Below, in pieces: positions 1 through 64,000 of a DNA stretch of 64,000 nt (position 1 is its first letter; the number at the start of each line of letters is the position of its first letter). The stretch lies in NCBI GenBank assembly GCA_022013685.1, contig JAKLPV010000027.1, forward strand, positions 1-64,000. The letters are read 5' to 3'. Origin of the DNA: Anaerolineae bacterium (GTDB taxonomy: Bacteria > Chloroflexota > Anaerolineae > Anaerolineales > Villigracilaceae). A model generated the notes under the pieces. It saw only the letters and a program-made list of their open reading frames with translations, was not told the origin of the DNA and ran no database searches. Both the position numbers and the translations under genes were made by a program.

Positions 1-164
1 ACGACTCGCAGTCGTAAAAAAGGCTAAAACTTGAGCTTTCGGTGGTTGTCGAGCCTGTCGAGACATTCGTTTATGAAGTTTTAAAGGTGCTTCCTTGCGC
101 TTCCAAAGCCGCAAGGCTATCGCTTGTTGTCAAAAGTCCAACAATAAGATGCAGCCTTTTATCT

Positions 165-214
165 GCCCTTCGACTGTGCTCCTCGTTGTCACTCGTCGCT
201 CCGCTCAGGGCTTG
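165..214. repeat. Dispersed repeat, copy 1 (gcccttcgac ... ccgctcagggc)
   Basis: This copy begins gcccttcgac and ends ccgctcagggcttg. Two more copies lie at 637-671 and 1733-1769. It overlaps the 3' end of the minus-strand glycosyltransferase gene: the stop codon of that gene is the TGA inside CCCTGAGCGG, the complement of the repeat end. The rest of 1-164 holds no recognisable gene, apart from a short gtcgag-cctgtc-gagac inverted word near 48-64. Confidence 0.7.
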
Positions 215-1725
215 TTGACCTGATAGATCGTAAAACGCTGGTTTTTGAAGGCGATCTGCAATTCGACATTCGGGTTGCAGGTTTTTATTTCGCCGGGGTC
301 GATCTGGCCGTTGCGTTCCTGTTTTTCGTGCATGACAATGAAATCCCCTTCACCGATGCGGGCGCAGTCTTCGATCAGGATGGTGTAGCGGTCGGTCAGC
401 AACTTCATCAGGCGCGGCTTGAAGAAGATGATGGTGCTGTCGGCTGCGGTTTGTTCGCGGACGTAGACGAACATCTCGGCGCTGACGGGGTCGAACGGCC
501 CGTTGATCTCTTCGCGGCTGAAGAGCCTGCCGCCTGCGCGCTGAAAGCTGACCACGAGCGAGAGCAGGGCCAGTGTGCCGAGTAGCGCAGTGGGGAGTAT
601 CTGGTGTTCAGTATCCAGTATCCAGTTTTCAGTCGGCAAGCCCTGAGCGGAACGCAGTGAAGTCGAAGGGCGGTGTTCAGTTTTTCGGGGACGAATACGG
701 TGAAAAAGGTCTTGCAAGCCATGTGCGGCGAAAATCAGAAAAAAAGGCAGGATGGGATAGATAAAGCGCAGCCCCTGGCGTTCGGGCCAGGTGATGAAGA
801 TCGCCATCGTCAGCAGGGAAAAAGTCAGGGCGGGCATTTCGGCGCGGGCTTTTTGGGAGATGCCCCACAGGCAGGCCAGCCCCGTCAGCGCAAGGAAAAG
901 TGTCGAGAGGGGCAAGCCGTTGAAGAGCCAGCCGGGCAGGGTCAGGTAGAAGAGAAAATTGTCAAAAAGACGGGCCGGGCTGAAGAACAGTTCGTAGTGC
1001 TCAAAGTAGGAGCTCTGCCCGCCGGGGAAAAGGATCAGGCTTAGGCCGAAGAGCGCCAAAAACGTCAGGTAGGGCAGGCTGATTAAACGGAATCCTGGCT
1101 GAGGGTTGGAACGCCGCTGCAAAAAATCGACCAGCGCGAGAGGCCCGAGCAACAGAATCCCGTTGGTGCGCAGGAAAAAGCTCCCAAAAATCAAAATTCC
1201 AAGCGCTATTTTTTGCCAGGCGAGTGAGCGGCCGGTGCGCCACTGGATGTCGAGCAAAAACAGGCTGGCGGTGGTGGCCAGCAGAAAAGCAAAGTCGGCC
1301 TGGATCAGGTCTTGGGCTTTGAGCAGGCTGGGGTTGAAGGCAAGCACGGATACGAGGGCGGCGCTCAACGGCAAGTTGAAGCGCTGGCGGGCGTAGGCGT
1401 AGAAAACAGCCAGGAAAGCGACGAAGGCGACCGTGTTGACCAGTTTGAAGGCGGTGATGCTCAGGCCTGCCAGGGCGTAGATGGGAGCCAGCATGAGCGG
1501 GAAGCCCCACGGATAGGCGGCCGGGCCGACCGGGTAGGTCGATTGGGCGATGGCGCGTCCGTTTTCGGCGACGAATTCGGCCATGCGGCCATCGAGGATG
1601 GCGCGGGCTTGCAGGATGTAGGAGGCGAAATCGTCCCACCAGAATTGGCCGGTGCTAAAGAGAGAGATGCTCATTATGCCCGCGATGAGCATGATGAGGG
1701 CGATGGTGGCGATGTCTTTTTTCAT
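205..1725 (-). CDS. Multi-pass membrane glycosyltransferase (GT-C, PMT/ArnT-like)
   Basis: The 506-residue protein has many hydrophobic helices from residue 8 to about 400 and a short soluble tail. An early WWDDF motif (about residues 29-33) follows the first helix, the position where GT-C enzymes of the PMT/GT39 type carry their catalytic Asp. Such enzymes move sugars from polyprenyl-phosphate donors to lipid or protein on the outer face of the membrane; the substrate here is unknown. Residues about 345-375 (HRPSTSLRSAQGLP and flanks) are a repeat-encoded insertion that reads through in frame between two hydrophobic segments. The stop codon lies inside another copy of the same repeat, so the natural C-terminus may have been altered. 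The family assignment rests on topology and one motif. Confidence 0.6.
   Translation of the reverse strand: MKKDIATIALIMLIAGIMSISLFSTGQFWWDDFASYILQARAILDGRMAEFVAENGRAIAQSTYPVGPAAYPWGFPLMLAPIYALAGLSITAFKLVNTVAFVAFLAVFYAYARQRFNLPLSAALVSVLAFNPSLLKAQDLIQADFAFLLATTASLFLLDIQWRTGRSLAWQKIALGILIFGSFFLRTNGILLLGPLALVDFLQRRSNPQPGFRLISLPYLTFLALFGLSLILFPGGQSSYFEHYELFFSPARLFDNFLFYLTLPGWLFNGLPLSTLFLALTGLACLWGISQKARAEMPALTFSLLTMAIFITWPERQGLRFIYPILPFFLIFAAHGLQDLFHRIRPRKTEHRPSTSLRSAQGLPTENWILDTEHQILPTALLGTLALLSLVVSFQRAGGRLFSREEINGPFDPVSAEMFVYVREQTAADSTIIFFKPRLMKLLTDRYTILIEDCARIGEGDFIVMHEKQERNGQIDPGEIKTCNPNVELQIAFKNQRFTIYQVNKP
637..671. repeat. Dispersed repeat, copy 2, inside a coding region
   Basis: This inverted-orientation copy (caagccctgagcgg ... 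gtcgaagggc) lies within the glycosyltransferase gene and stays in frame, encoding PSTSLRSAQGLP. The adjacent bases 603-636 are a second low-complexity word (cagtatccagtatccag) and ggtgttcag occurs on both sides (near 603 and 672), so about 80 bp look inserted in an exposed loop. Confidence 0.7.
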
Positions 1726-1732
1726 GGGGAAG

Positions 1733-1769
1733 GCCCTTCGACTTCGGGCTGCGCCCTCCGCTCAGGGCA
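1733..1769. repeat. Dispersed repeat, copy 3
   Basis: It begins gcccttcgac and ends ctccgctcagggcat. It lies between the glycosyltransferase start and the histidine kinase end and supplies the TGA stop of the kinase (CCCTGAGCGG on the minus strand), as copy 1 does for the glycosyltransferase. Confidence 0.7.
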
Positions 1770-3015
1770 TGGAGAGGGTTGATGTTCCGGCGGGCGGCAG
1801 CAATATCTGAATGGTTGCGCCTTTGCCCGGGCCTTCGCTTTCGGCCCAGATGCGCCCACCCTGGGTTTCGATCAGGCCTTTGGCGATGGTCAGGCCGATG
1901 CCCAACCCGCCAAATTTGCGGGTGTTGTGCGGCTCGACCTGGTAGAATTCCTGGAAGATTTTCACCAGTTGGTCCGGGGCGATGCCGATGCCGTTGTCGC
2001 TGATCGAGACCTGGATGTTACCGCGCTGTTGGCGGGCGCTGATGGTAATTTGGCCTCCGGGCGGAGTGAAGCGCACGGCGTTGTTGAGGATGTTGACAAA
2101 AGCCGGGGCCAATTTTTCAGGGTCGGCGGTAACAAGTAAAGTTTGGGCTGGCAGGTCAAACGTGACGAGGTGGCGCATTTCTTCGGCGATCTGGCGCATT
2201 TCGGCGTAGGCGGCGTTGAGCACCTGTTGAACGGGAACGACGCGCGGTTTGAAAGTCAGTCCCTTGGCTTGCAGCAATTGCAGGCTGGTCATGGCTTCAA
2301 TGACGGAGCGCATCTGGCTGGCGGCGGCCAGCACCCGTTCGGCGTGATCAGAGACTTCCCCGGCTTCTTCTTGCAGGAAGGATGCGTAACCGATGATGAT
2401 CCCCAGCGGGGTGCGCAATTCGTGTGAGGCCAGCGCCAGGAAGTTGCTTTTGAGGCGGTCGGTTTCACTGATGTTTTCGTAAGCGCTTTGCAGGGCCTGG
2501 ATCAGGCGCGCATTGTGAATGGCGATCGCGGCCTGGGCGGCCAGGGCGGAGAGCAGCTTTTCATCTGCGGGGCCAAAGTCGCCGTTGCGTTTGTTGAGGG
2601 CTTCCAGCACGCCAACCCCTTTGTCGCGGATGCGCATCGGAACCCCAAGCAGGGATTTTGGTTTGAAATCAACCTGTTGCGACACCGAGCGAAAGTGACG
2701 CGGGTCTTGCTCGACATCGTTGATCAGGATGGCTTTGTCTTCGCGGAAGATTGTCCCGGCCAGGCTGCCGTCGATCGGGACGGGGATTTTGGCAATTTCC
2801 CCCGGGTCTGATCCGCTGGATGCGGCAAAAAATAAGCGGTTGCGTTTTTCATCATACAGCAAGATGGAGGCGGCTTCACATCCCAGGATGTCGGTCGCGG
2901 CAGTGATCAGGGAGTCGAGTAATTCATCCAGGTTAAGGGTGGAGTTAAGCGTCAGGCTGACTTCCATCAGGCGGGCAAGTTGTTTGGCTTCCAGGCTGGG
3001 GGGCATCTTAATCAT
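1762..3015 (-). CDS. GAF-domain sensor histidine kinase
   Basis: This 417-residue kinase has no membrane segment and is probably cytoplasmic. An N-terminal GAF domain spans about residues 12-172 (ACEAASILLYDE-like core, then SLLGVPMRIRDKGVGVLEALN). A HisKA dimerisation domain follows with the phospho-acceptor H198 in SHELRTPLG. The HATPase domain has the N box NILNNAVRFTP (308-318), the G1 box DNGIGI (340-345) and the G2 box GGLGIGL (369-375). It would autophosphorylate in response to a ligand bound by GAF and pass phosphate to a response regulator, which is not encoded nearby, so it is an orphan kinase. Its final residues come from a dispersed repeat. Confidence 0.9.
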   Translation of the reverse strand: MIKMPPSLEAKQLARLMEVSLTLNSTLNLDELLDSLITAATDILGCEAASILLYDEKRNRLFFAASSGSDPGEIAKIPVPIDGSLAGTIFREDKAILINDVEQDPRHFRSVSQQVDFKPKSLLGVPMRIRDKGVGVLEALNKRNGDFGPADEKLLSALAAQAAIAIHNARLIQALQSAYENISETDRLKSNFLALASHELRTPLGIIIGYASFLQEEAGEVSDHAERVLAAASQMRSVIEAMTSLQLLQAKGLTFKPRVVPVQQVLNAAYAEMRQIAEEMRHLVTFDLPAQTLLVTADPEKLAPAFVNILNNAVRFTPPGGQITISARQQRGNIQVSISDNGIGIAPDQLVKIFQEFYQVEPHNTRKFGGLGIGLTIAKGLIETQGGRIWAESEGPGKGATIQILLPPAGTSTLSMP

Positions 3016-3147
3016 GCAATAAGTTTAGCGCGAATCGGCCTGTTTACAAGGGGAACATAAGTTCTAATTATTTGATAAATTAAAAGCATAAAGCCACAAA
3101 GTTTGTAGCACGCTAACTCTTTATGGCTTTATGGGGCTGGGTGGTTT

Positions 3148-4017
3148 TTAATCCTGGCGGACAGGCAATTGTTTGAGTATCACCAGCAACCCGACAAACA
3201 ATGCGATGGCCACAACGCCCGCCAGGCTGGCAATCGTTCCTCCCCAAAGCGGGTTGTAACCAGCCACCAGAAAAATGAGCGGAAGCCCAGCCCAGGCGTT
3301 GACTGCGCCGTGTCCGAAGGCGGGCGCCCAAGTGCTGCGTGTGGCGAGATACAGCCAGCTCATCACCGCGCCGAGAGCAATGCAGAACAGGATCATCATG
3401 AACACACCTGCTATCGGGTAGCCGGGATAGTTATGTCCCTGTAAAATGGCGGGGGCATGCCACACGCCCCAGATGACGCCGCTGACCAGGATGGCCTTCC
3501 ACTGCCCGAGCGGCAGCAGTTTTGGCAGCAGGAATCCGCGCCAGCCGATTTCCTCGCCCACTGTGGCAAAAACGTTGATGGCCGGGCCGAGCAAGAGCCC
3601 CTGAGCGATCTGGACGATGAGTAGAATTTCGAGAGTCATCCCGGAATTGGCGGGCATTTGCGCTACCATCTGTTTAAGGAGCGACATTTCAGGGTCATAT
3701 TCTGCCAGGCGGAACAACACGCTTAACGGAATCGCCAGCGCGGCCAGCACAGGCGGGATGAACCAGGCCGCCAGGTAATAGCGGAATTTGCCAAAACGTT
3801 TCAGACCCAATGTTCCAAACGGTTCTTTGAGCACGAATAACGTGGTGACAATCGCGGCAATGCCAGGCCCCCACATGGCGATCATCCAACATAGCAGGCG
3901 AATCATACTGACGGTCTGTTCGCCCATTCCGCGAAAAGCCAGCGGCAGGGTGAATAAAATCCACGAAAAGCCAAAGGCGATGGCGAGGTACCAGGTGAGA
4001 GCTTTTTTATCGAGCAT
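3148..4017 (-). CDS. CPBP family intramembrane metalloprotease
   Basis: The 289-residue protein is multi-pass. It carries the three CPBP (CAAX protease and bacteriocin-processing, Abi) motifs: EEIGWRG at 155-161 with the paired glutamates and Arg, the WHAP motif with H187, and a later HGAVN. These residues bind the catalytic metal in the membrane. Bacterial members often process peptides or give immunity to membrane-active peptides. It is the last gene of the minus-strand run that begins with the GntR repressor at 8444, which fits an envelope-stress or peptide-resistance role by inference. Confidence 0.88.
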   Translation of the reverse strand: MLDKKALTWYLAIAFGFSWILFTLPLAFRGMGEQTVSMIRLLCWMIAMWGPGIAAIVTTLFVLKEPFGTLGLKRFGKFRYYLAAWFIPPVLAALAIPLSVLFRLAEYDPEMSLLKQMVAQMPANSGMTLEILLIVQIAQGLLLGPAINVFATVGEEIGWRGFLLPKLLPLGQWKAILVSGVIWGVWHAPAILQGHNYPGYPIAGVFMMILFCIALGAVMSWLYLATRSTWAPAFGHGAVNAWAGLPLIFLVAGYNPLWGGTIASLAGVVAIALFVGLLVILKQLPVRQD

Positions 4018-4093
4018 GATGTTTCTCCAGATGAACAGCGGGGCGACCCTTCAAGGTCAACCAAGAGTAATTTTTAGCCAGGACAGGGCGCCC

Positions 4094-4327
4094 TTACCGG
4101 CCGCCATACGAAGGCATCGAGCGGGTGCGTTTTACCCGGTCTGTCAGCGGGCGTTTGGCGATGACATTGATCTTATTGGCATTTTCGAGAATATGGGTTG
4201 AAACCACTTCCCAGCCCTCTTCGCCCCAGGCGTTAAGCAGGGCTTCCAGTTCGTCGGCTTTGACGCCGCCCAAAAATGAACCGACAGTCTGTACGCGATA
4301 TTCCCATTGTTTGATTTCATCTGTCAT
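4094..4327 (-). CDS. DUF4177 domain protein
   Basis: This is a 77-residue soluble protein with the DUF4177 pattern: WEYRVQTVG near the N-terminus, then ELEALLNAWGEEGWEVVSTH and a final INVIAKRP strand. DUF4177 proteins are small alpha-beta proteins of unknown function. A GGAG-type ribosome site (AAAGGAGATCTCT on the minus strand) lies just upstream. It sits between an ABC permease and a CPBP protease in the same orientation and is probably cotranscribed. Confidence 0.85.
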   Translation of the reverse strand: MTDEIKQWEYRVQTVGSFLGGVKADELEALLNAWGEEGWEVVSTHILENANKINVIAKRPLTDRVKRTRSMPSYGGR

Positions 4328-4347
4328 AGAGATCTCCTTTTGATGAT

Positions 4348-4389
4348 GTCACCGCGAGCTGCGCTGTATACTGCGTTCATCGCAATGAC
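4348..4389. repeat. Intergenic inverted repeat of the GTCATTGCGA type
   Basis: GTCACCGCGA (4348-4357) faces TCGCAATGAC (4380-4389), so the arms match at 8 of 10 positions across a 22-nt centre. Elements with GTCATTGCGA ends are common intergenic repeats in many bacteria. It lies between the ABC permease and the DUF4177 gene. Confidence 0.5.
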
Positions 4390-4395
4390 ATTACC

Positions 4396-5220
4396 CTACA
4401 GCCTTGCAACCAAGGCGCTGCGTTTGAATTGACTGACGCTGACATAGATCAGCGCCGCGTCCACAACCCAGACGAGCGTTCCGATCACTAGTACTGTGCC
4501 GGAACCCAGGATCAGCACTCCGCTGATCTGTCCGAAGACCAGCGCCAGCACAAACAAAACCAGCGACCCGCTCATTTGATAAGCTTCCATGAATGTTTTG
4601 ACCCGGCTCGAGATCAAGACGGTTGCCGAAATGCCCAGCACCGCCAGCGCCGGCGTCAGCCAGAACATCATCGGCCACCATGAATCCAGCGGGAACCAGA
4701 TTTCGCCGAACAGCGGAAAACTGGCTGCATTGACCACCACGATGTACAGCGCGTGGGTCAGCCACGAGAGCGCAATCGCGGGCAGTACCGCCGCCAGCAC
4801 TTTGCCGAGAAACAGTTCCATATCGCTGGTGGGCGCGTACAGCAGGGCTTCGAGCGTCTTGCGTTCGCGTTCGCCAACGAACGAATCCGAGCCGACCACC
4901 GACGAAAACATCAGAGGCAAGATCAGCAGCATCGGGGCGAACATAAAACCGGCCATATAAATTACGAACATTTGTTCTAGAGACTTGCCGTCAAACAACG
5001 TCTGCATCGTGGGCGGCAGGTTTGCCAAAAGGGTGTTGATGTCACCCATCTCGCGCTCAATATCCTCGGCTGGGATCACCTGCGGCAGGATGATAAACAG
5101 CATTGGCATCGCCACTGCGAAAATCACGGGCAGCGCAATCGCCGGCCCCCAGGCCATTTTGTTCTGGCTCACTTCCATCAAATCTTTACGGGCAATCGCC
5201 CAAATACTGCGCCAGTTCAT
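4396..5220 (-). CDS. ABC transporter permease (ABC-2 type)
   Basis: The 274-residue protein begins MNWRSIWAIARKDLMEV, the typical start of ABC-2 permeases such as NatB-type subunits, followed by a hydrophobic segment at about 25-50, a soluble loop, and about five further helices. The conserved stretch SDSFVGERERKTLEALLYAPTS is the cytoplasmic coupling region of this family. Its start overlaps the end of the ATPase gene by 4 bp (ATGA), so the two are translationally coupled and form one transporter. The substrate is unknown; relatives export ions, drugs or peptides. Confidence 0.88.
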   Translation of the reverse strand: MNWRSIWAIARKDLMEVSQNKMAWGPAIALPVIFAVAMPMLFIILPQVIPAEDIEREMGDINTLLANLPPTMQTLFDGKSLEQMFVIYMAGFMFAPMLLILPLMFSSVVGSDSFVGERERKTLEALLYAPTSDMELFLGKVLAAVLPAIALSWLTHALYIVVVNAASFPLFGEIWFPLDSWWPMMFWLTPALAVLGISATVLISSRVKTFMEAYQMSGSLVLFVLALVFGQISGVLILGSGTVLVIGTLVWVVDAALIYVSVSQFKRSALVARL

Positions 5221-6152
5221 ACTTCACCTGCCTGCAATGCAAAATAGATGTCCTCGAGCGTGTAATCTCGCGGGTTGACTTTAAGAATCGAAGCCTTCTC
5301 CTGCACCAGGGCGGATACCACTTCGGGGATGACCTCGTCCGCCTCGACCTGGATCGCGAGCGATTCGTCCTCACCCACTACCTGCATCACGCCGCGAAGG
5401 GCTTTGACCTTTGCTGAAAGGTCCGCCGCTGGCGCGCCATAAAAGGTGACATCCACCCAGCGGACGGGCCATAGCTTGCGGGAAAGTTCTGCTAGCGAGC
5501 CGATCGCGAGGATCCGGCCTTTGTTCAGGATCGCCACGCGGTCGCACAATCTCTGGGCGTCGAGCAGGTTATGGGTCGCCAGCACCACCGTCTGGCCGTT
5601 GCGGCGGCTCAGGCCGGCGATCAGATCATTAACCTGCTGGGCAGCTTCCGGGTCGAGTCCGCTGGTCGGTTCATCCAAAAACAAAAGCGGTGGCTGGTGG
5701 ATCAAGGCGCGGGCCAGGGCAAGCCTTTGCTTCATCCCTTTGCTGAAGGTTTCAACTTTGTCATCCCCGCGCGCAGAGAGATCGAAAAACGACAGCATCT
5801 CGTCCACGCGCCCGGGCAGGTTGGCTTCCGGGATTTCCGCCAGCGTGCCAAAGAAACGCAGGTTTTCACGGGCGGAGAGCCGCTCATAGAGTGCGGGTGT
5901 TTCGGTCAACACACCGGTCTTGCGCCGGATCTGTTCGCCCTGCGTGGCGGGGTCGAAACCAAAGACGCGCATTGTTCCGCCGGATGGGGGCAAGATGCCG
6001 TTCAGCAGGCGCACGCAGGTGGTTTTGCCTGCGCCGTTTGGCCCGAGCAAACCAAACACTTCGCCCTGTTCCACGCGGAAGGTGATCCCATCCACTGCGC
6101 GGTTCAGGCCAAAAGTTCGTTCAAGGTTGATAACTTCAATAATAGTTTGCAT
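5217..6152 (-). CDS. ABC transporter ATP-binding protein
   Basis: This 311-residue ATPase has Walker A GPNGAGKTT (about 38-46), the signature FSKGMKQRLALARAL, Walker B LLFLDEPTSGLD and the switch His in ATHN. The C-terminal 80 residues form the extension usual in NatA/CcmA-like exporters. It overlaps its permease by 4 bp. Together with the upstream GntR regulator, SPFH and SdpI-like genes it resembles envelope-stress or peptide-resistance exporter operons such as those controlled by YtrA; this role is inferred. Confidence 0.92.
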   Translation of the reverse strand: MQTIIEVINLERTFGLNRAVDGITFRVEQGEVFGLLGPNGAGKTTCVRLLNGILPPSGGTMRVFGFDPATQGEQIRRKTGVLTETPALYERLSARENLRFFGTLAEIPEANLPGRVDEMLSFFDLSARGDDKVETFSKGMKQRLALARALIHQPPLLFLDEPTSGLDPEAAQQVNDLIAGLSRRNGQTVVLATHNLLDAQRLCDRVAILNKGRILAIGSLAELSRKLWPVRWVDVTFYGAPAADLSAKVKALRGVMQVVGEDESLAIQVEADEVIPEVVSALVQEKASILKVNPRDYTLEDIYFALQAGEV

Positions 6153-6261
6153 CTTGAAACCTGATTTTCTATGTGAGTCTGTGTTGAAATAAAACTCGTG
6201 AGTTGCACAAAAAGCGAAAGCTATTTTTAACCAGAGGCATTCTGCGGGCAGTTTTAAAGTT

Positions 6262-6317
6262 GTATCAAGGTCTGAGAAAATTGTTTCATGTGAAACAATT
6301 TTCTCAGACCTTGATAC
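6262..6317. other. 56-bp near-perfect palindrome with parS-like core
   Basis: Two 27-bp arms match perfectly around a 2-nt centre (6289-6290). The central 16 bases, TGTTTCATGTGAAACA (6282-6297), differ from the widely conserved ParB site TGTTTCACGTGAAACA at one position. It starts 7 bp after the stop of the SdpI-like gene, so it could instead be a 3' RNA hairpin, but no T-run follows on the minus strand. Confidence 0.75.
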
Positions 6318-6323
6318 CTGGCA

Positions 6324-6965
6324 CTATTTTTCCAGTCTTGCGAATACGACATACGAATACACCACTGGTACGAGGGCTGCTACCAGGAGCGCAATCATCA
6401 TCAGCCAGAATCCACTTTCTCCCAGGAAGGCGCTGACGATGACCAGCGCGCCGCCAATCCTGAAGGTTTGCGCACCCAGCTTGTGAGTCTTTTCCCAGAC
6501 TTCGTCACTGGAGAGAGTCCAGGGAGTGCGGATGCCGATGAAGAAATTCCGTTTGGCTTTTTCGAGCAGGAAACTGATGCCAATGAACAACAATCCTACA
6601 ACCGGTAGCAACATGTAGGTCATGTTGAACAGGTAGCCCAGGGAGGCCGCCAGCGTCAGTCCATAGACATACAGCATGTAAACCACAAACCCAATGATGA
6701 AGGCGTTGTATAACCCGCGGAATTTTTCGATGTTGGCCTTGAGCGGGTCAATTGCCGGGACCGCCGCCAGCAACAGGGTGAAGCCCAACGTCGTCAACGG
6801 CATAAGCCAGACGCCCCAGAACTTGGACATATAGCCATCGATTTCCCCGGCAGCGTTCCAGTGTGAGGGCATCGGGTCGGGAAGTTGGGCGTACAACACC
6901 AGCCCAACCAGGGCGGCGATTGCGATCAAGACAAATGAAATGGTGATACTGAGTTTGGTAGACAT
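6324..6965 (-). CDS. SdpI/DUF1648 family membrane protein
   Basis: The 213-residue protein has about six helices. The N-terminal DUF1648 part shows LPDPMPSHWNAAGEIDGY after the first helix; the C-terminal SdpI part shows NFFIGIRTPWTLSSDEVWEKTH. SdpI of Bacillus gives immunity to the toxic peptide SDP and acts with a repressor, so immunity or envelope-stress signalling is a reasonable inference. The ATG at 6965 is chosen because AAAAGGA lies 6-10 bases upstream and the first helix follows at once. An upstream GTG would put ten extra residues into the palindrome at 6985-7020. The gene is bracketed by the two parS-like palindromes. Confidence 0.88.
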   Translation of the reverse strand: MSTKLSITISFVLIAIAALVGLVLYAQLPDPMPSHWNAAGEIDGYMSKFWGVWLMPLTTLGFTLLLAAVPAIDPLKANIEKFRGLYNAFIIGFVVYMLYVYGLTLAASLGYLFNMTYMLLPVVGLLFIGISFLLEKAKRNFFIGIRTPWTLSSDEVWEKTHKLGAQTFRIGGALVIVSAFLGESGFWLMMIALLVAALVPVVYSYVVFARLEK

Positions 6966-6984
6966 TTGAAAATCCTTTTGTAGT

Positions 6985-7020
6985 GCCTGCATCACGTTTC
7001 ACGTGAAACGTGATGCAGGC
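6985..7020. other. 36-bp perfect palindrome with parS-like core
   Basis: The sequence from 6985 to 7020 equals its own reverse complement, centred on CACGTG. Its inner 14 bases GTTTCACGTGAAAC (6996-7009) match the conserved ParB parS core exactly, with C and G in place of the outer T and A. It begins 9 bp past the stop of the SPFH gene. No T-run follows, which argues against a simple intrinsic terminator. Confidence 0.78.
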
Positions 7021-7028
7021 CGGTTTTG

Positions 7029-7964
7029 TTATTTTTCTTTCGGTAAATTTTGCTGCGCCAGTGAAACCATACCGCTCATACCGCCCAGGTTCATCGTATC
7101 CACCGCAGAGCTTGGCACAATCACCAGAGCGCCTTTTTCTTTCAGTCCTTCGAAGAGCATGTTCATCGCGCGCAGGTGCAGGGCGGTGGGATTGTTGATA
7201 TAGGACTGCGAGGCTTCGGCAAATGAAGCGGCGATCTGTTTTTCAGATTCACCCAGGATAACACGCGCCTGGCGTTCGCGCTCGGCCTGTGCCTGGCGCG
7301 ACATGGCATCTTCCAGATCCTGTGGAATGACGATGTCGCGGATCTCGACTGACTGCACGGTCACGCCCCACGGGGTAGTGCGCTCATCGATTATCTTTTG
7401 CAGTTCCTGGTCGATGGTGCTGCGCCCGACGAGAATGTCTGCCAGCATCATGCGTCCGGTGATGTCGCGCAGGGCGGTCTGTGCGGCCCAGTCGACGGCG
7501 GCCTGGTAGTTCTCCACTTCGAGGGCGGCTTTTTCAGCATCCCACACCACCCAGAACAGGACGGCATCCACGTCCACCGGGACGGTGTCCTTGGTCAGGG
7601 TTTTCTGGGCTGCGAAGGGTGTAACCATCACGCGATGATCGATCCAGGTTGGGATGGTATCCACCAGCGGGACGATCCAGAACAGGCCGGGGCCGCGCAA
7701 GCCCTGGAATTTGCCCAGGCGCAGAACGACCGCTTTTTCCCACTGGTTGGCAACTTTCAGTGCGAAAAGAACATAGATGCCGATCAGCATCCAGCCAACG
7801 ACCCAGCCGCCGATCAATGCGTCAGGTTGTTTGCCGTCCATCAGGATCGCGCCCAGGATCGAAATGATCAGGAATACGCCAAAAATCGTCCCGGCAATCG
7901 GCGGGATGCGTTGGTCAATTTTGGCAGCGCGCAGGGCGGTTGTAGCGAGCAATCTTGAGTTCAT
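7029..7964 (-). CDS. SPFH/band 7 domain membrane protein (slipin-like)
   Basis: The 311-residue protein has two hydrophobic segments at about 22-70, then a band-7 domain (about 70-240) with NQWEKAVVLRLGKFQGLRGPGLFWIVPLVDTI, the classic stomatin/slipin start, and VQSVEIRDIVIPQDLEDAMSRQAQAERERQARVI, the coiled-coil end. Such proteins form oligomeric rings in membrane microdomains and often pair with proteases or transport systems. A clear AAGGAG site precedes the ATG. It follows the GntR repressor gene by 84 bp on the same strand. Confidence 0.9.
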   Translation of the reverse strand: MNSRLLATTALRAAKIDQRIPPIAGTIFGVFLIISILGAILMDGKQPDALIGGWVVGWMLIGIYVLFALKVANQWEKAVVLRLGKFQGLRGPGLFWIVPLVDTIPTWIDHRVMVTPFAAQKTLTKDTVPVDVDAVLFWVVWDAEKAALEVENYQAAVDWAAQTALRDITGRMMLADILVGRSTIDQELQKIIDERTTPWGVTVQSVEIRDIVIPQDLEDAMSRQAQAERERQARVILGESEKQIAASFAEASQSYINNPTALHLRAMNMLFEGLKEKGALVIVPSSAVDTMNLGGMSGMVSLAQQNLPKEK

Positions 7965-8048
7965 GGGTTTCTCCTTGTGTTTCTTTTTCGGTTATTCTGT
8001 GTTCCGGGTCTCCGGCTTTCCAGTTTTTGGAAATATCCGTTTCCGCGG

Positions 8049-8444
8049 TTAAGTGTTGTTTGTTTCCTTTTCTTCTTCCTGCATTTCTTGAAAAATCAGC
8101 AGGCTTGTTTTGCGGCTGAATCCCAGGCGCTTGGTTTCGGCCAGGTAGCGCCGCGCCAGGGCTTCGAGCGACTCGTGCCGCAAGCGTTGATTCGTCTCAG
8201 GCGGTGGCTGTTCAAGGATGAAGGTGCCTCGTCCTTGCTGGGTCGAGATGACCCCGACTTCGTCAAGGATGCGGTAGGCGCGCGCCACCGTGTTGAAATT
8301 GACGCGCAAATCCTGCGCCAGCGCCCGCACTGTGGGCAGCTGGTCGTTTTGCTTGAGTTCACCAGATGAGAGCAGGCGTTGGATCTGTTCCACGATCTGG
8401 TTGGTGATCGGCATATCGGAGCGAAAGTCAATTTGAATATTCAT
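8049..8444 (-). CDS. GntR-family repressor (YtrA type)
   Basis: This short GntR protein (131 residues) has an N-terminal winged helix (MPITNQIVEQIQRLLSSGELKQNDQLPTVRALAQDLRVNFNTVARAYRILDE region, about 12-70) and only a small helical tail, the layout of the YtrA subfamily that controls ABC transporter operons. An AGGAAG ribosome site precedes the ATG at 8444. It is first in the minus-strand run with SPFH, SdpI and ABC genes, so autoregulation of that operon is likely, supported by the palindromic site over its own promoter. Confidence 0.92.
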   Translation of the reverse strand: MNIQIDFRSDMPITNQIVEQIQRLLSSGELKQNDQLPTVRALAQDLRVNFNTVARAYRILDEVGVISTQQGRGTFILEQPPPETNQRLRHESLEALARRYLAETKRLGFSRKTSLLIFQEMQEEEKETNNT

Positions 8445-8478
8445 GCTACTTTCTTCCTGAAATTGTATTATTGTATCT

Positions 8479-8513
8479 TTGTATAATTGTACAACTTAAG
8501 TAAAAGTTGTCAA
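8479..8513 (-). promoter_or_regulatory. Promoter and likely GntR operator of the SPFH/ABC operon
   Basis: On the minus strand TTGACA (8508-8513), a 16-bp spacer and TACAAT (8486-8491) form a good sigma-70-type promoter. A dyad TTGTATAATTGTACAA (plus strand 8479-8494) covers the -10 box, and further TTGTA words lie beside it. YtrA-type regulators bind such AT-rich dyads, so autorepression is inferred. Confidence 0.65.
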
Positions 8514-8552
8514 GAGGCGGCAGCTTGATTTTTCTGCATATTGTTGCTGGTT

Positions 8553-8588
8553 GTTAAAAAGTAAATGCCCGGTTATTTGCCCGGGCAT
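8553..8588 (-). terminator. Intrinsic terminator of the MocR gene
   Basis: Stem ATGCCCGG (8565-8572) pairs with CCGGGCAT (8581-8588) over an 8-nt loop. On the minus strand it is followed by TTTACTTTTT, so it should end transcription of the gene that stops at 8622. Confidence 0.8.
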
Positions 8589-8621
8589 CTGCTTGTTATT
8601 TTGTTGGAGTTCTGGCTGATG

Positions 8622-10097
8622 TCACGAAATGCTCTGCAGGCGTTTGACGGCCCTGCCCAGCCTTTTGATTCCATCTTCGATCTTTTCTTCAGTGTGGACA
8701 ACGAAATTGAGGCGCAGCCAGTTCAAACCGTCGGCTTCCTCCAGAAAAAAACCGCTGCCGGGCATGAAGTCCACGCCCTCGCTGATGGCGAGCGGCAGCA
8801 GCGCATCGGCGGATAGATTCTGCGGAAGTTTCATCCACAGGAACAGGCCGCCTTGTGGCGGGTCGATCTGGATCCCAACCGGCAGGTGGCGCTGAATCGC
8901 TACCAGCATCGCATCGCGCCGCTTGTGGAAGATGCCGCTGGAGCGGCGCAGGTGGGCCTGATAGCGCCCAACGGTGACGTAATCTTCCAGCGCGCGCTGG
9001 ATCAGGCCCGAGGTCGCCAGGTCGTTGACTCGTTTGAATTTGACCAGGCTGTCGTAGACCGGTCCGTCTGCAACCAAAAATCCCACCCGCAGCCCAGGCA
9101 TCAGCATTTTGGAGAAGGTGCTGACGTGGATCACCCGTCCGCCGGGGTCGAGCGCTTTCAGCGCGGGTTGTGCCCGGCCTTCGTAGCGCAGATCGCCGAC
9201 GAAATCATCCTCGAGGATCGGGACGTTGTAGCGGTCTGAGAGCACGATCAACTGGTGGCGGCGCGCTCCGCTCAGGCAGGTCCCGGTCGGGTTGTGGAAG
9301 TTGGGGATGGTATAGATCAGCTTCGGGTGATGCTGCTGGAGCTGCTTTTCGAGCAGGTCAACCTGCATCCCCTGTCCATCCACCGGAACGCTGATGATCT
9401 TGAAGTTTAGCGCGCGGAACAGGTCGAGCGCGCCGGAATAGGTCGGGCTTTCGACCAGGATCGTGTCGCCCGGTTCGAGCAGGAGCTGTGAGACCAGCGC
9501 CAAGGCTTGCTGCGACCCGGCGGTGATCAGCACGTTTTCGGGGCTGATCTGCAGTCCCTGGCTGGCCAGAATGTGCGCGATGGTTTCGCGCAGCGGAGCG
9601 TATCCGCGCCGGTCGCCGTAGTCGAGGGCATCGATGCCATCGCGGCGCATGACCGCCTGCAGGACTTTGCGAAAATCATCGGCAGGGAACAAGCGCGAGT
9701 CGCTGACCCCGCCTGCAAAGCTGATCGGGTCCGGGTGCCCGGCGGAAAGGCGCATTCCTTCCACGGCGGCGCGCGCGCCAAGTCCGCGGTCGGGCAGGTT
9801 TTGCTGCCAGAGCGGCCAGGAGGCGTCTGCGCTTGTTTTGGAAATTTTCGGGAGCGGGTTTGTCGGCAGAACGTAAGTCCCGCTGCCGACGCGCGAGAAA
9901 ACCAACCCATCGGCTTCGAGCGCGGAATAGGCGTTTTCAACGGTGATGCGGTTGACGCCCAGGTCTTGCGCCAGTTGGCGGCTGGCCGGCAGACGGGTCT
10001 CCGGCGCGAGACTGCCCGAGAGAATGCCCTGGCGCAGATGATTTTCGATCTGCGCGTAGAGCGGGAGCGGATTTTGACGGTCGAGGGGAATGCGCAT
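8622..10097 (-). CDS. MocR/PdxR-family regulator with aminotransferase domain
   Basis: The 491-residue protein joins an N-terminal GntR winged helix (residues 8-75, LPASRQLAQDLGVNRITVENAYSALEADG) to a full fold-type I aminotransferase domain (about 110-490). The PLP lysine lies in STFSKMLMPGLRVGF and the cofactor Asp region in ILEDDFVGDLRY. Many MocR proteins sense PLP and activate pdxST; a pdxS-pdxT pair lies 1.5 kb away on the other strand, so a PdxR role is plausible, though an EamA exporter is the divergent neighbour. Confidence 0.92.
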   Translation of the reverse strand: MRIPLDRQNPLPLYAQIENHLRQGILSGSLAPETRLPASRQLAQDLGVNRITVENAYSALEADGLVFSRVGSGTYVLPTNPLPKISKTSADASWPLWQQNLPDRGLGARAAVEGMRLSAGHPDPISFAGGVSDSRLFPADDFRKVLQAVMRRDGIDALDYGDRRGYAPLRETIAHILASQGLQISPENVLITAGSQQALALVSQLLLEPGDTILVESPTYSGALDLFRALNFKIISVPVDGQGMQVDLLEKQLQQHHPKLIYTIPNFHNPTGTCLSGARRHQLIVLSDRYNVPILEDDFVGDLRYEGRAQPALKALDPGGRVIHVSTFSKMLMPGLRVGFLVADGPVYDSLVKFKRVNDLATSGLIQRALEDYVTVGRYQAHLRRSSGIFHKRRDAMLVAIQRHLPVGIQIDPPQGGLFLWMKLPQNLSADALLPLAISEGVDFMPGSGFFLEEADGLNWLRLNFVVHTEEKIEDGIKRLGRAVKRLQSIS

Positions 10098-10113
10098 GGG
10101 GTTTGTGTTGAGC

Positions 10114-10232
10114 GTTTAATGTTGAACGTTTAATGTTGAATGTTACAAGAGTGGAAGATTGACCTAAGATCGAGTAGCCGCTGGTTATGCCGCGTATACT
10201 CACCATGCAACCTTCAACATTGAACATTAAAC
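10114..10232. repeat. Word-repeat cluster with inverted flanks between MocR and EamA genes
   Basis: The left part holds tandem words gtttaatgttgaac and gtttaatgttgaatg (10114-10143). The right part (10209-10232) holds the complement, caacattgaacattaaac. The 65 bp between them include tcgagtagccgc, a 12-mer shared with the larger inverted repeat at 36191-36288. No ORF is present. It looks like a small non-autonomous repeat insertion. Confidence 0.55.
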
Positions 10233-10381
10233 CCGTAAATGGTATGGTCAATATATCATTATTTTTTATAATAAAATAGAGCCAATTTTGGGTAAAAATG
10301 CCCGATCCATTAAATTGGATTGGTATCTATTCGATATTATTGGCTCTTAACATATACCAATTTTGTCCTAGAATCATTACC

Positions 10382-11380
10382 GTGAACAATCCCTCCCACC
10401 TGACGCGCGGCTACAGCATTGCCGTCATCAGCGCTGTGATCCTTTCGACCACGGCCATCTTTATCCGCTACCTGACCCAGACCTATGCCATCCCGGCCCT
10501 GGTGCTGGCGTTCTGGCGGGCCGGATTTGTGGTCTTGACCCTTTTGGCCGTTTTGGGCGTTTTCCGCCCGGCCCTGTTGAAAGTTGAAAAGCGCCATCTG
10601 GCTTATCTGCTGGCCTACGGTTTTCTGCTGGCGGTTTTCAACTCGCTCTGGACACTTTCGGTGGTACTGAATGGCGCGGCCGTTGCCACGGTGCTGGTCT
10701 ATTGTTCGGCGGCTTTTACGGCCCTGTTGGGTTGGTGGCTGCTCAAGGAGCGCTTGGATTGGGTGAAAGGCCTGGTGATTGTCGTAACGTTGACAGGCTG
10801 CGCGCTGGTCTCGAACGCATTGGATATAACAGCCTGGGAAGCCAACTTTCCGGGCATCCTGACCGGTGTGCTGGCCGGGTTGGGTTATGCGCTCTACAGC
10901 CTGATGGGCCGCTCGGCCTCCCAGCGCGGACTCAGCCCGTGGACGACCCTGACCTACATCTTTGTTTTTGCCGCGCTTTTCCTGTTGGGATTCAACCTGT
11001 TTTTCGGCGGTTTCATCCCCGGCGCGGCGATTTACCCGGCAGATTTGCTCTGGCTGGGAGATGCCTGGCTGGGCTGGGCGGTGCTCTTCCTGCTGGCCGC
11101 CGGGCCGACGGTGGCGGGCTTTGGTCTGTACCTGGTCAGCCTGAGCTACCTGCCCTCCAGTGTGGCCAACCTGATCGTGACCCTCGAGCCAGCCTTCACA
11201 GCGGTCATCGCTTATTTTCTGCTCGGAGAACGCTTGACGCCTGTCCAGTTGCTCGGAAGTTTGCTGATCCTGGGCGGGGTGGCCTTCCTGCGCCTCTATG
11301 AAGGCCGCCTGGCGGAGAAACTGCCAGATCATATCTCCGCTGCCAATTTGACATTGGATGTGGAGTCCAAAGTCTCCTGA
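10382..11380 (+). CDS. EamA/DMT-superfamily transporter
   Basis: The protein has about ten hydrophobic helices arranged as two EamA repeats (about 8-145 and 165-305) and ends in a short soluble tail. DMT exporters move metabolites such as amino acids; the substrate here cannot be read from sequence. I prefer the GTG at 10382 (332 residues), because the first helix GYSIAVISAVILSTTAIFIR then starts about ten residues in. The 28 codons between an ATG at 10298 and this GTG are AT-rich with codons rare elsewhere in the gene. No good ribosome site is visible at either. It is divergent from the MocR gene, which often regulates such a neighbour. Confidence 0.85.
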   Translation: MNNPSHLTRGYSIAVISAVILSTTAIFIRYLTQTYAIPALVLAFWRAGFVVLTLLAVLGVFRPALLKVEKRHLAYLLAYGFLLAVFNSLWTLSVVLNGAAVATVLVYCSAAFTALLGWWLLKERLDWVKGLVIVVTLTGCALVSNALDITAWEANFPGILTGVLAGLGYALYSLMGRSASQRGLSPWTTLTYIFVFAALFLLGFNLFFGGFIPGAAIYPADLLWLGDAWLGWAVLFLLAAGPTVAGFGLYLVSLSYLPSSVANLIVTLEPAFTAVIAYFLLGERLTPVQLLGSLLILGGVAFLRLYEGRLAEKLPDHISAANLTLDVESKVS

Positions 11381-11489
11381 CTTTGGATTTTCATCGAAAA
11401 CCTAAACTGCCAAGCCAAACATCGGCTGCCTAATTGGCATTGGATGTGGAGTCCGAAGCCTCCTGACTTTGGGCTTTCATCAAAATCCT
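11352..11489. repeat. Two direct copies of a 52-bp hairpin-bearing repeat
   Basis: Copies at 11352-11403 and 11438-11489 differ at only a few positions. The first overlaps the 3' end of the EamA gene and contains the hairpin TCCAAAGTC-TCCT-GACTTTGGA (11366-11387). A third relative of this hairpin lies at 17417-17440 in the opposite orientation. Confidence 0.75.
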
Positions 11490-11572
11490 GCACTGATTAC
11501 TACGCCCGTCTTCTGTTTATCGCAATGGGCGGCATGGTAGAATAAAATTGCAAATTAATGAGGAGAAGTCTT

Positions 11573-12460
11573 ATGGAAACAACCAAAGGTACGTTTGCTG
11601 TCAAAAAAGGTCTCGCGCAGATGCTCAAGGGCGGCGTGATCATGGATGTGGTCACTCCCGAACAGGCCAAGATCGCCGAAGATGCGGGTGCGTGTGCTGT
11701 CATGGCGCTGGAGCGCGTCCCGGCCGATATCCGCGCCGATGGCGGCGTGGCGCGCATGAGCGACCCGGAACTGATCATCAAGATCAAAGAAACCGTCAGC
11801 ATCCCGGTCATGGCCAAGTGCCGTATCGGTCATTTTGTCGAAGCCCAGATCCTCGAAGCGCTCAAGATCGATTACATCGACGAATCCGAAGTGTTGACCC
11901 CCGCAGACGAGGAACATCACATCCTGAAGCACAATTTCACGGTCCCGTTTGTCTGCGGATGTCGCAACCTGGGCGAGGCCCTGCGCCGTATCGGCGAAGG
12001 CGCGGCCATGATGCGCACCAAGGGCGAAGCCGGCACCGGCGATGTGGTTGAAGCGGTCCGCCACGCCCGTACCGTGTTGGGTGAGATCCGCCGCATTCAA
12101 AGCATGCCCGAAGAAGAATTGATGGCCTATGCCAAGAACATCGGCGCGCCCTACGAACTGGTCAAGGAAACCGCCCAGCTCGGCCGCCTGCCGGTGGTCA
12201 ACTTTGCTGCGGGCGGCATTGCCACCCCGGCCGATGCCGCGCTGATGATGCAGCTCGGCGTGGACGGCGTCTTTGTCGGCTCGGGCATTTTCAAGAGCGG
12301 CGACCCGGCCAAACGCGCCGCGGCGATCGTCAAGGCAACCACCCACTTCCGCGATGCCGGCATCCTGGCCGAAGTCAGCAAGAACCTCGGCGAGCCGATG
12401 GTTGGCCGCAACATCTCACAGATGCCCGAAGGCGAGAAGATCGCCGGACGCGGCTGGTAA
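11573..12460 (+). CDS. pdxS: Pyridoxal 5'-phosphate synthase subunit PdxS
   Basis: The 295-residue protein has the usual length and strong PdxS sequence: [22 protein letters not shown] at the start, [58 protein letters not shown] and [22 protein letters not shown]. PdxS is a TIM-barrel that makes PLP from ribose 5-phosphate, glyceraldehyde 3-phosphate and ammonia supplied by PdxT. The ATG at 11573 is preferred over one 15 bp upstream because AGGAG then lies about 8 bases before it. It is cotranscribed with pdxT. Confidence 0.97.
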
Positions 12461-12462
12461 GA

Positions 12463-12514
12463 CGACGGAGGACGAAAGACGAAGGACGGAGGCTTTGGTC
12501 ATCCGTCCTTCGTC
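12463..12514. repeat. Hairpin made of gacgaaggac words between pdxS and pdxT
   Basis: GACGAAGGACGGA (12478-12490) pairs perfectly with TCCGTCCTTCGTC (12502-12514) over an 11-nt loop; more gaggacgaaagac words precede it. A related word cluster occurs at 26662-26725. It fills the gap between two genes that should be cotranscribed, so it may set their expression ratio. Confidence 0.7.
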
Positions 12515-12528
12515 CTCGGTCTGAATTT

Positions 12529-13107
12529 ATGAACATCGGCGTCCTCGCCCTGCAGGGCGATTTCTCAGAACACATTAGCATGCTCAAGCGCCTCGGCGTC
12601 GCGGCCAGCGAAGTGCGCCTGCCCAAGGACCTGGTCGGGCTGGATGGGCTCATCATCCCGGGCGGAGAATCGACCACGATCGGCAAACTGGCCGTTGCCT
12701 ACGATCTGATCGAGCCGCTGCGCCAGTTCGGGCGTGAAAAAGCCATCTGGGGCACTTGCGCCGGGGCCATCTTCCTTTCAAGGGATGCCCGCCGCGACCA
12801 GCCCCTGCTCGGACTGATGGATATTACCGTTATCCGCAACGCTTTTGGTGCGCAAGTTGACTCTTTTGAAGCTGACCTTGAGATCGACGCCCTGAAACAG
12901 GCTACCCACACCGAAGCGCCGTATCATGCAGTTTTCATCCGCGCCCCGATCATTGAGAACGTCAGCGGTGAAGCCAAAATCCTGTCTGCTCTGGCCGATG
13001 GACGCATTGTGGCTGCCCAACAAGGAAAACTGCTGGCCACCTCCTTCCACCCCGAACTGACCGGTGACACGCGCTTCCACGAGTATTTCCTTTCGCTGGC
13101 TCGCTAA
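12529..13107 (+). CDS. pdxT: Pyridoxal 5'-phosphate synthase glutaminase subunit PdxT
   Basis: The 192-residue class-I glutamine amidotransferase begins MNIGVLALQGDFSEH, the PdxT N-terminus. It has the LIIPGGESTTIGKL loop, the nucleophile Cys in GTCAGAIFLS (about residue 82) and the His-Glu pair in SFHPELTGDTRFHEYF. It releases ammonia from glutamine for PdxS. It lies 68 bp downstream of pdxS, with a repeat hairpin between them and no obvious ribosome site. Confidence 0.97.
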   Translation: MNIGVLALQGDFSEHISMLKRLGVAASEVRLPKDLVGLDGLIIPGGESTTIGKLAVAYDLIEPLRQFGREKAIWGTCAGAIFLSRDARRDQPLLGLMDITVIRNAFGAQVDSFEADLEIDALKQATHTEAPYHAVFIRAPIIENVSGEAKILSALADGRIVAAQQGKLLATSFHPELTGDTRFHEYFLSLAR

Positions 13108-13110
13108 ACC

Positions 13111-14037
13111 ATGACCCCTCGACCCCTCGACCTGCTCGACCTGCCCACCCTGTACAGTTATCGTGATGAAGCAGTCAGCCTCGACTCTGCCCGTTTTCTA
13201 ACGCGCGGTACCCCGTTGAGTGCCGCCGGCTTGGTTGCATATTTCAATCCCGCCCGCCATATTTACTCGGCGGTTCATGCGTTGGATGGAAAGACTCTGC
13301 TCGGAGGCGTGATCCACAGCGAGGGCGATCCCTTTGCCCGTTTGCTTTACCTGGCCCCGGCTCAGGAGTTGACTCACCCGGGCCTGCCCGCGTTGATCGA
13401 GCATCTGGCCGCCCAGGCCGGCAGTTGGGGCGCCTTTCACATCCTGGCCGAAGTGGACGAAGATTCTCAGACCTTCCCGGCCCTGCGCTCGGCGGGTTTC
13501 TCCGTTTATGCCTGGCAGCGTATCTGGGATGTCAGTCACATTGGCGCACAGGGCACCCCCGCCTCGTGGCAAAAAGCCCTGCCGGTTAATCTGCCGGCCA
13601 TCCAGACCTTGTTTCATCAGATTGTTCCGCCGCTCTTACAGCCGGTCGAGCCGACGCCCAAGCGCGCCAGCGGCCTGGTCTGCAATGAAGGCGCAAAATG
13701 TTATGTCAGTCTTTCGCAAGGGGTGGCCGGAATGCTCGTCAGTCCGCTGATCCACCCTGAAGCGACCGGCGTGCCGGAAAAACTCAGCGCGCTGGTGGGA
13801 CAAATCCCCAACCGGCGCGGCAGGCCGGTTTACCTGTGCGTGCGTTCTTACCAGGCCTGGCTCGAACCGGTGCTCGAAGACCTGGGCGCTCAATCGGGCC
13901 CACGCCAGGCGGTGATGGTCAAGCACCTGGCGCGCATGGTTAAAAATGAGCAGACCGCCCTGGCCGCGCAGCCTGCCAGCGTTATCGCCGCCTCGCATAT
14001 CCGTCATGTGCAGGCCAAGGGCAAAGAGCGATCTTGA
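13111..14037 (+). CDS. GNAT-like acetyltransferase-related protein
   Basis: This 308-residue soluble protein starts 3 bp after pdxT, so it is in the pdxST transcript. The first half resembles a GNAT fold (TLLGGVIHSEGDPFARLLYL, then FHILAEVDEDSQTFPALRSAGFSVYAWQRIWDV, the usual beta-strand and final GF.v. segment). The second half (about 150-308) may be a second, degenerate GNAT-like unit. No clear acetyl-CoA loop is visible, so activity and substrate are unknown. An intrinsic terminator 15 bp after its stop closes the operon. Confidence 0.65.
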   Translation: MTPRPLDLLDLPTLYSYRDEAVSLDSARFLTRGTPLSAAGLVAYFNPARHIYSAVHALDGKTLLGGVIHSEGDPFARLLYLAPAQELTHPGLPALIEHLAAQAGSWGAFHILAEVDEDSQTFPALRSAGFSVYAWQRIWDVSHIGAQGTPASWQKALPVNLPAIQTLFHQIVPPLLQPVEPTPKRASGLVCNEGAKCYVSLSQGVAGMLVSPLIHPEATGVPEKLSALVGQIPNRRGRPVYLCVRSYQAWLEPVLEDLGAQSGPRQAVMVKHLARMVKNEQTALAAQPASVIAASHIRHVQAKGKERS

Positions 14038-14051
14038 AATTTTTCTGAATT

Positions 14052-14084
14052 AAAACGGCCTCATCGCGCGATGAGGCCGTTTTT
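14052..14084. terminator. Bidirectional terminator between the pdx operon and bioY
   Basis: The 32 bases 14052-14083 are a perfect palindrome, starting AAAACGGCCTCATCG and ending in a five-T run. With A-tract and T-tract on both sides it can terminate the converging pdxST and bioY transcripts. Confidence 0.92.
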
Positions 14085-14099
14085 GTTGCGTTAAAAGGA

Positions 14100-14669
14100 T
14101 TACTTTGCCAATTTCCAGGCGGCCGGCAGGGCGATCGCGGCCAGGGCCAGTTTGATGGCATCGCCCACGAGAAAGGGCAGCATGCCCAGGGCCAGGGCTT
14201 TTTCCAGGCCGAATTGTACGGCCAGCCAGCCAGTGCCGAGGGCGTAGATGACCAGCGTCCCGGCCAGGAAGGGCACGATCGAGGTGCGGATGCTGCGCTC
14301 CAGGCCGCGCTCGGCCAGCAGGCCGGTCACGTAGGCTGCGACCATGAATCCGAGCAGGTAGCCGCCGGTTGGGCCGAAGGCATAGGCCGCGCCCGCGGCT
14401 CCGCCTGCGAAAACGGGCAGACCCAATGCGCCGACAAGGCTGTAGAGCGAGAGCGAGGCCAGCCCGCGCCGTGAGCCGAGCGCAGCGCCCACCAGCAGAA
14501 CGGCGAAGGTCTGCCCGGTCAGTGGGACGGGGGTAAAGGGCAGCGGAATCCGCACCTGGGCGAGCAGGGCTACCAGCAGCGCGCCAGCGCTAATCAGCAA
14601 CAGGTCGCGGATCTTCTGGTCAACGGCGGGCAGCAAGCGGGTGGTAAGGGTCGGGGCGAGAGTGGTCAT
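14100..14669 (-). CDS. bioY: Biotin transporter BioY
   Basis: The 189-residue protein has about six helices and the BioY signatures VRIPLPFTPVPLTGQTFAVLLVGAALG and GPTGGYLLGF. BioY is the substrate-binding S component for biotin; it can work alone or with an energy-coupling-factor module. No ecfA or ecfT genes are nearby, so it would act alone or share a distant module. It is monocistronic, converging on the pdx operon. Confidence 0.93.
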   Translation of the reverse strand: MTTLAPTLTTRLLPAVDQKIRDLLLISAGALLVALLAQVRIPLPFTPVPLTGQTFAVLLVGAALGSRRGLASLSLYSLVGALGLPVFAGGAAGAAYAFGPTGGYLLGFMVAAYVTGLLAERGLERSIRTSIVPFLAGTLVIYALGTGWLAVQFGLEKALALGMLPFLVGDAIKLALAAIALPAAWKLAK

Positions 14670-14784
14670 AAGTTAGTGCGTCTCCATATTCAAGGAAAGT
14701 GAAATTGCCTGTGCAAATTTTAACCCCGCCGACCCGCAAAACGTGTCACCCTTTTGTCACTTTCGGCTCACAGGGATAATGTGT

Positions 14785-15921
14785 CTATTGACCTGGGATT
14801 GTACATCCTTCTATCATACATTGGGAATGCGGGCAACCTGCACTACATTTATTCATGTCAATAAATACATCATAAATAAAGACAAGATTTCCTCCTATGT
14901 AAACAAATAGTTTATGTGTTCTCAAAATATTTTTATCAATTTTTAGTTCAACTGATTGTGGTTTTTTTGTGGTGTAAGAGAATGGAATGTAAGTGCAGTC
15001 TTTTAGAGACGAAGGTGGTCTACAAACAAGCAAAAGATATGTATAGGTGTTATTCTTGGAATATCCAAGAACCTGATACGTTCTTTGAGATGCTAGAAGA
15101 TCAATTTTTCTCGTTTCATCACCATAGATAGAATGGAATTTTCCATCAAAAAAAATGTAGATGTCATTTGTACTCAGGTTTACAAAAATATATCCATACT
15201 CGTATTCTTCTGCCAATAATGAGTGATCAATGGGTATTTCTTTACATGACTCGAAGTTACTCGCCTTGCATTCGGTGAGTAGATAACTTTGCATTTCAAC
15301 GCCATCAACAAGATGTTTATAGGAATACAAACTATAGGAAATGCCTTCAAGATTATCTGTACGACTCTCCATTTCATAGACAGTGCTCGATTCTGTATCA
15401 AAAATATCTATCTTGTCGCTCAACTGTAGAAATGACCTTATTACAGCTTTCATCTTCTTTTCTTGTTCGTCGCATATCATTTTGTTTGCCGATAATCTAT
15501 AATCCCAATAAATTTCCTTATATTCTGTGCCTCGCTTTTTGATGATTTGATAATAGTTCCAACTTGAAAACCAGTAATCTGCGTGAAATGTCATGAAATA
15601 AGAAGTTCCATTGCAGGTAATTGAGTCAACCAAGGATGGCTTAAACCAGCCGAGATAAGCTGTATTTGCAAATAGCCAAAAGATTGAAAAAAGGAGCAAA
15701 AACAATTTTAGGCCGGCATTGTTGACCAATCTCCAAAAGATTACGGTCACACTGTAGATTAGCAGCAGGATAACCCCACTCCAAAATGCTGAGGCGTTAT
15801 GGGTGTTTGTAAGCGGTGGTGCCACCCAAAACCACCATAGGTATATGAGAACTGCCACTGGGATGATAAGAAAGAAAAAGCTACTGATGAGCCATTTAAT
15901 CGCAGAAATTGCCTTCGACAT
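14785..15921 (-). CDS. Orphan membrane-anchored hypothetical protein, AT-rich
   Basis: This 378-residue protein is not recognised. It has about three N-terminal hydrophobic helices (roughly 8-30, 45-65 and 72-95) and a long polar, Tyr- and Ser-rich domain that should lie outside the membrane, ending in a Cys-rich tail (CSAGCPHSQCMIEGC). The ATG at 15921 is chosen because TTGGAG lies just upstream and the first helix follows. Its DNA is much richer in A and T than all neighbours and uses codons such as ATA and TTA freely, which suggests recent transfer. No mobile element is visible at its edges. Confidence 0.7.
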   Translation of the reverse strand: MSKAISAIKWLISSFFFLIIPVAVLIYLWWFWVAPPLTNTHNASAFWSGVILLLIYSVTVIFWRLVNNAGLKLFLLLFSIFWLFANTAYLGWFKPSLVDSITCNGTSYFMTFHADYWFSSWNYYQIIKKRGTEYKEIYWDYRLSANKMICDEQEKKMKAVIRSFLQLSDKIDIFDTESSTVYEMESRTDNLEGISYSLYSYKHLVDGVEMQSYLLTECKASNFESCKEIPIDHSLLAEEYEYGYIFVNLSTNDIYIFFDGKFHSIYGDETRKIDLLASQRTYQVLGYSKNNTYTYLLLVCRPPSSLKDCTYIPFSYTTKKPQSVELKIDKNILRTHKLFVYIGGNLVFIYDVFIDMNKCSAGCPHSQCMIEGCTIPGQ

Positions 15922-16001
15922 GGGAATTCTCCAATGGGTGATTGGAAAAGAAAAGGAGCCGGATGAATTCACCCGACTCCAATTTTACCAATTACCAATT
16001 A

Positions 16002-17321
16002 CTACTTTCCGAACTTGGCCTTGAGTATGCCTTCGAGGGTCGGCTGGCCGATCTCTTGCAGTTCGTAGCGCACGCGCTGGTAGGGCTTGTTGATTTTGAT
16101 GACGCGGGTCAGGTCAATCGGGGTGCCGATGATGACCATATCGACATCGGCCGCTTCGATCGTGGCTTCCAGATCGCGCATCTGGGCATCGCCGTAGCCC
16201 ATGGCAGGCAGGATCGGGCCGGTCTTGGGATATTTGACGTAAGTCGCGGCAATGGATTTGACCGCAAACGGGCGCGGGTCGACGATTTCAGCCGCGCCAA
16301 AGCGGCGGGCGGCGACATAACCGGCGCCGTAGGCCATTTCGCCGTGGGTCAGGGTCGGGCCGTCTTCGACGACGAGTACGCGCTTGCCCTGAATGGCTTC
16401 GGGGTGGTCGACGAAGAGCGGGGAAGCGCCTTCGATCACGATGGCGGTCGGGTTCATTTTGCGCAGGGATTCGCGGACGGCGATGACTTTGTCGGCATCG
16501 GCGGTATCAACCTTGTTGATCACGAAGATATCTGCCGCGCGGACATTGGTTTCTCCGGGGTGATAGGTGGCTTCGTGGCCGGGGCGGTGCGGGTCAGCCA
16601 CGACGATCTGCAGGTCTGAGACGTAGAAGGGGAAGTCGTTGTTGCCGCCGTCCCACAGGATAATGTCGACTTCTTTTTCGGCAGCGCGCAGGATTTTCTC
16701 GTAATCGACACCGGCGTAGACGATCACGCCGTTATCGATGTGGGGTTCGTACTCTTCGCGTTCTTCAATGGTGCATTCGTGCTTGTCGAGGTCGGCGTAG
16801 GTGGCAAAGCGCTGAACTTCCTGCTTGACCAGGTCGCCGTAGGGCATCGGGTGGCGGATGGCGGCCACTTTGTAGCCCATGTCGCGCAAAATCAGCGAGA
16901 CGCGGCGGGTGGTCTGGCTCTTGCCAGACCCGGTGCGCACGGCGCAGACCGAGACGACCGGCTTGGTCGATTTGACCTGGGTGCGGGCGCTGCCCATCAG
17001 GATGAAATCGGCGCCCAGGGCGTTGACCGTCGAGGCCTTGTGCATGACGTATTCATGCGGTACGTCTGAGTAGGCAAAGACCACCTGCTGAACGCTGTGT
17101 TTTTCGATCAGTTCGGCCAGTTCTTCTTCGGGGTGGATCGGGATGCCGGCCGGGTACAGATCGCCAGCCAGGGCGGCGGGGTAGCGGCGGTCGTCAATGT
17201 CGGGGATTTGGGTTGCAGTAAAAGCGACGACTTCATAATCCTTGTTCCCGCGGAAGAAGGTGTTGAAATTGTGGAAGTCGCGGCCGGCGGCTCCCATGAT
17301 CAGGGTTTTGATGGGGGACAT
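16002..17321 (-). CDS. Cyclic 2,3-diphosphoglycerate synthetase-like GTPase (COG2403)
   Basis: The 439-residue protein starts with a Rossmann-like part (KTLIMGAAGRDFHNFNTFFRGN) and then a P-loop domain with CAVRTGSGKSQTTRRV (about 127-142), IILWDGGNNDFPF and FVINKVDTAD, an NKxD-type guanine motif. This is the COG2403 family, related to archaeal cyclic 2,3-diphosphoglycerate synthetase. Its role in bacteria is not settled; it often lies near amino-acid or carbamate metabolism genes, none of which are adjacent here. The ATG at 17321 has AAGGAG upstream; a longer start would add 19 unlikely residues. Confidence 0.85.
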   Translation of the reverse strand: MSPIKTLIMGAAGRDFHNFNTFFRGNKDYEVVAFTATQIPDIDDRRYPAALAGDLYPAGIPIHPEEELAELIEKHSVQQVVFAYSDVPHEYVMHKASTVNALGADFILMGSARTQVKSTKPVVSVCAVRTGSGKSQTTRRVSLILRDMGYKVAAIRHPMPYGDLVKQEVQRFATYADLDKHECTIEEREEYEPHIDNGVIVYAGVDYEKILRAAEKEVDIILWDGGNNDFPFYVSDLQIVVADPHRPGHEATYHPGETNVRAADIFVINKVDTADADKVIAVRESLRKMNPTAIVIEGASPLFVDHPEAIQGKRVLVVEDGPTLTHGEMAYGAGYVAARRFGAAEIVDPRPFAVKSIAATYVKYPKTGPILPAMGYGDAQMRDLEATIEAADVDMVIIGTPIDLTRVIKINKPYQRVRYELQEIGQPTLEGILKAKFGK

Positions 17322-17692
17322 GCAGTTTCTCCTTAACAGAAAAGATGAATTTTCAGCGGCAGGTTTGTAGAAATACAAGTTGGCGATGATTTAAAAGTCT
17401 TCAGACTTTTGAATCAGTCCAAAATCGGGAGATTTTGGACTCCGGGAAAATATCTCCTGCGCTTCACGGGAGATTTCGAGAGCCTGTATCCTGTCACAAA
17501 CGTCACTGATTTTTCGTCCCTGGCCTCGCCAAGTACGTCACATCACTTCTGGGGCTGTGATGCCCATAAGCGCCATAAATTAGGCTGAACTGCACTGTGA
17601 ATTATAGCATTTCGGGAAAAAATCGGCGTCACGTTTTTCGGGTAACATTTTTCCCTGAATCATTCAGCCAGGCCGGAATTCGGGCTTGATCT
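17322..17692. other. 371-bp non-coding region with stacked stem-loops
   Basis: No ORF is supported here. It holds AAAAGTC-TTCA-GACTTTT (17393-17410), GTCCAAAATC-GGGA-GATTTTGGAC (17417-17440), then a looser ATCTCC ... GGGAGAT pair. The second hairpin is a reverse-orientation relative of the repeat at 11366-11387. Bases 17480-17690 show nothing else convincing. Confidence 0.7.
17417..17440. repeat. Third copy of the tetraloop hairpin repeat
   Basis: GTCCAAAATC and GATTTTGGAC form perfect 10-bp arms with a GGGA loop. Read on the minus strand it is GGAGTCCAAAATCTCCCGAT and onward, matching the hairpin at 11362-11387 with two compensated stem changes (A/T for G/C), so pairing is conserved. Confidence 0.7.
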
Positions 17693-18097
17693 TTAACGCA
17701 CCAACAGGTAGGTAACTGTCAGGCGATACGGGCCGGGCGGTAAATTTTTCGGCTCGCACAGCAGGCGGAGTTGTTCGCCGATTACTGGTTGGATGGTATA
17801 CCCGTTGATATACGAGGTCACGTCAGTGCCAAAGCTGTCTTTTTCGTAATCAAACTCGCCGCCGCTGAATTTGTGCATAAATCGCAGGTTGAGTTGTGCA
17901 GTGGCGGTATCGATCGGGGTGGTTTCGTAGTTGTCCACAAAAACATGCACCCAGACACAGATCTCCTTCCAGCCTTTAACCGGGATGGTCTGATCGAAAA
18001 GCACCTGGTAGCCGGGTCCAAAAGGCTCGCTGGCTGAAGCCAGGGGCTGGTTTGCGAGCAGTTCGACATATTTTGTTTTTGGGCAGAAAAAACACAT
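17693..18097 (-). CDS. Hypothetical beta-rich protein
   Basis: This 134-residue protein is not recognised. It starts MCFFCPKTKYVELL with a CxxC pair, has no membrane segment, and alternates short beta-like stretches (ICVWVHVFVDNYE, AQLNLRFMHKFSG, YRLTVTYLLVR), so it may form a beta sandwich. A GAGCAAACC stretch lies before the ATG at 18097. It is isolated between a long non-coding region and the divergent MaoC gene. Confidence 0.6.
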   Translation of the reverse strand: MCFFCPKTKYVELLANQPLASASEPFGPGYQVLFDQTIPVKGWKEICVWVHVFVDNYETTPIDTATAQLNLRFMHKFSGGEFDYEKDSFGTDVTSYINGYTIQPVIGEQLRLLCEPKNLPPGPYRLTVTYLLVR

Positions 18098-18258
18098 GGT
18101 TTGCTCCTTTCATTGGGCGAATCAAAACACCATCAATATTATCCAACAATTTTTCATCAAAAACAACCTGCGCCGGACCGCTTGGTGGTAATTCAGCCCA
18201 AGAACGGAACTTTGCCCCCCTCCTAAGCGTTTATAATAAATAAACGAGGAGAGAAACA

Positions 18259-18711
18259 ATGAGCGCCTTATTCTTTGAAGATTTCCAACTTGGTCTGAAA
18301 GTCACCTCCGCCGGACGGACGATCACCGAGCACGAGGTCTCCGCCTTCGCCGGACTTTCGGGCGATTTCAATCAGATCCACACCGACGCCGAATTTGCCA
18401 AAGCCACTCCTTTTGGTCGGCGGATTGCGCATGGCCTGCTTGGGCTTTCGATTGCATCCGGCCTGGCTGTCCAGACCGGTATCCTTGGCGCAAATGTGAT
18501 CGCCTTTCGCGAGGTCGGCGAGTGGAAATTTGTCAAACCCATCTTTATCGGCGATACCATTCACGTCGAAATGGAAGTCGCCGAAACCAAAGCTTTTCCA
18601 CGCCTGGGAGGCGGGCTTGTCACGATCCTGGCGCATGTCAACAATCAGGCCGGAGAGACAACCATGAAAGGCTCCTGGACGGTGCTTATCAAGTTTAAGC
18701 AGGCTTTATAA
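18259..18711 (+). CDS. MaoC-like dehydratase (hot-dog fold)
   Basis: The 150-residue protein carries the R-hydratase motif FAGLSGDFNQIHTDAEFAKATPFG, with Asp 36 and His 41 as the likely catalytic pair, and the RIAHGLLGLS follow-on. It would hydrate or dehydrate enoyl-CoA substrates in fatty acid or related metabolism. A GAGGAGAG ribosome site precedes the ATG. It lies 15 bp before the PBP1A gene on the same strand. Confidence 0.9.
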   Translation: MSALFFEDFQLGLKVTSAGRTITEHEVSAFAGLSGDFNQIHTDAEFAKATPFGRRIAHGLLGLSIASGLAVQTGILGANVIAFREVGEWKFVKPIFIGDTIHVEMEVAETKAFPRLGGGLVTILAHVNNQAGETTMKGSWTVLIKFKQAL

Positions 18712-18726
18712 CCAGACTGGAACGCC

Positions 18727-21700
18727 ATGACTGACCCTGAAGAGAAATCACCCCCCGAGTTTGACCCCAATCGCTTCGCGGCCACCCGCCGCCTGACTCC
18801 TGAAGAATCGGGTAGTATCCGCTCGAATGAATCAGGCACTATTTTCCCGAATGGGGTACGCTCCGATCGCACCTCCCCACCGCCGCTCTATCCGGAACCC
18901 GGAAACATGCCGCTGCCGGAACGTGTCAGCGAAGTTGACTTGAACGCTACCCGTGTCACCCCTTCTGCCTGGCAGCCGACCGTGCAACAGCGTCCGCCCG
19001 GCCAAATTCCGCCGCCCCCGCCTCCTGCCGAGGCCGAAAAAGAGCCTTTTGATTTCCGGCGCGGGTTGGGATGCCTGACACGCTTGCTGGTCATTTCGCT
19101 ATTTGTAACGGTTCTTCTGACCCTGATCGTTGCCATCGGCGGGATGCTGGCTTACGCTTCGATCGCCGCTTCCCTGCCCTCCGTGGATGACTTGCGCGAA
19201 CGCGCTTCGCAGTTTGAAACCACCCGCATTCTTGATCGAAACGGTGTCCCGCTCTACGAACTGCTTGACCCCAATGCCGGACGCCGCACTTACATTCCTC
19301 TTGAGCAAATTTCGCCTTACGTTCTTGCTGCCACGATTGCCACCGAAGACAAGGAATTTTACAACCACCCCGGCTTCGACCTTGTCGCGATTGCCCGCGC
19401 CCTGTGGCAAAACCTGACTTCCGGCGAGATCGAGTCGGGTGCTTCGACCATTCCGCAGCAGTTGGCGCGTGCTTTGCTGCTCAGCCCCGAGGAGCGCTTT
19501 GACCAATCCTACAATCGCAAGATCAGAGAAGTTATCCTGGCAGCTGAAATCAACCGCCAGTATTCGAAAAATGAAATCCTTGAACTCTATCTGAACGAAA
19601 ACAATTACGGTAACCTGGCCTATGGCATTGAAGCCGCATCTGAAACTTATTTCAGCACGACTGCCGATAAGTTAACCCTGGCGCAAGCCTCCTTTTTGGT
19701 TGGCCTGCCTCAATCCCCCTCAATTTATGACATCCATACCAACCGTGAAGCCACCTTGGGGCGCCATAAGGATGTGCTTGTCCTGATGTATACACTCAGC
19801 CAGGAAACCGGCTGCATCACTGTCAGCAACAGCCCGCTGCCGATTTGCGTTGGCGTACAGGAAGCCCTGTCTGCTGCCCAGGAGATCGAAGATTACAACT
19901 TCCCGCGGCCTGATGTGACCATGCGTCACCCGCACTGGGTTCAGTTCGTGCGCGAACAGTTGGAAGCCCAGTTCGGTTCGCAGACCATCTACCGTTCCGG
20001 ATTTACAGTTTATACCAGCCTGGATGTACAGTTGCAGGATACCGCCCAGCGCATCGTCAGCGAGCAGGTTGCGACCCTGGTCGACAAAAATGCCACCAAC
20101 GGTGCTCTGGTCGCCATTCGTCCCGAAACGGGTGAAATCCTGGCGATGGTCGGCTCGGCGGATTTCTACAATGCCAATATCGACGGCCAGGTCAACATGG
20201 CCACCAGCCCCACCCGCCAGCCCGGTTCATCCATCAAGCCGTTCACTTACCTGGCTGCCTTTGAAAAGGGTTGGACACCATCGACGCTGATCTGGGATGT
20301 GCCCTCTTACTTTACCCCTTCTGGCTTGCCTGATGATCCCGCTGAGCTTTACGTGCCCGTCAACTATGACCGAAAATTTCACGGGCCGGTGACGGTGCGC
20401 GCCGCCCTGGCGAATTCCTACAATGTTCCAGCGGTTAAAACCCTGGCTTTTGTCGGCGTGTATGACGATCCGACCACCGATTATGCCGACGGGCTGGTCG
20501 GTATGGCCCAGCGCTTGGGCATCACCAGCCTGACCCGTACTGATTATGGCCTGGCACTGACCCTAGGCGGCGGCGAGGTCTCGGTCCTGGATATGACCAG
20601 CGCCTTTGCCGTGATTGCCAACAACGGCAAGCGCATTCCGCCGGTTGCCATCCTGAAAATCACCGATTTCCAGGGTAATGTGGTTTATGAGTACCAGCCG
20701 CCCGCCGGACAGCAGGCCATCCGCGCGGAACACGCTTATTTGATGGCCTCCATCCTTTCGGATAACGAAGCCCGCGCTCCAATGTTCGGGCGCAATTCGA
20801 TGCTTAACCTGCCCTTTCCTGCGGCAGCCAAAACCGGCACCACCAACGATTTCCGCGACAACTGGACAATGGGCTTTACTCCCGACCTGGCGGTGGGTGT
20901 TTGGGTTGGCAATGCCGATTACACCCCGATGCAAAATACGACCGGCCTGAGTGGGGCCGCACCGATTTGGGCGGAATTTATGCAGGCTGTTATTCCACAG
21001 ATTACGGGCGGCAATCCACGCCCGTTTACGCGCCCACCCGGCATCATGGATCGGGTTGTTTGCGCCATATCTGGGGCTGAACCATCCAAGTATTGCTCAC
21101 AGCAGCAGGCTGAAATATTTGCCGTTGACCAGCCGCCCCTGCCGGCCAATGAAGACCTGTGGAAAGAAGAAATTATCGATACCTGGAGCGGCCTGCGCGC
21201 CAGCCCGGCCTGTGGAGACCAATTTGTCAAAGAACAGTTGACCTTGAATGTCTCTGAGATGTTTGCCCGCCGCTGGCTGCGCCGTGAAGCCGATGGCCAG
21301 AATTGGGCCGAGGCCAACGGGTTTAAATCACCCATCTTTTTTGCGCCTGACGGCGAGTGCAAAGGCGATACCCCGCGCCCGACCCTGGAGTTTCTTGGCC
21401 TGCGCGATGGCGATGTGATCAAAGAAGAAGATCTGGAACTCAAAATCGTTGCTTCTGGCGATGGTTTTACCCTCGTGCGCATCGAATTTGGTTACGGGAA
21501 CGATCCACAGGAGTGGGAAGTGCTTTTCGATGGACGCAATGAAATCCGCGATGCAGGTGTTGTCTACAAGTGGAAAGTCGATGACCTGAAGAATGATCGA
21601 GTCACCCTGCGCCTGCGCATGGAAAACAACAACGACGGTTACGCCGAGCGCGTGATAAGCATCCGCATCGATCTCCCTGAACCGACTTCGACTCCTACCC

Positions 21701-21831
21701 TGGAGCCAACCTTTACCTCGACCTTTACGCCAACGCCGGCCCCGCCCACGGAAACGCTTGTCCCGCCGCCGACCGCGACGCCTGTCCCACCCACTGAAAC
21801 GCCCGTGCCAAGCCCGACTGTCGCTCCCTAA
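18727..21831 (+). CDS. Class A penicillin-binding protein (PBP1A type)
   Basis: This 1034-residue enzyme polymerises and crosslinks peptidoglycan. A Pro-rich cytoplasmic tail (1-115) is followed by one membrane helix (about 118-145). The GT51 glycosyltransferase domain shows ATIATEDKEFYNHPGFD and STIPQQLARALLL with the catalytic Glu. The transpeptidase domain has the SxxK motif in PGSSIKPFTYLAAF, an SYN in LANSYNVPAVK and the KTGTT motif. After it comes a beta domain (about 900-980) and a final Pro/Thr-rich tail of roughly 50 residues. Presence of this enzyme implies a peptidoglycan wall. Confidence 0.95.
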   Translation: MTDPEEKSPPEFDPNRFAATRRLTPEESGSIRSNESGTIFPNGVRSDRTSPPPLYPEPGNMPLPERVSEVDLNATRVTPSAWQPTVQQRPPGQIPPPPPPAEAEKEPFDFRRGLGCLTRLLVISLFVTVLLTLIVAIGGMLAYASIAASLPSVDDLRERASQFETTRILDRNGVPLYELLDPNAGRRTYIPLEQISPYVLAATIATEDKEFYNHPGFDLVAIARALWQNLTSGEIESGASTIPQQLARALLLSPEERFDQSYNRKIREVILAAEINRQYSKNEILELYLNENNYGNLAYGIEAASETYFSTTADKLTLAQASFLVGLPQSPSIYDIHTNREATLGRHKDVLVLMYTLSQETGCITVSNSPLPICVGVQEALSAAQEIEDYNFPRPDVTMRHPHWVQFVREQLEAQFGSQTIYRSGFTVYTSLDVQLQDTAQRIVSEQVATLVDKNATNGALVAIRPETGEILAMVGSADFYNANIDGQVNMATSPTRQPGSSIKPFTYLAAFEKGWTPSTLIWDVPSYFTPSGLPDDPAELYVPVNYDRKFHGPVTVRAALANSYNVPAVKTLAFVGVYDDPTTDYADGLVGMAQRLGITSLTRTDYGLALTLGGGEVSVLDMTSAFAVIANNGKRIPPVAILKITDFQGNVVYEYQPPAGQQAIRAEHAYLMASILSDNEARAPMFGRNSMLNLPFPAAAKTGTTNDFRDNWTMGFTPDLAVGVWVGNADYTPMQNTTGLSGAAPIWAEFMQAVIPQITGGNPRPFTRPPGIMDRVVCAISGAEPSKYCSQQQAEIFAVDQPPLPANEDLWKEEIIDTWSGLRASPACGDQFVKEQLTLNVSEMFARRWLRREADGQNWAEANGFKSPIFFAPDGECKGDTPRPTLEFLGLRDGDVIKEEDLELKIVASGDGFTLVRIEFGYGNDPQEWEVLFDGRNEIRDAGVVYKWKVDDLKNDRVTLRLRMENNNDGYAERVISIRIDLPEPTSTPTLEPTFTSTFTPTPAPPTETLVPPPTATPVPPTETPVPSPTVAP

Positions 21832-21842
21832 GAGAGATTGCC

Positions 21843-22691
21843 ATGTCTGAATCAATGATTCTTGCCACAACTCTTGAAGAACTTCGCCAGGCGCGCGCTT
21901 TGCTGGAGAATCCGCTTGGACTGGTCCCGACGATGGGCTACCTGCACCGGGGTCATCTTTCCCTGGTCGAGCGCGCCCGCGCCGAGTGTGCCAGCGTGGG
22001 AGTCAGCATTTTCGTCAACCCAACCCAGTTTGGGCCAAAGGAAGATCTGACGAACTATCCGCGTAACTTGGAAGGGGATTTGAAACTGCTTGAAGCCGCC
22101 GGGGTGGACCTGGTCTGGATGCCGACCCCGGAAATTGTCTACCCACCCGGATTTCAAACCTGGGTGGCGGTCGAAGGGCTGACCTCGCCGCTGGAAGGGG
22201 CCATGCGCCCCGGTCATTTCCGCGGGGTGACAACGGTGGTTGCCAAACTGTTCAATGCCTTCCAGCCCCAGAAAGCCTATTTTGGGCAAAAGGACGCCCA
22301 GCAGGCAGCCGTCATACGACGGATGACCCGCGACCTTGATTTCCCGGTCGATATCACCATCTGCCCGACCCTGCGCGAGGCCGACGGGCTGGCCATGTCG
22401 AGCCGCAACACTTATCTTAACCCGCAAGAGCGCCAGGCCGCGACGGTTTTGTTCCGCGCCCTGAGCGCCGCCAAAGCTGCCTATGATTCTGGCGAGCGGG
22501 ATGCCGAGAGCCTGCGTGTTTTGATGCGCGAGACAATTGAATCTGAGCCGTTTGCAAAAATGCAGTACGTCTCCTGCGCCGATTACGACACGCTCGAAGA
22601 ACTGCAAACCGTCGGAGACAAGGCCCTGCTCTCAATGGCAGTTACTCTTGGCAAAACGCGCCTGATTGATAATTTTGTGATTGGAGATTGA
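21843..22691 (+). CDS. panC: Pantoate-beta-alanine ligase
   Basis: The 282-residue enzyme joins pantoate and beta-alanine with ATP to make pantothenate for coenzyme A. It has the HIGH-like VPTMGYLHRGHLSLVERA, the NPTQFGPKEDLTNYPR segment and YFGQKDAQQAAVIRRM, all PanC hallmarks; the AMSSRN motif stands for the KMSKS loop. It starts 11 bp after the PBP1A gene and ends before a strong hairpin. No panB or panD is nearby. Confidence 0.96.
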   Translation: MSESMILATTLEELRQARALLENPLGLVPTMGYLHRGHLSLVERARAECASVGVSIFVNPTQFGPKEDLTNYPRNLEGDLKLLEAAGVDLVWMPTPEIVYPPGFQTWVAVEGLTSPLEGAMRPGHFRGVTTVVAKLFNAFQPQKAYFGQKDAQQAAVIRRMTRDLDFPVDITICPTLREADGLAMSSRNTYLNPQERQAATVLFRALSAAKAAYDSGERDAESLRVLMRETIESEPFAKMQYVSCADYDTLEELQTVGDKALLSMAVTLGKTRLIDNFVIGD

Positions 22692-22740
22692 GCTTTAGGC
22701 CCTTCTGTGGGCCCCACAACAAGATGTTGTCTTCTGAAAA

Positions 22741-22787
22741 CAAACCCGCCCTGCCTCAAGGGATTATCCCAAGGCAGGGCGGGTTTG
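22741..22787. terminator. Terminator between panC and araA
   Basis: The arms CAAACCCGCCCTGCCT (22741-22756) and AGGCAGGGCGGGTTTG (22772-22787) pair perfectly, with an inner GGGA/TCCC extension. GTTTTAG follows on the plus strand and TTGTTTTC on the minus strand, so it probably serves both convergent transcripts. Confidence 0.88.
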
Positions 22788-22814
22788 TTTTAGGTTTGCG
22801 CCTATAGGCTGTGC

Positions 22815-24320
22815 CTACAAGCCTTTTGAAAGGTGATAATACAGATCGTTCCAGCGCAGTTTGTCTTTGAAGCCGTTGACGCTGGTGTTCTCGTCGATCA
22901 CCAGGAACTCGATCCCGGCCATCGCGGTAAAATCCTTCAGGTGCTCGGATGTTACAGCGTAGCTGAAGCTGGTGTGGTGCGCGCCGCCGGCGTAGATCCA
23001 GGCCGCGGCAGCGGTCTTCAGGTTCGGACGGGGCAGCCACAGGGCGCGCGCCACCGGCAGTTTGGGCAGCGGCTCGTCGGTCGGGACGACATCCACAACG
23101 TTCGCCACCAGCCTGAAGCGCTGACCCATATCCATGATCGATGCGCCGATGGCCGGGCCGGTGTTGGCATCGAAGATCAACCGCACCGGGTCAGACTTTC
23201 CGCCGATCGAGAGCGGCAGGATTTCGAGCTTGGGCTTGTTGGATGCGATCGATTCGCAGACCTCAAGCATGTGCGCGCCGAGCACTTTGTCGCCGCTGGC
23301 GCTGAAGTGATAAGTGTAATCTTCCATGAACGAGACGCCGCCCGCGAGCCCGGAAGCCATGACCTTCATCGCGCGGACGAGGGCCGAGGTCTTCCAGTCG
23401 CCTTCCGCACCGAAGCCATAGCCATCGCGCATCAGGCGCTGGACGGCCAGGCCGGGCAGTTGGGCCAGCCCGTGCAAATCTTCAAAGGTGGTCGTAAATG
23501 CCTTGAAATTACCCGCTTCGAGGAAGTTGCGCATCCCGACTTCGATGCGCGCGCCTTCGCGCAGGGAGGTGTTGCGCTCGCCGCCAGGGCGCAGGGCTGG
23601 AGCAACATCATACTCATCGAGATAGGCCTGCATCATCTTGTCGATGTCGGCGTCACTGGCATCGTTGACCGTCTTGACCAGGTCGCCGACCCCGTAGCCA
23701 TAGACATCGTAACCAAGCTGGATCTGCGCCGCGACCTTGTCGCCTTCGGTGACGGCCACATCGCGCATGTTATCGCCAAAACGGGCGAGTTTGGCGCCCT
23801 GCCAGTCGGCCCAGGCGGCGGCGGCCCGCGCCCAAACGCCCAGTTCGCGCTGGACTTCATCATCCTGCCAGTGGCCGACGACAACCTTGCGCTCCAGGCG
23901 CAGGCGGCTGCCGATGAAGCCAAACTCGCGGTCACCGTGGGCGGCCTGGTTCAGGTTCATGAAATTCATGTCGATCTCAGACCAGGGAATCTCGCGATTG
24001 TACTGAGTGTGCAGGTGGGCAAAAGGTTTCTTGAGTTGGGTCAGCCCGCTGATCCACATTTTTGCGGGCGAAAAGGTATGCATCCAGGTTACGAGGCCGA
24101 TACAGCTCTTGGACGAATTGGCTTCCAGGCACAGCTCACGGATGGCTTCCGGCGTGGTAAGAACGGGCTTGAACACAACACTGACCGGCATGTGCGCCGA
24201 AGCGCCGAGCGCCGCGGCGATCTCGCGCGAGTGCGAGGCAACCGTTTCGAGGGTTTTCGGGCCATACAGGTGCTGGCTGCCGGTCACAAACCAGATTTCG
24301 TACTGTTTTAAGTCAATCAT
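22815..24320 (-). CDS. araA: L-arabinose isomerase
   Basis: The 501-residue enzyme has the family's normal length and begins [20 protein letters not shown], the standard AraA N-terminus. [32 protein letters not shown] and the metal-binding Glu/His region ([32 protein letters not shown]) are present. It converts L-arabinose to L-ribulose. It is the last gene of a minus-strand catabolic operon running from 29355, with araD 14 bp upstream. Confidence 0.97.
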
Positions 24321-24334
24321 AATTATGTCTCCTT

Positions 24335-25036
24335 TTACGAATTTTTTGTTTGCCCATAATAGGCATTTGCGCCGTGTTTTCTGAGATAGTGCTTATCCAA
24401 CAATTCCGGCTGCATGGGCGGGATGCCCGGCTCGAGCAGCATGGTGTGCAAGTTCATGAACGCGACTTCCTCCAACACCACGGCATTGTGGACGGCATCC
24501 ATGGGATCAGCGCCCCATGCAAATGGGCCATGACTGTAAACAAGAACAGCGGGGATGGCATCGGGATCCTTGCCCTGGAAGGTTTCCTTGATTACCAAAC
24601 CGGTTTCCTTTTCATATTCGCCCTCGATCTCGCTTTTACTCATCTTGCGGGTGCAGGGAATTTCGCCATAGAAATAATCAGCATGCGTTGTGCCAAGTGC
24701 CATGACGCCGCGGCCGGCCTGCGCAAAACTTGTCGCCCAACGGCTGTGGGTGTGGACGACGCCGCCAACATTCGGAAAGGCTTTATACAGTTCAAGATGC
24801 GTCGGCGTATCGGAAGAAGGTTTTAAATTTCCATCGACAACCTTTCCCGTTTCCACTTCCACAACCACCATGTCCTCGACCTGCATCTCGTCATAGGAAA
24901 CACCTGATGGTTTGATCACCACCAGCCCCCGCTCGCGGTCGATGCCCGAGACATTACCCCAAGTAAAGGTGACCAAGCCGTGCTTGGGAAGCAGCAAATT
25001 GGCCCGAAATACCTGTTCTTTTAGTGGTTCCAACAT
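24335..25036 (-). CDS. araD: L-ribulose-5-phosphate 4-epimerase
   Basis: This 233-residue class II aldolase-like enzyme has [13 protein letters not shown] near the start, [10 protein letters not shown], the zinc pair in [16 protein letters not shown], and SHGPFAWG. It turns L-ribulose 5-phosphate into D-xylulose 5-phosphate for the pentose phosphate pathway. It lies 3 bp after the kinase gene and 14 bp before araA, so the three classic steps of arabinose use are encoded together. Confidence 0.96.
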
Positions 25037-25039
25037 CTC

Positions 25040-26650
25040 TTATGCCCTCAGCCCATCCACAGCGGCTCTTTCGATGACAAGGCCACGCTTGTAACGTTCC
25101 ATGAACGCCGCAAAGCCAGCCACATCCGTTTGAGCCGGGGCGATCGTTGTGCCATTTTGCTCTGCAAAAACTTTGCTGGAGAGATAGGTTTCCAGGGGTT
25201 CATTGGCTGTCTTGTTGAGCATATAGGATGCAAGCAGGGCAATTCCCCAGGCACCGCCCTCGCCGGCGGTCTCCATCACCGAAACGGGCACATTCATCGC
25301 CGCCGCCATGATCTTTTGACCGACTTCCTTTGTTTTGAAGAAACCGCCGTGACCGAGTAGCTGGTCGATCTTCACTTTTTCCTGCTCGAAAAGGATGTCC
25401 ATCCCGATCTTCAACGCGCCGAGCGATGAAAACAAATGGACGCGCATGAAGTTCGCCAGCGTAAAACGACTTTCGGGCGTGCGCACCAAAAGCGGGCGGC
25501 CCTGCTCGAGGTGCGTGATGTGCTCGCCAGACAAATAATTGTAGGCCAGCAGGCCGCCGGCATCCGCATCGCCGGTAAGCGCCTTTTGGTAGAGCATTTC
25601 AAACAAACGGGATTGGCTGATCTCAACGCCAAGCGCATCGGTAAATTCGCGAAACAATTCGACCCAGGCGTTCAGATCGGAGGTGCAGTTGTTGCTGTGG
25701 ACCATGGCGACCGGTTTTCCGGTGGGCGTTGTCACCATGTCGATCTCGGGATACAGTTTCGAGAGCGCCTTCTCCAAAACAATCATCGCAAAAACGGATG
25801 TTCCCGCTGAGACATTCCCCGTCCGTGCGGCCACGCTGTTGGTCGCGACCATGCCTGTGCCCGCGTCGCCCTCGGGCGGGCACAGCGGAATACCCGCAGG
25901 CAGTTTCCCGCTGGGGTCGAGCAGCTTTGCGCCTTCTTCGGTCAACACACCCGCCGCATCCCCGGCAACAAGAACTTTGGGCAGGATGTCTTGGAGCTTC
26001 CACGAGATGTTTTCCGCCAAAAGCTGTTGATTGAACTGTTCGATCATGTGTTTATCGTAATCATTGATCTTGCTGTCGACGGGGAACATGCCCGAGGCTT
26101 CGCCAACGCCCAGCACCTTTTGCCCGGTCAATTTCCAGTGGACATAACCCGCCAGTGTGGTCAGATGGCTGATGTTTTTGACATGTGATTCCTTGTTCAG
26201 AATCGCCTGATCGAGGTGTGCAATGCTCCAACGCTGGGGAATATTGAACTGGAACAGGTTTGTAAGCTGCTCGGATGCCTGGCCGGTCATGGTGTTGCGC
26301 CATGTCCGAAACGGGACGAGCAGGTTGCCATCCTGATCGAAAGCCATATAGCCATGCATCATGGCGCTGAAACCGATCGCGCCAATCGCCTGGAGCGGGG
26401 TGTTGTATTTCTCGAAAACATCCCTGGCCAGGTTGCGATAGCTTTCCTGTAAACCTGTCCAAACATCTTCGAGGCTGTAGGTCCAGACGCCGTTTTCGTA
26501 GCGGTTTTCCCACTCGTGGCTGCCCGAGGCGATTGGCGCATGATCCTCGCCGATCAGCACCGCTTTGATGCGCGTTGAGCCGAGTTCAATGCCAAGAACA
26601 GTCTTTCCGCTTGCAATTGCTTTTTGGGTATCGTTTTGATCCATGTTCAT
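25040..26650 (-). CDS. FGGY-family carbohydrate kinase (probable L-ribulokinase)
   Basis: The 536-residue kinase starts with an ASKHA phosphate loop ([15 protein letters not shown]) and has [20 protein letters not shown] and, in the second lobe, [20 protein letters not shown] and [16 protein letters not shown]. It belongs to the FGGY family but differs from enterobacterial AraB. Position between araD and the regulon's oxidoreductases makes L-ribulose the likely substrate; xylulose is the main alternative. Confidence 0.85.
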
Positions 26651-26661
26651 CTCCTATTTTA

Positions 26662-26725
26662 GGAAGACGAAAGACAAAGGAGGAATGACCATGCCCCTTC
26701 ATCTTTCGTTTCTCATCTTTCGTCC
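26662..26725. repeat. Word-repeat hairpin of the gacgaaagac type
   Basis: GACGAAAGA (26666-26674) pairs with TCTTTCGTC (26716-26724); catctttcg words occur twice. It is related to the cluster at 12463-12514 and fills the only sizeable gap inside the arabinose operon, between the SDR and kinase genes. Confidence 0.6.
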
Positions 26726-26734
26726 AGCCTGACC

Positions 26735-27736
26735 TTACCCCGGATACCAAACTTTGCGCGGGTCATCTGCCGCCCGCACGTAATCAAAGGCCGCATCGAT
26801 CATGCGCGGCAAATCATATTCAGGCCGCCAGCCCAATAAAAACTTCGCTTTTGTGTTATCGAGCCAGGTGGAATGATACGGGGTCTTGATTTCCACCCTC
26901 GGCAGGCCGCGAGTCTTGTGCAGATATTTGCCCATTTCGCCATAATCCACCGGCTCATCCATGCAAACATTGAACAATTGCTGGCGGGCTTTGGGGTGGT
27001 CGATGGCCAAAAGCATCGCGCTGACCAGATCTTCAACATGCACAAAATTACGTTTGACGGGAATCCCCTGCGGGTCGAGCATGACCGGGATCGCCTTCGC
27101 GCGCGCGTATTCGTCCGCTTTTGCTGCGCCAACGAGGTCGCGCCAGCGCGGGCCGCCGAAAACATCCTCGCCAAACGAGAGTTGATACTTGAAATCATCT
27201 TTTTCCATGATCCACGCCGCGCGCAGACAGCAGCCGTTTAGATCGTACTGGATGTAATACTGCTCGAGCATAACTTCTTCGAGCACTTTGGAAAGCGCGT
27301 AACAACCGGGGTAAGCTGAATGTTTCTGGGTCTCGGTCACCGGCAGCGGATGGGGGTAAACGAAATGCCCAATCCCCGCGTCGCCGCCGATCAGAATGAA
27401 TTGGCGAAAGGTCCGGCTGCTGCGGCAGGCTTCCAGCAGCCAGAACAAGCCTTTGACCGCCACATCCATGATCTGCTCCGGGGTCTCCTTGACGGTTGCC
27501 AGGTGGACAACATGTGTGACGCCGTCCATGGCTTTTTCGACCACTTCGCGATGCTCGATCGAACCGTGAACGTTTTCTATGCGGGCATGCGGCTGCAGTT
27601 CGCGCTGATGGCACAAGGCCCGCACCCGAAATGAATCGAAGTTCGGGTCTGCCAGCAGGCGCTTGATGAAAGTCTGACCGACTTTTCCGGTTGCGCCGGT
27701 GACCAGGATCAGTCCGGGGTTTAGCATTTCACCCAT
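26735..27736 (-). CDS. NAD-dependent epimerase/dehydratase (extended SDR)
   Basis: The 333-residue protein has the extended-SDR cofactor loop LVTGATGKVGQTF (about 12-24) and the catalytic YALSK motif (about 146-150). Its later part ends in the substrate-binding domain typical of sugar-nucleotide epimerases (NTKAKFLLGWRPEYDLPRMI). It overlaps the upstream Gfo/Idh gene by 16 bp, so it is translated from the same message. The substrate is unknown; the context suggests a sugar or sugar acid derived from pentoses. Confidence 0.85.
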   Translation of the reverse strand: MGEMLNPGLILVTGATGKVGQTFIKRLLADPNFDSFRVRALCHQRELQPHARIENVHGSIEHREVVEKAMDGVTHVVHLATVKETPEQIMDVAVKGLFWLLEACRSSRTFRQFILIGGDAGIGHFVYPHPLPVTETQKHSAYPGCYALSKVLEEVMLEQYYIQYDLNGCCLRAAWIMEKDDFKYQLSFGEDVFGGPRWRDLVGAAKADEYARAKAIPVMLDPQGIPVKRNFVHVEDLVSAMLLAIDHPKARQQLFNVCMDEPVDYGEMGKYLHKTRGLPRVEIKTPYHSTWLDNTKAKFLLGWRPEYDLPRMIDAAFDYVRAADDPRKVWYPG

Positions 27737-28887
27737 TGCCCATTGGCATTGCTCGACTCGATCACGCTGTCGACAAAGCGCACGCCCAGCAGACCGTCCC
27801 AGGCATTCGGGAAGTACAACGCCAGCGGGTCGGGTTCCTGGCCCGCCCGGCGGGCGGCGATCGCCTCGGCCGCGTCAGAATACAGGTTGGCAAAGCCTTC
27901 GTGGAATCCTTCGGGGTGACCGGCCACGATCCGGCTGGAACGCGCGGCCAGGGGCAGCGTTTCGGGGCCGTTGGGCGTCCGGTTTTGCGAGGGGCCGCGC
28001 AGGGGCTTGAAGGTCAGAGCCTGGGGAAATTCCTGCATCCATTCCAGGCTGCCCATGGTGCCGCTGACACGGATCCTCAGGCAGTTTTCTACGCCCGCAG
28101 CAGCCTGGGTCACCCAGAAATTTCCGCGGGCGCCGTTGTCAAAGCGCAGCAAAGCGCCGGCATAATCGTGGATCAGCCGTCCGGGGACGATTGCCCCGAT
28201 CTCAGCGGCGACTTCCGACACTTCCAGGCCGGTAATGAAACGCGTCAGGTTGTGGGCGTGGGTTCCGATATCGCCCATCACCCGCGAGGGACCCCCGCGC
28301 ACCGGATCAAATTTCCAGTTATCCGGTGAGAAGACTTTTTCTTCATCCGCCTTGCCGCCCTGAACGTACTCGACCTGCACCAAACGGATCGTACCCAATT
28401 GGCCATCATCCACCATCGCTTTGGCCTGTCGAACCATCGGGTAACCGGTGTAATTATGGGTCAGGCAAAAGACCAAACCCGTTTCCTGGACCTTCTTGTA
28501 AAGAGATTCCGCTTCCTGGCGGGTGTTGGTCATCGGTTTGTCGCAGATGACATCGAATCCGCGTTCAAGCGCCCACATCGAATAGTCATAGTGACTGTCA
28601 TTTGGAGTCATGATCGCAACCACATCCGCGCCATCCGGGCGGGCGGCCTCAGCGTCGAGCATTTCGGTTACGCTGGAATGCAGGCGATCGGCAGGAAATC
28701 CCAGCTCCAGGCCGGCTTTTTTCGATTTAGCGGGGTCGGAAGAAAAAATCCCGCTGACGATCTCGTAACGATCATCCAGGCGGGCCGCCTGGCGGTGCAT
28801 CGCGCCGATAAAAGAGCCTGGTCCGCCGCCGATGACTGCCAGGCGCAGCCTGCGCCCCAAAATGGAAATAACAGGGTTGAGTGCCAT
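27721..28887 (-). CDS. Gfo/Idh/MocA-family oxidoreductase
   Basis: This 388-residue enzyme has the N-terminal NAD(P) loop LRLAVIGGGPGSFIGAMHRQAA, the CDKPM motif (DVICDKPMTNTRQEAESL) with the conserved Lys, and the MGDIGTHAHNLTRFI motif holding the catalytic Asp and His. Members oxidise or reduce sugars, inositol or their derivatives. It sits between UPF0303 and SDR genes in the LacI-controlled operon, so it probably acts on a pentose or related sugar. Confidence 0.9.
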   Translation of the reverse strand: MALNPVISILGRRLRLAVIGGGPGSFIGAMHRQAARLDDRYEIVSGIFSSDPAKSKKAGLELGFPADRLHSSVTEMLDAEAARPDGADVVAIMTPNDSHYDYSMWALERGFDVICDKPMTNTRQEAESLYKKVQETGLVFCLTHNYTGYPMVRQAKAMVDDGQLGTIRLVQVEYVQGGKADEEKVFSPDNWKFDPVRGGPSRVMGDIGTHAHNLTRFITGLEVSEVAAEIGAIVPGRLIHDYAGALLRFDNGARGNFWVTQAAAGVENCLRIRVSGTMGSLEWMQEFPQALTFKPLRGPSQNRTPNGPETLPLAARSSRIVAGHPEGFHEGFANLYSDAAEAIAARRAGQEPDPLALYFPNAWDGLLGVRFVDSVIESSNANGQWVKC

Positions 28888-29355
28888 TTATTGCTCCTTT
28901 GCCAAAAATTCCCGGATAGCCTGAACCACCAGTTTATGGTCTTCTTCCTGCGGCAAGCCAGAAACCGTGACGGTGCCGACCATGCCCGTGCCTTTGACGA
29001 TGACCGGGAAACAGCCGCCGTGCGGGGCATATAGACTTTCGGGGATCAGATAAGATTCTTCGATGCGCTTGCCTTTGCTTTTTAGAAGTTGCCCCATATA
29101 AAACGAGCTGTGCCCAAAGCGGTAAACCAACCGCACCTTGCGCCTGATCCACTCGTCGTTGTCGGCCGAGGTGCCTGGCAGGCTGGCGTGGAAAAGTTGG
29201 TGCTCGCCGCGGGTAATATCGATCGTGACCGCGAGACCCTTGTCTGTCGCCAATTCGACCAGCAAGCTGCCTAATTTCCAGGCAGTCAGTTCGTTAAACT
29301 TCGCAAACCGGAGATCTTGTTCTTCTTGCAGCAGTTTCGTTAAAACATCTTCCAT
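28888..29355 (-). CDS. UPF0303/HbpS-like family protein
   Basis: The 155-residue soluble protein matches the UPF0303 (YBR137W-like, heme-degrading-domain) family: an N-terminal helical part, VTIDITRGEHQLFHASLPGTSADNDEWIRRK, and HGGCFPVIVKGTGMVGTVTVSGLPQEEDHKLVV. Members form oligomeric rings; their role in sugar operons is not established, though they recur beside Gfo/Idh dehydrogenases. It is the first gene after the operator at 29385 and abuts the Gfo/Idh gene. Confidence 0.85.
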   Translation of the reverse strand: MEDVLTKLLQEEQDLRFAKFNELTAWKLGSLLVELATDKGLAVTIDITRGEHQLFHASLPGTSADNDEWIRRKVRLVYRFGHSSFYMGQLLKSKGKRIEESYLIPESLYAPHGGCFPVIVKGTGMVGTVTVSGLPQEEDHKLVVQAIREFLAKEQ

Positions 29356-29384
29356 GAGCTTCCCTATATGGCGCTGAATTGTAC

Positions 29385-29432
29385 GTTATCGTTACCGTTA
29401 TCGTTCACATATTATTATAACAAAGGTATAAT
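29385..29432. promoter_or_regulatory. LacI-type tandem operator and lacI promoter
   Basis: Two adjacent 12-mers, GTTATCGTTACC (29385-29396) and GTTATCGTTCAC (29397-29408), match the doubled GTTATCGATAAC upstream of the ChvE gene. On the plus strand TTCACA (29404-29409), 17 bp and TATAAT (29427-29432) form the regulator's promoter, so the site overlaps its -35 box and lies just upstream of the divergent catabolic operon. Confidence 0.8.
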
Positions 29433-29471
29433 AGAAATTACAAGATAAAATTCATTCCCGGGAATCAAGCT

Positions 29472-30494
29472 ATGGCAAAGCAACGCATCCAGAAAACCAC
29501 GATTAAAGACATTGCGCGGATGTGCAACGTCTCCACCCAAACCATTTCACGGGTGATCAATAAACGCCCGGATGTTTCACCGGAGACACGCGAACTGGTC
29601 GAAAATGCAATTGCAGAGATGGGTTACCAACCTTCCGCGTTGGCGCGCAGCCTGGTGCAGCAACGCAGTTATACGCTGGGAGTCATCCTTTCTGGCCTGA
29701 GATATGTGGGGATTTCGCTGATTCTGAACGGCATCACTGAAGCATGTGAACAGTCGGGCTATGCTTTGTTCGTGGAAGAACTGCCCCGTTTTGACACCCC
29801 CAATATCGTTCCGATTATTGAATCGCTGATGGCGCATCAGGTGGAAGGCATCATCTTTGCCGCGCCCGAACTGAACGAAAATGTTAAAATTGTCCAGTCA
29901 CAATTACCGACCTCGCGCCCACCGATCATCTTTTTGAAGTGCCAGCCCAACCCAAATTACACCACCATCGGCATCGACAATTACGGCGGCGCGCGTAAGG
30001 CTGTAGAGTATTTACTCTCCACCGGGCGGCGGCACATTGGATTGATCACCGGTCCGTTGGAATGGCTGGAGTCCCGTCAACGCAAACAAGGCTGGGAAGA
30101 TACATTAAAAAGTGTGGGGGTGGACGCAGGCCCACAGAAATGGTCGCAGGGTAACTGGTCGTCTGCCAGCGGCGAAGCCGCTTTTGCCGAGCTGATCCAA
30201 AAATATCCCCAGATGAATGCGGTATTTGCCAGCAACGACCAGATGGCGCTGGGGGCGCTGCATTACTGTCACAACAACGGGATTTGTGTCCCGAAGGATA
30301 TGGCAATCGTTGGTTTTGACAACCTGACCGAGTCTGCCTACTTCCATCCATCCCTGACAACCATTACGAATCCCCTGCGAGAACTGGGCATCCTGGCAAT
30401 CAAAACCCTGCTGGCTCAAGTTGACGGCCACACCGAGCCAGAGAATGTAATCACCCTGCAAACGGATTTGATTGTGCGCGCCAGCACGCCATAA
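29472..30494 (+). CDS. LacI-family transcriptional regulator of the arabinose regulon
   Basis: The 340-residue protein has the LacI helix-turn-helix TTIKDIARMCNVSTQTISRVINKRPDVSPETRELVENAI (about 8-48), the hinge GYQPSALARSL and a periplasmic-binding-type sensor domain ending ELGILAIKTLL. It is divergent from the arabinose catabolic genes and near the sugar importer. The same doubled operator is found at its own/catabolic promoter region and at the importer promoter, so it most likely represses both until a pentose is bound. Confidence 0.93.
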   Translation: MAKQRIQKTTIKDIARMCNVSTQTISRVINKRPDVSPETRELVENAIAEMGYQPSALARSLVQQRSYTLGVILSGLRYVGISLILNGITEACEQSGYALFVEELPRFDTPNIVPIIESLMAHQVEGIIFAAPELNENVKIVQSQLPTSRPPIIFLKCQPNPNYTTIGIDNYGGARKAVEYLLSTGRRHIGLITGPLEWLESRQRKQGWEDTLKSVGVDAGPQKWSQGNWSSASGEAAFAELIQKYPQMNAVFASNDQMALGALHYCHNNGICVPKDMAIVGFDNLTESAYFHPSLTTITNPLRELGILAIKTLLAQVDGHTEPENVITLQTDLIVRASTP

Positions 30495-30523
30495 AAGATA
30501 CACAGATCGGTGGATATAAAATC

Positions 30524-30554
30524 GACGGCTCCCGCTACGCAAGCGGGGGCCGTC
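30524..30554. terminator. Hairpin after the lacI gene
   Basis: GACGGCTCCCGCT pairs with AGCGGGGGCCGTC across TACGCA-type loop bases, followed by TTAT on the plus strand. It lies between the convergent lacI gene and ABC permease gene and may terminate both. Confidence 0.65.
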
Positions 30555-30580
30555 TTATCAAGGAGGAAAGAACCAGGTTT

Positions 30581-31741
30581 TTAGCTTTTGTTTTTGTTGT
30601 AAACATCGAAGAAGACGGCCATGAGCAAGACGAAGCCTTTGATTGCTTGCTGCCAGTCGATGCCAATGCCCAGGATGGACATGCCGTTGTTCATCACGCC
30701 GATGACGAAGGCGCCGACAACTGCGCCGATGATGGTTCCGATACCGCCGCTGGCTGATGCGCCGCCGATAAAACAGGCTGCGATAACATCCAATTCAAAG
30801 TTTTGACCCGCCTTGGGGGTGGCGCTGTTCAATCTGGCGGCAACGATCATCCCGGCCAGGGCTGCCAGCACACCCATGTTGACAAAGGTCAGGAAGAGGA
30901 GTCGGGGGGTATTTACGCCCGACAATCGGGCGGCTTTTTCGTTACCGCCCATGGCATAGATGCGGCGTCCTATGACGGTCTGGCTGGTGATGAAAGAAAA
31001 GATCGCAATCAAAACCGCCAGGACGATCAGCACGTTTGGCAAGCCCTTGTACGAGGCCATCAAATAGCACAGACCCAAGACCGCGCCGGATATCAGTACG
31101 TTTTTTGCGATGAAAAAATACATTGGTGTGACTTCAAAGCCGTAATGTAATTGATTTTTTCTGGCGCGATAATCCATCACGACCAGAAGCGTGACAAGCA
31201 GAACACCGATTATCATCGTGGTGATATGAAAACCTTCAAAGTTGAAAAAATCGGGAATGAAACCGGTGCTCAAACGCTGAAAAGGGATTGGGAAAGGTCC
31301 AACCGCTTCGCCCTGCAAAATGAGCAGGGTCAGGCCGCGAAAAATTAACATGCCCGCCAGGGTAACGATGAAGGCCGGGATTTTTATATATGCGACCCAA
31401 TAGCCCTGCCAGGCCCCGACCAGGGCGCCGATCATCAGGGAGATCAGCATCGTAACACTCCAGTGGATGTCTAACTTGACCATCAACACTGCCGCAATCG
31501 CGCCGACAAAGGCTGCCACTGAGCCAACAGAAAGGTCGATCCAGCCGGACACAATGATGAGCAGCATTCCCAGCGCCATGACAATAATGTAACTATTTTG
31601 TAAAACCAGGTTGGTGATGTTGACCGGCTTCATCAAGATGCCTTGCGTGGCAAACTGAAAGAAAATCATGATGATGACGAGCGCAAGCAACATGCCATAT
31701 TCGCGGATATTGCTCTTGAAAAGGGCAGCCAGGGTTTTCAT
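30581..31741 (-). CDS. Sugar ABC transporter permease (MmsB/XylH type)
   Basis: This 386-residue permease has about ten helices and the BPD_transp_2 features: GMLLIIVSGWIDLSVGSVAAF, MGGNEKAARLSGVNTPR (the coupling segment) and FIGGASASGGIGTIIGAVVGAF. Its length and sequence match MmsB/XylH, which serve ChvE-type multiple-sugar or xylose importers. It overlaps the ATPase gene by one base. Pentose import is inferred from the operator shared with the arabinose operon. Confidence 0.92.
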   Translation of the reverse strand: MKTLAALFKSNIREYGMLLALVIIMIFFQFATQGILMKPVNITNLVLQNSYIIVMALGMLLIIVSGWIDLSVGSVAAFVGAIAAVLMVKLDIHWSVTMLISLMIGALVGAWQGYWVAYIKIPAFIVTLAGMLIFRGLTLLILQGEAVGPFPIPFQRLSTGFIPDFFNFEGFHITTMIIGVLLVTLLVVMDYRARKNQLHYGFEVTPMYFFIAKNVLISGAVLGLCYLMASYKGLPNVLIVLAVLIAIFSFITSQTVIGRRIYAMGGNEKAARLSGVNTPRLLFLTFVNMGVLAALAGMIVAARLNSATPKAGQNFELDVIAACFIGGASASGGIGTIIGAVVGAFVIGVMNNGMSILGIGIDWQQAIKGFVLLMAVFFDVYNKNKS

Positions 31742-33279
31742 TATTCAATCACCTCTTGTTGTGTCATGATGCACTTCATAATCAATTCCTGCGATGCTTC
31801 CTTTGCCGGCATTTCGCCAACGATTTTCCCATCCCGCATCACATAAATACGATCACATATTCCCAAGATTTCGGGTAATTCCGAAGAAATCAGGATGATC
31901 GCCTTGCCTTCTTCTGCCAGGCGATTGACGATGGTATAAATTTCAAATTTGGCGCCGACATCGATGCCCCGGGTGGGTTCATCCAAAATCAAGATTTCGG
32001 GGCCGGCGAAAAGCCATTTGCTTAGCACAACTTTTTGCTGGTTGCCGCCTGAAAGGTTAACCGCCTGCTGCATAATGCTCGAGCATTTAATGTTCAGTTT
32101 TTCGCGATAATCAGTGGTCGCATTCATTTCTCTGGGTTCATTAACGACCCCACCCTTTGAAACAGCTTCCAGGTTGGCCAGGGTGATATTATCTTTAATC
32201 GCATCAATGAGCACCAAACCATAGGCTTTTCTGTCCTCGGTGGCGTAGGCGATGCCATTTCGAATGGCCTTGTCGATGGTGCTGACGTCAATTTCTTTGC
32301 CGTGCCTGTAAACCTTGCCGCTAATGCGCGTTCCGTAAGCATGGCCGAAAATACTCATTGCCAATTCTGTCCGACCTGCCCCCATTAAACCTGCGATACC
32401 AACAACCTCGCCTTTGCGAACATGGATATTGACGTTGTTGCTCACTTTGCGGTCTTCATGAATGGGGTGATATACATTCCAATCGCGTACTTCAAAAATC
32501 ACATCGCCAATATTGGATTCGCGAGGCGGGAAACGATGGGTCAGGTCACGCCCAACCATACCGCGAATAATGCGGTCTTCGGTAATCTGGTCTTGGTGGC
32601 AATCGAGGGTCTCGATTGTCGCACCATCGCGCAGGATGGTAATAGAGTCGGCCACCTTGGAGACTTCGCTCAGCTTATGTGAAATCAAAATGGATGAAAT
32701 GCCGTGCTCTTTGAACTGAAGCAGTAATTGGAGAAGTTTATCGCTATCGCTTTCGTTCAGCGATGCGGTGGGTTCATCCAAAATAAGCAGTTTTACCTTT
32801 TTTGCCAGTGCCTTGGCAATTTCAACCAATTGCTGCTTGCCAACGCCCATATCGGTGATCAGCGTTTGTGGTGATTCGTGCAGGCCAACCCGTTCAAGAA
32901 GTTCTTTTGTTTTTGAAACCGCTTCGTTCCAATTGATAATACCGTTCGCAGCGCGTTCATTGCCAAGAAATAAATTTTCTGTAATTGAAAGAAATGGAAT
33001 AAGTGCAAGTTCCTGGTGAATGATAACCAGGCCAACATCCTCTGACTCGGTAATATCCCGAAAACGGCATTCTTTCCCCTGAAAATAAATTTCGCCGCTA
33101 TAAGAACCGTAAGGATAAACGCCGCTTAGTACTTTCATCAGCGTCGATTTTCCGGCCCCGTTTTCGCCAACCAGGGCGTGAATTTCACCCTGCTGAACGC
33201 TAAAATTCACATTATCAAGCGCTTTGACACCCGGAAATGTCTTTGTGATATTGCGCATTTCCAAAATAACATTTGACAT
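31741..33279 (-). CDS. Sugar ABC transporter ATP-binding protein (MmsA/XylG type)
   Basis: The 512-residue protein has two ATPase modules. The first has [16 protein letters not shown], the degenerate signature [14 protein letters not shown] and [10 protein letters not shown]; the second has [32 protein letters not shown] and [14 protein letters not shown]. Fused double ATPases of this type drive CUT2 sugar importers for ribose, xylose, arabinose or galactose. It lies between the permease and the binding-protein gene in the usual order. Confidence 0.94.
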
Positions 33280-33381
33280 AATCTTTAATTCCTTAACTTC
33301 TGTCAGGTTACTGTTGCGTGCAGCTTGAGTTCCATTCTACAATGAAAAATACCTGTTTATTATAACAACCTTGCAAAAAGA

Positions 33382-33417
33382 AAGGGTGTACGGGCAATGA
33401 TGCACCCGCACACCCTT
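33382..33417 (-). terminator. Hairpin after the ChvE-like gene
   Basis: AAGGGTGT-A-CGGG pairs with CCCG-C-ACACCCTT over a 10-nt loop, and TCTTTTT follows on the minus strand. It lies between the binding-protein and ATPase genes, where partial termination would give more binding protein than transporter, as is common in such operons. Confidence 0.8.
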
Positions 33418-33428
33418 GCAAGAACAAT

Positions 33429-34511
33429 TTACTTGAGTTGGTCAGCGGTGTAGTAGCCGCTCTCGATCAGGAATTTCTCATAGTTGGTGACATCCACGCT
33501 GAAGGGGATCAGCAGGTAAGAAGGCACAATCTTGACGCCGTTGTCGTAGGTGGTGGTGTCATTGACGGGCACTTCTTCGCCCTTCAAGGCAGCATCGACC
33601 ATGGCAGCGGTCTGCTTGGCAAGTTCGCGGGTGTCTTTGAAGACGGTGTAGGCTTGTTCACCAGCGATCATGGCTTTGACGGAAGCGATTTCAGCGTCCT
33701 GGCCGGTCACAACGGGCATGGGCAGGTCAGCGGTGCCGTAACCAACACTCTTCAGGGCAGAGATGATACCAATGCTGAGACCATCATAGGGGGACAGGAC
33801 AGCATCGACGCGCTTGTCGGTGTAGTTGGCGCTCAACAGGTTTTCCATACGGGCCTGGGCAACGATACCGTCCCAACGCAGGGTTGAGACTTTGTCCATG
33901 CCGGTCTGGCCGCTAACGACAACCAGCTTGCCGCTGTCGATGTAGGGCTGCAGGACGGACATGGCGCCATCATAGAAATAGAAGGCGTTGGTGTCGTCGG
34001 GGGAGCCACCGAACAGTTCGATGTTGAAGGGGCCAGCGGCATTCTTCAGGTCCAGGCCGGTTTCGATCTGGGTGCCCATGATGACGCCGACGCCGAAGTT
34101 GTCGAAGGTGGCGTAGTAATCGACATTTTCGGTCTTCGAAATCAGGCGGTCGTAAGCGATCACGAGAACGCCAGCTTCTTTGGCTTTGGCAAGTGTGTCA
34201 GACAGGGTGGTGCCATCGATGGCGGCGATAACGAGAACATCCACGCCTTTGGTGATCATATTTTCGATCTGGGCGAGCTGGTTCGGGATGTCATCATCGG
34301 CGAATTGCAGGTCAGTTGCGTAACCCATATCTTCGAAGACTTTTACCATGCTCTCGCCATCGGAGATCCAGCGAGTGGATGTCTTGGTGGGCATGGAAAT
34401 GCCAACGGTCTTGACATCGTCGGCAGCCGGTGCGGCAGCCGGTGCACAGGCGGTCATAAATACTGCGATGAGCAACACGAGCGTCATTGCGAGGGTGAAA
34501 CTTTTCTTCAT
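33429..34511 (-). CDS. ChvE-like sugar-binding lipoprotein
   Basis: The 360-residue protein starts with a lipoprotein signal ([22 protein letters not shown]), with the lipid Cys at 22. The mature part is a two-lobed binding protein: [61 protein letters not shown] and [31 protein letters not shown], all ChvE/multiple-monosaccharide signatures. The ATG at 34511 has GAGAGGAA upstream; a longer frame would only add an unlikely 39 residues. It is the first gene of the importer operon. Confidence 0.93.
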
Positions 34512-34602
34512 TGTATATTCCTCTCTTCTAACCTTGGGTGAAAGTTTTTGTTCTCGGCGCAAACCGCCGGGAAGGTCAGTGAAAACGCTATCATGATGCT
34601 TC

Positions 34603-34656
34603 GTTATCGATAACGTTATCGATAACAATATTACTTGATATAATTTGGTTTGTCAA
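34603..34656 (-). promoter_or_regulatory. Importer promoter with doubled LacI operator
   Basis: On the minus strand TTGACA (34651-34656), a 17-bp spacer and TAATAT (34628-34633) form a promoter. Immediately downstream, at the expected start site, two perfect GTTATCGATAAC palindromes (34603-34614 and 34615-34626) abut and form one larger palindrome. A regulator bound there would block initiation. Confidence 0.85.
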
Positions 34657-34686
34657 TATAATTATTAATGCCCAAAGGAGAGGTCA

Positions 34687-36177
34687 ATGAGTGGTTTTTC
34701 TGAGTATCCTGATTATGATGGACTCGGCCTGGCTGAACTGGTGCGCCAAAAGCAGGTTTCACCCCTCGAACTGGTGGATGCCGCCATTGAGCGCATCGAG
34801 CGCTACAACCCGGCGCTGAATGCCGTTATCTACAAAATGTACGAAGCTGCCAGGGAAACCGCCAAAAAGCATCCCGCTGATGGCCCTTTTGCAGGCGTGC
34901 CGATGCTGCTCAAAGACCTGCTCTCGACCGTCGAGGGGATACCGACTAGCAGCGGCAACAAACTCTGGAAAAACATCCCCGCCCGGCAGGATAGTGAACT
35001 GGTGCGGCGCTGGAAAAAAGCCGGGGTGATATTCCTGGGCAAAACCAACACCCCCGAATTCGGCCTGACCCCCTTCACCGAATCGCCCACTTTCGGTCCG
35101 GCCCGCAACCCCTGGGACACATCCCGCACACCGGGCGGTTCCAGCGGAGGTTCGGCAGCCGCCGTGGCGGCGCGCATGGTGCCGTTCGCTTCCGGCGGAG
35201 ATGGCGGTGGCTCGATCCGCATCCCGGCTTCGGCTTGCGGGCTGTTCGGGCTGAAACCCACCCGTGGACGGACCCCCATGGGGCCGGATATCGGCGAGGC
35301 CTGGAACGGATTCGCCATCGAGCACATTCTGAGCCGTTCGGTGCGTGACTCGGCCGCCATGCTGGATGCCACCCAGGGCAGCGACATCGGCGCGCCCTAC
35401 GCCGCTCCGGCGCTGGGAAGTTTCCTCGAAGCGGTCCGCCAGGCGCCGGGTAAATTGCGGATCGCCTTCAGTGGCAAACCGCTGCTCGGCAAAAACGTCT
35501 CGCCCGAAGTGCTGGAAGGGCTTGCGTCCAGTGTAAAACTCCTGCAAGAACTCGGTCACGAACTGGTTGAAGATGCCCCACTCATCGATGGCGAGGCCTT
35601 TTCGCTGGCCTTCGTCAAGATCCTGGCTGCCGAAATGCGCGCCGACATTGAAGAAGCCGCCCGCGCCGCGAACAAAAAGGTTTCTGTCGACGATTTCGAC
35701 CCGTCTTCGTTCGGTCTGGGGATGCTGGGCGGAGCTTTGAGCGCCGAAGAATACGCCAGCGCCTCGCGCTATTTGCAAAGATCGGCCCGCCAGGTTGCGC
35801 AATTTTTTGAATCGTATGACATGCTCCTGACCCCTGTCCTTTCGCAGCCGCCAGTAGAGATTGGCGCGCTGCAACCCGCCGCTGCCGAAAAAGCGCTGAT
35901 CAGTTTACTTGGGCGCATCAACGGCGGCAACCTGCTCAAAATGCTTGGCATCCTCAAGCCCCTGGCCGCCCAGACTTTCGAATTCATCCCCTGGACGCCG
36001 GTCTTCAACGTCACCGGCCAACCCGCCATGTCGGCACCCCTGCACTGGACGGAGAGTGGCCTGCCGGTGGGCATGCACTTCGTTGGCAAATTCGGCGATG
36101 AAGCCAGCCTGTTCAGGCTGGCCGGGCAACTCGAACAAGCTTATCCCTGGCGCGACAAAATCCCGGCGGGGTATTAA
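34687..36177 (+). CDS. Amidase signature family hydrolase
   Basis: The 496-residue enzyme has the amidase signature: the catalytic Lys in MLLKDLLST (about 75), the cis-Ser and nucleophile Ser in GGSSGGSAAAVAARMVPFASGGDGGGSIRIPAS (about 153-185) and GLKPTRGR. It hydrolyses an unknown amide. An AAAGGAG site precedes the ATG. It is divergent from the sugar importer and apparently monocistronic, so no substrate hint comes from context. It is not GatA: the usual gat partners are absent. Confidence 0.92.
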   Translation: MSGFSEYPDYDGLGLAELVRQKQVSPLELVDAAIERIERYNPALNAVIYKMYEAARETAKKHPADGPFAGVPMLLKDLLSTVEGIPTSSGNKLWKNIPARQDSELVRRWKKAGVIFLGKTNTPEFGLTPFTESPTFGPARNPWDTSRTPGGSSGGSAAAVAARMVPFASGGDGGGSIRIPASACGLFGLKPTRGRTPMGPDIGEAWNGFAIEHILSRSVRDSAAMLDATQGSDIGAPYAAPALGSFLEAVRQAPGKLRIAFSGKPLLGKNVSPEVLEGLASSVKLLQELGHELVEDAPLIDGEAFSLAFVKILAAEMRADIEEAARAANKKVSVDDFDPSSFGLGMLGGALSAEEYASASRYLQRSARQVAQFFESYDMLLTPVLSQPPVEIGALQPAAAEKALISLLGRINGGNLLKMLGILKPLAAQTFEFIPWTPVFNVTGQPAMSAPLHWTESGLPVGMHFVGKFGDEASLFRLAGQLEQAYPWRDKIPAGY

Positions 36178-36190
36178 TAATCAAATGGAA

Positions 36191-36288
36191 GGTCGAGTAG
36201 CCGCGCAGCGGCATACCGAGACCTGAATTGAACAGCAAGCGCATCCGGGTCTCGATACGTTCCTCGTTTCGCTCGGAACTACTCGACC
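36191..36288. repeat. 98-bp compound inverted repeat (GGTCGAGTAG ends)
   Basis: It starts GGTCGAGTAG (36191-36200) and ends CTACTCGACC (36279-36288). Inside, accgagacct and gggtctcgata also face each other, so each half is a GGTCGAGTAG ... gtatcgagacc unit and the two units point inward. A 12-mer of it recurs near 10169. It resembles REP/BIME-type intergenic elements. Confidence 0.75.
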
Positions 36289-36316
36289 CTCAAAAAAAAA
36301 TATTACGGAGACTTTC

Positions 36317-37198
36317 ATGACAGATTTCAACGGCTGGCCAACTATCGTGCTCGAAAACCAGTTCCTGCGGCTTGAAACCCTGGCTGCTTCGCCGCGCATC
36401 GTGCGCTTCAACCCGATTGGCAAGCCCAATATGTTTGCCAACCTGGGCAACGAACCCGTCCCAACCCCCTACGGCGACTTTTACTTTCGCGGCGGGCATC
36501 GCCTGTGGCACTCGCCCGAGGCCATGCCGCGCACCTACATCCCCGACAACGATGGCGCGCAGGTTACCCACATCCCGAACGGATTACGTTTCGACCAGCC
36601 TGCCGAAGCGTGGACGCACATCGCCAAAAGCATGGAAATCCGCTTGAACCCGGAGCGTCCGCAGGTCATCATCCAGCACGAACTGCGCAACGACGGCCCC
36701 TGGGATGCTGAACTGGCGCCCTGGGCGCTGACCATGTTCCGCCAGGGCGGCACGGCCATCTTCCCGCAGCCGGTCGGCAACACAGACCCGGCCGGTTTAT
36801 TGGCGAACCGTCAGATTTCGATCTGGCCTTATACGAAAGTGAACGATCCGCGTTTGATCCTGCGCGATGACTTCATCCTGCTGCGCGCCACCCCCAGCCT
36901 GCCCCCTGTCAAAATCGGCTATTTCAACCCGGCCGGCTGGCAGGGATACCATCTCGAGGGCGTGCTCTTTGTCAAGCGCTTCGACCCGCAGCCCGGCGCG
37001 ATCTTCCCCGATGGCGGATGCAACACTGAAAGCTACTGCAACCACCAGTTCATCGAACTCGAAAGCCTCGGAGCGCTGACCCGCCTGCAACCCGGCCAGA
37101 CCGTGACACACAATGAAACTTGGGAAGTGTATGACAGCCTCGACCAGCCCTTCATGAGCAAGGAAATCATTGCCTTGCTGGAATCGGAATATTCTTAA
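36317..37198 (+). CDS. Galactose-mutarotase-like (DUF4380-type) protein
   Basis: This 293-residue soluble protein is rich in beta strands and resembles DUF4380/aldose-epimerase-like folds: GGHRLWHSPEAMPRTYIPDN near the middle of the first half, VIIQHELRNDGPWDAELAPWALTMF, and HNETWEVYDSL at the end. It may bind a carbohydrate, but no catalytic His-Glu pair can be assigned with confidence. A TTACGGAG site precedes the ATG. Its last codon region overlaps the end of the convergent arginase gene by 4 bp. Confidence 0.6.
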   Translation: MTDFNGWPTIVLENQFLRLETLAASPRIVRFNPIGKPNMFANLGNEPVPTPYGDFYFRGGHRLWHSPEAMPRTYIPDNDGAQVTHIPNGLRFDQPAEAWTHIAKSMEIRLNPERPQVIIQHELRNDGPWDAELAPWALTMFRQGGTAIFPQPVGNTDPAGLLANRQISIWPYTKVNDPRLILRDDFILLRATPSLPPVKIGYFNPAGWQGYHLEGVLFVKRFDPQPGAIFPDGGCNTESYCNHQFIELESLGALTRLQPGQTVTHNETWEVYDSLDQPFMSKEIIALLESEYS

Positions 37199-38094
37199 TC
37201 GCTCCAGGTGCGGCGGCCGACTGCGGATGTAACCAATTCCACCGACAGGCGCGCGGTCTGGTTGCCGGTATCGAGGATCGGGTTGCTCTCGACCATGTCG
37301 ATGCCGAGCAGTTTGCCGGTTTCGTAGGCCATTTCACAGGCCAGGTGCGCTTCACGGTAGGTCAGGCCTCCCGTAACCGGCGTCCCAACCCCCGGGGCGT
37401 GGCGCGGTTCGAGCGAGTCCATGTCAAAGGACAGGTAGATCCCATCCACATCCTGAGAGATGCGGGCGATGGCCTTTGAGACGGCCTCAAACATGCCCAT
37501 GCGGTCGATCTGCTCCATGCCCATCACCAGCACCCCGGCCTCGCGCAGCAGCGGTTTTTCGCCGCTGTCCAGGTCGCGCGCGCCGATGATCGCCACCCGG
37601 CGCGGGTCGATCACCGGGACGGTTTCCTCCCACAATTGCACCAGACGCCGGTCGCCGTATCCGCACAGGGCGGCCAGCGGCATGCCGTGGATGTTGCCGG
37701 AGGGGGTTGTTTCGGGCGTGTTGAAATCGGCGTGGGCATCGACCCATAAGACGCCGATCTTGCGCTGGCGGGCCGCCCCGCGGATCGAGCCCAGGGCGAT
37801 ACTGTGGTCGCCGCCCAGCACGACTGGAAAGCGCCCGGCCTGGATGGAAGTTGCCACCGCGCCCGCTGTGCGGCGCGCCATCGGGACGATGCAGTCGATG
37901 TAGCGCAATTTGGGCTCGTTAACGTTGCAGGTTTCAGCGATCGGCACTTCGACGTTGCCCTTGTCGTGGACTTCATAGCCGAGTTTTTCGAGTTCCTGCT
38001 GCAGGTGGGCATAACGGATGGCGCTGGGGCCCATATCGACCCCGCGCCGGCCCGCGCCGAGATCGACCGGGACACCGATAATATCTATTTTCAT
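37195..38094 (-). CDS. rocF: Arginase
   Basis: The 299-residue enzyme has the ureohydrolase manganese motifs GGDHSIALGS (about 94-103), VDAHADFNTPETTPSGNIHGM and SFDMDSLEPRHAPGVGTPVTGG, and the arginase start IDIIGVPVDLGAGRRGVDMGPSAIR. It splits arginine into ornithine and urea. It is divergent from purB; no ornithine aminotransferase or urease lies nearby. Agmatinase-type relatives lack the N-terminal GAGRRGVDMGPS signature. Confidence 0.94.
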   Translation of the reverse strand: MKIDIIGVPVDLGAGRRGVDMGPSAIRYAHLQQELEKLGYEVHDKGNVEVPIAETCNVNEPKLRYIDCIVPMARRTAGAVATSIQAGRFPVVLGGDHSIALGSIRGAARQRKIGVLWVDAHADFNTPETTPSGNIHGMPLAALCGYGDRRLVQLWEETVPVIDPRRVAIIGARDLDSGEKPLLREAGVLVMGMEQIDRMGMFEAVSKAIARISQDVDGIYLSFDMDSLEPRHAPGVGTPVTGGLTYREAHLACEMAYETGKLLGIDMVESNPILDTGNQTARLSVELVTSAVGRRTWSD

Positions 38095-38165
38095 TTTGTC
38101 TCCTTTTTCTTTGGCAAGCGCAAATTATACCTACCCGCGTGAATTTTCTGCGGTATGATTTGGGC

Positions 38166-39548
38166 ATGAATCATTCTTCCTACCAATCCCCCTTTTCATT
38201 TCGTTACGCCTCGCCCGAAATGCGCCAGTTGTGGAGCGAGGAGCACAAGCGCCGCTTGTGGCGTCAGATCTGGGTTGCCCTGGCTGAAGTGCAGCAGACT
38301 TATGGCCTGGTAACGGCTGAACAGGCTGCCGACCTGCGCGCCCACGTCGATCAGGTTGATATCGTTCGCGCGCTTGAGATCGAGGCCGAGATTCACCATG
38401 ATTTGATGGCCGAAGTCCGCACCTATGCCGAACAATGCCCGCTGGGCGGCGGGGTCATTCACCTCGGCGCGACCTCGATGGATGTCGAAGACAATGCCGA
38501 TGCCTTGCGTTTGCGGGCGGCGCTTGAGTTGACCCTTGAAAAATTGTCTGGCGTGTTGGGGTTGTTTGCTGCGAAAATCGAGCAGTATGCCGGGACCCCG
38601 CTGATCGCCTTCACCCACCTGCAGCCCGCAGAACCCTCCACGCTTGGCTACCGGCTGGCGATGTACGCCCAGGATCTGTTCGAAGACTACCAGGTTCTTC
38701 GCCAGCAGTGCGAACAGGTGCGCGGCAAAGGCTTCAAGGGTGCGGTCGGCACCGGGGCGAGCTACGGCGAATTATTTGGGCTGGAAAATGTCCCGCTTTT
38801 CGAGCAGACCATGTCTGAAAAGCTGGATCTGCCCTTCTACCCGGTCGCCACCCAGACCTACCCGCGCAAGCAGGATTTCAATATCGTTTCAGCGCTCTCC
38901 GGCCTGGCCGCCAGCCTGTACAAGTTTGCCTTCGATCTGCGCGTGCTGCAATCGCCGCCGATCGGTGAACTGGCCGAGCCGTTTGGCGCGAAGCAGGTCG
39001 GTTCGTCGGCCATGCCTTTCAAGCGTAACCCGATCAGGGCCGAGAAGATCGATTCGTTGGCCCGTTACGTGGCGGGACTTCCACGCCTGGCCTGGGACAA
39101 CGCCGCCCACTCGCTGCTCGAACGGACTCTGGACGATTCGGCCAACCGCCGGATCATGCTCCCCGAGGCCTTTCTGGCCGTTGATGAAATTTTGCTGACC
39201 GCGACGGGCATTCTCAAAAACCTGCGCGTGGACGAGGCCGCCATGGCCCGCAACCTGTCGATCTACGGGCCGTTTGCGGCCACCGAACGGGTGCTGATGG
39301 CTGCTGCCAAAGCCGGGGCCAGCCGCCAGGACATGCACGAGATTTTGCGCGAACAGGCCATGACCGCCTGGGAGGCCGTTCGCCGCGGCGAAGCCAATCC
39401 GCTGGTTGAGAACCTGAGCGCTGACGCGCGCCTGTTGGCCTTTCTGACCCCCGCGCAGATCCGCGAGCTGATGGAATACAGCCACCACGTCGGCGACGCG
39501 CCGCAAAGGGCGAAGGCGTTGGCGAAGATTTGCAAACAAATTGCTTGA
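38166..39548 (+). CDS. purB: Adenylosuccinate lyase
   Basis: The 460-residue enzyme of the fumarase/aspartase superfamily carries the signature GSSAMPFKRNPIRAE (catalytic Ser loop), an early FRYASPEMRQLWSEEHKRRLW and THLQPAEPSTLGYRLA. It acts twice in purine synthesis, releasing fumarate. The ATG at 38166 matches the usual N-terminus; a promoter-like TATGAT lies only 6-11 bases before it and no ribosome site is seen, so the transcript may be leaderless. Confidence 0.93.
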   Translation: MNHSSYQSPFSFRYASPEMRQLWSEEHKRRLWRQIWVALAEVQQTYGLVTAEQAADLRAHVDQVDIVRALEIEAEIHHDLMAEVRTYAEQCPLGGGVIHLGATSMDVEDNADALRLRAALELTLEKLSGVLGLFAAKIEQYAGTPLIAFTHLQPAEPSTLGYRLAMYAQDLFEDYQVLRQQCEQVRGKGFKGAVGTGASYGELFGLENVPLFEQTMSEKLDLPFYPVATQTYPRKQDFNIVSALSGLAASLYKFAFDLRVLQSPPIGELAEPFGAKQVGSSAMPFKRNPIRAEKIDSLARYVAGLPRLAWDNAAHSLLERTLDDSANRRIMLPEAFLAVDEILLTATGILKNLRVDEAAMARNLSIYGPFAATERVLMAAAKAGASRQDMHEILREQAMTAWEAVRRGEANPLVENLSADARLLAFLTPAQIRELMEYSHHVGDAPQRAKALAKICKQIA

Positions 39549-39567
39549 TGACGAGAACCGTCTTTAC

Positions 39568-39609
39568 AACAGCAAAGATGTGGCCCGATGTGGCTGCATC
39601 TTTGCTGTT
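39568..39609 (+). terminator. Terminator after purB
   Basis: AACAGCAAAGATG (39568-39580) pairs with CATCTTTGCTGTT (39597-39609), followed by TTGTGG. It closes the purB transcript. The following 190 bp hold no convincing gene; TTAGAA-TTATTG-TTCTAA (39727-39744) may be an operator before the next promoter. Confidence 0.8.
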
Positions 39610-39800
39610 TTGTGGCGCTTTCCGATAGTGGAAAAAACCGATCAGGTGGTGAGTGCTTGATGCGGGGGCCTATCACGGGAATTCCTAAAGAGCCTATCGA
39701 AAAAAACGTTAAAACGGATAAAAGTGTTAGAATTATTGTTCTAATAATTTTGCTTGCCTTTTGCTATCATACTTGCCAATAAAAAAGGAAAAGAGCACAT

Positions 39801-40502
39801 ATGAAATTTCTGGAAAATAAATGGGCGTTCGTCACCGGCTCCAGCCGGGGTATCGGTCAGCAAATCGCGTTGGGCCTGGCCCGGCGCAAATGCAACATTA
39901 TTGTGCATGGACGCGTTGAAAGTAACGCCGCAGAAACCATTCAGCGGCTGAAAGAATTTGACATCCAAACCCATGTTGTTGCAGGCGAATTGGACAGCCC
40001 GCAAAATGTTGAAGCCCTCATCCGGGCAGTTAAGGCCGGGCCTGGTTCGGTGGACATTCTTTACAACAATGCTGCCATCCAAAACACATGGAAACCGATC
40101 TGGGAAATTGGCCAGGATGAGTGGCTGCAATCCTTTCAGATCAATCTCTTTGCGATGATCGCCTTGTGCAATGCGTTCGCGCCCGCAATGAAGCAGCGTG
40201 GATATGGGCGCATCATCAACCTTACTTCCGGCATCAAAGACATTCCCCAGTTGGCTCCCTATAGCGTCTCAAAAGCCGCAGTGGACAAATACAGCCGCGA
40301 CCTGGCTGCAGAACTGCATGGCACGAATGTGCTGGTCAATTATCTCGACCCGGGTTGGTTGAGGACCGATCTGGGCGGTTCGAACGCTGAAAACGAAGTC
40401 GAAACCGTCTTGCCGGGAGCCTTGGTGCCGGCCCTGCTCGAAGATTTTGGGCCAAGCGGGCGTTTCTATGCAGCCCAAGACTACAAGATGCTGGAATTTT
40501 GA
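39801..40502 (+). CDS. Short-chain dehydrogenase/reductase
   Basis: The 233-residue classical SDR has the cofactor loop TGSSRGIGQQIA (about 13-24), the NNAA motif (YNNAAIQN), a catalytic Ser in LTSG and the YSVSK motif (about 155-159). It reduces or oxidises an unknown alcohol or ketone. AAGGAAAAG lies before the ATG. It is the first gene of a tightly packed plus-strand run with a membrane microprotein, a large helicase, a winged-helix-like protein and an esterase lipoprotein, though an SDR could be an unrelated passenger. Confidence 0.9.
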   Translation: MKFLENKWAFVTGSSRGIGQQIALGLARRKCNIIVHGRVESNAAETIQRLKEFDIQTHVVAGELDSPQNVEALIRAVKAGPGSVDILYNNAAIQNTWKPIWEIGQDEWLQSFQINLFAMIALCNAFAPAMKQRGYGRIINLTSGIKDIPQLAPYSVSKAAVDKYSRDLAAELHGTNVLVNYLDPGWLRTDLGGSNAENEVETVLPGALVPALLEDFGPSGRFYAAQDYKMLEF

Positions 40503-40726
40503 TTTACCGGGATATTTTCTTGGAAACCAATCTTTCTGAACGCTACAACGATGGGCTTGTTCCCGCACCAAAATCGGACAGTGAGCCGAAACGCTTGCGT
40601 CCCCCCGCCTGGCGGCCCACCCCGGCCCAGGTAACCTTGGCGCGTGGAGCGTTGAAGAAAAATCTGCTCATCCTGACTTTTATCCTGCTCCTGATTGGCT
40701 CGTTCGTGGAGTGGCTGACACGATGA
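40499..40726 (+). CDS. Small tail-anchored membrane protein
   Basis: The 75-residue frame overlaps the SDR end by 4 bp and the helicase start by 4 bp (ATGA). It has a polar, Pro-rich N-terminus (KSDSEPKRLRPPAWRPTP) and one C-terminal helix (KNLLILTFILLLIGSFVEWL), so it should be tail-anchored with its N-terminus in the cytoplasm. The start is uncertain: TTG at 40499 or TTG at 40520. The family is not recognised. Its wedged position suggests a real, cotranslated gene. Confidence 0.6.
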   Translation: MIYRDIFLETNLSERYNDGLVPAPKSDSEPKRLRPPAWRPTPAQVTLARGALKKNLLILTFILLLIGSFVEWLTR

Positions 40727-43659
40727 GCTTTGTGCGCTGTGCCCTGCCCCATCCGGTCTTCGTTGTTCTGACCGAGCGCTGCCTGGCCAAAGCTGCCGAG
40801 GACTATCCCGGCATTCCCTTTCCGCAAAATGCGGCGGAGGTCGAGGCGGATTTTCTCGAGGCGGAGCAAGGCGTCCTGGTTCTGGTGGATGAAAAACAAG
40901 CGGACAACCCGCGGCTTTCCTTCTGCACCCCGCGCTTTGAACTTGTCTGCGGGCTGACTCAGCAAAAGGATGCCTGGTTTGCCATTCGGATGGCCCCGCT
41001 CGGACTGCGCACTCACAACCAGCTTGTGCGCGGCGCAGTACACGTCGCGCCTCAGGCTTGGAGCGTGGTTGATGATCTGTCCGAACTCAACGGCCAGGCT
41101 GAGAACATTGCCCAGACCGGCCTCGACGCTATCTTGAGCGCCTGGAAACAGGCGCGCCAACCGGTCAAGAGTAAACCGCTCGCCCCAAAATCGGGAATAT
41201 CGGCGGCGCAGCAAGCTTTTCTGGCGAACGTGGACACCCTGATTGACCTGGCCTGTGAAGTGGAATTGGAACAGGCTGCCCGCCAGGAGCGAGCCCCGGT
41301 TCGGGCCGCCGAGCCGGTCTCCGGGTCGGTTTGGCGGTTTTCGCTCGACAAGCCGGCCAGTTTTCGGGTTGGCGATTATCTGCAAGCGGGGAACGGAGCA
41401 ACAGCAGGCGAAGCAGACGGGGTGGTCGTGGAAGCCCGGGGTGATGTGCTCGTGCTGCGTTTTTACAAGCCAATGGAACCCAAACGAGTTCAGCAAATTA
41501 AATGGCTCGCGCCAAAAATCTCCACCAAACAATACACCATCCAGCATGAAGCTGTGCGCGCCCTGCGCAACAATGAATCGCTAAACCCTCATCTGCTCGC
41601 GCAGATCATTGAAAATCGTTTTGCGGACTATCCCCTCCCAAAGGCCGCCGCCCGGTCGGACAAGTTCAACCCGGCCCAGCAGGCGATGATCGAACGCGCC
41701 CTGCTCGTACCAGATATGCTTCTGGCGCTGGGGCCGCCTGGAACTGGAAAAACAGAAACCATTCGCGAGATTGTTGCCCGTGAGGCCGCCCTGGGCCGGA
41801 AAGTCTTGGTGACATCCAGGAACAATAAAGCCGTGGATAATGTCCTGGATGGGTTAACGAACGTCCACGCCCTGCGCATTGGCCGGGAGGAAGTGGTCGC
41901 GCCTGAAGTGCGCCCGCTGCTGGTCGATCGCCAATCCGACGCGATGAAGAGCAAGATTTTGGAAAACGTTCAGCCTGTTCAGGCCAGGCTGGATAAACTG
42001 AACGACCTCTGGCCGCAGATCCAGGAGGCTTTTGCGCGGCTTTCTGAATTGACCGGTGACTGGCAAAGCGCGCATGCCGCACTCGATAACGAGCGCTTCC
42101 AGCTAACGAACTGGCAGGCGGCATCTTATACACGCGTGGAATATACGCTGGCCCGCCAGGAAAAAATCACCCGCCAGCTAAACGCCGATTTGGAAGAGTT
42201 GGCCCATCAGGCCGAAACCTTGCAGCGCCAACTGGAGATATTCCAGAACTTAAGCAAACTTCCCTTATTGGGCGGTTTTTTCATCCTTTGGGCTGAAGGA
42301 ATCTCCAAAAACTGGCAGGAGGTCGCGCGGCAGCACCAGGCAGTCTTGCAGAAAATGCGCAAATCGCTGCAGACAGCACGCCAAATATGGGAATCGTACC
42401 GGCAGTTTGTCACAGCGGGAGAACAGGCGCTGCAATTCAAACGCGCCATTGTCCAGGCCGAAGTAAAGATGGAGCTGACCCAGGAGGAAATCACCAGCGC
42501 ACTGGATGAACTCGCCGAACTGGGCAAAGAGCTGCCCAAAGCGCCCGCCCAGCCGGAGACGGTCACGCCCTCCGCGCTGGAGTCCCTGTTCAAGGAATGG
42601 CAAACCTGGCATGAATATCAAACCCGCCGCCGTGAATTGCTTGGCGAGTGGCGCGAAATGCTCCAGACCCGCCCGCAAGCCCTGTACCCAACCCTGATTC
42701 GCAGCGCGGATGTGGTCGGGGCGACCTGTATCGGTATTGCCACCGATGCGCGCTTCGAAGACCTGGATTTCGACCTGGTTATCGCCGACGAGGCCGGGCA
42801 GATCCAGGTGATGGATTTGCTCGTCCCGCTGGTGCGGGCGCGGCGCGCCGTTTTGGTGGGCGATCACCTTCAGCTTCCGCCGTTGGTCGAACCGGAAATT
42901 GTCCAGAAAATTCGCGAGAACGAACCCGAAAACCAGGAACTCGGCCAATGGCTCGAAAAAAGCCTGTTCGAGCGCCTGATCGAACGCTCTGAGACTCCCG
43001 ACAGCCATAAAATCATGCTCGATACCCAGTACCGTATGCCGCGCCAGATCGCCGATTTTATCTCCGGCCAGTTTTATGGCGGCAAATATCACACCGGCGC
43101 CGACAAGCCGCATAGCGATCCGTTTTTCAGCGGCAGCCCGATGGTTTTTGTAGACACCAAGAAGGAAGTCCGTCATTACGAACAGCGCGCCGAGGACAGC
43201 CAGGGCTATTTCAACCCGACCGAAGCGCGCCTGATCTGCGATCTGTTGCAGGCCTACCAGGCCAAAGATGTCCAGGCCGGGGTGATCGTGCCGTATAAAA
43301 AACAGGCCGAGGTTATTCGCCGTGAAATGCGCAAACGCGACAGCGGGCTGAGCGAGGACGACTTGATCAGCCGGATTGCCACGGTCGATTCCTTCCAGGG
43401 GAAGGAGCAGGATGTCATCTTGTTTGGCTTCACCCGCAGCAACGCTGAAGGCCGAATCGGCTTCCTGGCCGAGTTGCGCCGCTTGAACGTCAGCCTGACG
43501 CGCGCACGCCGCCAGTTGATTTTGGTCGGCGACTCGCTGACCCTGTCCGGCACCCCCGACCCGGACTTTGCGCGGCTCTTCAAAGCCTTGCTCGAAAGCG
43601 TCAAAAAGACTCCCAAAGGCCATATTTATGCCAGCGAACTCTCCCGCCAGCTCCAATAA
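40723..43659 (+). CDS. Superfamily 1 helicase (UPF1/DNA2-like)
   Basis: The 978-residue protein begins with about 330 residues of unassigned sequence, then a full SF1 motor: Walker A LGPPGTGKTETI (about 336-347), VTSRNNKAVDNVLD, Walker B VIADEAGQIQ (about 685-694), GDHLQLPPL, LDTQYRMP, VIVPYKKQ, TVDSFQGKEQDVI and NVSLTRAR. A long helical insertion (about 420-620) separates motifs Ia and II. UPF1-like helicases unwind RNA or DNA. The ATG at 40723 overlaps the upstream stop. The next gene overlaps its end by 32 bp, so the two products probably work together. Confidence 0.9.
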   Translation: MSFVRCALPHPVFVVLTERCLAKAAEDYPGIPFPQNAAEVEADFLEAEQGVLVLVDEKQADNPRLSFCTPRFELVCGLTQQKDAWFAIRMAPLGLRTHNQLVRGAVHVAPQAWSVVDDLSELNGQAENIAQTGLDAILSAWKQARQPVKSKPLAPKSGISAAQQAFLANVDTLIDLACEVELEQAARQERAPVRAAEPVSGSVWRFSLDKPASFRVGDYLQAGNGATAGEADGVVVEARGDVLVLRFYKPMEPKRVQQIKWLAPKISTKQYTIQHEAVRALRNNESLNPHLLAQIIENRFADYPLPKAAARSDKFNPAQQAMIERALLVPDMLLALGPPGTGKTETIREIVAREAALGRKVLVTSRNNKAVDNVLDGLTNVHALRIGREEVVAPEVRPLLVDRQSDAMKSKILENVQPVQARLDKLNDLWPQIQEAFARLSELTGDWQSAHAALDNERFQLTNWQAASYTRVEYTLARQEKITRQLNADLEELAHQAETLQRQLEIFQNLSKLPLLGGFFILWAEGISKNWQEVARQHQAVLQKMRKSLQTARQIWESYRQFVTAGEQALQFKRAIVQAEVKMELTQEEITSALDELAELGKELPKAPAQPETVTPSALESLFKEWQTWHEYQTRRRELLGEWREMLQTRPQALYPTLIRSADVVGATCIGIATDARFEDLDFDLVIADEAGQIQVMDLLVPLVRARRAVLVGDHLQLPPLVEPEIVQKIRENEPENQELGQWLEKSLFERLIERSETPDSHKIMLDTQYRMPRQIADFISGQFYGGKYHTGADKPHSDPFFSGSPMVFVDTKKEVRHYEQRAEDSQGYFNPTEARLICDLLQAYQAKDVQAGVIVPYKKQAEVIRREMRKRDSGLSEDDLISRIATVDSFQGKEQDVILFGFTRSNAEGRIGFLAELRRLNVSLTRARRQLILVGDSLTLSGTPDPDFARLFKALLESVKKTPKGHIYASELSRQLQ

Positions 43660-44851
43660 GTACCTGCTTTACAGCCATTACAAAGCCCTCGACCTGGTGC
43701 AGGAAATGGGATTGATTCCCGTGCGCGTGTTCCGGGTGTTGTACCCGCTCTGGCGCGTGCGCGTCGATGGCCGCCAGCGGGTGACAGCCGAGTTCGACGA
43801 GTTGGAGTGGTTTATCGAGCGCGGAATCCATGAAGGCGACCTGCACTCTGTTTCGGAACTGGCGGATTTTCTCGGGCTGGAGGCGGCTTTCGTTCAGAAA
43901 CTGCTCCAGCAGGCGCGCGAGATCGAGCATATCAGCGGCAGCGACGGGCAGCTTTCACTGACCGCCCTTGGCAGCGACTCTGTCAGGGATCGGGTCCGTT
44001 ACGAAGATCGAAAACTCGGCGCAGAGTTGTATTTTGACGCTCTGGGCAACATGCCCCTGACCCTGGAACATTACAAAATACCGATCCTGGAAACCCTGCC
44101 CGATAAAACACCCTTCCAGGCTTTCCACCATTTCGACCAGGCCTGGAACACCGACGCGCTGGAACAATTGTTAAAAAGCCCAAACAAAGACCAGCTTAAC
44201 CTGCCCGATGAGATCAGCGCCGCGCAACTGGTCAGCCGCGACCCGGTCTATTTGCCGGCCTATTTCGTCGAGGCGCATGAGAACAAACCGGAAGGCTTGT
44301 TCAGTCTGCTGGTTTTCAGCCAGGTGCGCGGCCTGCGCGACACTACCCTGGAATATGCGGTCAACCGCGATCCCAAAGTTTTTCGCGCGCTCGCAGCGCG
44401 AACAAACAACCGGGCCGAATCGGTCCAAAGGCATTTCGAGCAGAGCGGGCTGAGGAAGGACGCCTGGTACCTGAACGAAAATGGTCCCTGGGGCGCACAG
44501 GTGATGGTAGACGGGGATGTTTTCCTGCCCGGGCCGGCTGGCGATGAAGACGAGAACGGCCGCCTGACCTTACGCAGTGTCGGGCGCTATACCCTGATCT
44601 TTGATTGGTGTATCTGGGTCATGTGCGACGACCCGAAAATCCGCGCCCAGGCCGCCGCCGAGCAATTGCTCGAATGGCTGCAAAACGCCAATATCCGCCC
44701 ATCACAGTTCGAGACCAGGCAGAAAATCGTCAGCATCGGCCAGCGCCTGAGGGTCGATAATCCAAGCATCCAGGACTTGCTCACCCAGGCCCGGCGCGAC
44801 GGCCTATCCCGCGCAGCGGAGCGCCTGGAAGAAATGGATGATGACGAATGA
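43628..44851 (+). CDS. Helicase-partner protein of unknown function, winged-helix-like
   Basis: The 407-residue protein has no recognised family. Residues about 68-115 (LHSVSELADFLGLEAAFVQKLLQQAREIEHI and following) look like a winged helix. The C-terminal half is alpha-beta, with IFDWCIWVMCDDPKIRAQAAAEQLLEWL near 320, and it ends in an acidic tail. No membrane segment is present. The ATG at 43628 is used, giving a 32-bp overlap with the helicase gene in another frame, and the stop overlaps the next ATG by 4 bp. It may be a nucleic-acid-binding or adaptor subunit for the helicase. Confidence 0.7.
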   Translation: MPANSPASSNKYLLYSHYKALDLVQEMGLIPVRVFRVLYPLWRVRVDGRQRVTAEFDELEWFIERGIHEGDLHSVSELADFLGLEAAFVQKLLQQAREIEHISGSDGQLSLTALGSDSVRDRVRYEDRKLGAELYFDALGNMPLTLEHYKIPILETLPDKTPFQAFHHFDQAWNTDALEQLLKSPNKDQLNLPDEISAAQLVSRDPVYLPAYFVEAHENKPEGLFSLLVFSQVRGLRDTTLEYAVNRDPKVFRALAARTNNRAESVQRHFEQSGLRKDAWYLNENGPWGAQVMVDGDVFLPGPAGDEDENGRLTLRSVGRYTLIFDWCIWVMCDDPKIRAQAAAEQLLEWLQNANIRPSQFETRQKIVSIGQRLRVDNPSIQDLLTQARRDGLSRAAERLEEMDDDE

Positions 44852-45624
44852 AGCTCAATCTTTTTCTCGTTTTGGGGCTGTTCTTACTTCCATCTTGCGT
44901 TAACAGCCCGGGGATCGCCACGCTTTCGGCGGATTGTAAAGATGCGGGACAGACTCAGTCGGCCAGTCTGGAAGAAACGTCAAGAGGTTATTCCTACCGG
45001 TTCCAAATCCACCTGCCGCCCTGCTTCGATCCTGCGTCTGAAAACCCGTATCCGGTCCTTTATCTTATTCCCGGGCGAGGCAGCAGTTCTGACGCCTGGT
45101 TTTCTGCCGGGGTTGGCAAGATCGTCGATGAGCTTATTCTTGATCGGGAAATCCCCCCGTTCATTCTTGTTGTCACACAGGATACCAATAGCGATCCATA
45201 CGCCAGCGTGATCGTACAAGACCTGATGCCCCATATCAAAGAGCATTATCCCATTCACCCTGAGCGGCGCTACCAGGCCGTGGCGGGCGGATCTCTTGGC
45301 GGTATTGCCGCGTATCGCATTGTTTTCGCAAACCCTGAACAATTTTCAAGCGCCGCCATGTTTGGCAGCGGGGTGATCTCTGGCGAGGAAAAACAAGTGC
45401 GAACCTGGCTGGAGCAAATGCAACCCGCAACAAAGCCGCGCGTTTTTCTTAATTGCGGTACTGAGGATGTGCTTATGTTGGAGCGCGCCGAAATCATGAC
45501 CAAGCTATTATACGAGCATGAAATTTCTCATGTGCTGCATGTTGGACAGGGTGACCATTCTTATACCTATTGGGCCTCGATGTTCCCAACCTATTTACGC
45601 TGGCTGGCCGAAGACTGGCAATAA
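44848..45624 (+). CDS. Esterase-family lipoprotein (alpha/beta hydrolase)
   Basis: The 258-residue protein has a lipoprotein signal (LFLVLGLFLLPSC, lipid Cys at 17). The mature part is an esterase of the EsteraseD/Fes type: YPVLYLIPGRGSSSDAWFSAG, the nucleophile elbow GGSLGG with Ser about 150, Asp or Glu near NCGTEDVL, and His in GQGDHSYTYW. It probably acts on extracellular esters. Its ATG overlaps the stop of the helicase-partner gene (ATGA), which ties an outside-facing enzyme to a helicase operon, an unusual mix. Confidence 0.87.
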   Translation: MKLNLFLVLGLFLLPSCVNSPGIATLSADCKDAGQTQSASLEETSRGYSYRFQIHLPPCFDPASENPYPVLYLIPGRGSSSDAWFSAGVGKIVDELILDREIPPFILVVTQDTNSDPYASVIVQDLMPHIKEHYPIHPERRYQAVAGGSLGGIAAYRIVFANPEQFSSAAMFGSGVISGEEKQVRTWLEQMQPATKPRVFLNCGTEDVLMLERAEIMTKLLYEHEISHVLHVGQGDHSYTYWASMFPTYLRWLAEDWQ

Positions 45625-45803
45625 ATCGATTTTTACTGCCAGCCGGTTGCTCTTTACCAGCCTGAGCGGCCCGTTGCGGTCAAGATTATTCGAACGGATG
45701 TAGTTGGGGGAGTAAAGATGAGTTCCTGCTGCGTTTTCGGCGTGAAGCCAAAGCATGGCACAATACTGCACTATTCTTATCCGAATTGGATTACAATCAA
45801 TTC

Positions 45804-46505
45804 ATGGACAAGGTAGCACAAGAACTCGTTTGCCAATCTAGTTTGTTTCAAGGTATCAGCCCGGCGGGGATAGAGCAGGCGCTTGCCTCTGGTGTGTTGC
45901 GTTCGGTGGAGGAAGGTGGTTTTTTCTTCATGCAGGGTGACCCGGCTGCCCATGCCTACGTGCTGTTGAGTGGGCGAGTCAAAATGGTGCAAATTACACC
46001 CAACGGACAGCAGATCACCCTGCGGATCATGACATCTGGTCAAACTTTTGGGGGGATTGCGATCTTGCAGCCACAAGCGGGGTATCCGGCAACTTCGCAG
46101 GCAGAAGATGATAGCGCTGCCATAGCATGGGATACCGCCCATTTGCGTGAGTTGACGAAAACCGAACCTTCGATTTCCCTCAATGCAATGCAATTGATGC
46201 ACGGCTATATTACCGAGCTGCAAGAACGCCAGCAGTCGCTTGTCACTGGGCGAGTGGAGCAGCGTATCGCCCGCATCCTGCTTAAGCTGGCCTCTGAATC
46301 CGGGAAAAAGGTGCAGGATGGAGTCCTGATTAATATCCCCCTTACCCGCCGGGATGTAGCCGAGATGAGCGGCACTACACTTTTCACTGTCAGCCGCACG
46401 CTGAACGAGTGGGAACGCGGTGGTTTGCTCAAAATTGGGCGAGAGAAAGTCATCATCCGTGAACCGCATGGCTTGGTAAAAATAGCGGACGACCTGATGA
46501 AATAG
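45804..46505 (+). CDS. Crp/Fnr-family transcriptional regulator
   Basis: The 233-residue regulator has an N-terminal cyclic-nucleotide-binding fold (FMQGDPAAHAYVLLSGRVKMVQITPNGQQITLRI) and a C-terminal winged helix (LTRRDVAEMSGTTLFTVSRTLNEWERGGLL). The N-terminal Fnr iron-sulfur Cys cluster is absent, so it is closer to NO-sensing Dnr/NnrR types than to Fnr. It precedes the nitrite reductase gene, a common arrangement for control by NO. TACAAT lies 6-11 bases before the ATG, so the message may be leaderless. Confidence 0.92.
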   Translation: MDKVAQELVCQSSLFQGISPAGIEQALASGVLRSVEEGGFFFMQGDPAAHAYVLLSGRVKMVQITPNGQQITLRIMTSGQTFGGIAILQPQAGYPATSQAEDDSAAIAWDTAHLRELTKTEPSISLNAMQLMHGYITELQERQQSLVTGRVEQRIARILLKLASESGKKVQDGVLINIPLTRRDVAEMSGTTLFTVSRTLNEWERGGLLKIGREKVIIREPHGLVKIADDLMK

Positions 46506-46525
46506 AAAATCTTCGAAACTTGCTC

Positions 46526-46560
46526 AAAACAGCGGGGGAAAAATACCCTGCTGTTTTTAT
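46526..46560 (+). terminator. Terminator after the Crp/Fnr gene
   Basis: AAAACAGCGGGG pairs with CCCTGCTGTTTT over a short A-rich loop and TTTTTATTT follows. It separates the regulator from nirK, which should have its own promoter in 46561-46663. Confidence 0.85.
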
Positions 46561-46663
46561 TTGTGCCAGCGCAAAGACTATCCAGAGCAAAAAGTGTAGT
46601 ATAGGATAAATCAACTGCGTTTTGTCTGAATTGCGCCATGTTTATAAAATAAGGAAAATATTC

Positions 46664-48484
46664 ATGAAAACTCTTAAAACTCTTTGGGGTACCCTGTTAA
46701 TCCTGGTCATCTTGTCTGCTTGTGCGCCAGCGGCAGATGTTGTTCCCGTTAATACCGAATATGTCTTGACCACCGCCATGCATGGCGGCAAATTCGTCTA
46801 CCTCGGTGTGGATGGCGATATTAACGGGCTGTTCAACCCGGCTCTGCACGCCAAACCGGGCGAGCGTATTACGATCCTGCTGGTCAACAGCGGTGAGGGA
46901 AAGCACGATATTGTTTTCCCGGCGCTGAATGTCCATTCGGACACGATCACCAAACGGGGTGAAACAACATCTGTTACCTTTGTCGTCCCGGAGAAGGATA
47001 TCGCGCTCGAATATTACGATTCCAACCATGAGAAAGTCGGCATGAAGGGCGTTTTGCTGGTAGGAGATATTATCTCCAGTGAGCCGCTGGCGGCAGCCGA
47101 GGTCTCTGCCGCTGTTTCTGCGCCGAGTACAACCGGCGTGACCGTGGAATACACTCTGGAAAGCGGCCTGATGGAGGGCAAGATGGTCTTCATCGGCAAG
47201 GGTGGCGAAATTGACGGGCAAATGAACCCTGATTTGAAAGTTAATCTTGGCGATACTGTCAAAATTATTCTTTCCAGCGGCGAAGGCGCGATGCACAACT
47301 TCTACATTGATGAACTTAACGTCAAATCAGCTGATTTCATTGGAAGCGATAGCGTCACTGTCGAGTTCATGGCTGCCGAGGAAGGAACATTCGAATATTA
47401 TTGCGCCGTTCCAGGTCACAGGCAGGCGGGCATGTTCGGAAAATTCATCGTCGGCTCGGGCATTTCAACTGTGCAAACCACCGGCGGCAACACGTACACC
47501 AGTTCCAGCCCACAGACAGCAACCGTCAGCGCCGGCCCGGCTGACGCGAATGCAGTAGATATTATCCGTGACCCGAGTGACGTTCCTGCCCCAATCGGCA
47601 ATCGCGGCCCTGAGAAAATAATTGTCGAGTTGGAAACCGTGGAACTGGTTGGTAAACTGGCAGACGGCGCCACCTTCAAATATTGGACCTTCAACGGCAC
47701 AGTCCCCGGCCCATTCCTGCGTGTACGCGTGGGCGACACCCTCGAAGTACACCTCAAGAACCTGCCCGATAGCATGATGGCGCACTCTGTGGATTTCCAC
47801 GCAACTACAGGCCCCGGTGGCGGTGCAGTTGTTACCCAGACCATGCCTGGCGGCGAAACCATGTTTACCTTCAAGGCAACCAACCCTGGTTTATATGTTT
47901 ATCACTGCGCCACCCCGATGGTTGCGCATCATATCGCGAACGGCATGTATGGGCTGATACTGGTTGAGCCTGAAGGCGGCCTGCCTGCTGTTGACCGTGA
48001 GTTCTATGTGATGCAGGGCGAACTGTACACCGCCCAACCCTTTGGAACTGCCGGCGCGCTGACCGACGACATTACCAAATTGCTGGACGAAAACCCCGAA
48101 TACTTTGTCTTCAATGGTGCGGCCATGGGATTGGCCAGCGAAGAGCACATGCTCCGCGCCAATGTCGGCGAGACCGTGCGTATCTACTTTGGCGTCGGCG
48201 GACCCAACTTCACATCCTCATTCCACGTGATCGGCGAAATTTTCGACCGTGTCTATGATCAAGCCTCCCTGACCTCCGACCCGTTGACCGATGTGCAAAC
48301 CACGCTTGTTCCTCCCGGCGGCGCGACGATGGTCGAATTCAAACTGGAAGTGCCGGGCCGTTATATCCTGGTTGACCATGCCCTATCGAGGCTGGAGCGT
48401 GGCCTGGCTGGCTTCTTGATGGTCGAAGGCGACGAGAATACTGACATCTTTGACGGAACCATTACCCCCGGCAGCGGACACTAA
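46664..48484 (+). CDS. nirK: Copper nitrite reductase with two N-terminal cupredoxin domains
   Basis: The 606-residue lipoprotein (lipid Cys at 20) has four cupredoxin domains. Domain 1 (about 30-135) lacks a copper Cys. Domain 2 (about 158-265) keeps a type 1 site: H211, C247, H252, M257. Domains 3 and 4 (about 315-590) form a two-domain NirK: type 1 ligands H374, C415, H423, M428 and type 2 ligands H379, H414, H521, with the catalytic Asp 377. It reduces nitrite to NO outside the cell membrane; domain 2 may be a tethered electron donor. The ATG at 46664 has AAGGAAAA upstream. Typical NirK is about 350-500 residues. Confidence 0.92.
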   Translation: MKTLKTLWGTLLILVILSACAPAADVVPVNTEYVLTTAMHGGKFVYLGVDGDINGLFNPALHAKPGERITILLVNSGEGKHDIVFPALNVHSDTITKRGETTSVTFVVPEKDIALEYYDSNHEKVGMKGVLLVGDIISSEPLAAAEVSAAVSAPSTTGVTVEYTLESGLMEGKMVFIGKGGEIDGQMNPDLKVNLGDTVKIILSSGEGAMHNFYIDELNVKSADFIGSDSVTVEFMAAEEGTFEYYCAVPGHRQAGMFGKFIVGSGISTVQTTGGNTYTSSSPQTATVSAGPADANAVDIIRDPSDVPAPIGNRGPEKIIVELETVELVGKLADGATFKYWTFNGTVPGPFLRVRVGDTLEVHLKNLPDSMMAHSVDFHATTGPGGGAVVTQTMPGGETMFTFKATNPGLYVYHCATPMVAHHIANGMYGLILVEPEGGLPAVDREFYVMQGELYTAQPFGTAGALTDDITKLLDENPEYFVFNGAAMGLASEEHMLRANVGETVRIYFGVGGPNFTSSFHVIGEIFDRVYDQASLTSDPLTDVQTTLVPPGGATMVEFKLEVPGRYILVDHALSRLERGLAGFLMVEGDENTDIFDGTITPGSGH

Positions 48485-48488
48485 TCTA

Positions 48489-48707
48489 ATGGAACACCCG
48501 TGCCTTTCTCCTCAAACTTCGATCGCAGACCTGTTGGCCGCTTCCCCACGGATGGCAAGCACGCTGCTCGACCTGCGCGTGGATTGTATCGGGTGTTCCA
48601 TGAACCATTTTTGCGATTTGCAAGAGATGTGCCACCAGTATGGTTTGGAACTTGAAACCGTTATGAAACAATTATCAAAAAAACTGGAAGTCCACGCCAA
48701 CCACTGA
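48489..48707 (+). CDS. DUF1858-type small protein
   Basis: The 72-residue protein starts 4 bp after nirK. It has the DUF1858/ScdA-N-like pattern TSIADLLAASPRMASTLLDLRVDCIGCSM, with a CxxC pair (CIGC), and a second CDLQEMC pair. Members are linked with NO stress and iron-sulfur or hybrid-cluster proteins, and this one is in the nirK transcript, so a role in NO handling is a fair inference. Confidence 0.85.
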   Translation: MEHPCLSPQTSIADLLAASPRMASTLLDLRVDCIGCSMNHFCDLQEMCHQYGLELETVMKQLSKKLEVHANH

Positions 48708-48846
48708 TCTGGGTATCGCCTGTAACTTACAAAATGGCGCAGACGGTCCCGCCCGGACGGGCAAGTTTGTTCATCGAAGCCTTCTTTGGCTGGGTTTGTT
48801 GTAAACTCATTCTCCAGCTTTGAGGGTTTCTTTGCTTTTCTGGAGT

Positions 48847-48887
48847 GCGAATTTTGAATTGCACAAATTCGCGTTTAGTTGTATGAT
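48847..48887 (+). promoter_or_regulatory. Promoter with dyad upstream of the FHA gene
   Basis: TTGCAC (48859-48864), 17 bp and TATGAT (48882-48887) form a promoter. GCGAATTT (48847-48854) and AAATTCGC (48865-48872) form an inverted repeat across the -35 box, a likely operator for an unknown regulator. Confidence 0.55.
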
Positions 48888-48934
48888 TTAGGTAGCCCCA
48901 AAAATCTCAATATGAGGGAATAGAAAGAGACAGA

Positions 48935-49447
48935 ATGAGCACTCCCGCAGAAATCTTTTGCCCGGTTTGTAAACTAAAAAACGAAGTATCTGCCAAGGTA
49001 TGTGTCCATTGCCAGAGTCCGCTTGTAGAAGTAGAGCACCGCACAACCAAACGCATGCCTGGGGTAACGCAACTATTCGACACGGATGAACTCGTTAAAA
49101 ATGCCCAAATTCCCGAAGATGGGATCGTGATTTTGTCGCAGGAAAGCGGCCAGGAAATAGCCGTCAACCACGAGGAAAAATTTATTCTTGGCCGCACGGT
49201 GGAAGGTGTGGAAGAAACCATTATTGATCTGTCTGCCTTCGGCGCATACGGTTTGGGCGTTTCGCGCCTGCATGTATTGGTACAAAAAACGGCAACCGGC
49301 TACGAAATCAGTGATATGGACAGCACCAACGGCACCTGGCTAAACGACGAGGAACTGGTGCCTAATAAATTCTATTCCATCGCCAGCGGCTCACACATTC
49401 GCATGGGAAAAATGTACGTCATCGTCCTGTTTGGCAAGAACAAATAA
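48935..49447 (+). CDS. Zinc-ribbon FHA-domain protein
   Basis: The 170-residue protein has a zinc ribbon (C9, C12, C23, C26) and a C-terminal FHA domain (about 85-165): FILGRTVEG, GVSRLHVLV and MDSTNGTWLN, which binds phosphothreonine. The linker has VTQLFDTDEL, a possible phosphorylation site like that of GarA. A Ser/Thr kinase lies 1.9 kb downstream on the same strand, so it is probably its partner or substrate. Confidence 0.9.
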   Translation: MSTPAEIFCPVCKLKNEVSAKVCVHCQSPLVEVEHRTTKRMPGVTQLFDTDELVKNAQIPEDGIVILSQESGQEIAVNHEEKFILGRTVEGVEETIIDLSAFGAYGLGVSRLHVLVQKTATGYEISDMDSTNGTWLNDEELVPNKFYSIASGSHIRMGKMYVIVLFGKNK

Positions 49448-49464
49448 GGTTTGTTAAAACTTTC

Positions 49465-51297
49465 ATGAATGCTCAGTCTGATGTAGAGAAGAACCTGTCT
49501 CCTGCGAGCGGCAAGGGAAAACACCCGCCCCTGGTGCGGATTGTTGCCCTGTCTGTCTTGGGGTTGGTTGTTATCTGCCTGGTTTTGTGGATGCTGGTTT
49601 TCAAGGAATCAGGGCTTTTTGCCGGGCCACTGCCCAACCTGACCGCCACCGCGCTGGCCGCGAATGATCTTGCCTGCAAAAAACTGGTCGAACAGGCCAT
49701 GAGCGAAACGGATAAATTTTGCAAAGACATTGGCACGAACCAACTATGCTACGGTAATTTTTCGATTGATGCCGAGCTTGCAGACGGGGCAAGTGAAAAA
49801 TTTTCACAGCGCGGCGACGTGATCGACGTTGACCTCCTGCGCCGCCTGTCTGCCGCGCCGCTTGACCTGGTGAAGCAGGCCTGGGGGATTGCTGTTTTTA
49901 AAGTGACGGCCAACCTGCCGCGCTCCCTGCCTGGCCAGACCATTACCTTGCTGGTCTTTGGCAACACCACTTTGAATAAAGACGAACCCGGCTTGCAAAC
50001 TTTTTACTTCTTCAGCGATACGGGCCAGGTTGTTTGTGACGCTGTTCCCTTCGATGGTTTGCTGATCAGTATGCCCGATGGGGTTGGGGCGCGTTTCAAT
50101 ATCAACGGCTCCGAGCTTGTGTTGACGGGTACGGCCAGCATCACGGCCAACCTGGGCGGTGAAATGAACATCAGCCTGTACGACGGTTCGGCGCAAGTGA
50201 CTGCCGACGGCGAAACGCAAGTTTTCGGACCGGGAGAACAGGTTTCGATCCCCCTTGGCGGCGAAACCGGCCTCGACCCCACCGGGCCGCCCTCCGAGCC
50301 GATTCCGCTCTCAGAGGAAGACCTGGCCCTGGCCTGCACCATGACTGGGGAAAATTGCGACCTGACCCCCATCCCGACACTTTCGATGACTGACCTGGCC
50401 GCGACAATCGAATCAGAACTGGGGAATGGGACCGCCGCCCCCGCTGAAACCTTGCCTGCCTCGACCACTGGTCCCGCCAATACCGCCATCGCGCTCGCCA
50501 GCCCGACATCCTTCCCAACTGCAACCCTGGCCCCGCCGCGCACCGCCACCCGCGCGCCTACTTTGACCCCAAGACCCAACCCGACCAACACCCGGACACC
50601 CTCTCGCACGCCAACCCGCATCGCAACCTTCACGCCAACGGTTACGCGTACATTTACGCCAACGAGTATAGCCACTTTCACCCCCACGAATACCGGCACT
50701 TTTACACCAACCAACACAGGCACGTTTACCCCGACCTTCACTGCTACCTTCACGCCAGTCGATACAGCCACTTTCACTCCGACCTTCACCACTACCTTCA
50801 CGCCAACCAACACGGACACGTTTACCCCGACCTTCACGCCAACTTTCACGCTGACAAACACACCAACTCATACACAAACCCTTACACGGACGAATACACC
50901 AGCAAACACACCGGCGATAAACTGTTCACTAATCACTCTGGGAAATTTATCTTTTTCAGGCAATCTTTTAACAATGGTCATAAATAACGGTAGCACAAGC
51001 GACATTCGCTTAACATTTTTGAGTGCAGACTGGCAAGATGTGCCCATCGAAACGCAGGGGATAAAAGCTATCAAACTAGTCAATCAGGATATTTGGGAAC
51101 CAACCGTCTTAGAACCTGGAACAGAACCCATAAGCCAACACAGTTTCACAGGGGCTGGTGGACAGCGACAGGTTGGGAATGGAGCATCAGAAACGTTGCA
51201 ATTAACCTTTGAAGCAAACCTGGCACCGGGTAGATACAGTTTGCAGGTTACGTTCGATGTTGGGTGCCAAACGAGCCAAAGCGGCACACGTCCCTAG
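49465..51297 (+). CDS. FecR-like membrane protein with long Thr/Pro repeat region
   Basis: The 610-residue protein has a short cytoplasmic start, one helix (about 27-48) and an extracellular part. A FecR-like beta unit lies near 215-265 (GEMNISLYDGSAQVTADGETQVFGPGEQVSIPL). Residues about 355-485 are a low-complexity Thr/Pro run (units such as TFTPTNTG and TFTPTFTA), likely a stiff, exposed stalk. A final beta domain (about 490-605) has less GC-rich DNA. It sits between the FHA and kinase genes; it may be an anchored sensor for that pathway. Confidence 0.7.
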   Translation: MNAQSDVEKNLSPASGKGKHPPLVRIVALSVLGLVVICLVLWMLVFKESGLFAGPLPNLTATALAANDLACKKLVEQAMSETDKFCKDIGTNQLCYGNFSIDAELADGASEKFSQRGDVIDVDLLRRLSAAPLDLVKQAWGIAVFKVTANLPRSLPGQTITLLVFGNTTLNKDEPGLQTFYFFSDTGQVVCDAVPFDGLLISMPDGVGARFNINGSELVLTGTASITANLGGEMNISLYDGSAQVTADGETQVFGPGEQVSIPLGGETGLDPTGPPSEPIPLSEEDLALACTMTGENCDLTPIPTLSMTDLAATIESELGNGTAAPAETLPASTTGPANTAIALASPTSFPTATLAPPRTATRAPTLTPRPNPTNTRTPSRTPTRIATFTPTVTRTFTPTSIATFTPTNTGTFTPTNTGTFTPTFTATFTPVDTATFTPTFTTTFTPTNTDTFTPTFTPTFTLTNTPTHTQTLTRTNTPANTPAINCSLITLGNLSFSGNLLTMVINNGSTSDIRLTFLSADWQDVPIETQGIKAIKLVNQDIWEPTVLEPGTEPISQHSFTGAGGQRQVGNGASETLQLTFEANLAPGRYSLQVTFDVGCQTSQSGTRP

Positions 51298-51311
51298 CCC
51301 ACACCAACCCA

Positions 51312-53579
51312 ATGCCAGAGCTCCCCTTTAACCGCATCAACGAAATCCGCTCCGGGCAGGAGTTCAAACGCTACCACCTGCTCGAACAAGTCGGCGAAGG
51401 CGGTCAGGGCTGTGTCTGGTCGGCGCTCGACCGTGAGCACAACCAGATCGTGGCAATCAAGTTCTCAGAAACCCCCGAATCCACAGACAAAAGATCCCCG
51501 GAAGATATCCATCTCGAACGGCAAATCGGCAAGTTGATGCGCCTGCGTCATCCGTACATCCTGCCGATGGTCGATTACGGCACATCCAACGTGCTGCGTT
51601 ACATTGTTTCGCCATACATCCCCGGCGGCGCGCTGGACGATTTGATCGCATCCGGGCCGCTCCCGGTGCACAAGGCAATCGCCTGCGCCGCCAAAATTGC
51701 CGCCGCGCTCGACTACTTGCATGGGAAAGAGATCGTTCACCGCGACCTGAAACCATCCAATATCCTGCTCGATTTGTGCCAGAACATCTACCTGTCCGAT
51801 TTTGGTCTGGCGCGCGTAATTTCAAATAGCACCCAGGTCATGCACACCGGGCGCGGCACACCCTTCTATGCCCCGCCCGAACAGCACACCATGTCTGAAG
51901 CCCTGCCCCAATCAGATGTTTACAGCTTCGGGATTTTGCTCTATGAACTGCTGACCGGTCAGCTTCCCTGGCAGGGCGAAAAAGTGCTCGGCATTCAACA
52001 ACTCCAGACCAAGGAAGAAATACCAGACCCGCGCACAATCGCCCCTGATTTGCCGGCGGGCCTGGTCGATGTATTCCGCCATGTCACTGCGGCTTTGCCC
52101 GAAGCGCGCCCTGCCACTGCCGGGCAAGCAATGCAAGCTTTCTATAAAGTTTTCCGGGCGCAGTCTGTCGAAACCGCCTCGCCGGAGGACTGGCATGAAG
52201 ATACGATCAAGAACCTGAATGCCCTCGAAATATATCAAAAGAGCATCCAGGGATGGAAAGCGCCGGGCAACACTGTCCCGCTTAGCCTGACTTCTTTTGC
52301 CATCATCGATTTAAGTCAACAGGCAGAACAGGCCTTGGAAGACAGCCCCCAGTTTATGCTCAATTCTGCCATCAGTTATGGCTACATGTGGGAAGAATGG
52401 TGGCAGCGCACCGCATCCATGCAAGACAGGCTGGCTGTGGCCGAGGGCTTGTTGCAAAATGATGAAGAAGATGTGCGCAGGCGAACTGCCCACCTGCTTG
52501 TCCAGGATCAGGAAATTCGTTTACAAAAATTTTCAAGCCAGGCTCCTTTGATCAAGTCGATCCTGAAAGGGATCGGCATGACTCAGGATGTCGAAATACG
52601 CCATAGCCTGCTGATGTTCTTGCGCGAAACCCTGCCCATATCAAAAAAATGGCAGCCAACCGCGTTCAGTGAGCAGGAAGATGCCCTGGTCGCCTACCAG
52701 GCTCTGGAAGACTCGCCCACCGGCGATGAAGCCGCTCAATTGATCGGTCACCTGCGCGCAGAACAAGCCCTGCAAACCGTTTTCAAGGCTGCCGCGCCCA
52801 ACCGTCGCCTGCCAGCTCTGCTTGCCGCCTTGCAAAGCGCCGGAAACTTGCCCGCTTCAATTCCAACCTATCCGCGTTTCGAAACGCTTGCCGAATGGAT
52901 TCTTACACAGGTCTTTACCCACCCCGACCGATTGGCCTTGCTGGCCCTTTCGAGCCTGATCGGAGCCAGCCTGGGGTTTGGCGTCTTTACCTACACCGTT
53001 TACCGGTTAAACATTTTTCTCGATACAGCCCGCTTCCTGACCGCCGTCCAGCACGGCCTGTTCATCGGCACAGGTTTTGTCCTGACCGTTCCACTGGTTC
53101 GGGTTATCACTGAACGGTTTCCACAAATCCCGGCCTGGCAAAGAGTGCTCAGCGCCGGCCTTCTGGGCAGCCTGCCCATAACCAGCGTTATCCTGCTCTA
53201 TCACACCCTCTTGCTCGAACGCTACGAAGTTTTGCAACCCGGCAACCTGGGCAAATTGGTCCCGCTGCTGGCAGGCTGCGCCATCATCGCGTTTGGTTTT
53301 TCGCTTGCCAGCCTGGCGCGCGCGCGCTTTGTCAAGATATTAATATCCGCAGCAGCCATTATCCTTACCCTTTTTGGCTCATGGTGGGCGCACACCAACC
53401 TGGGTTTGCGTCCCTTCCCGGTGCTCTATTATGAATACACCTGGCCCGCAGGCCAGGTGTTCATACTGATCATCGTTATTGCCGCCTTGACGGCCATTGG
53501 GGCCTACCTGCCCAACATTAGCCCGTCTTCCAGGCCACCCGCAGGGCTACCCAATCCCCCATCGTCTTCGTCTCGATAA
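51312..53579 (+). CDS. Membrane Ser/Thr protein kinase
   Basis: The 755-residue protein has an N-terminal Hanks-type kinase domain (about 20-285): GEGGQGCVW loop, VAIK with K50, HRDLKPSN with D145 and DFGLA with D163. A helical middle region (300-540) with HEAT-like features follows, then about six membrane helices (545-740) and a Ser/Pro-rich tail. No PASTA repeats are present. I use the ATG at 51312; a GTG at 51264 would add 16 residues overlapping the upstream gene. Its end overlaps the convergent prmA remnant by 62 bp. Confidence 0.9.
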   Translation: MPELPFNRINEIRSGQEFKRYHLLEQVGEGGQGCVWSALDREHNQIVAIKFSETPESTDKRSPEDIHLERQIGKLMRLRHPYILPMVDYGTSNVLRYIVSPYIPGGALDDLIASGPLPVHKAIACAAKIAAALDYLHGKEIVHRDLKPSNILLDLCQNIYLSDFGLARVISNSTQVMHTGRGTPFYAPPEQHTMSEALPQSDVYSFGILLYELLTGQLPWQGEKVLGIQQLQTKEEIPDPRTIAPDLPAGLVDVFRHVTAALPEARPATAGQAMQAFYKVFRAQSVETASPEDWHEDTIKNLNALEIYQKSIQGWKAPGNTVPLSLTSFAIIDLSQQAEQALEDSPQFMLNSAISYGYMWEEWWQRTASMQDRLAVAEGLLQNDEEDVRRRTAHLLVQDQEIRLQKFSSQAPLIKSILKGIGMTQDVEIRHSLLMFLRETLPISKKWQPTAFSEQEDALVAYQALEDSPTGDEAAQLIGHLRAEQALQTVFKAAAPNRRLPALLAALQSAGNLPASIPTYPRFETLAEWILTQVFTHPDRLALLALSSLIGASLGFGVFTYTVYRLNIFLDTARFLTAVQHGLFIGTGFVLTVPLVRVITERFPQIPAWQRVLSAGLLGSLPITSVILLYHTLLLERYEVLQPGNLGKLVPLLAGCAIIAFGFSLASLARARFVKILISAAAIILTLFGSWWAHTNLGLRPFPVLYYEYTWPAGQVFILIIVIAALTAIGAYLPNISPSSRPPAGLPNPPSSSSR

Positions 53580-54440
53580 GGGTCATACCGTGCTTCTCCG
53601 CCGCCGCGGCCACATCTGCCGCCAGGTGGTTAAGAATGCCCGAAAGAATCAGCGTCCCGCCCGGCGTAACCAGGTCGGCCAGCCCGGCATCGAACAGGCG
53701 AATGAGTACCGGCCCCAGGATATTCGCCAGCACGAGCGGCGCGGATTTGTCTCCGAACTTTCCCGCGCGAATTTCATCCACCGACCCCAGCCCCAACCGA
53801 AACGCCTCGCTGTTTACGCCGTTATTTTCGGCGTTTTCGCGGCTGTTGCGAATTGAAGCCTCATCGATATCCACTCCCAGGGCGGTCTGTGCGCCCAGTT
53901 TCAGCGCCGCGATCGACAAATCCCCGAGCCGCAGCCTACATCGATCACCAGCGGACAATTTTCCGGCAGGCATTCCTCGACGAATTCCAGACATAATTGG
54001 GTCGTCGGGTGGGTTCCGGTGCCAAAAGCCATGCCAGGGTCAATTTTAATGGAGACACGTTCAGGGTCGGGCGATTCCATCCAGGCCGGCACGATCACCT
54101 GTCGGCGGCCGATCAAGATCGGTTGGTAACGCACTTTCCAGGCCTCCATCCAGTTTTGGTCGGCAACCGGCGTAAAAACGGGAACGGGCAAGGGCTGGAT
54201 CATACCCAGGTAATAAAGCGACTCTTCCAGCTTTTGGCGCGTATCGTCCAGGCTTTCATCTGCCACGAGATAGGCGCGGACAGTAATATCGCCCACCGGC
54301 GTGCCCTCATCCTCATCGTCCATAAATTTGACCGCCTGTTCGGTCACAACGCCATTCGGCGCAAAGCGCGCCAACACATCAGCCACGGCTTCAGCCAATT
54401 CACCGTTGACAGTTAAAGATACTTCAAGCCAGTTTGACAT
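53518..54440 (-). pseudogene. prmA: Ribosomal protein L11 methyltransferase, frameshifted
   Basis: Two overlapping frames together give a full PrmA. The first (54440 down to about 53921) ends MAFGTGTHPTTQLCLEFVEE ... VIDVGCGSGI; the second resumes at once with LSIAALKLGAQTALGVDIDE and runs to the family's normal end. One missing T in a T-run (AAA at 53918-53920 on the plus strand, just after the SAM loop) explains the break. This may be a real mutation or an assembly homopolymer error. PrmA trimethylates L11. The 3' end overlaps the kinase gene by 62 bp. Confidence 0.9.
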
Positions 54441-54546
54441 AACTCAACCTTATTGATAGGATACAAACAGAGTGATTTTACCAGCCATCGCCTAAAGCGG
54501 TTATAATGCTGCGTGAAATTTTGAACTTATCTATGGAGATTGTCTC

Positions 54547-55668
54547 ATGACACAAGAAGTACGCCCTATTAGACGTGTTGCGATTAGCACCGGCGGCGGC
54601 GACACCCCCGGCCTGAATGCTGTTATCCGCGCTGCTGTTCTCGCTGGCCTGAAACGCGGCTGGGAAATGTACGGTATTCGCGATGGTTTTCACGGCATGT
54701 TGACCCCCGAACAATACCCCGAAGGCGGCATTATCCGCCTGACCCGCGATCGTGTGCGCGGCATCACCCATCTGGGCGGCACAATTATCGGCACCAGCAA
54801 TCGCAACAACCCGATGCGCTATCCGATCACCATGCCGGATGGCTCAAAAGAAGAAGTGGATCGCACCGATGAAATCGTGCGCGCGTTTGCCTTGCATGGC
54901 ATCGACGCGTTGATCACGGTCGGCGGCGACGGTTCGCTCGAAATTGGTAATGTGCTGGCCAAGAAGGGCTTGCGCGTGATTGCCGTCCCGAAAACGATAG
55001 ATAACGACCTCGATAAAACAGATGTCACCTTTGGCTTCGACAGCGCTGTTGCTTTCGCGGTTGAAGGCATCGACCGTTTGCACTCGACCGCCGCCTCGCA
55101 TGGCCGGGTCATGGTCGTCGAAGTGATGGGTCGCTACGCCGGTTGGATTGCGGTTGAATCGGGCATTGCCGGTTCGGCAGACATCATCCTCATCCCTGAA
55201 ATCCCATACGACTTGAGCAAGGTCTCGCAAAAGATCTATGAGCGCGAACAAGGCGGGCGATTCTTCACGATTGTCGTTGTGGCTGAAGGCGCAAAACCGA
55301 TTGGCGGCAGATCCTCCGTTGTTCACAAAGAAGCCGGGCGGGCCGAGCGCCTGGGCGGTATCGGCGAGAAGGTTGCCGCTGAAATTCAGGAAATTACCGG
55401 CAAAGAAACCCGTGTGGTTGTTCTCGGCCATCTGTTGCGCGGTGGAACACCGACCGCCTTCGACCGCGTGATCGCCCTGCGCTTTGGCGCCGCAGCCGTG
55501 CGCGCATTGGAACAGGGTCTTTCGAACGTCATGGTCGCCCTGGATGGCCAGCAAATGAAATTCGTGCCGATCGATGAGGCTCACGGCCAGATGAAGTCTG
55601 TGCCGATTGATAGCGACATCATCCAGACCGCCAAAGACCTGGGGATCAGTTTCTGCGAACCCGATTAA
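54547..55668 (+). CDS. pfkA: 6-phosphofructokinase
   Basis: The 373-residue enzyme has the ATP loop STGGGDTPGLNAVIRAAV, the GGDGS motif and PKTIDNDLDKTDVTFGFDSAV, and the MGRYAGWIA and GGxPTAFDR-like (RGGTPTAFDRV) segments. The residue pair Gly in GGDGS and Lys in PKTIDND is that of ATP-using group III enzymes rather than PPi-dependent ones, which have GGDD. It commits fructose 6-phosphate to glycolysis. It is monocistronic with its own terminator. Confidence 0.95.
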   Translation: MTQEVRPIRRVAISTGGGDTPGLNAVIRAAVLAGLKRGWEMYGIRDGFHGMLTPEQYPEGGIIRLTRDRVRGITHLGGTIIGTSNRNNPMRYPITMPDGSKEEVDRTDEIVRAFALHGIDALITVGGDGSLEIGNVLAKKGLRVIAVPKTIDNDLDKTDVTFGFDSAVAFAVEGIDRLHSTAASHGRVMVVEVMGRYAGWIAVESGIAGSADIILIPEIPYDLSKVSQKIYEREQGGRFFTIVVVAEGAKPIGGRSSVVHKEAGRAERLGGIGEKVAAEIQEITGKETRVVVLGHLLRGGTPTAFDRVIALRFGAAAVRALEQGLSNVMVALDGQQMKFVPIDEAHGQMKSVPIDSDIIQTAKDLGISFCEPD

Positions 55669-55688
55669 TCAAGTTACAAAAAACATGT

Positions 55689-55727
55689 AAAAAGCGGAAC
55701 CGCTACTTGCAGCGGTTCCGCTTTTTT
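55689..55727. terminator. Terminator between pfkA and rnhB
   Basis: AAAAAGCGGAACCGCT (55689-55704) pairs perfectly with AGCGGTTCCGCTTTTT (55711-55726) over a 6-nt loop, with T-runs on both strands; it serves both convergent genes. Confidence 0.93.
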
Positions 55728-55749
55728 GTTCTCCCGGGACACCCGGTTT

Positions 55750-56364
55750 TTAATGCCCAATGAGCCAGCTCTTGCGGTGAATGTCACATGTTCCAAGCTG
55801 TCGCAGCGCCTCGGCATGGATCGCCGTTCCGTAGCCTTTGTGACGCGCCAGACTGTAGCCCGGATACTGTTCATCGAGCCTGACCATCATCTGGTCGCGG
55901 GTTGTCTTGGCCAGCACCGAAGCCGCCGCGATGCTGAGAGATTGACTCTCGCCCCTGGGCATCATCTGGTGCGGGTTTTTTAGCCCCGGCCAGTGGATGT
56001 AATCCATCAGCAGGTACTCGGGCAGGATATTTGCCTGTTGAATGGCGCGGCTGAAGGCCAGGCGTGTAGCCGGCAGGATGCCAATTTCATCTATTTCAGC
56101 GGATGAAGCCGTCCCGACCGACCAGGCCAGGGCAACAGATTTAATGGTCGGCGCGGCGCGCGAACGTTGCAGGGCGGTCATTTTCTTCGAGTCGCGCACA
56201 CCGGCCAGGGTGAGTCTGATCCCGGGGTCGGCTGGCAGGATGACCAGGCCCGCTAGTACCGGCCCCGCCCAGGCTCCGCGACCGGCCTCGTCCATTCCCC
56301 CGATAAATTTGTATCCTTGCGCCCACAGGGCTTGTTCAAGGTGCAGGCTGGGTGTTTCAGGCAT
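55750..56364 (-). CDS. rnhB: Ribonuclease HII
   Basis: The 204-residue enzyme has the RNase HII motif GGMDEAGRGAWAGPVLAGLVILP with the first catalytic Asp-Glu pair, RDSKKM, and LLMDYIHWPG and AAASVLAKTTRDQMM with the remaining acid residues. It removes ribonucleotides from DNA. The ATG at 56364 is chosen: it overlaps the end of the glycosyltransferase gene by 8 bp (ATGCCTGA) and matches the family start. A longer frame would add 54 residues with no family match. Confidence 0.95.
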   Translation of the reverse strand: MPETPSLHLEQALWAQGYKFIGGMDEAGRGAWAGPVLAGLVILPADPGIRLTLAGVRDSKKMTALQRSRAAPTIKSVALAWSVGTASSAEIDEIGILPATRLAFSRAIQQANILPEYLLMDYIHWPGLKNPHQMMPRGESQSLSIAAASVLAKTTRDQMMVRLDEQYPGYSLARHKGYGTAIHAEALRQLGTCDIHRKSWLIGH

Positions 56365-57076
56365 ATTTGCCGAGCCGCCCATTGCGGCGGATGAGGAGCA
56401 GGTCGCGGAACATACGCCAGGAGTCGCACAAGACGCTGACCTTGCTCTCCGGGTTGAAGTACCAGGGAATGGGGATTTCAAGGATCGGCAGTTTGCGCAG
56501 CCTGGCGATGTAGAGCAGTTCGACATCGAAAGACCAACCCATCAGCGTTTGTTTGCTGAATAGTTCTTGGGCCACTTCTGCGCGGAACATTTTGAAGCCG
56601 CATTGGGTATCTTGAAGATCGGGCAGTACCAGCATGCGAATCAGGCCGTTAAAAACGCGCCCGGTGATATGGCGATAGGCCGGTTCATCGTACCGGATTG
56701 CGCCCGGGGCCTCGCGCGAGGCGATGGCAATGGGAACATCGATGGCTGGCGGCAGAAAACGGTTGACTTCTGCGATGGGCATCGAAAGGTCGGCATCGGC
56801 AAAGAAGCGGTATTCGCCGCCTGCCGCCAACATGCCTGTATGCACGGCGCGGCCCTTGCCTGGCAGATCCTCGTGAATGCTCCGGATGATGGGGTGCCGG
56901 GCGGCGAAATCGCGCGCAATTTTGAGGGTGTTATCGCGGCTGGCGTTTTCGACAACCACTACTTCAGCGCTGTAGGGCTGGGTCTCGAGAAATTGAACCA
57001 CCTGCGCCAAAGTTTCGGGCAGGCGGGTTTCTTCATTGTGGGCCGGGATGATAATGCTCAGAAAAGGGTTAGACAT
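56357..57076 (-). CDS. Family 2 glycosyltransferase (dolichyl-phosphate glucosyltransferase-like)
   Basis: The 239-residue enzyme has a GT-A fold: LSIIIPAHNEETRLPETLAQV at the start, VVVENASRDNT, the acidic FFADADLSMPIAEV metal motif and the DTQCGFKMFRAEVAQELF acceptor segment. It resembles dolichyl- or undecaprenyl-phosphate glucosyl/mannosyl transferases that supply donors for membrane GT-C enzymes like the one at 205-1725. It overlaps the upstream NERD-like gene by 8 bp and rnhB by 8 bp. Confidence 0.9.
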   Translation of the reverse strand: MSNPFLSIIIPAHNEETRLPETLAQVVQFLETQPYSAEVVVVENASRDNTLKIARDFAARHPIIRSIHEDLPGKGRAVHTGMLAAGGEYRFFADADLSMPIAEVNRFLPPAIDVPIAIASREAPGAIRYDEPAYRHITGRVFNGLIRMLVLPDLQDTQCGFKMFRAEVAQELFSKQTLMGWSFDVELLYIARLRKLPILEIPIPWYFNPESKVSVLCDSWRMFRDLLLIRRNGRLGKYA

Positions 57077-57983
57077 TCAATTGTGCGGTGACGTAGGCGA
57101 AAAAGAAGACGACGATGCAAAGCCAGGCCAGCAGGATACCCAACAGGATACCCAATTGCGGCAAGGTCAGGCCCATAATGCGTTGTTTTTTCTTGCGAGT
57201 TGGTTTGACCTTGGAAGGCTGCTCGGTTCCGAGCGCATTTTCTGATTCATCATCCTCGAAGGTAAATTCTCCCAGAGACCCATCGCCTTGTGATGTTTCC
57301 TGTTCTTCCTGGAAGAAACCTTGATTATCTTCAGGCTCAGCCTGGAGTTGGGCTTCTTCTTCGCTGGCAGGTGCTTTTGCCTGTTTGATGGGTTTACCGG
57401 TCAGGGCGACCTGGGCGATCGCTGCGCACATTTCAGGGCTAAGACTTGCTTTTGCCTGGGCCAGCGAGGCGGCGAATCGATCAAGCGCGTCACTCATTAC
57501 AATGCGCACGACGGGGCGGACAGATTCGATGTGCGTGCCAGGGTTTGCCGAGAAAAGGACTGATTCGACGTGTATCATGCCTTTTAGCCCGGCCCGGTCG
57601 AGGAAGACTTGCAGAACTTGTCCCATGCGGGCGGTACGGGCGACATGGTTGACTTTTGAGGCGACAAATTGGTCGCCAGTGATTTTCCCCCACTCGTCCT
57701 CTTTGGCCCGGAAAACGCCTTGTTCGGTGATGACGTTGACCAGCAGGACGACCGGTGGGCCGATCAGGATCATCGGCAGTTCGACATCGGTGCCGCCCAG
57801 GGTGATGTTGCGCATCAGGATGAAGCTGCGTCCGAGGTGTTTTTCAAGCACGGGGATGATTTTCTCCTGGGCCAGTACGCGGTCGTACCAACTCAGGCCA
57901 TATTTGAGCGTGCCCTGTATGCGATTGGCGAAACTGATTGAGCCATCTTCGTTGCGGAATGGTGTCTTATCGATAATTTTCAT
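57069..57983 (-). CDS. NERD-like domain protein with C-terminal membrane anchor
   Basis: The 304-residue protein begins with a domain (about 30-170) that resembles NERD (nuclease-related) domains: GRSFILMRNITLGGTDVELPMILIGPPVVLLVNVI, then VNHVARTARMGQVLQVFLDRA. The usual catalytic Glu-x-Lys is not seen, so nuclease activity is doubtful. An acidic linker (about 205-270) and a final helix (GILLGILLAWLCIVVFFFAYV) follow, so it is tail-anchored. The ATG at 57983 is preferred because GGAGG lies 6 bases upstream; a longer frame would overlap the next gene. Confidence 0.65.
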   Translation of the reverse strand: MKIIDKTPFRNEDGSISFANRIQGTLKYGLSWYDRVLAQEKIIPVLEKHLGRSFILMRNITLGGTDVELPMILIGPPVVLLVNVITEQGVFRAKEDEWGKITGDQFVASKVNHVARTARMGQVLQVFLDRAGLKGMIHVESVLFSANPGTHIESVRPVVRIVMSDALDRFAASLAQAKASLSPEMCAAIAQVALTGKPIKQAKAPASEEEAQLQAEPEDNQGFFQEEQETSQGDGSLGEFTFEDDESENALGTEQPSKVKPTRKKKQRIMGLTLPQLGILLGILLAWLCIVVFFFAYVTAQLNV

Positions 57984-58008
57984 GCCAGCCTCCATGCCAT
58001 TCTTGCGG

Positions 58009-58305
58009 CTAAAAAATGGGGACGTTTTCGAGAAAATCTCTTTCAGCATTTGGAGCCGTGCTGATGAAATCTCCCGTCGCCTGAACAGTTTTATCTGTTT
58101 CAAAGGTGCCCGCCAGGAATTCCTTGCGTTGACCGGTGACACATTTTTTACCGCTTTTGATTTTTTCAAACAAGTTCTTGCGGGATATCAAGACATGGTC
58201 TGAAAAAGCTGCGCCGCGGCGCTCGAATGCGCGAGCCATTTCGATTTTACCGTCTGGCGCGTAACGGACGGTTTCGATTACGATGTCAAATTTGGCGCGA
58301 GCCAT
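58009..58305 (-). CDS. Small hypothetical protein
   Basis: The 98-residue soluble protein is not recognised. It begins MARAKFDIVIETVRYAPDGKIEMARAFERRG and is basic in the middle (FEKIKSGKKCVTGQRKEF). GGAGG lies 6 bases before the ATG at 58305. It ends 26 bp upstream of the NERD-like gene on the same strand, so the two are probably cotranscribed. The upstream 200 bp contain the hairpin GAGGCAGGCGCT ... AGCGCCCGCCTC. Confidence 0.65.
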   Translation of the reverse strand: MARAKFDIVIETVRYAPDGKIEMARAFERRGAAFSDHVLISRKNLFEKIKSGKKCVTGQRKEFLAGTFETDKTVQATGDFISTAPNAERDFLENVPIF

Positions 58306-58506
58306 AACGTGCCTCCGGGGAGTTGGTTGTTGGTATTCTATTTTAAGCCATTTCGGAGTTGCTGGCGGAGGCAAAAGTTGCCCAACATTGTAGGATAAGA
58401 GTCCTATCAATTGAGGCAGGCGCTCAGCAAAAGCAAGCGCCCGCCTCTGAATGCGGACTTAATCTCAACCCCGCACAGGACGAGGTCGCTGGCCGGTGCG
58501 ATACGA

Positions 58507-58974
58507 TCAGCCCTTCGTTGATGATTCGGAAACAAGCATTTCTTCTGTGTTGATCCGCACCTGAACATCCTCCCCATACCTGATCTGATGGATTGGCAGG
58601 GCGATTACCTCCAATAGCGATGGGTTTTGGAAGTGGCGCAGTTTGGTCTCGGGGTGCGGATAATAGATCCAGCCATCGTATTCTTGTTCTCGAAAAATGA
58701 CCTGGCAGCGCGAAAAGGAAAAGGTTTCGGATGGGTGCAGATCCGTCCAGGCGACATGCTCAAAGGTGTATTGCGGCTTCAGCATCGTGAAGGTCAACGG
58801 GCGGATGTCGATGTTGAGCGTCCCGTTGAAATAACCGTCCAGATCCAGTCCGCGTGCTTTGAAGAGTGGACGCTGTCGTTCGAGCGCGCCGTAAGGATAA
58901 TCTTTCGAAGGCCCGGAGGCCACTTGATAGCCCTCGACCACTGTTCCAGAAATGGAAATCCAATAGGTTGTCAT
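58507..58974 (-). CDS. DUF120-like protein (resembles CTP-dependent riboflavin kinase)
   Basis: The 155-residue protein has the order of features of archaeal CTP-dependent riboflavin kinase: an N-terminal ISGTVVEGYQVASG strand pair, GYFNGTLNIDIRPL (the PGTLN-like motif, here NGTLN), a middle FSRCQVIFREQEYDGWIYYP strand set and a C-terminal LLEVIALPIHQIRYGEDVQVRI. This fold match is my own reading and the protein is divergent. Bacteria normally use RibF, so a kinase role is unproven; it could be a relative with another ligand. Confidence 0.5.
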   Translation of the reverse strand: MTTYWISISGTVVEGYQVASGPSKDYPYGALERQRPLFKARGLDLDGYFNGTLNIDIRPLTFTMLKPQYTFEHVAWTDLHPSETFSFSRCQVIFREQEYDGWIYYPHPETKLRHFQNPSLLEVIALPIHQIRYGEDVQVRINTEEMLVSESSTKG

Positions 58975-59002
58975 CTTGAAATTGTAACGTCAAAGAGCCG
59001 GG

Positions 59003-59050
59003 AATCAAACAGGGCTGGTCATTGATTGTGATGACCAGCCCTGTTTGATT
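59003..59050. terminator. Long hairpin between the DUF120-like and MFS genes
   Basis: Perfect 20-bp arms AATCAAACAGGGCTGGTCAT (59003-59022) and its complement (59031-59050) flank an 8-nt loop. It directly abuts the stop codon of the MFS gene and should stabilise or terminate its transcript. Confidence 0.8.
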
Positions 59051-60301
59051 CTATCCTTCTGCCGGCGATGCAGCCGGGGCAGGTTCTTCTGCGTCTGGTG
59101 TTTTTGGCAGGCGGAATTTGATCCAGACGACCGGCAGCATCAACATCATCGCGATCAGCGGGATGTAGAACGGTACTTTGGGGCCGAAAGTCTCCCAGAG
59201 TAGGACACCCACATAAGGCGCGGGCAGAGAGAGTATGCCCAGGCTGGTGGAGAACAAGCCAAAAGCGGTGCCGCGCAATTTTTGCGGAACAACTTTCGAG
59301 ATCAGCGAACTGTAAGCCGGGCCAACCAGCGCCTGCCCAACCCCAAGCAAAATCCAGGCAACGGTGAACAGGGCAAAGGTTTGCACATTGAGCATGACAA
59401 AAATCGCGCCGCCAATTAACAGGTTGCCCAGCACAATCCCGACCCGCTCTCCATATTTGTCAGAAAGCGTGCCGCCCACCACCATGAAAACCATCGAAGC
59501 GACCGATGCAATTGCGCCCAGGATGCCTAGCTCGGTCATGCTGATGCCGACAATGTTATTCAGGTAAAGCGGAAAGAGGTTGCCGACCATGCTGAAGGTC
59601 ACATCGCCCACGCCGTCTGAGATAAATATCCAGGTAACGATTCCGCCAGCGGTCAGCAGACCAAAAATCGAAGCCATGCTGGTTTTTAGGTGTACGAAGG
59701 AGGGTTTTTCGGTGGGCGTGGTTTGCTCTTGTCGAATTTTGCGCGCCATCAGGATACGAATAACGGTTGCGGTGCCATACAAAGTGGTGGCAATCATAAA
59801 CATCAGGCGGAAACCATAATTATCGGCCAGGTAGCCGCCCAGGGGCGCGCCAATCACGCCCACAATCAGGAACAGCCCCTGAACGATGCCATAGACCTTG
59901 CCGCGCGATTCTTCGGGGGATTCTTCTGCCACCAATGCCTGGAAACTTGGCCCGACAAACGAGGTCGCCATAGCCATGCCCACCATGGCGAGTAAAAGCC
60001 ACTCCCAGGATGGGGCGAACGCAAAAACGAAATAACCCGCCAGACCGGCAATGCTGCCGATTGCCATGGCCTGGGCGCGCCCGATGGCGTCCGAAAGCCA
60101 GCCACCCAAGATTTGGAAGAGCAGCGGAGCGATCATCGACAGGGTGAAAAAAATGCCGATCTGGTTCATGTCTGCGCCGAGTTCCTGGACGTACAGCGGC
60201 AGCAGCGGCCCATACATCTGCCCGCCGATGTTGGCAACGATCATGCTGAATAACAGCACGGCCAGGGTTGTGGTCAGGATGGGCGCTTTCTTCTCGGTCA
60301 T
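59051..60301 (-). CDS. Major facilitator superfamily transporter
   Basis: The 416-residue protein has twelve helices in two halves. The loop 2-3 motif GGWLSDAIGRAQAMAIGS matches the MFS signature, and GGTLSDKYGERVGIVLGN is its counterpart in the second half. It resembles drug or sugar exporters of the MDR/TetA-like type. A cytosolic loop near 195-210 joins the halves. It has its own promoter at 60349-60378. The substrate is unknown. Confidence 0.92.
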   Translation of the reverse strand: MTEKKAPILTTTLAVLLFSMIVANIGGQMYGPLLPLYVQELGADMNQIGIFFTLSMIAPLLFQILGGWLSDAIGRAQAMAIGSIAGLAGYFVFAFAPSWEWLLLAMVGMAMATSFVGPSFQALVAEESPEESRGKVYGIVQGLFLIVGVIGAPLGGYLADNYGFRLMFMIATTLYGTATVIRILMARKIRQEQTTPTEKPSFVHLKTSMASIFGLLTAGGIVTWIFISDGVGDVTFSMVGNLFPLYLNNIVGISMTELGILGAIASVASMVFMVVGGTLSDKYGERVGIVLGNLLIGGAIFVMLNVQTFALFTVAWILLGVGQALVGPAYSSLISKVVPQKLRGTAFGLFSTSLGILSLPAPYVGVLLWETFGPKVPFYIPLIAMMLMLPVVWIKFRLPKTPDAEEPAPAASPAEG

Positions 60302-60348
60302 TTTGAATCCTTCTGAACATGGATGTTGATTTTGTTTATATTCAACAA

Positions 60349-60378
60349 ATTATAGTAATTTTTTAATATATGTCAATA
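60349..60378 (-). promoter_or_regulatory. Promoter of the MFS gene
   Basis: On the minus strand TTGACA (60373-60378), 18 bp and TATAAT (60349-60354) form a strong promoter in an AT-rich stretch. GTTGAATATAAACAAAATCAAC lies just downstream and a ttgaaattatcaa word upstream; both may be repressor sites. Confidence 0.7.
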
Positions 60379-60436
60379 GCAATGTTGAAATTATCAATCT
60401 TTAAATTAATAATCTTTTTTACTAAGTGTGCTTCCA

Positions 60437-60465
60437 ATAAAAAAGGGCGGGATGTCATCCCGCCC
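60437..60465 (-). terminator. Terminator of hutU
   Basis: GGGCGGGA and TCCCGCCC form an 8-bp stem with a 5-nt loop (60445-60465), and TTTTTTATT follows on the minus strand, 18 bp past the hutU stop. Confidence 0.9.
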
Positions 60466-60482
60466 CACCTTCAACCTTCAAT

Positions 60483-62135
60483 TTATTTCAACATCGGCAT
60501 CTTAATCCCGTGCCGCTTGGCGGCGGCGATGGCAATTTCATAGCCCGCATCCGCATGGCGGACAACGCCCATGCCGGGATCGGTCGTCAGTACTCGCTCC
60601 AGGCGTTTTGCGGCTTCAGGGGTGCCGTCTGCCACGATCACCTGCCCGGCGTGCTGGCTGTAGCCCATGCCCACCCCGCCGCCGTGATGGAAGGAGACCC
60701 AGGTCGCCCCTCCGACGATGTTGATCATCGCGTTGAGAATTGCCCAGTCGCTGATCGCGTCCGAGCCATCCAGCATGGATTCGGTCTCGCGGTTGGGGCT
60801 GGCGACCGAGCCGCAATCGAGGTGGTCGCGCCCGATCACGATCGGCGCTTTGAGAGCGCCTTTTGCCACCATCTCGTTGAACTTCAGCCCGGCCCTGGCG
60901 CGTTCACCGTAGCCCAGCCAGCAGATGCGCGAGGGCAGCCCCTGAAACGGAACCCGCTCGCGGGCCATCTTCAGCCAGCGATGCAGGTGCGCGTCTTCGG
61001 GGAAGAGTTCCATCACGGCTTCGTCGGTGCGGTAAATGTCTTCCTTGTCGCCCGAAAGCGCCACCCAGCGAAATGGCCCTTTGCCCTCGCAAAACAGCGG
61101 GCGGATATAGGCCGGAACGAAGCCGGGGAATTCAAAGGCATCCGTCACACCGTAGTTATAGGCCTGCTGGCGGATGTTGTTGCCATAATCAAAAACTTCC
61201 GCGCCTGCTTTCTGGAAATCGAGCATGGCCCTGACGTGCTTTGCCATCGAAGCCATCGCCATCTTTTTATATTCTTCGGGATTGGTAATTCGTAATTCGT
61301 CCGCGGCGGTCACGCTCAAGCCCGAAGGCACATAATACAGAGCTTCATGGGCCGAAGTCTGGTCGGTGACCACATCCGGGATAACGCCGCGCAGCACCAG
61401 TTCCGGGTAAATATCGGCCGCGTTGCCGACCAGGCCGATCGAGATGGGCCTCCCGTTGGCTTTGTTCTCGTCAACCAGGGTCATCGCCTCTTCGAGTGTA
61501 TCCACCACCGTATCGACATAGCCGATCGCGCGTCGCCGTTCAGCCCGTTCTTTATCGACCTCGACGATCAGGCCCACCCCTTCGTTCATCGTGATCGAAA
61601 GCGGCTGTGCGCCACCCATGCCGCCCAACCCGGCGGTCAGCACGAACTTGCCCTTGAGCGTGCCCCAACCTTTGAGTTTGGCCAGTGCGCCGAAGGTCTC
61701 ATAGGTGCCCTGCAGAATACCCTGCGTGCCGATGTAGATCCACGAACCGGCGGTCATCTGGCCGTACATGATCAATCCCTTTTTGGCGAGCTCGTCGAAA
61801 TGTTCCCAGGTGGCCCAATGTGGCACCAAGTTCGAGTTGGCGATCAGCACTTTGGGCGCGTCCTTGTGGCTTTTGAAGACCACTACCGGCTTGCCAGACT
61901 GCACCAGCAGGGTCTCGTCTTCTTCAAGGTTCTTAAGCGATTCAAGAATGGCATCAAACGACTCCCAGTTGCGGGCGGCCTTGCCGCGCCCGCCGTAAAC
62001 CACCAGATCTTCGGGTTTTTCGGCCACTTCCGGGTCGAGATTGTTTTGGATCATGCGATAGGCGGCTTCGCTGAGCCAGTTTTTGCAAGTCAGTTTTGTC
62101 CCGCGCGGCGCGCGGACGATGCGGGGTTTGGACAT
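60483..62135 (-). CDS. hutU: Urocanate hydratase
   Basis: The 550-residue enzyme has the family's normal length and strong matches: [71 protein letters not shown], the NAD-binding Cys segment [19 protein letters not shown] and [15 protein letters not shown]. It converts urocanate to imidazolonepropionate in histidine breakdown. It stands alone here; hutH, hutI and hutG are not in the window. Confidence 0.97.
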
Positions 62136-62210
62136 GGGGTCTCCTTATTCAATGAATCCGGGTACATTTTCAAAAAGAATTATACAAGACCTTTACAGAC
62201 AGTGTTTCTC

Positions 62211-62250
62211 AAAATAAAAACAGTTCCCAACGCTTATGCGCCGGGAACTG
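62211..62250 (-). terminator. Terminator of the peroxiredoxin gene
   Basis: CAGTTCCC (62221-62228) pairs with GGGAACTG (62243-62250), and on the minus strand TTTTTATTTT follows. It lies 20 bp after the peroxiredoxin stop. Confidence 0.88.
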
Positions 62251-62270
62251 CGATTTTCTCTTTTACAAGG

Positions 62271-62984
62271 TTACTTTTCCATCTTGGGATTCCAGACTTC
62301 CCAAACTTTGCCGACCAAATGCGGGCCAGGTTTCAGCGTGGGCTGGCCGGGTTCCCAACCGGCAGGAGTGGCTTCCTTGCCACCGGATGCGCGCACGAGT
62401 TGGAAGGCCTGGACCTGGCGCACGGTTTCGGCGAGTTTTCGCCCAACCGGCGGGGTCATCACTTCCATCGCCTGGATGATGCCATCCGGGTCGATGATAA
62501 AGCGTCCGCGCATTTCGATGCCCTGGTTTTCATCCCAAACGCCATAAGCGCGGCCTACATTGCCGGCCTGGTCTGAAGCCATGTGAAAGGGCACACCGCC
62601 ATCGACCATCTTGACCAATTCGTTGTCGTTCCACATTTTATGAACAAAGTGACTGTCAACACTGACCGAAATAACTTCGACCCCCAATTTTTGCAATTCA
62701 GAATATTTGTCGGCGACCGCCGACACTTCTGTCGCTCAGACAAAGGTGAAATCGCCTGGGTAGAAGCATACCATTACCCATTTCCCGGCAAACTCCGAGA
62801 GGCTGACACTGGTAAAGCCGCCCTTGTAATAGGCTGGGGCGGTAAAATCTGGGGCTTTTTGCCCGACACGTGCTGTCATAGTGCTCTCCTTTTTTTCTAT
62901 AATTTGTTCGTTGGGCTGGTCTTTGGGCGTTTCGCCGACGACCGAGCCGCTGACACGTGCACATCCTTGTGGTTGCTCTGCCAT
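62271..62984 (-). CDS. Selenocysteine-containing peroxiredoxin (in-frame UGA at 62738-62736)
   Basis: Read through one UGA, the 237-residue frame is a typical AhpC-like peroxiredoxin: APDFTAPAYYKG, FAGKWVMVCFYPGDFTFV-U-ATEVSAVADKYSELQKLGVEVISVSVDS and FIIDPDGII. The UGA falls at the peroxidatic Cys of TFVCPTE. A SECIS-like stem-loop follows. No C-terminal resolving Cys is seen, so it would be a 1-Sec enzyme; a Cys lies nine residues before U. Two starts each have AAAGGAG upstream: ATG 62984, adding a 35-residue tail (MAEQPQGCARV), and ATG 62879, giving the usual MTARVGQKAPDF start. It reduces peroxides, using a thiol partner. It would be split by standard annotation. Confidence 0.88.
62699..62731 (-). 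promoter_or_regulatory. Bacterial SECIS element candidate
   Basis: Starting 4 bases after the UGA, the minus strand folds as lower stem CAGAA/TTCTG, an internal loop (G against AATA), upper stem TGTCGGC/GCCGACA and apical loop GGUC. The GU of the loop is at positions 22-23 counted from the U of UGA, against 23-24 in E. coli fdhF, whose loop is also built on GGUC. This geometry is what SelB recognises. Confidence 0.82.
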
Positions 62985-63164
62985 AAAATCTCCTTTCAGT
63001 TCATCGGATGTTGTACAAATTTATTATACGCCTTGTCCTTTTTGGGTGGAACAGGTAAATGTCATAACTTTGAGAATATCTGTCATGATTTCTTTTCCAA
63101 AACCGGCTTCCGGGTATAAGCGCGCTTGATAACCATCGATAACCTAATATAATATTTGTGGATG

Positions 63165-63192
63165 TTGCAAAAATTATATTTTCAACTATAAT
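63165..63192 (+). promoter_or_regulatory. Promoter of the XRE-cupin gene
   Basis: TTGCAA (63165-63170), a 16-bp spacer and TATAAT (63187-63192) precede the gene. The stretch ttgcaaaaattatattttcaa is nearly a dyad over the spacer and may be the regulator's own site. The divergent peroxiredoxin -10 (ATTATA, 63023-63028) lies about 140 bp away. Confidence 0.65.
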
Positions 63193-63230
63193 AATATGTG
63201 AACGATCATTTTTTTTTGGAGGTCGCCTGA

Positions 63231-63857
63231 ATGGGTCTTAACAGCAATTCACCCCTGCTTGAAAACATCGCGAACGATAACATCGACGTTGGCTCTCGCC
63301 TGCGTGTAATCCGCAGTAGCCAGGGACTTTCCATCCGCGCGCTGGCCGAACGCAGCGGGCTAAACGTCAATACTCTCAGCCTGATCGAGAATGGGAAGAC
63401 ATCCCCCAGCGTTAGCACCTTGCAAGCGCTGGCACAGAGCCTGGCGGTGCCGATCAGTTCATTCTTTGAGAGTGTCAGGGGGCAGCAAAAGATCGCTTAT
63501 CAAAAACACGGCAAGCGTCCCCATGCCGCGTTCTTCCATGGAAGTATCCAGGACTTGGGTGCGGGCATGGCGCGTTTGGGCGCAGAACCGTTGATCGTGA
63601 CCCTGAAAGCCGGAGCCGATAGCGGCAAAACGCCGATTGTGCATACCGGGCGCGAGTTTGTTTACTGCCTCGACGGGCCGGCCGAGTACCTGGTGGACGG
63701 CACGGCTTACCTGCTTGAATCGGGCGACAGCCTGCTCTTCGAGGCTTACCTGCCGCACCGTTGGCGCAACCTGTCTGAGCAGCAATCCCGACTTTTGCTG
63801 GTGCTTTGTCCCACCGATGAGCGTGACCAGCCTCAGGAAAGACATTTCGCGCGTTAA
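63231..63857 (+). CDS. XRE-family regulator with cupin domain
   Basis: The 208-residue protein has an N-terminal XRE helix-turn-helix (about 18-75: RLRVIRSSQGLSIRALAERSGLNVNTLSLIENGKTSPSVSTLQALAQSL) and a C-terminal cupin (about 130-195: GREFVYCLDGPAEYLVDGTAYLLESGDSLLFEAYLPHRWRN). This class (PuuR-like) senses small metabolites and often controls amine, amino-acid or transport genes. GGAGG lies upstream of the ATG. The next gene starts 25 bp downstream and is probably its target or operon partner. Confidence 0.93.
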   Translation: MGLNSNSPLLENIANDNIDVGSRLRVIRSSQGLSIRALAERSGLNVNTLSLIENGKTSPSVSTLQALAQSLAVPISSFFESVRGQQKIAYQKHGKRPHAAFFHGSIQDLGAGMARLGAEPLIVTLKAGADSGKTPIVHTGREFVYCLDGPAEYLVDGTAYLLESGDSLLFEAYLPHRWRNLSEQQSRLLLVLCPTDERDQPQERHFAR

Positions 63858-63881
63858 GTTCACTTTGAAAGGAGCTGTCCC

Positions 63882-64000
63882 ATGTTCACGAGAAAATGGA
63901 TTGCCTACCTGTTTGCAGGGCTGCTCGTCATTGTTGTTTCACTCAGCCTGCCCAACCTGGTTTCCGCAGAAGGGGATGCACCAGAAACCCCATCAAACTG
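63882..64000 (+). CDS. Start of a secreted or membrane protein (cut by window end)
   Basis: Only 39 residues are visible. They begin MFTRKWIAYLFAGLLVIVVSLSLPNLVSAEG, a clear signal peptide with a likely cleavage site after VSA. GAAAGGAG lies about 8 bases before the ATG. It follows the XRE-cupin gene by 25 bp. The family cannot be told from this fragment; transporters with a cleaved signal or binding proteins are both possible. Confidence 0.75.
   Translation, partial: MFTRKWIAYLFAGLLVIVVSLSLPNLVSAEGDAPETPSN

Follow-up and report, generated by a model that had tools for sequence, protein, structure and literature searches.

Near one end of the 64,000 nucleotides considered here (the window: positions 1 to 64,000 of contig JAKLPV010000027.1, from an Anaerolineae bacterium), a short repeat supplies the stop codons of two genes and is translated within one of them. 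What kind of element is this, what has it done to the proteins that it touches, and what enzyme might have spread it? The repeat belongs to the REP/REPIN family and is a small, mobile-looking hairpin element, called here REP-A. That REPs may supply stop codons and may lie within genes is already in print, as passages of a 2013 paper report (PMC3733652); what is new is the partner enzyme. Judging from the genes that adjoin it, REP-A probably has as its dedicated partner and mobilizer not a RAYT (HUH tyrosine transposase) but an endonuclease, a small one of the GIY-YIG type.

Three copies of a repeat and the two genes that they end

The repeat, CCCTGAGC..GTCGAAGGG, is present in three copies (Table 1), at the places where an earlier reading, made from the letters of the window alone (the sequence-only reading), had put them. 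The same reading had noticed that two copies provide, in the same context, the TGA stops of a glycosyltransferase and a histidine kinase, and that the third is translated within the glycosyltransferase. These observations are confirmed. Both genes take their stop from the TGA of CCCTGAGCGG. The third copy contains no stop in the frame of its gene, where it reads ..RPSTSLRSAQGLP... The copy that ends the kinase gene spans the gap between it and the next gene.

Table 1. Positions of the REP copies, the genes that they touch and related features (window coordinates unless another contig is given)
Feature	Position	Strand	Remarks
REP copy 1	166-210	-	tag CAAG, 211-214; TGA at 205-207 ends the glycosyltransferase
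REP copy 2	641-670	+	tag CAAG at 637-640; within the glycosyltransferase gene, antisense to it and open in its frame
REP copy 3	1734-1767	-	variant tag CATG at 1768-1771; its TGA (1762-1764) is the histidine kinase stop
Membrane glycosyltransferase gene	205-1725	-	506 aa; Pfam Glyco_transf_22, PF03901
GAF/HisKA/HATPase histidine kinase gene	1762-3015	-	417 aa
Family-B palindrome copy	36248-36288	-	same kind as the flanks of clade-II gene L202
L031	250-1896 (G000:C20)		548-aa protein with C-terminal Y1 transposase-like domain

The interpretation built on these observations, that the element shapes C-termini and adds a peptide linker, appears as a whole to be mostly wrong and only partly supported. 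Relatives free of the repeat end almost alike. Just before the stop, the kinase reads ..TSTLSMP here and ..TSTLSMPA, ..TSTLSLPA and ..TSTLSMPA in three such relatives; the glycosyltransferase reads ..YQVNKP here and ..YQVLP, ..YQVTGGK and ..YKILR in relatives. Given such similar ends in proteins without the repeat, the insertion exchanged one stop for another at almost the same place. The linker, in turn, is real: a stretch of 25 residues at the in-gene copy is missing from three relatives of the glycosyltransferase that were found by protein (L102, L103 and L104, the last with further gaps around the insert). Relatives with the same ends and linker and no repeat had been named in advance as what would count against the interpretation, and such relatives exist for the ends and not for the linker. 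The REP itself accounts for no more than about 11 of these 25 residues, the remainder coming from another short repeat that adjoins REP copy 2.

Short repeats of the type CAGTATCCAGTATCCAGT directly adjoin many REP copies (window 601-640, L003, L013, L019, L020, L038 and L046), and the one at window 601-640 contributes residues to the glycosyltransferase insert.

A list of all genes in the genome that end in the repeat, proposed in the same reading, turns out to have entries, though few: 4 of 102 REP-class copies end a predicted gene with their TGA, two of the four being those of this window, and at 2 more of the 102 a gene terminates inside the element by another stop.

Number, anatomy and folding of REP-A

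About 102 copies of REP-A are found in the genome (5.28 Mb). Matches to the strict pattern CCCTGAGCN{3,30}GTCGAAGGG number 57, against none for the reversed control, and those to a looser pattern 178, against 5, so the family is not a product of chance. The number of copies was reached by a script that began with 137 matches, kept 131 after removing nested ones, and subtracted 17 copies of a longer MITE-like repeat and 12 bare 16-mers, leaving 102 of the REP class. Flanks were taken from the places listed in two pattern searches (60 and 75 matches).

The consensus is CAAG-YC CTGAGCGGAG - tip - YAGTCGAAG GRC, which as a single strand would form a hairpin; its foot (CAAG-YCCTGAGCGGAG ... YAGTCGAAGGRC) is conserved, and its tip varies freely yet remains self-complementary. 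Of the 102 copies, 48 carry the tag CAAG; next come CAGG (7), CAGT (4), AGCG (4) and TAAG (4). Outer pairs of the stem covary: one is C-G in 52 copies, T-A in 29 and T-G in 14, and another is C-G in 87, G-C in 8 and T-A in 3. As for the tip, the mean fold energy is -6.5 with its own 3' half, -3.96 with the 3' half of another copy and -2.85 with shuffled letters. In 20 of the 81 unique tips, the share of foreign halves that fold equally well is below 5% (median fraction 0.14). The folding energies of single copies are weak (z of -1.2, -2.2 and +0.25 as RNA in the orientation of the REP, and not significant as DNA), so the structure of REP-A rests on covariation. RNAfold leaves the GA that follows CCCT unpaired opposite another GA, and presumably the two could form tandem G.A pairs.

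REP-A occurs both singly and in tail-to-tail pairs. An inverted partner lies on the tail side of 44 of the 102 copies, most commonly with a spacer of 23 nt. An imperfect palindrome of 20-40 nt, in many copies, for the most part between genes and often shortly after them, and in inverted pairs, is what one expects of the broad REP/REPIN class, and REP-A agrees on each count. The unpaired tag of either superfamily, GTAG or CGTC, is not that of REP-A, CAAG being the commonest among its 102 copies.

The longer repeat with 17 copies includes the REP foot (CTGAGCGGAGGGCGAAGCGTATTTTGCGCAGCCC..), with GACGCTCCGCTCA after it and conserved sequence to either side, and is a MITE-like derivative (L034, L037, L062, L063, L096, L099 and others).

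Recent gain of the copies

All three sites in the window are empty in relatives, a gain specific to this lineage. Relative G001 has a kinase 95% identical to the one here, and its glycosyltransferase and kinase sites are both empty; the cross-genome comparison counts 42 strict copies of REP-A here and 2 in G001. Not every copy is young: a short in-gene copy or run (L021) is common to this genome and G001. At the orthologous sites compared, divergence of the intergenic DNA hides any target-site duplication and the precise points of insertion.

GIY-YIG nuclease genes between palindromes

One GIY-YIG gene of this genome, L203 (locus L091/L203), sits between several copies of REP-A. Its stop is the REP's own TGA, the protein ending in ..DSKP. 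The protein matches Pfam PF01541 (E 5.9e-18), and its nearest solved chains are 1zg2 and 1ywl; across six aligned proteins, the Y, Y, G, R, H and E columns are invariant. We take its conserved Tyr, Arg and Glu to be the characteristic residues of GIY-YIG nucleases. The entire REP-nuclease-REP block, about 785 bp, is absent from the same site in G001, where there is no REP.

A second gene, L202 (clade II, see below), lies between palindromes of a different family, B (GGTCGAGTA..TATCGAGACC), and a third, L204, between palindromes of a family C (GTCATTTCGA..GAGAAATC). The remaining GIY-YIG matches in this genome are a fourth, cut by a contig end, and a fifth of UvrC length. The window itself holds a pair of family-B palindromes, at 36192-36288 (GGTCGAGTAG..ACCGAGACC and GGTCTCGATACG..CTACTCGACC).

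The habit of ending on the hairpin is not confined to L203. The TGA of a REP-A hairpin is the gene's own stop in 6 of 19 nuclease genes labelled A (those beside REP-A) and in 1 of 94 others, and in L203, L244 and L265 the stop stands in the context CCC TGA GCG, as it does at the genes of the window.

Match of nuclease clade to palindrome in Chloroflexota

From a PF01541 search of 41 genomes, 72 small GIY-YIG genes were collected; frames as long as UvrC, the gene truncated at a contig end and some matches that were weak or fragmentary were set aside. Protein motifs divide them into clades I (32 genes, housekeeping-like), II (10), III (8, L203 and L244 having been placed there by hand) and IV+ (22). 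In sequence comparisons, the association of these genes with REPs is clear, as is the match of clade to palindrome. REP-A lies within 250 nt of all 8 genes of clade III, and family B within 250 nt of all 10 of clade II by a pattern broadened once the flanks had been inspected (the first pattern gives 6 of 10). Among the 22 genes of clade IV+, 16 have GTCAT-type palindromes, 2 have REP-A-like ones and 4 have none detected by script. No palindrome was seen beside clade I by the first patterns, and a looser script found GTCAT in 6 of 32. In 297 control pairs of windows at least 500 nt away, the counts were 12 for REP-A, 1 for B and 24 for GTCAT.

Palindrome labels were set in part after inspection of the flanks, and only the REP-A test in new genomes used a pattern fixed beforehand. 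For that test, a draw of 400 Chloroflexota genomes was screened with this genome's nuclease protein as the query. Its nearest homologues outside the 41 genomes (L297, L298 and L300-L305) have REP-A-type palindromes in 8 cases out of 8. Five clade-II homologues in the new genomes carry half sites of type B.

A second test is independent of the choice of pattern and asks only whether the two flanks of a gene have in common an exact match of at least 12 nt. They do for 36 of 57 non-housekeeping genes, 1 of 32 housekeeping genes (clade I) and 3 of 242 control pairs; by group, the counts are 8 of 10 for clade II, 6 of 7 for clade III (L273 being too short), 10 of 22 for clade IV+ and 12 of 18 for the plasmid genes described below. 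It was used in place of a best-inverted-repeat score, since that score sets nuclease flanks only partly apart from controls and is raised also in the housekeeping clade (at least 12 in 14 of 32 versus 5 of 32 controls).

A tree of the proteins is consistent with the match. The four palindrome labels require 17 changes on it, compared with a mean of 57.1 when labels are shuffled, and none of 200 shuffles came as low; kinship alone would cluster the labels to some extent. Label B occupies one side of a branch (support 75), and A requires 4 changes. The tree was made by a quick method from 113 proteins and 99 columns, and with few starred branches it leaves many forks open.

Carriers of a clade-III gene also tend to be carriers of REP-A: strict copies are found in 7 of 8 genomes with the gene and in 8 of 33 without it (Fisher p 0.0018; with this genome set aside, 6 of 7 carriers, p 0.0044), the mean number of copies being 11.6 and 1.1, respectively. 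The rule is not absolute. Carrier G013 has no match to the strict pattern, and the non-carriers G027, G029 and G011 have 9, 8 and 7 copies. Since 8 of 33 non-carriers still hold REP-A, either the clade-III gene is not required or it has been lost from them.

One clade-II gene, at L227:1494 (G001:C34), has TAG at codon 3 and is flanked by family B; it is probably a decaying copy.

GIY-YIG genes and REPs on plasmids and in other phyla

With a clade IV+ protein as the query, 36 records were found in a plasmid collection, and 18 of these were taken. By eye, palindromes within about 200 nt lie on one or both sides of the nuclease gene in Photobacterium, Azospirillum, Planktothrix, Aeromonas, Neisseria, Neorhizobium and Rhizobium CIAT894, and likewise in Sinorhizobium (two), three Shinella, Sphingobium, Novosphingobium and Spirosoma. 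In R. tumorigenes the palindrome is weak by eye, and in Acidiphilium and Variovorax none was found beside the nuclease by script or by eye. The script assigned a label to 13 of the 18 plasmid genes and none to 5.

Many of the plasmid palindromes are of the CGTC type, and related nucleases adjoin CGTC-type and similar REPs on plasmids of three other phyla. CGTC REPs (Di Nocera et al. 2013; they include dRS3 and RPE-4/6) differ from REP-A in sequence and tag, but their palindromes (GTCATTCCCGCG..CGGGAATCC and variants) resemble it in adjoining GIY-YIG genes. In a passage of PMC3733652 they are said to "apparently lack a dedicated transposase."

Whole cassettes can be recognized here as well. A REP-nuclease-REP cassette lies between sufB and sufC in Shinella PSBB067 (an unannotated record, whose suf genes were named by similarity to annotated ones) and in Azospirillum lipoferum 4B, and none lies there in Sinorhizobium, A. 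oryzae or A. thermophilum. In the Azospirillum cassette, complete REP pairs flank the nuclease gene on both sides.

In the open-access literature, preprints excluded, no paper was found that links GIY-YIG nucleases with repetitive extragenic palindromic elements, and the sequence of the REP motif led, among the matches listed, to unrelated papers only.

How a GIY-YIG nuclease might spread REPs

From the neighborhoods described above, we infer that the nuclease recognizes the folded foot of its cognate hairpin and mobilizes it. It would nick beside the foot, and REP units and REP-nuclease cassettes would in consequence be copied to new places. Copies that survive would be mostly those a short way downstream of stop codons. 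The foot carries a TGA in the context CCC TGA GCG, so that a copy landing in a gene's final codons can replace the stop of that gene with little change to the protein; in the opposite orientation, the copy within the glycosyltransferase is open and is tolerated in frame. The effect on stop codons would then be a by-product of the TGA in the hairpin foot, the same TGA that ends some of the nuclease genes.

If such nucleases do mobilize REPs, then REP-type elements had at least two origins, served by different enzymes. The balance tips slightly toward a wider proposal: that many of the bacterial REPs lacking a RAYT (CGTC-type, CAAG-type and others) constitute a second, independent kind of REP system, in which small GIY-YIG nucleases are the drivers and every clade has a cognate hairpin of its own. 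It would extend to Chloroflexota, Pseudomonadota, cyanobacteria and Bacteroidota at the least. A GIY-YIG partner would answer the question of what spreads such repeats in bacteria, and many proteins annotated as "GIY-YIG nuclease family protein" would gain a role. A nuclease of an unrelated fold, found between REPs in several phyla and matched clade by clade to palindromes, is in any case a testable candidate.

The main alternative reverses the roles of passenger and driver. GIY-YIG proteins include homing endonucleases, and perhaps the genes seen here are passengers of that type, cutting and landing in REPs that something else has spread. The specificity of clade for palindrome would fit such passengers as well. 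Insertion sequences that target REPs have been described, moreover, in a passage of PMC1525189. A homing gene sits inside its own recognition site, which an empty site would still hold; at the G001 site the whole REP-nuclease-REP block is missing and no REP is there, the one case from this genome. The sites of relatives without the whole cassette, three cases in all, lean against homing. Also, the Azospirillum gene stands between complete REP pairs, not within one split pair, and the Y1 transposases of this genome offer no other candidate mobilizer. Homing passengers seem an unlikely account, if the strongest of the competitors. The partner nuclease does have its domain in common with GIY-YIG homing endonucleases and UPF0213 proteins (PDB 1zg2, 1ywl); it is a protein of about 100 aa with its own palindromes on one or both sides, whereas the first patterns show none beside genes of the UPF0213-like housekeeping clade.

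Search for a RAYT

The GIY-YIG nuclease, as the preferred partner of REP-A, would occupy the place that a RAYT (TnpA-REP) occupies with GTAG REPs. Those elements, as described in parts of PMC3733652, are like REP-A in being short imperfect palindromes with an unpaired tag of 4 nt, in forming inverted pairs, in lying between genes and near stop codons, and in having a partner enzyme encoded between their copies. REP-A differs from them in its tag (CAAG, not GTAG), in a tip that varies freely while self-complementary, and in its probable partner, a GIY-YIG nuclease with no RAYT adjoining.

Neither a Pfam family search nor a RAYT protein query found an intact RAYT in this genome, nor was there a RAYT with HUH and catalytic Tyr next to the repeat, as in a RAYT-REPtron. 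The one match to Pfam Y1_Tnp (PF01797) is L031, possibly a domesticated transposase. It was rejected as the mobilizer: no HUH motif is evident by eye, the residues appearing to be lost, and most of the 41 genomes, whether or not they have REPs and however many, contain Y1_Tnp matches in frames of comparable length. A RAYT was rejected as the partner of REP-A on the grounds of its absence here by both searches and of the different flanks of RAYT-like genes in relatives.

Perhaps an ordinary RAYT spread REP-A and later disappeared from the genome, or its gene is absent only from the assembly, which consists of 239 contigs with 5.33% contamination. Relatives do have RAYT-like genes. Their Y1-domain loci (9 read with flanks, 14 scanned), however, have no REP-A hairpin adjoining, the sole match to the pattern lying more than 2 kb away, and G000-G003 hold only the long Y1-like protein. 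A vanished RAYT is improbable, more so than homing passengers.

Placement of REP-A behind stop codons

With genes predicted by a simple hexamer gene caller, 75 of the 102 copies are intergenic, 21 are inside a predicted gene and the remaining 6 end one. Intergenic copies with both neighbours known and the head toward a stop codon number 39. Of these, 24 lie 5-17 nt from the stop, compared with 9.75 expected, 8 of them at exactly 12 nt, and in 100000 simulations of uniform placement in the same gaps, 24 was never reached. One might suppose from these 24 copies, and from E. coli, where a passage of PMC12306157 reports that REPs within 15 nt of a stop affect translation, that the element is kept for a role in RNA, its hairpin slowing ribosomes behind the stop or protecting the 3' end, but this would explain the sites of survival (and so is compatible with spread by a nuclease), not the origin of copies or their adjacency to nuclease genes, and as a rival account it is very improbable. 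Runs of REP-like units (..CCCTGAGCGAAGTCGAAGGGAGTGGAGTCGAAGGG..) occur inside predicted genes at L079, L080 and L021.

Follow-up and report, generated by a model that had tools for sequence, protein, structure and literature searches.

The frame at 62984-62271 on the minus strand of the 64-kb window, which is the whole stretch of DNA analysed here, is almost certainly an intact gene for a selenocysteine (Sec) peroxiredoxin, prxU, in which a UGA codon is read as Sec with the help of a downstream hairpin. The gene belongs to the already known selenoprotein family PrxU and is a new member of it, since its read-through product scores above the family cut-off and is 64% identical to the PrxU of Peptoclostridium acidaminophilum. 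As such, it is a well-supported selenoprotein that ordinary gene calling overlooks.

The prxU frame, its UGA codon and its surroundings

The frame and the codon on which the reading turns are as follows.

62271-62984, minus strand: prxU, selenocysteine peroxiredoxin, long form of 237 aa (translation with TGA as U; NF040737; identity to P. acidaminophilum PrxU)
62736-62738, minus strand: UGA, predicted selenocysteine U83 and peroxidatic residue (TGA in 91/91 sequences; near the start of model helix 81-92)

The frame comprises 237 codons, and its lone internal stop is the TGA at 62738-62736, preceded by ...YPGDFTFV and followed by ATEVSAVADKY... The list of open reading frames splits the gene into pieces of 82 and 151 aa, in agreement with the preliminary description, which had noticed two fragments in one frame around a single UGA and had foreseen two truncated proteins from a standard gene caller. 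Pfam PF00578 (AhpC/TSA) spans both halves as one domain (residues 40-172, E 3e-40). The read-through product matches the NCBIfam profile NF040737 (peroxi_PrxU) over positions 2-233 of 233 with 389.1 bits against a cut-off of 270, and it reaches 194.2 bits with the AhpC profile TIGR03137, below the equivalog cut-off of 272. The annotated prxU of P. acidaminophilum DSM 3953, formerly Eubacterium acidaminophilum (NZ_CP007453.1, WP_084481301.1), encodes a protein described by Sohling et al. 2001, as cited in PMC13188914. The 64% identity to this protein extends over 230 residues, and U83 aligns with its U84; the relationship to a known Sec peroxiredoxin with the same Sec site, pointed out earlier, is thus borne out by the alignment. 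The loss of the flanking Pro (U-A-T-E), taken at first for a local peculiarity, does not stand: P. acidaminophilum PrxU also has FTFVUATEVSAVA, so the Ala after Sec is a PrxU signature, and as a novelty it is ruled out. UPTE instead of UATE marks a minority branch of PrxU. One gene of this branch (L113:1501-2208), 56% identical, is carried by a cold-seep Chloroflexota plasmid of 180 kb and keeps the TGA and its own compensated hairpin.

To compare the codon among homologues, we assembled 91 sequences: the window gene, the best 80 loci kept from the genome collection with the window protein as the query, additional loci from Chloroflexota, and the genes of P. acidaminophilum and ZRK35. The Sec codon is TGA in all 91 (the window gene and 90 homologues), never TGC or TGT, and is TGA in every one of the best 80 loci, a selection that leaves farther Cys orthologues uncounted. 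By record titles, the homologues come from Anaerolineales, other Chloroflexota, Acidobacteria, Beta- and Gammaproteobacteria, Actinobacteria, Phycisphaerales and one Spirochaetota bin; most are metagenome-assembled genomes, and single taxon labels may be wrong. Residues 73-86 around the UGA are invariant among the 81 closest sequences, in keeping with the earlier argument that conservation on both sides speaks against decay. As the preliminary description proposed, the UGA falls at the predicted peroxidatic position of an AhpC-type peroxiredoxin. The core of the PrxU family, as sampled here, therefore holds Sec without Cys substitution across several phyla.

These data bear on the possibility that a Cys peroxiredoxin gene owes its TGA to a nonsense mutation or to an error in sequencing and is thus decaying or miscalled. 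A single base change from TGC or TGT would suffice, and a standard gene caller does return two fragments; however, the codon is TGA in 91/91 sequences, which span several phyla, and this rules the possibility out. The downstream part is, moreover, fully conserved, with synonymous sites constrained for the hairpin, and the sel genes are present in the assembly (see below), so that we give a broken or misread gene practically no chance against an intact selenoprotein gene.

Upstream of prxU, a sigma-70-like site lies at 63202-63173 on the minus strand, and a terminator-like hairpin follows the gene.

62220-62251, minus strand: terminator-like hairpin after prxU (14-pair stem, T tail; shuffled sequences have no fewer such sites)

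Because of these two elements, prxU may be transcribed alone. A divergent XRE-cupin gene (63231-63857, plus strand), PuuR-like at a score below cut-off, has its upstream region in common with prxU and encodes a possible regulator of it. The downstream gene is hutU for urocanate hydratase (60483-62135, minus strand; TIGR01228, 951.8 bits).

The hairpin and the selenocysteine machinery

Bacterial SECIS elements have a small apical loop with a G, just 3' of the UGA (PMC1088965). The prxU hairpin fits this description.

62708-62725, minus strand: bSECIS-like hairpin, 7-bp stem UGUCGGC/GCCGACA, loop GGUC (fold, covariation, wobble-pair ranks, loop codons)

It begins 10 nt past the UGA, with the apical loop 17 nt downstream, and its folding z is -2.7. 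An Rfam scan of the 64-kb window gave no match, and no Rfam family scores the hairpin; we therefore relied on covariation. In a 30-sequence alignment, stem covariation is 0.338 compared with 0.094 for shuffled alignments, none of 500 shuffles reaches the observed value, and slid controls give at most 0.097. Excess complementarity, calculated for 27,261 wobble-position pairs of the gene, is highest at Ser88-Ala91 and second highest at Val87-Asp92. The four inner stem positions pair in 91/91 sequences, with G-C, A-U, C-G and U-A all occurring at the Ser88/Ala91 wobble pair, and 71-72 of the 91 also keep the three outer pairs. The loop codons Ala89 (GCG in 87/91) and Val90 (GTC in 87/91) are the most fixed among invariant residues with several codons. 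Since the constraint sits at synonymous sites, protein selection does not explain it. The bSECIS-like element anticipated after the UGA is thus present as a covarying hairpin.

The assembly that contains the window (5.28 Mb in 239 contigs, 99.6% complete, 5.3% estimated contamination) carries selA (527.7 bits, cut-off 268), selB (339.8 bits, cut-off 242), selD (352 bits, cut-off 125) and tRNA-Sec (68.9 bits, cut-off 47). ARAGORN independently calls the same tRNA SeC(tca). The preliminary description had staked its reading on these genes, and all four score over their cut-offs. Owing to this fragmentation and estimated contamination, the link between the prxU contig and the sel genes depends on binning, which is unlikely to matter in view of the same-family genomes: three of these (G055, G072 and G248) have prxU with TGA together with tRNA-Sec. 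Among 301 Chloroflexota genomes, tRNA-Sec accompanies TGA-containing PrxU in 10/10 cases, a co-occurrence that is uninformative because 247/301 have tRNA-Sec. The selD of the assembly (L018:1468-2535, G000:C176) is itself a selenoprotein gene with an in-frame TGA (U22, SSCAG-U-ASK), a well-known arrangement.

The frame would likewise be open if UGA were read as another amino acid, through genome-wide recoding or a suppressor. However, the ordinary genes in the window follow translation table 11 in their reading and their stops, and among the families searched in the assembly an in-frame TGA otherwise occurs only in selD, a known selenoprotein. The UGA of prxU comes with a bSECIS-like hairpin and a complete selA/B/C/D set, it lies at the Cys/Sec site of a peroxidase, and the closest characterized relative is a selenoprotein. 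Decoding as a different residue is accordingly extremely improbable, and Sec is the residue that the sequence predicts at this codon.

Two in-frame starts and the N-terminal arm

Two start sites, each behind a Shine-Dalgarno (SD) sequence, lie in the prxU frame, and two invariant cysteines precede U83.

62990-62995, minus strand: SD AAGGAG of the long start, ATG 62984-62982 (sequence; SD in 76/86 loci)
62886-62891, minus strand: internal SD AAGGAG of the short start (sequence; codon bias; shuffle test)
62877-62879, minus strand: internal start ATG (M36) of a proposed 202-aa short form (ATG/GTG conservation)
62961-62963, minus strand: Cys8, invariant, in the GCAR motif of the N-terminal arm; may serve the long form as resolving thiol (Cys in 90/90; arm 1-33 with pLDDT under 50)
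62766-62768, minus strand: Cys73, invariant, on the strand preceding the active site (Cys in 91/91; strand 69-74 in the model)

The internal AAGGAG lies 6 nt before the ATG at 62879-62877. At M36, ATG occurs in 74/90 sequences and GTG in 10/90; in the remaining six, an in-frame ATG sits a few codons off and likewise follows an SD. These start-site counts, like those that follow, come from related sequences and are hence not independent events. The two codons under the internal SD are strongly biased: Lys32 is AAG in 56 cases and AAA in none, compared with 748:464 elsewhere in the same genes, and Glu33 is GAG in 67 cases and GAA in none, compared with 614:803. Internal SD matches of at least 6 nt are found in 69/84 sequences; synonymous shuffles average 25.8 and never exceed 35. 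An SD precedes the long start in 76/86 loci and both SDs occur in 70, whereas a group of mostly Thiobacillus-like sequences is without the internal one.

The extension between the two starts is selected as protein, since Cys8 is invariant and Arg10 near-invariant while synonymous codon choice is free at both (Cys8 is TGC in 58 and TGT in 32), and since variability over residues 7-10 is 0.06, 0.06 and 0.46 at codon positions 1, 2 and 3. With some hesitation, we propose that PrxU genes make two nested isoforms via two ribosome-binding sites and that a mobile Cys8 would resolve the selenenic acid. The short form would be a bare peroxiredoxin and the long form would add a disordered arm with Cys8; residues 1-33 have a pLDDT under 50 in the structure model and are probably disordered. 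If so, one gene would yield a 1-Sec and a Sec/Cys peroxidase, possibly mixed in one oligomer, and the conserved internal start hints at different roles for the two forms.

A competing explanation, which concerns the starts and not Sec, is that translation begins at M36 alone and that the extension lies outside the translated or mature protein. The strong conservation of the SD and ATG/GTG at M36 agrees with it, as does the predicted short form of P. acidaminophilum, 203 aa long with its Sec at 47, which presumably matches the published protein. On the other side, most loci have a separate SD for the extension, which is under the protein-level selection described above. The seleno-peroxiredoxin CLOST_2406 of Clostridium sticklandii is, in addition, annotated as a 240-aa protein whose Sec is residue 84 (PMC3091704), in line with the long form. 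A single start at M36 is therefore rather unlikely. The conserved internal start may be the only new part, as it is apparently undescribed: our search of open papers returned nothing relevant on PrxU isoforms or internal starts.

Proposed catalysis and comparison with known peroxiredoxins

In the structure model, U83 is near the start of helix 81-92, a placement like that of the peroxidatic residue of peroxiredoxins, which suggests that U83 has this role. SelB with Sec-tRNA would decode UGA codon 83 as Sec, with the downstream hairpin as a guide. Peroxidase activity is likewise expected from the sequence: the U83 selenol would reduce peroxides and become a selenenic acid, which would then be reduced by a thiol. 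AhpC normally resolves with a C-terminal Cys, which this protein does not have; the thiol would hence be either an external one of the thioredoxin type or the Cys8 that the flexible N-terminal arm brings to the long form. The AhpC resolving segment reads EVCPAKW in PDB entry 1we0 and EATPAGW in the window PrxU, and position 206 is Thr or Met, with Cys in only 2/81 sequences. In the open papers searched, we found no study of seleno-peroxiredoxins in Anaerolineales, and this PrxU adds a selenoprotein to that group.

AhpC, the typical 2-Cys peroxiredoxin (TIGR03137; 1we0), shares the fold, the T-x-x-C(U) active site and the 1-cysPrx_C region with the window PrxU. However, the window PrxU has Sec for Cys, an N-terminal arm with Cys8, and Thr206 in place of the resolving Cys. 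The nearest Cys-type homologue seen (G089:C13; L114:254-982, minus strand), from another Chloroflexota genome, has FTFVCPTE and passes the PrxU cut-off with 306.9 bits; Phe takes the place of Cys73 in it, and the GCAR arm is missing. C. sticklandii CLOST_2406, likened here by annotation, belongs to a different phylum, and its Sec position (84/240) matches that of the window long form (83/237). The closest correspondence is with P. acidaminophilum PrxU, which has Sec at the same site, the UATEVSAVA motif, the N-terminal GCAR arm, the Cys73 equivalent, the internal SD and ATG, and a hairpin after the UGA. The two differ in host phylum, in the hairpin loop (AGUU in P. acidaminophilum and GGUC in the window gene) and in the neighbouring gene, which encodes an Mrp/NBP35-type ATPase in P. 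acidaminophilum and urocanate hydratase in the window.
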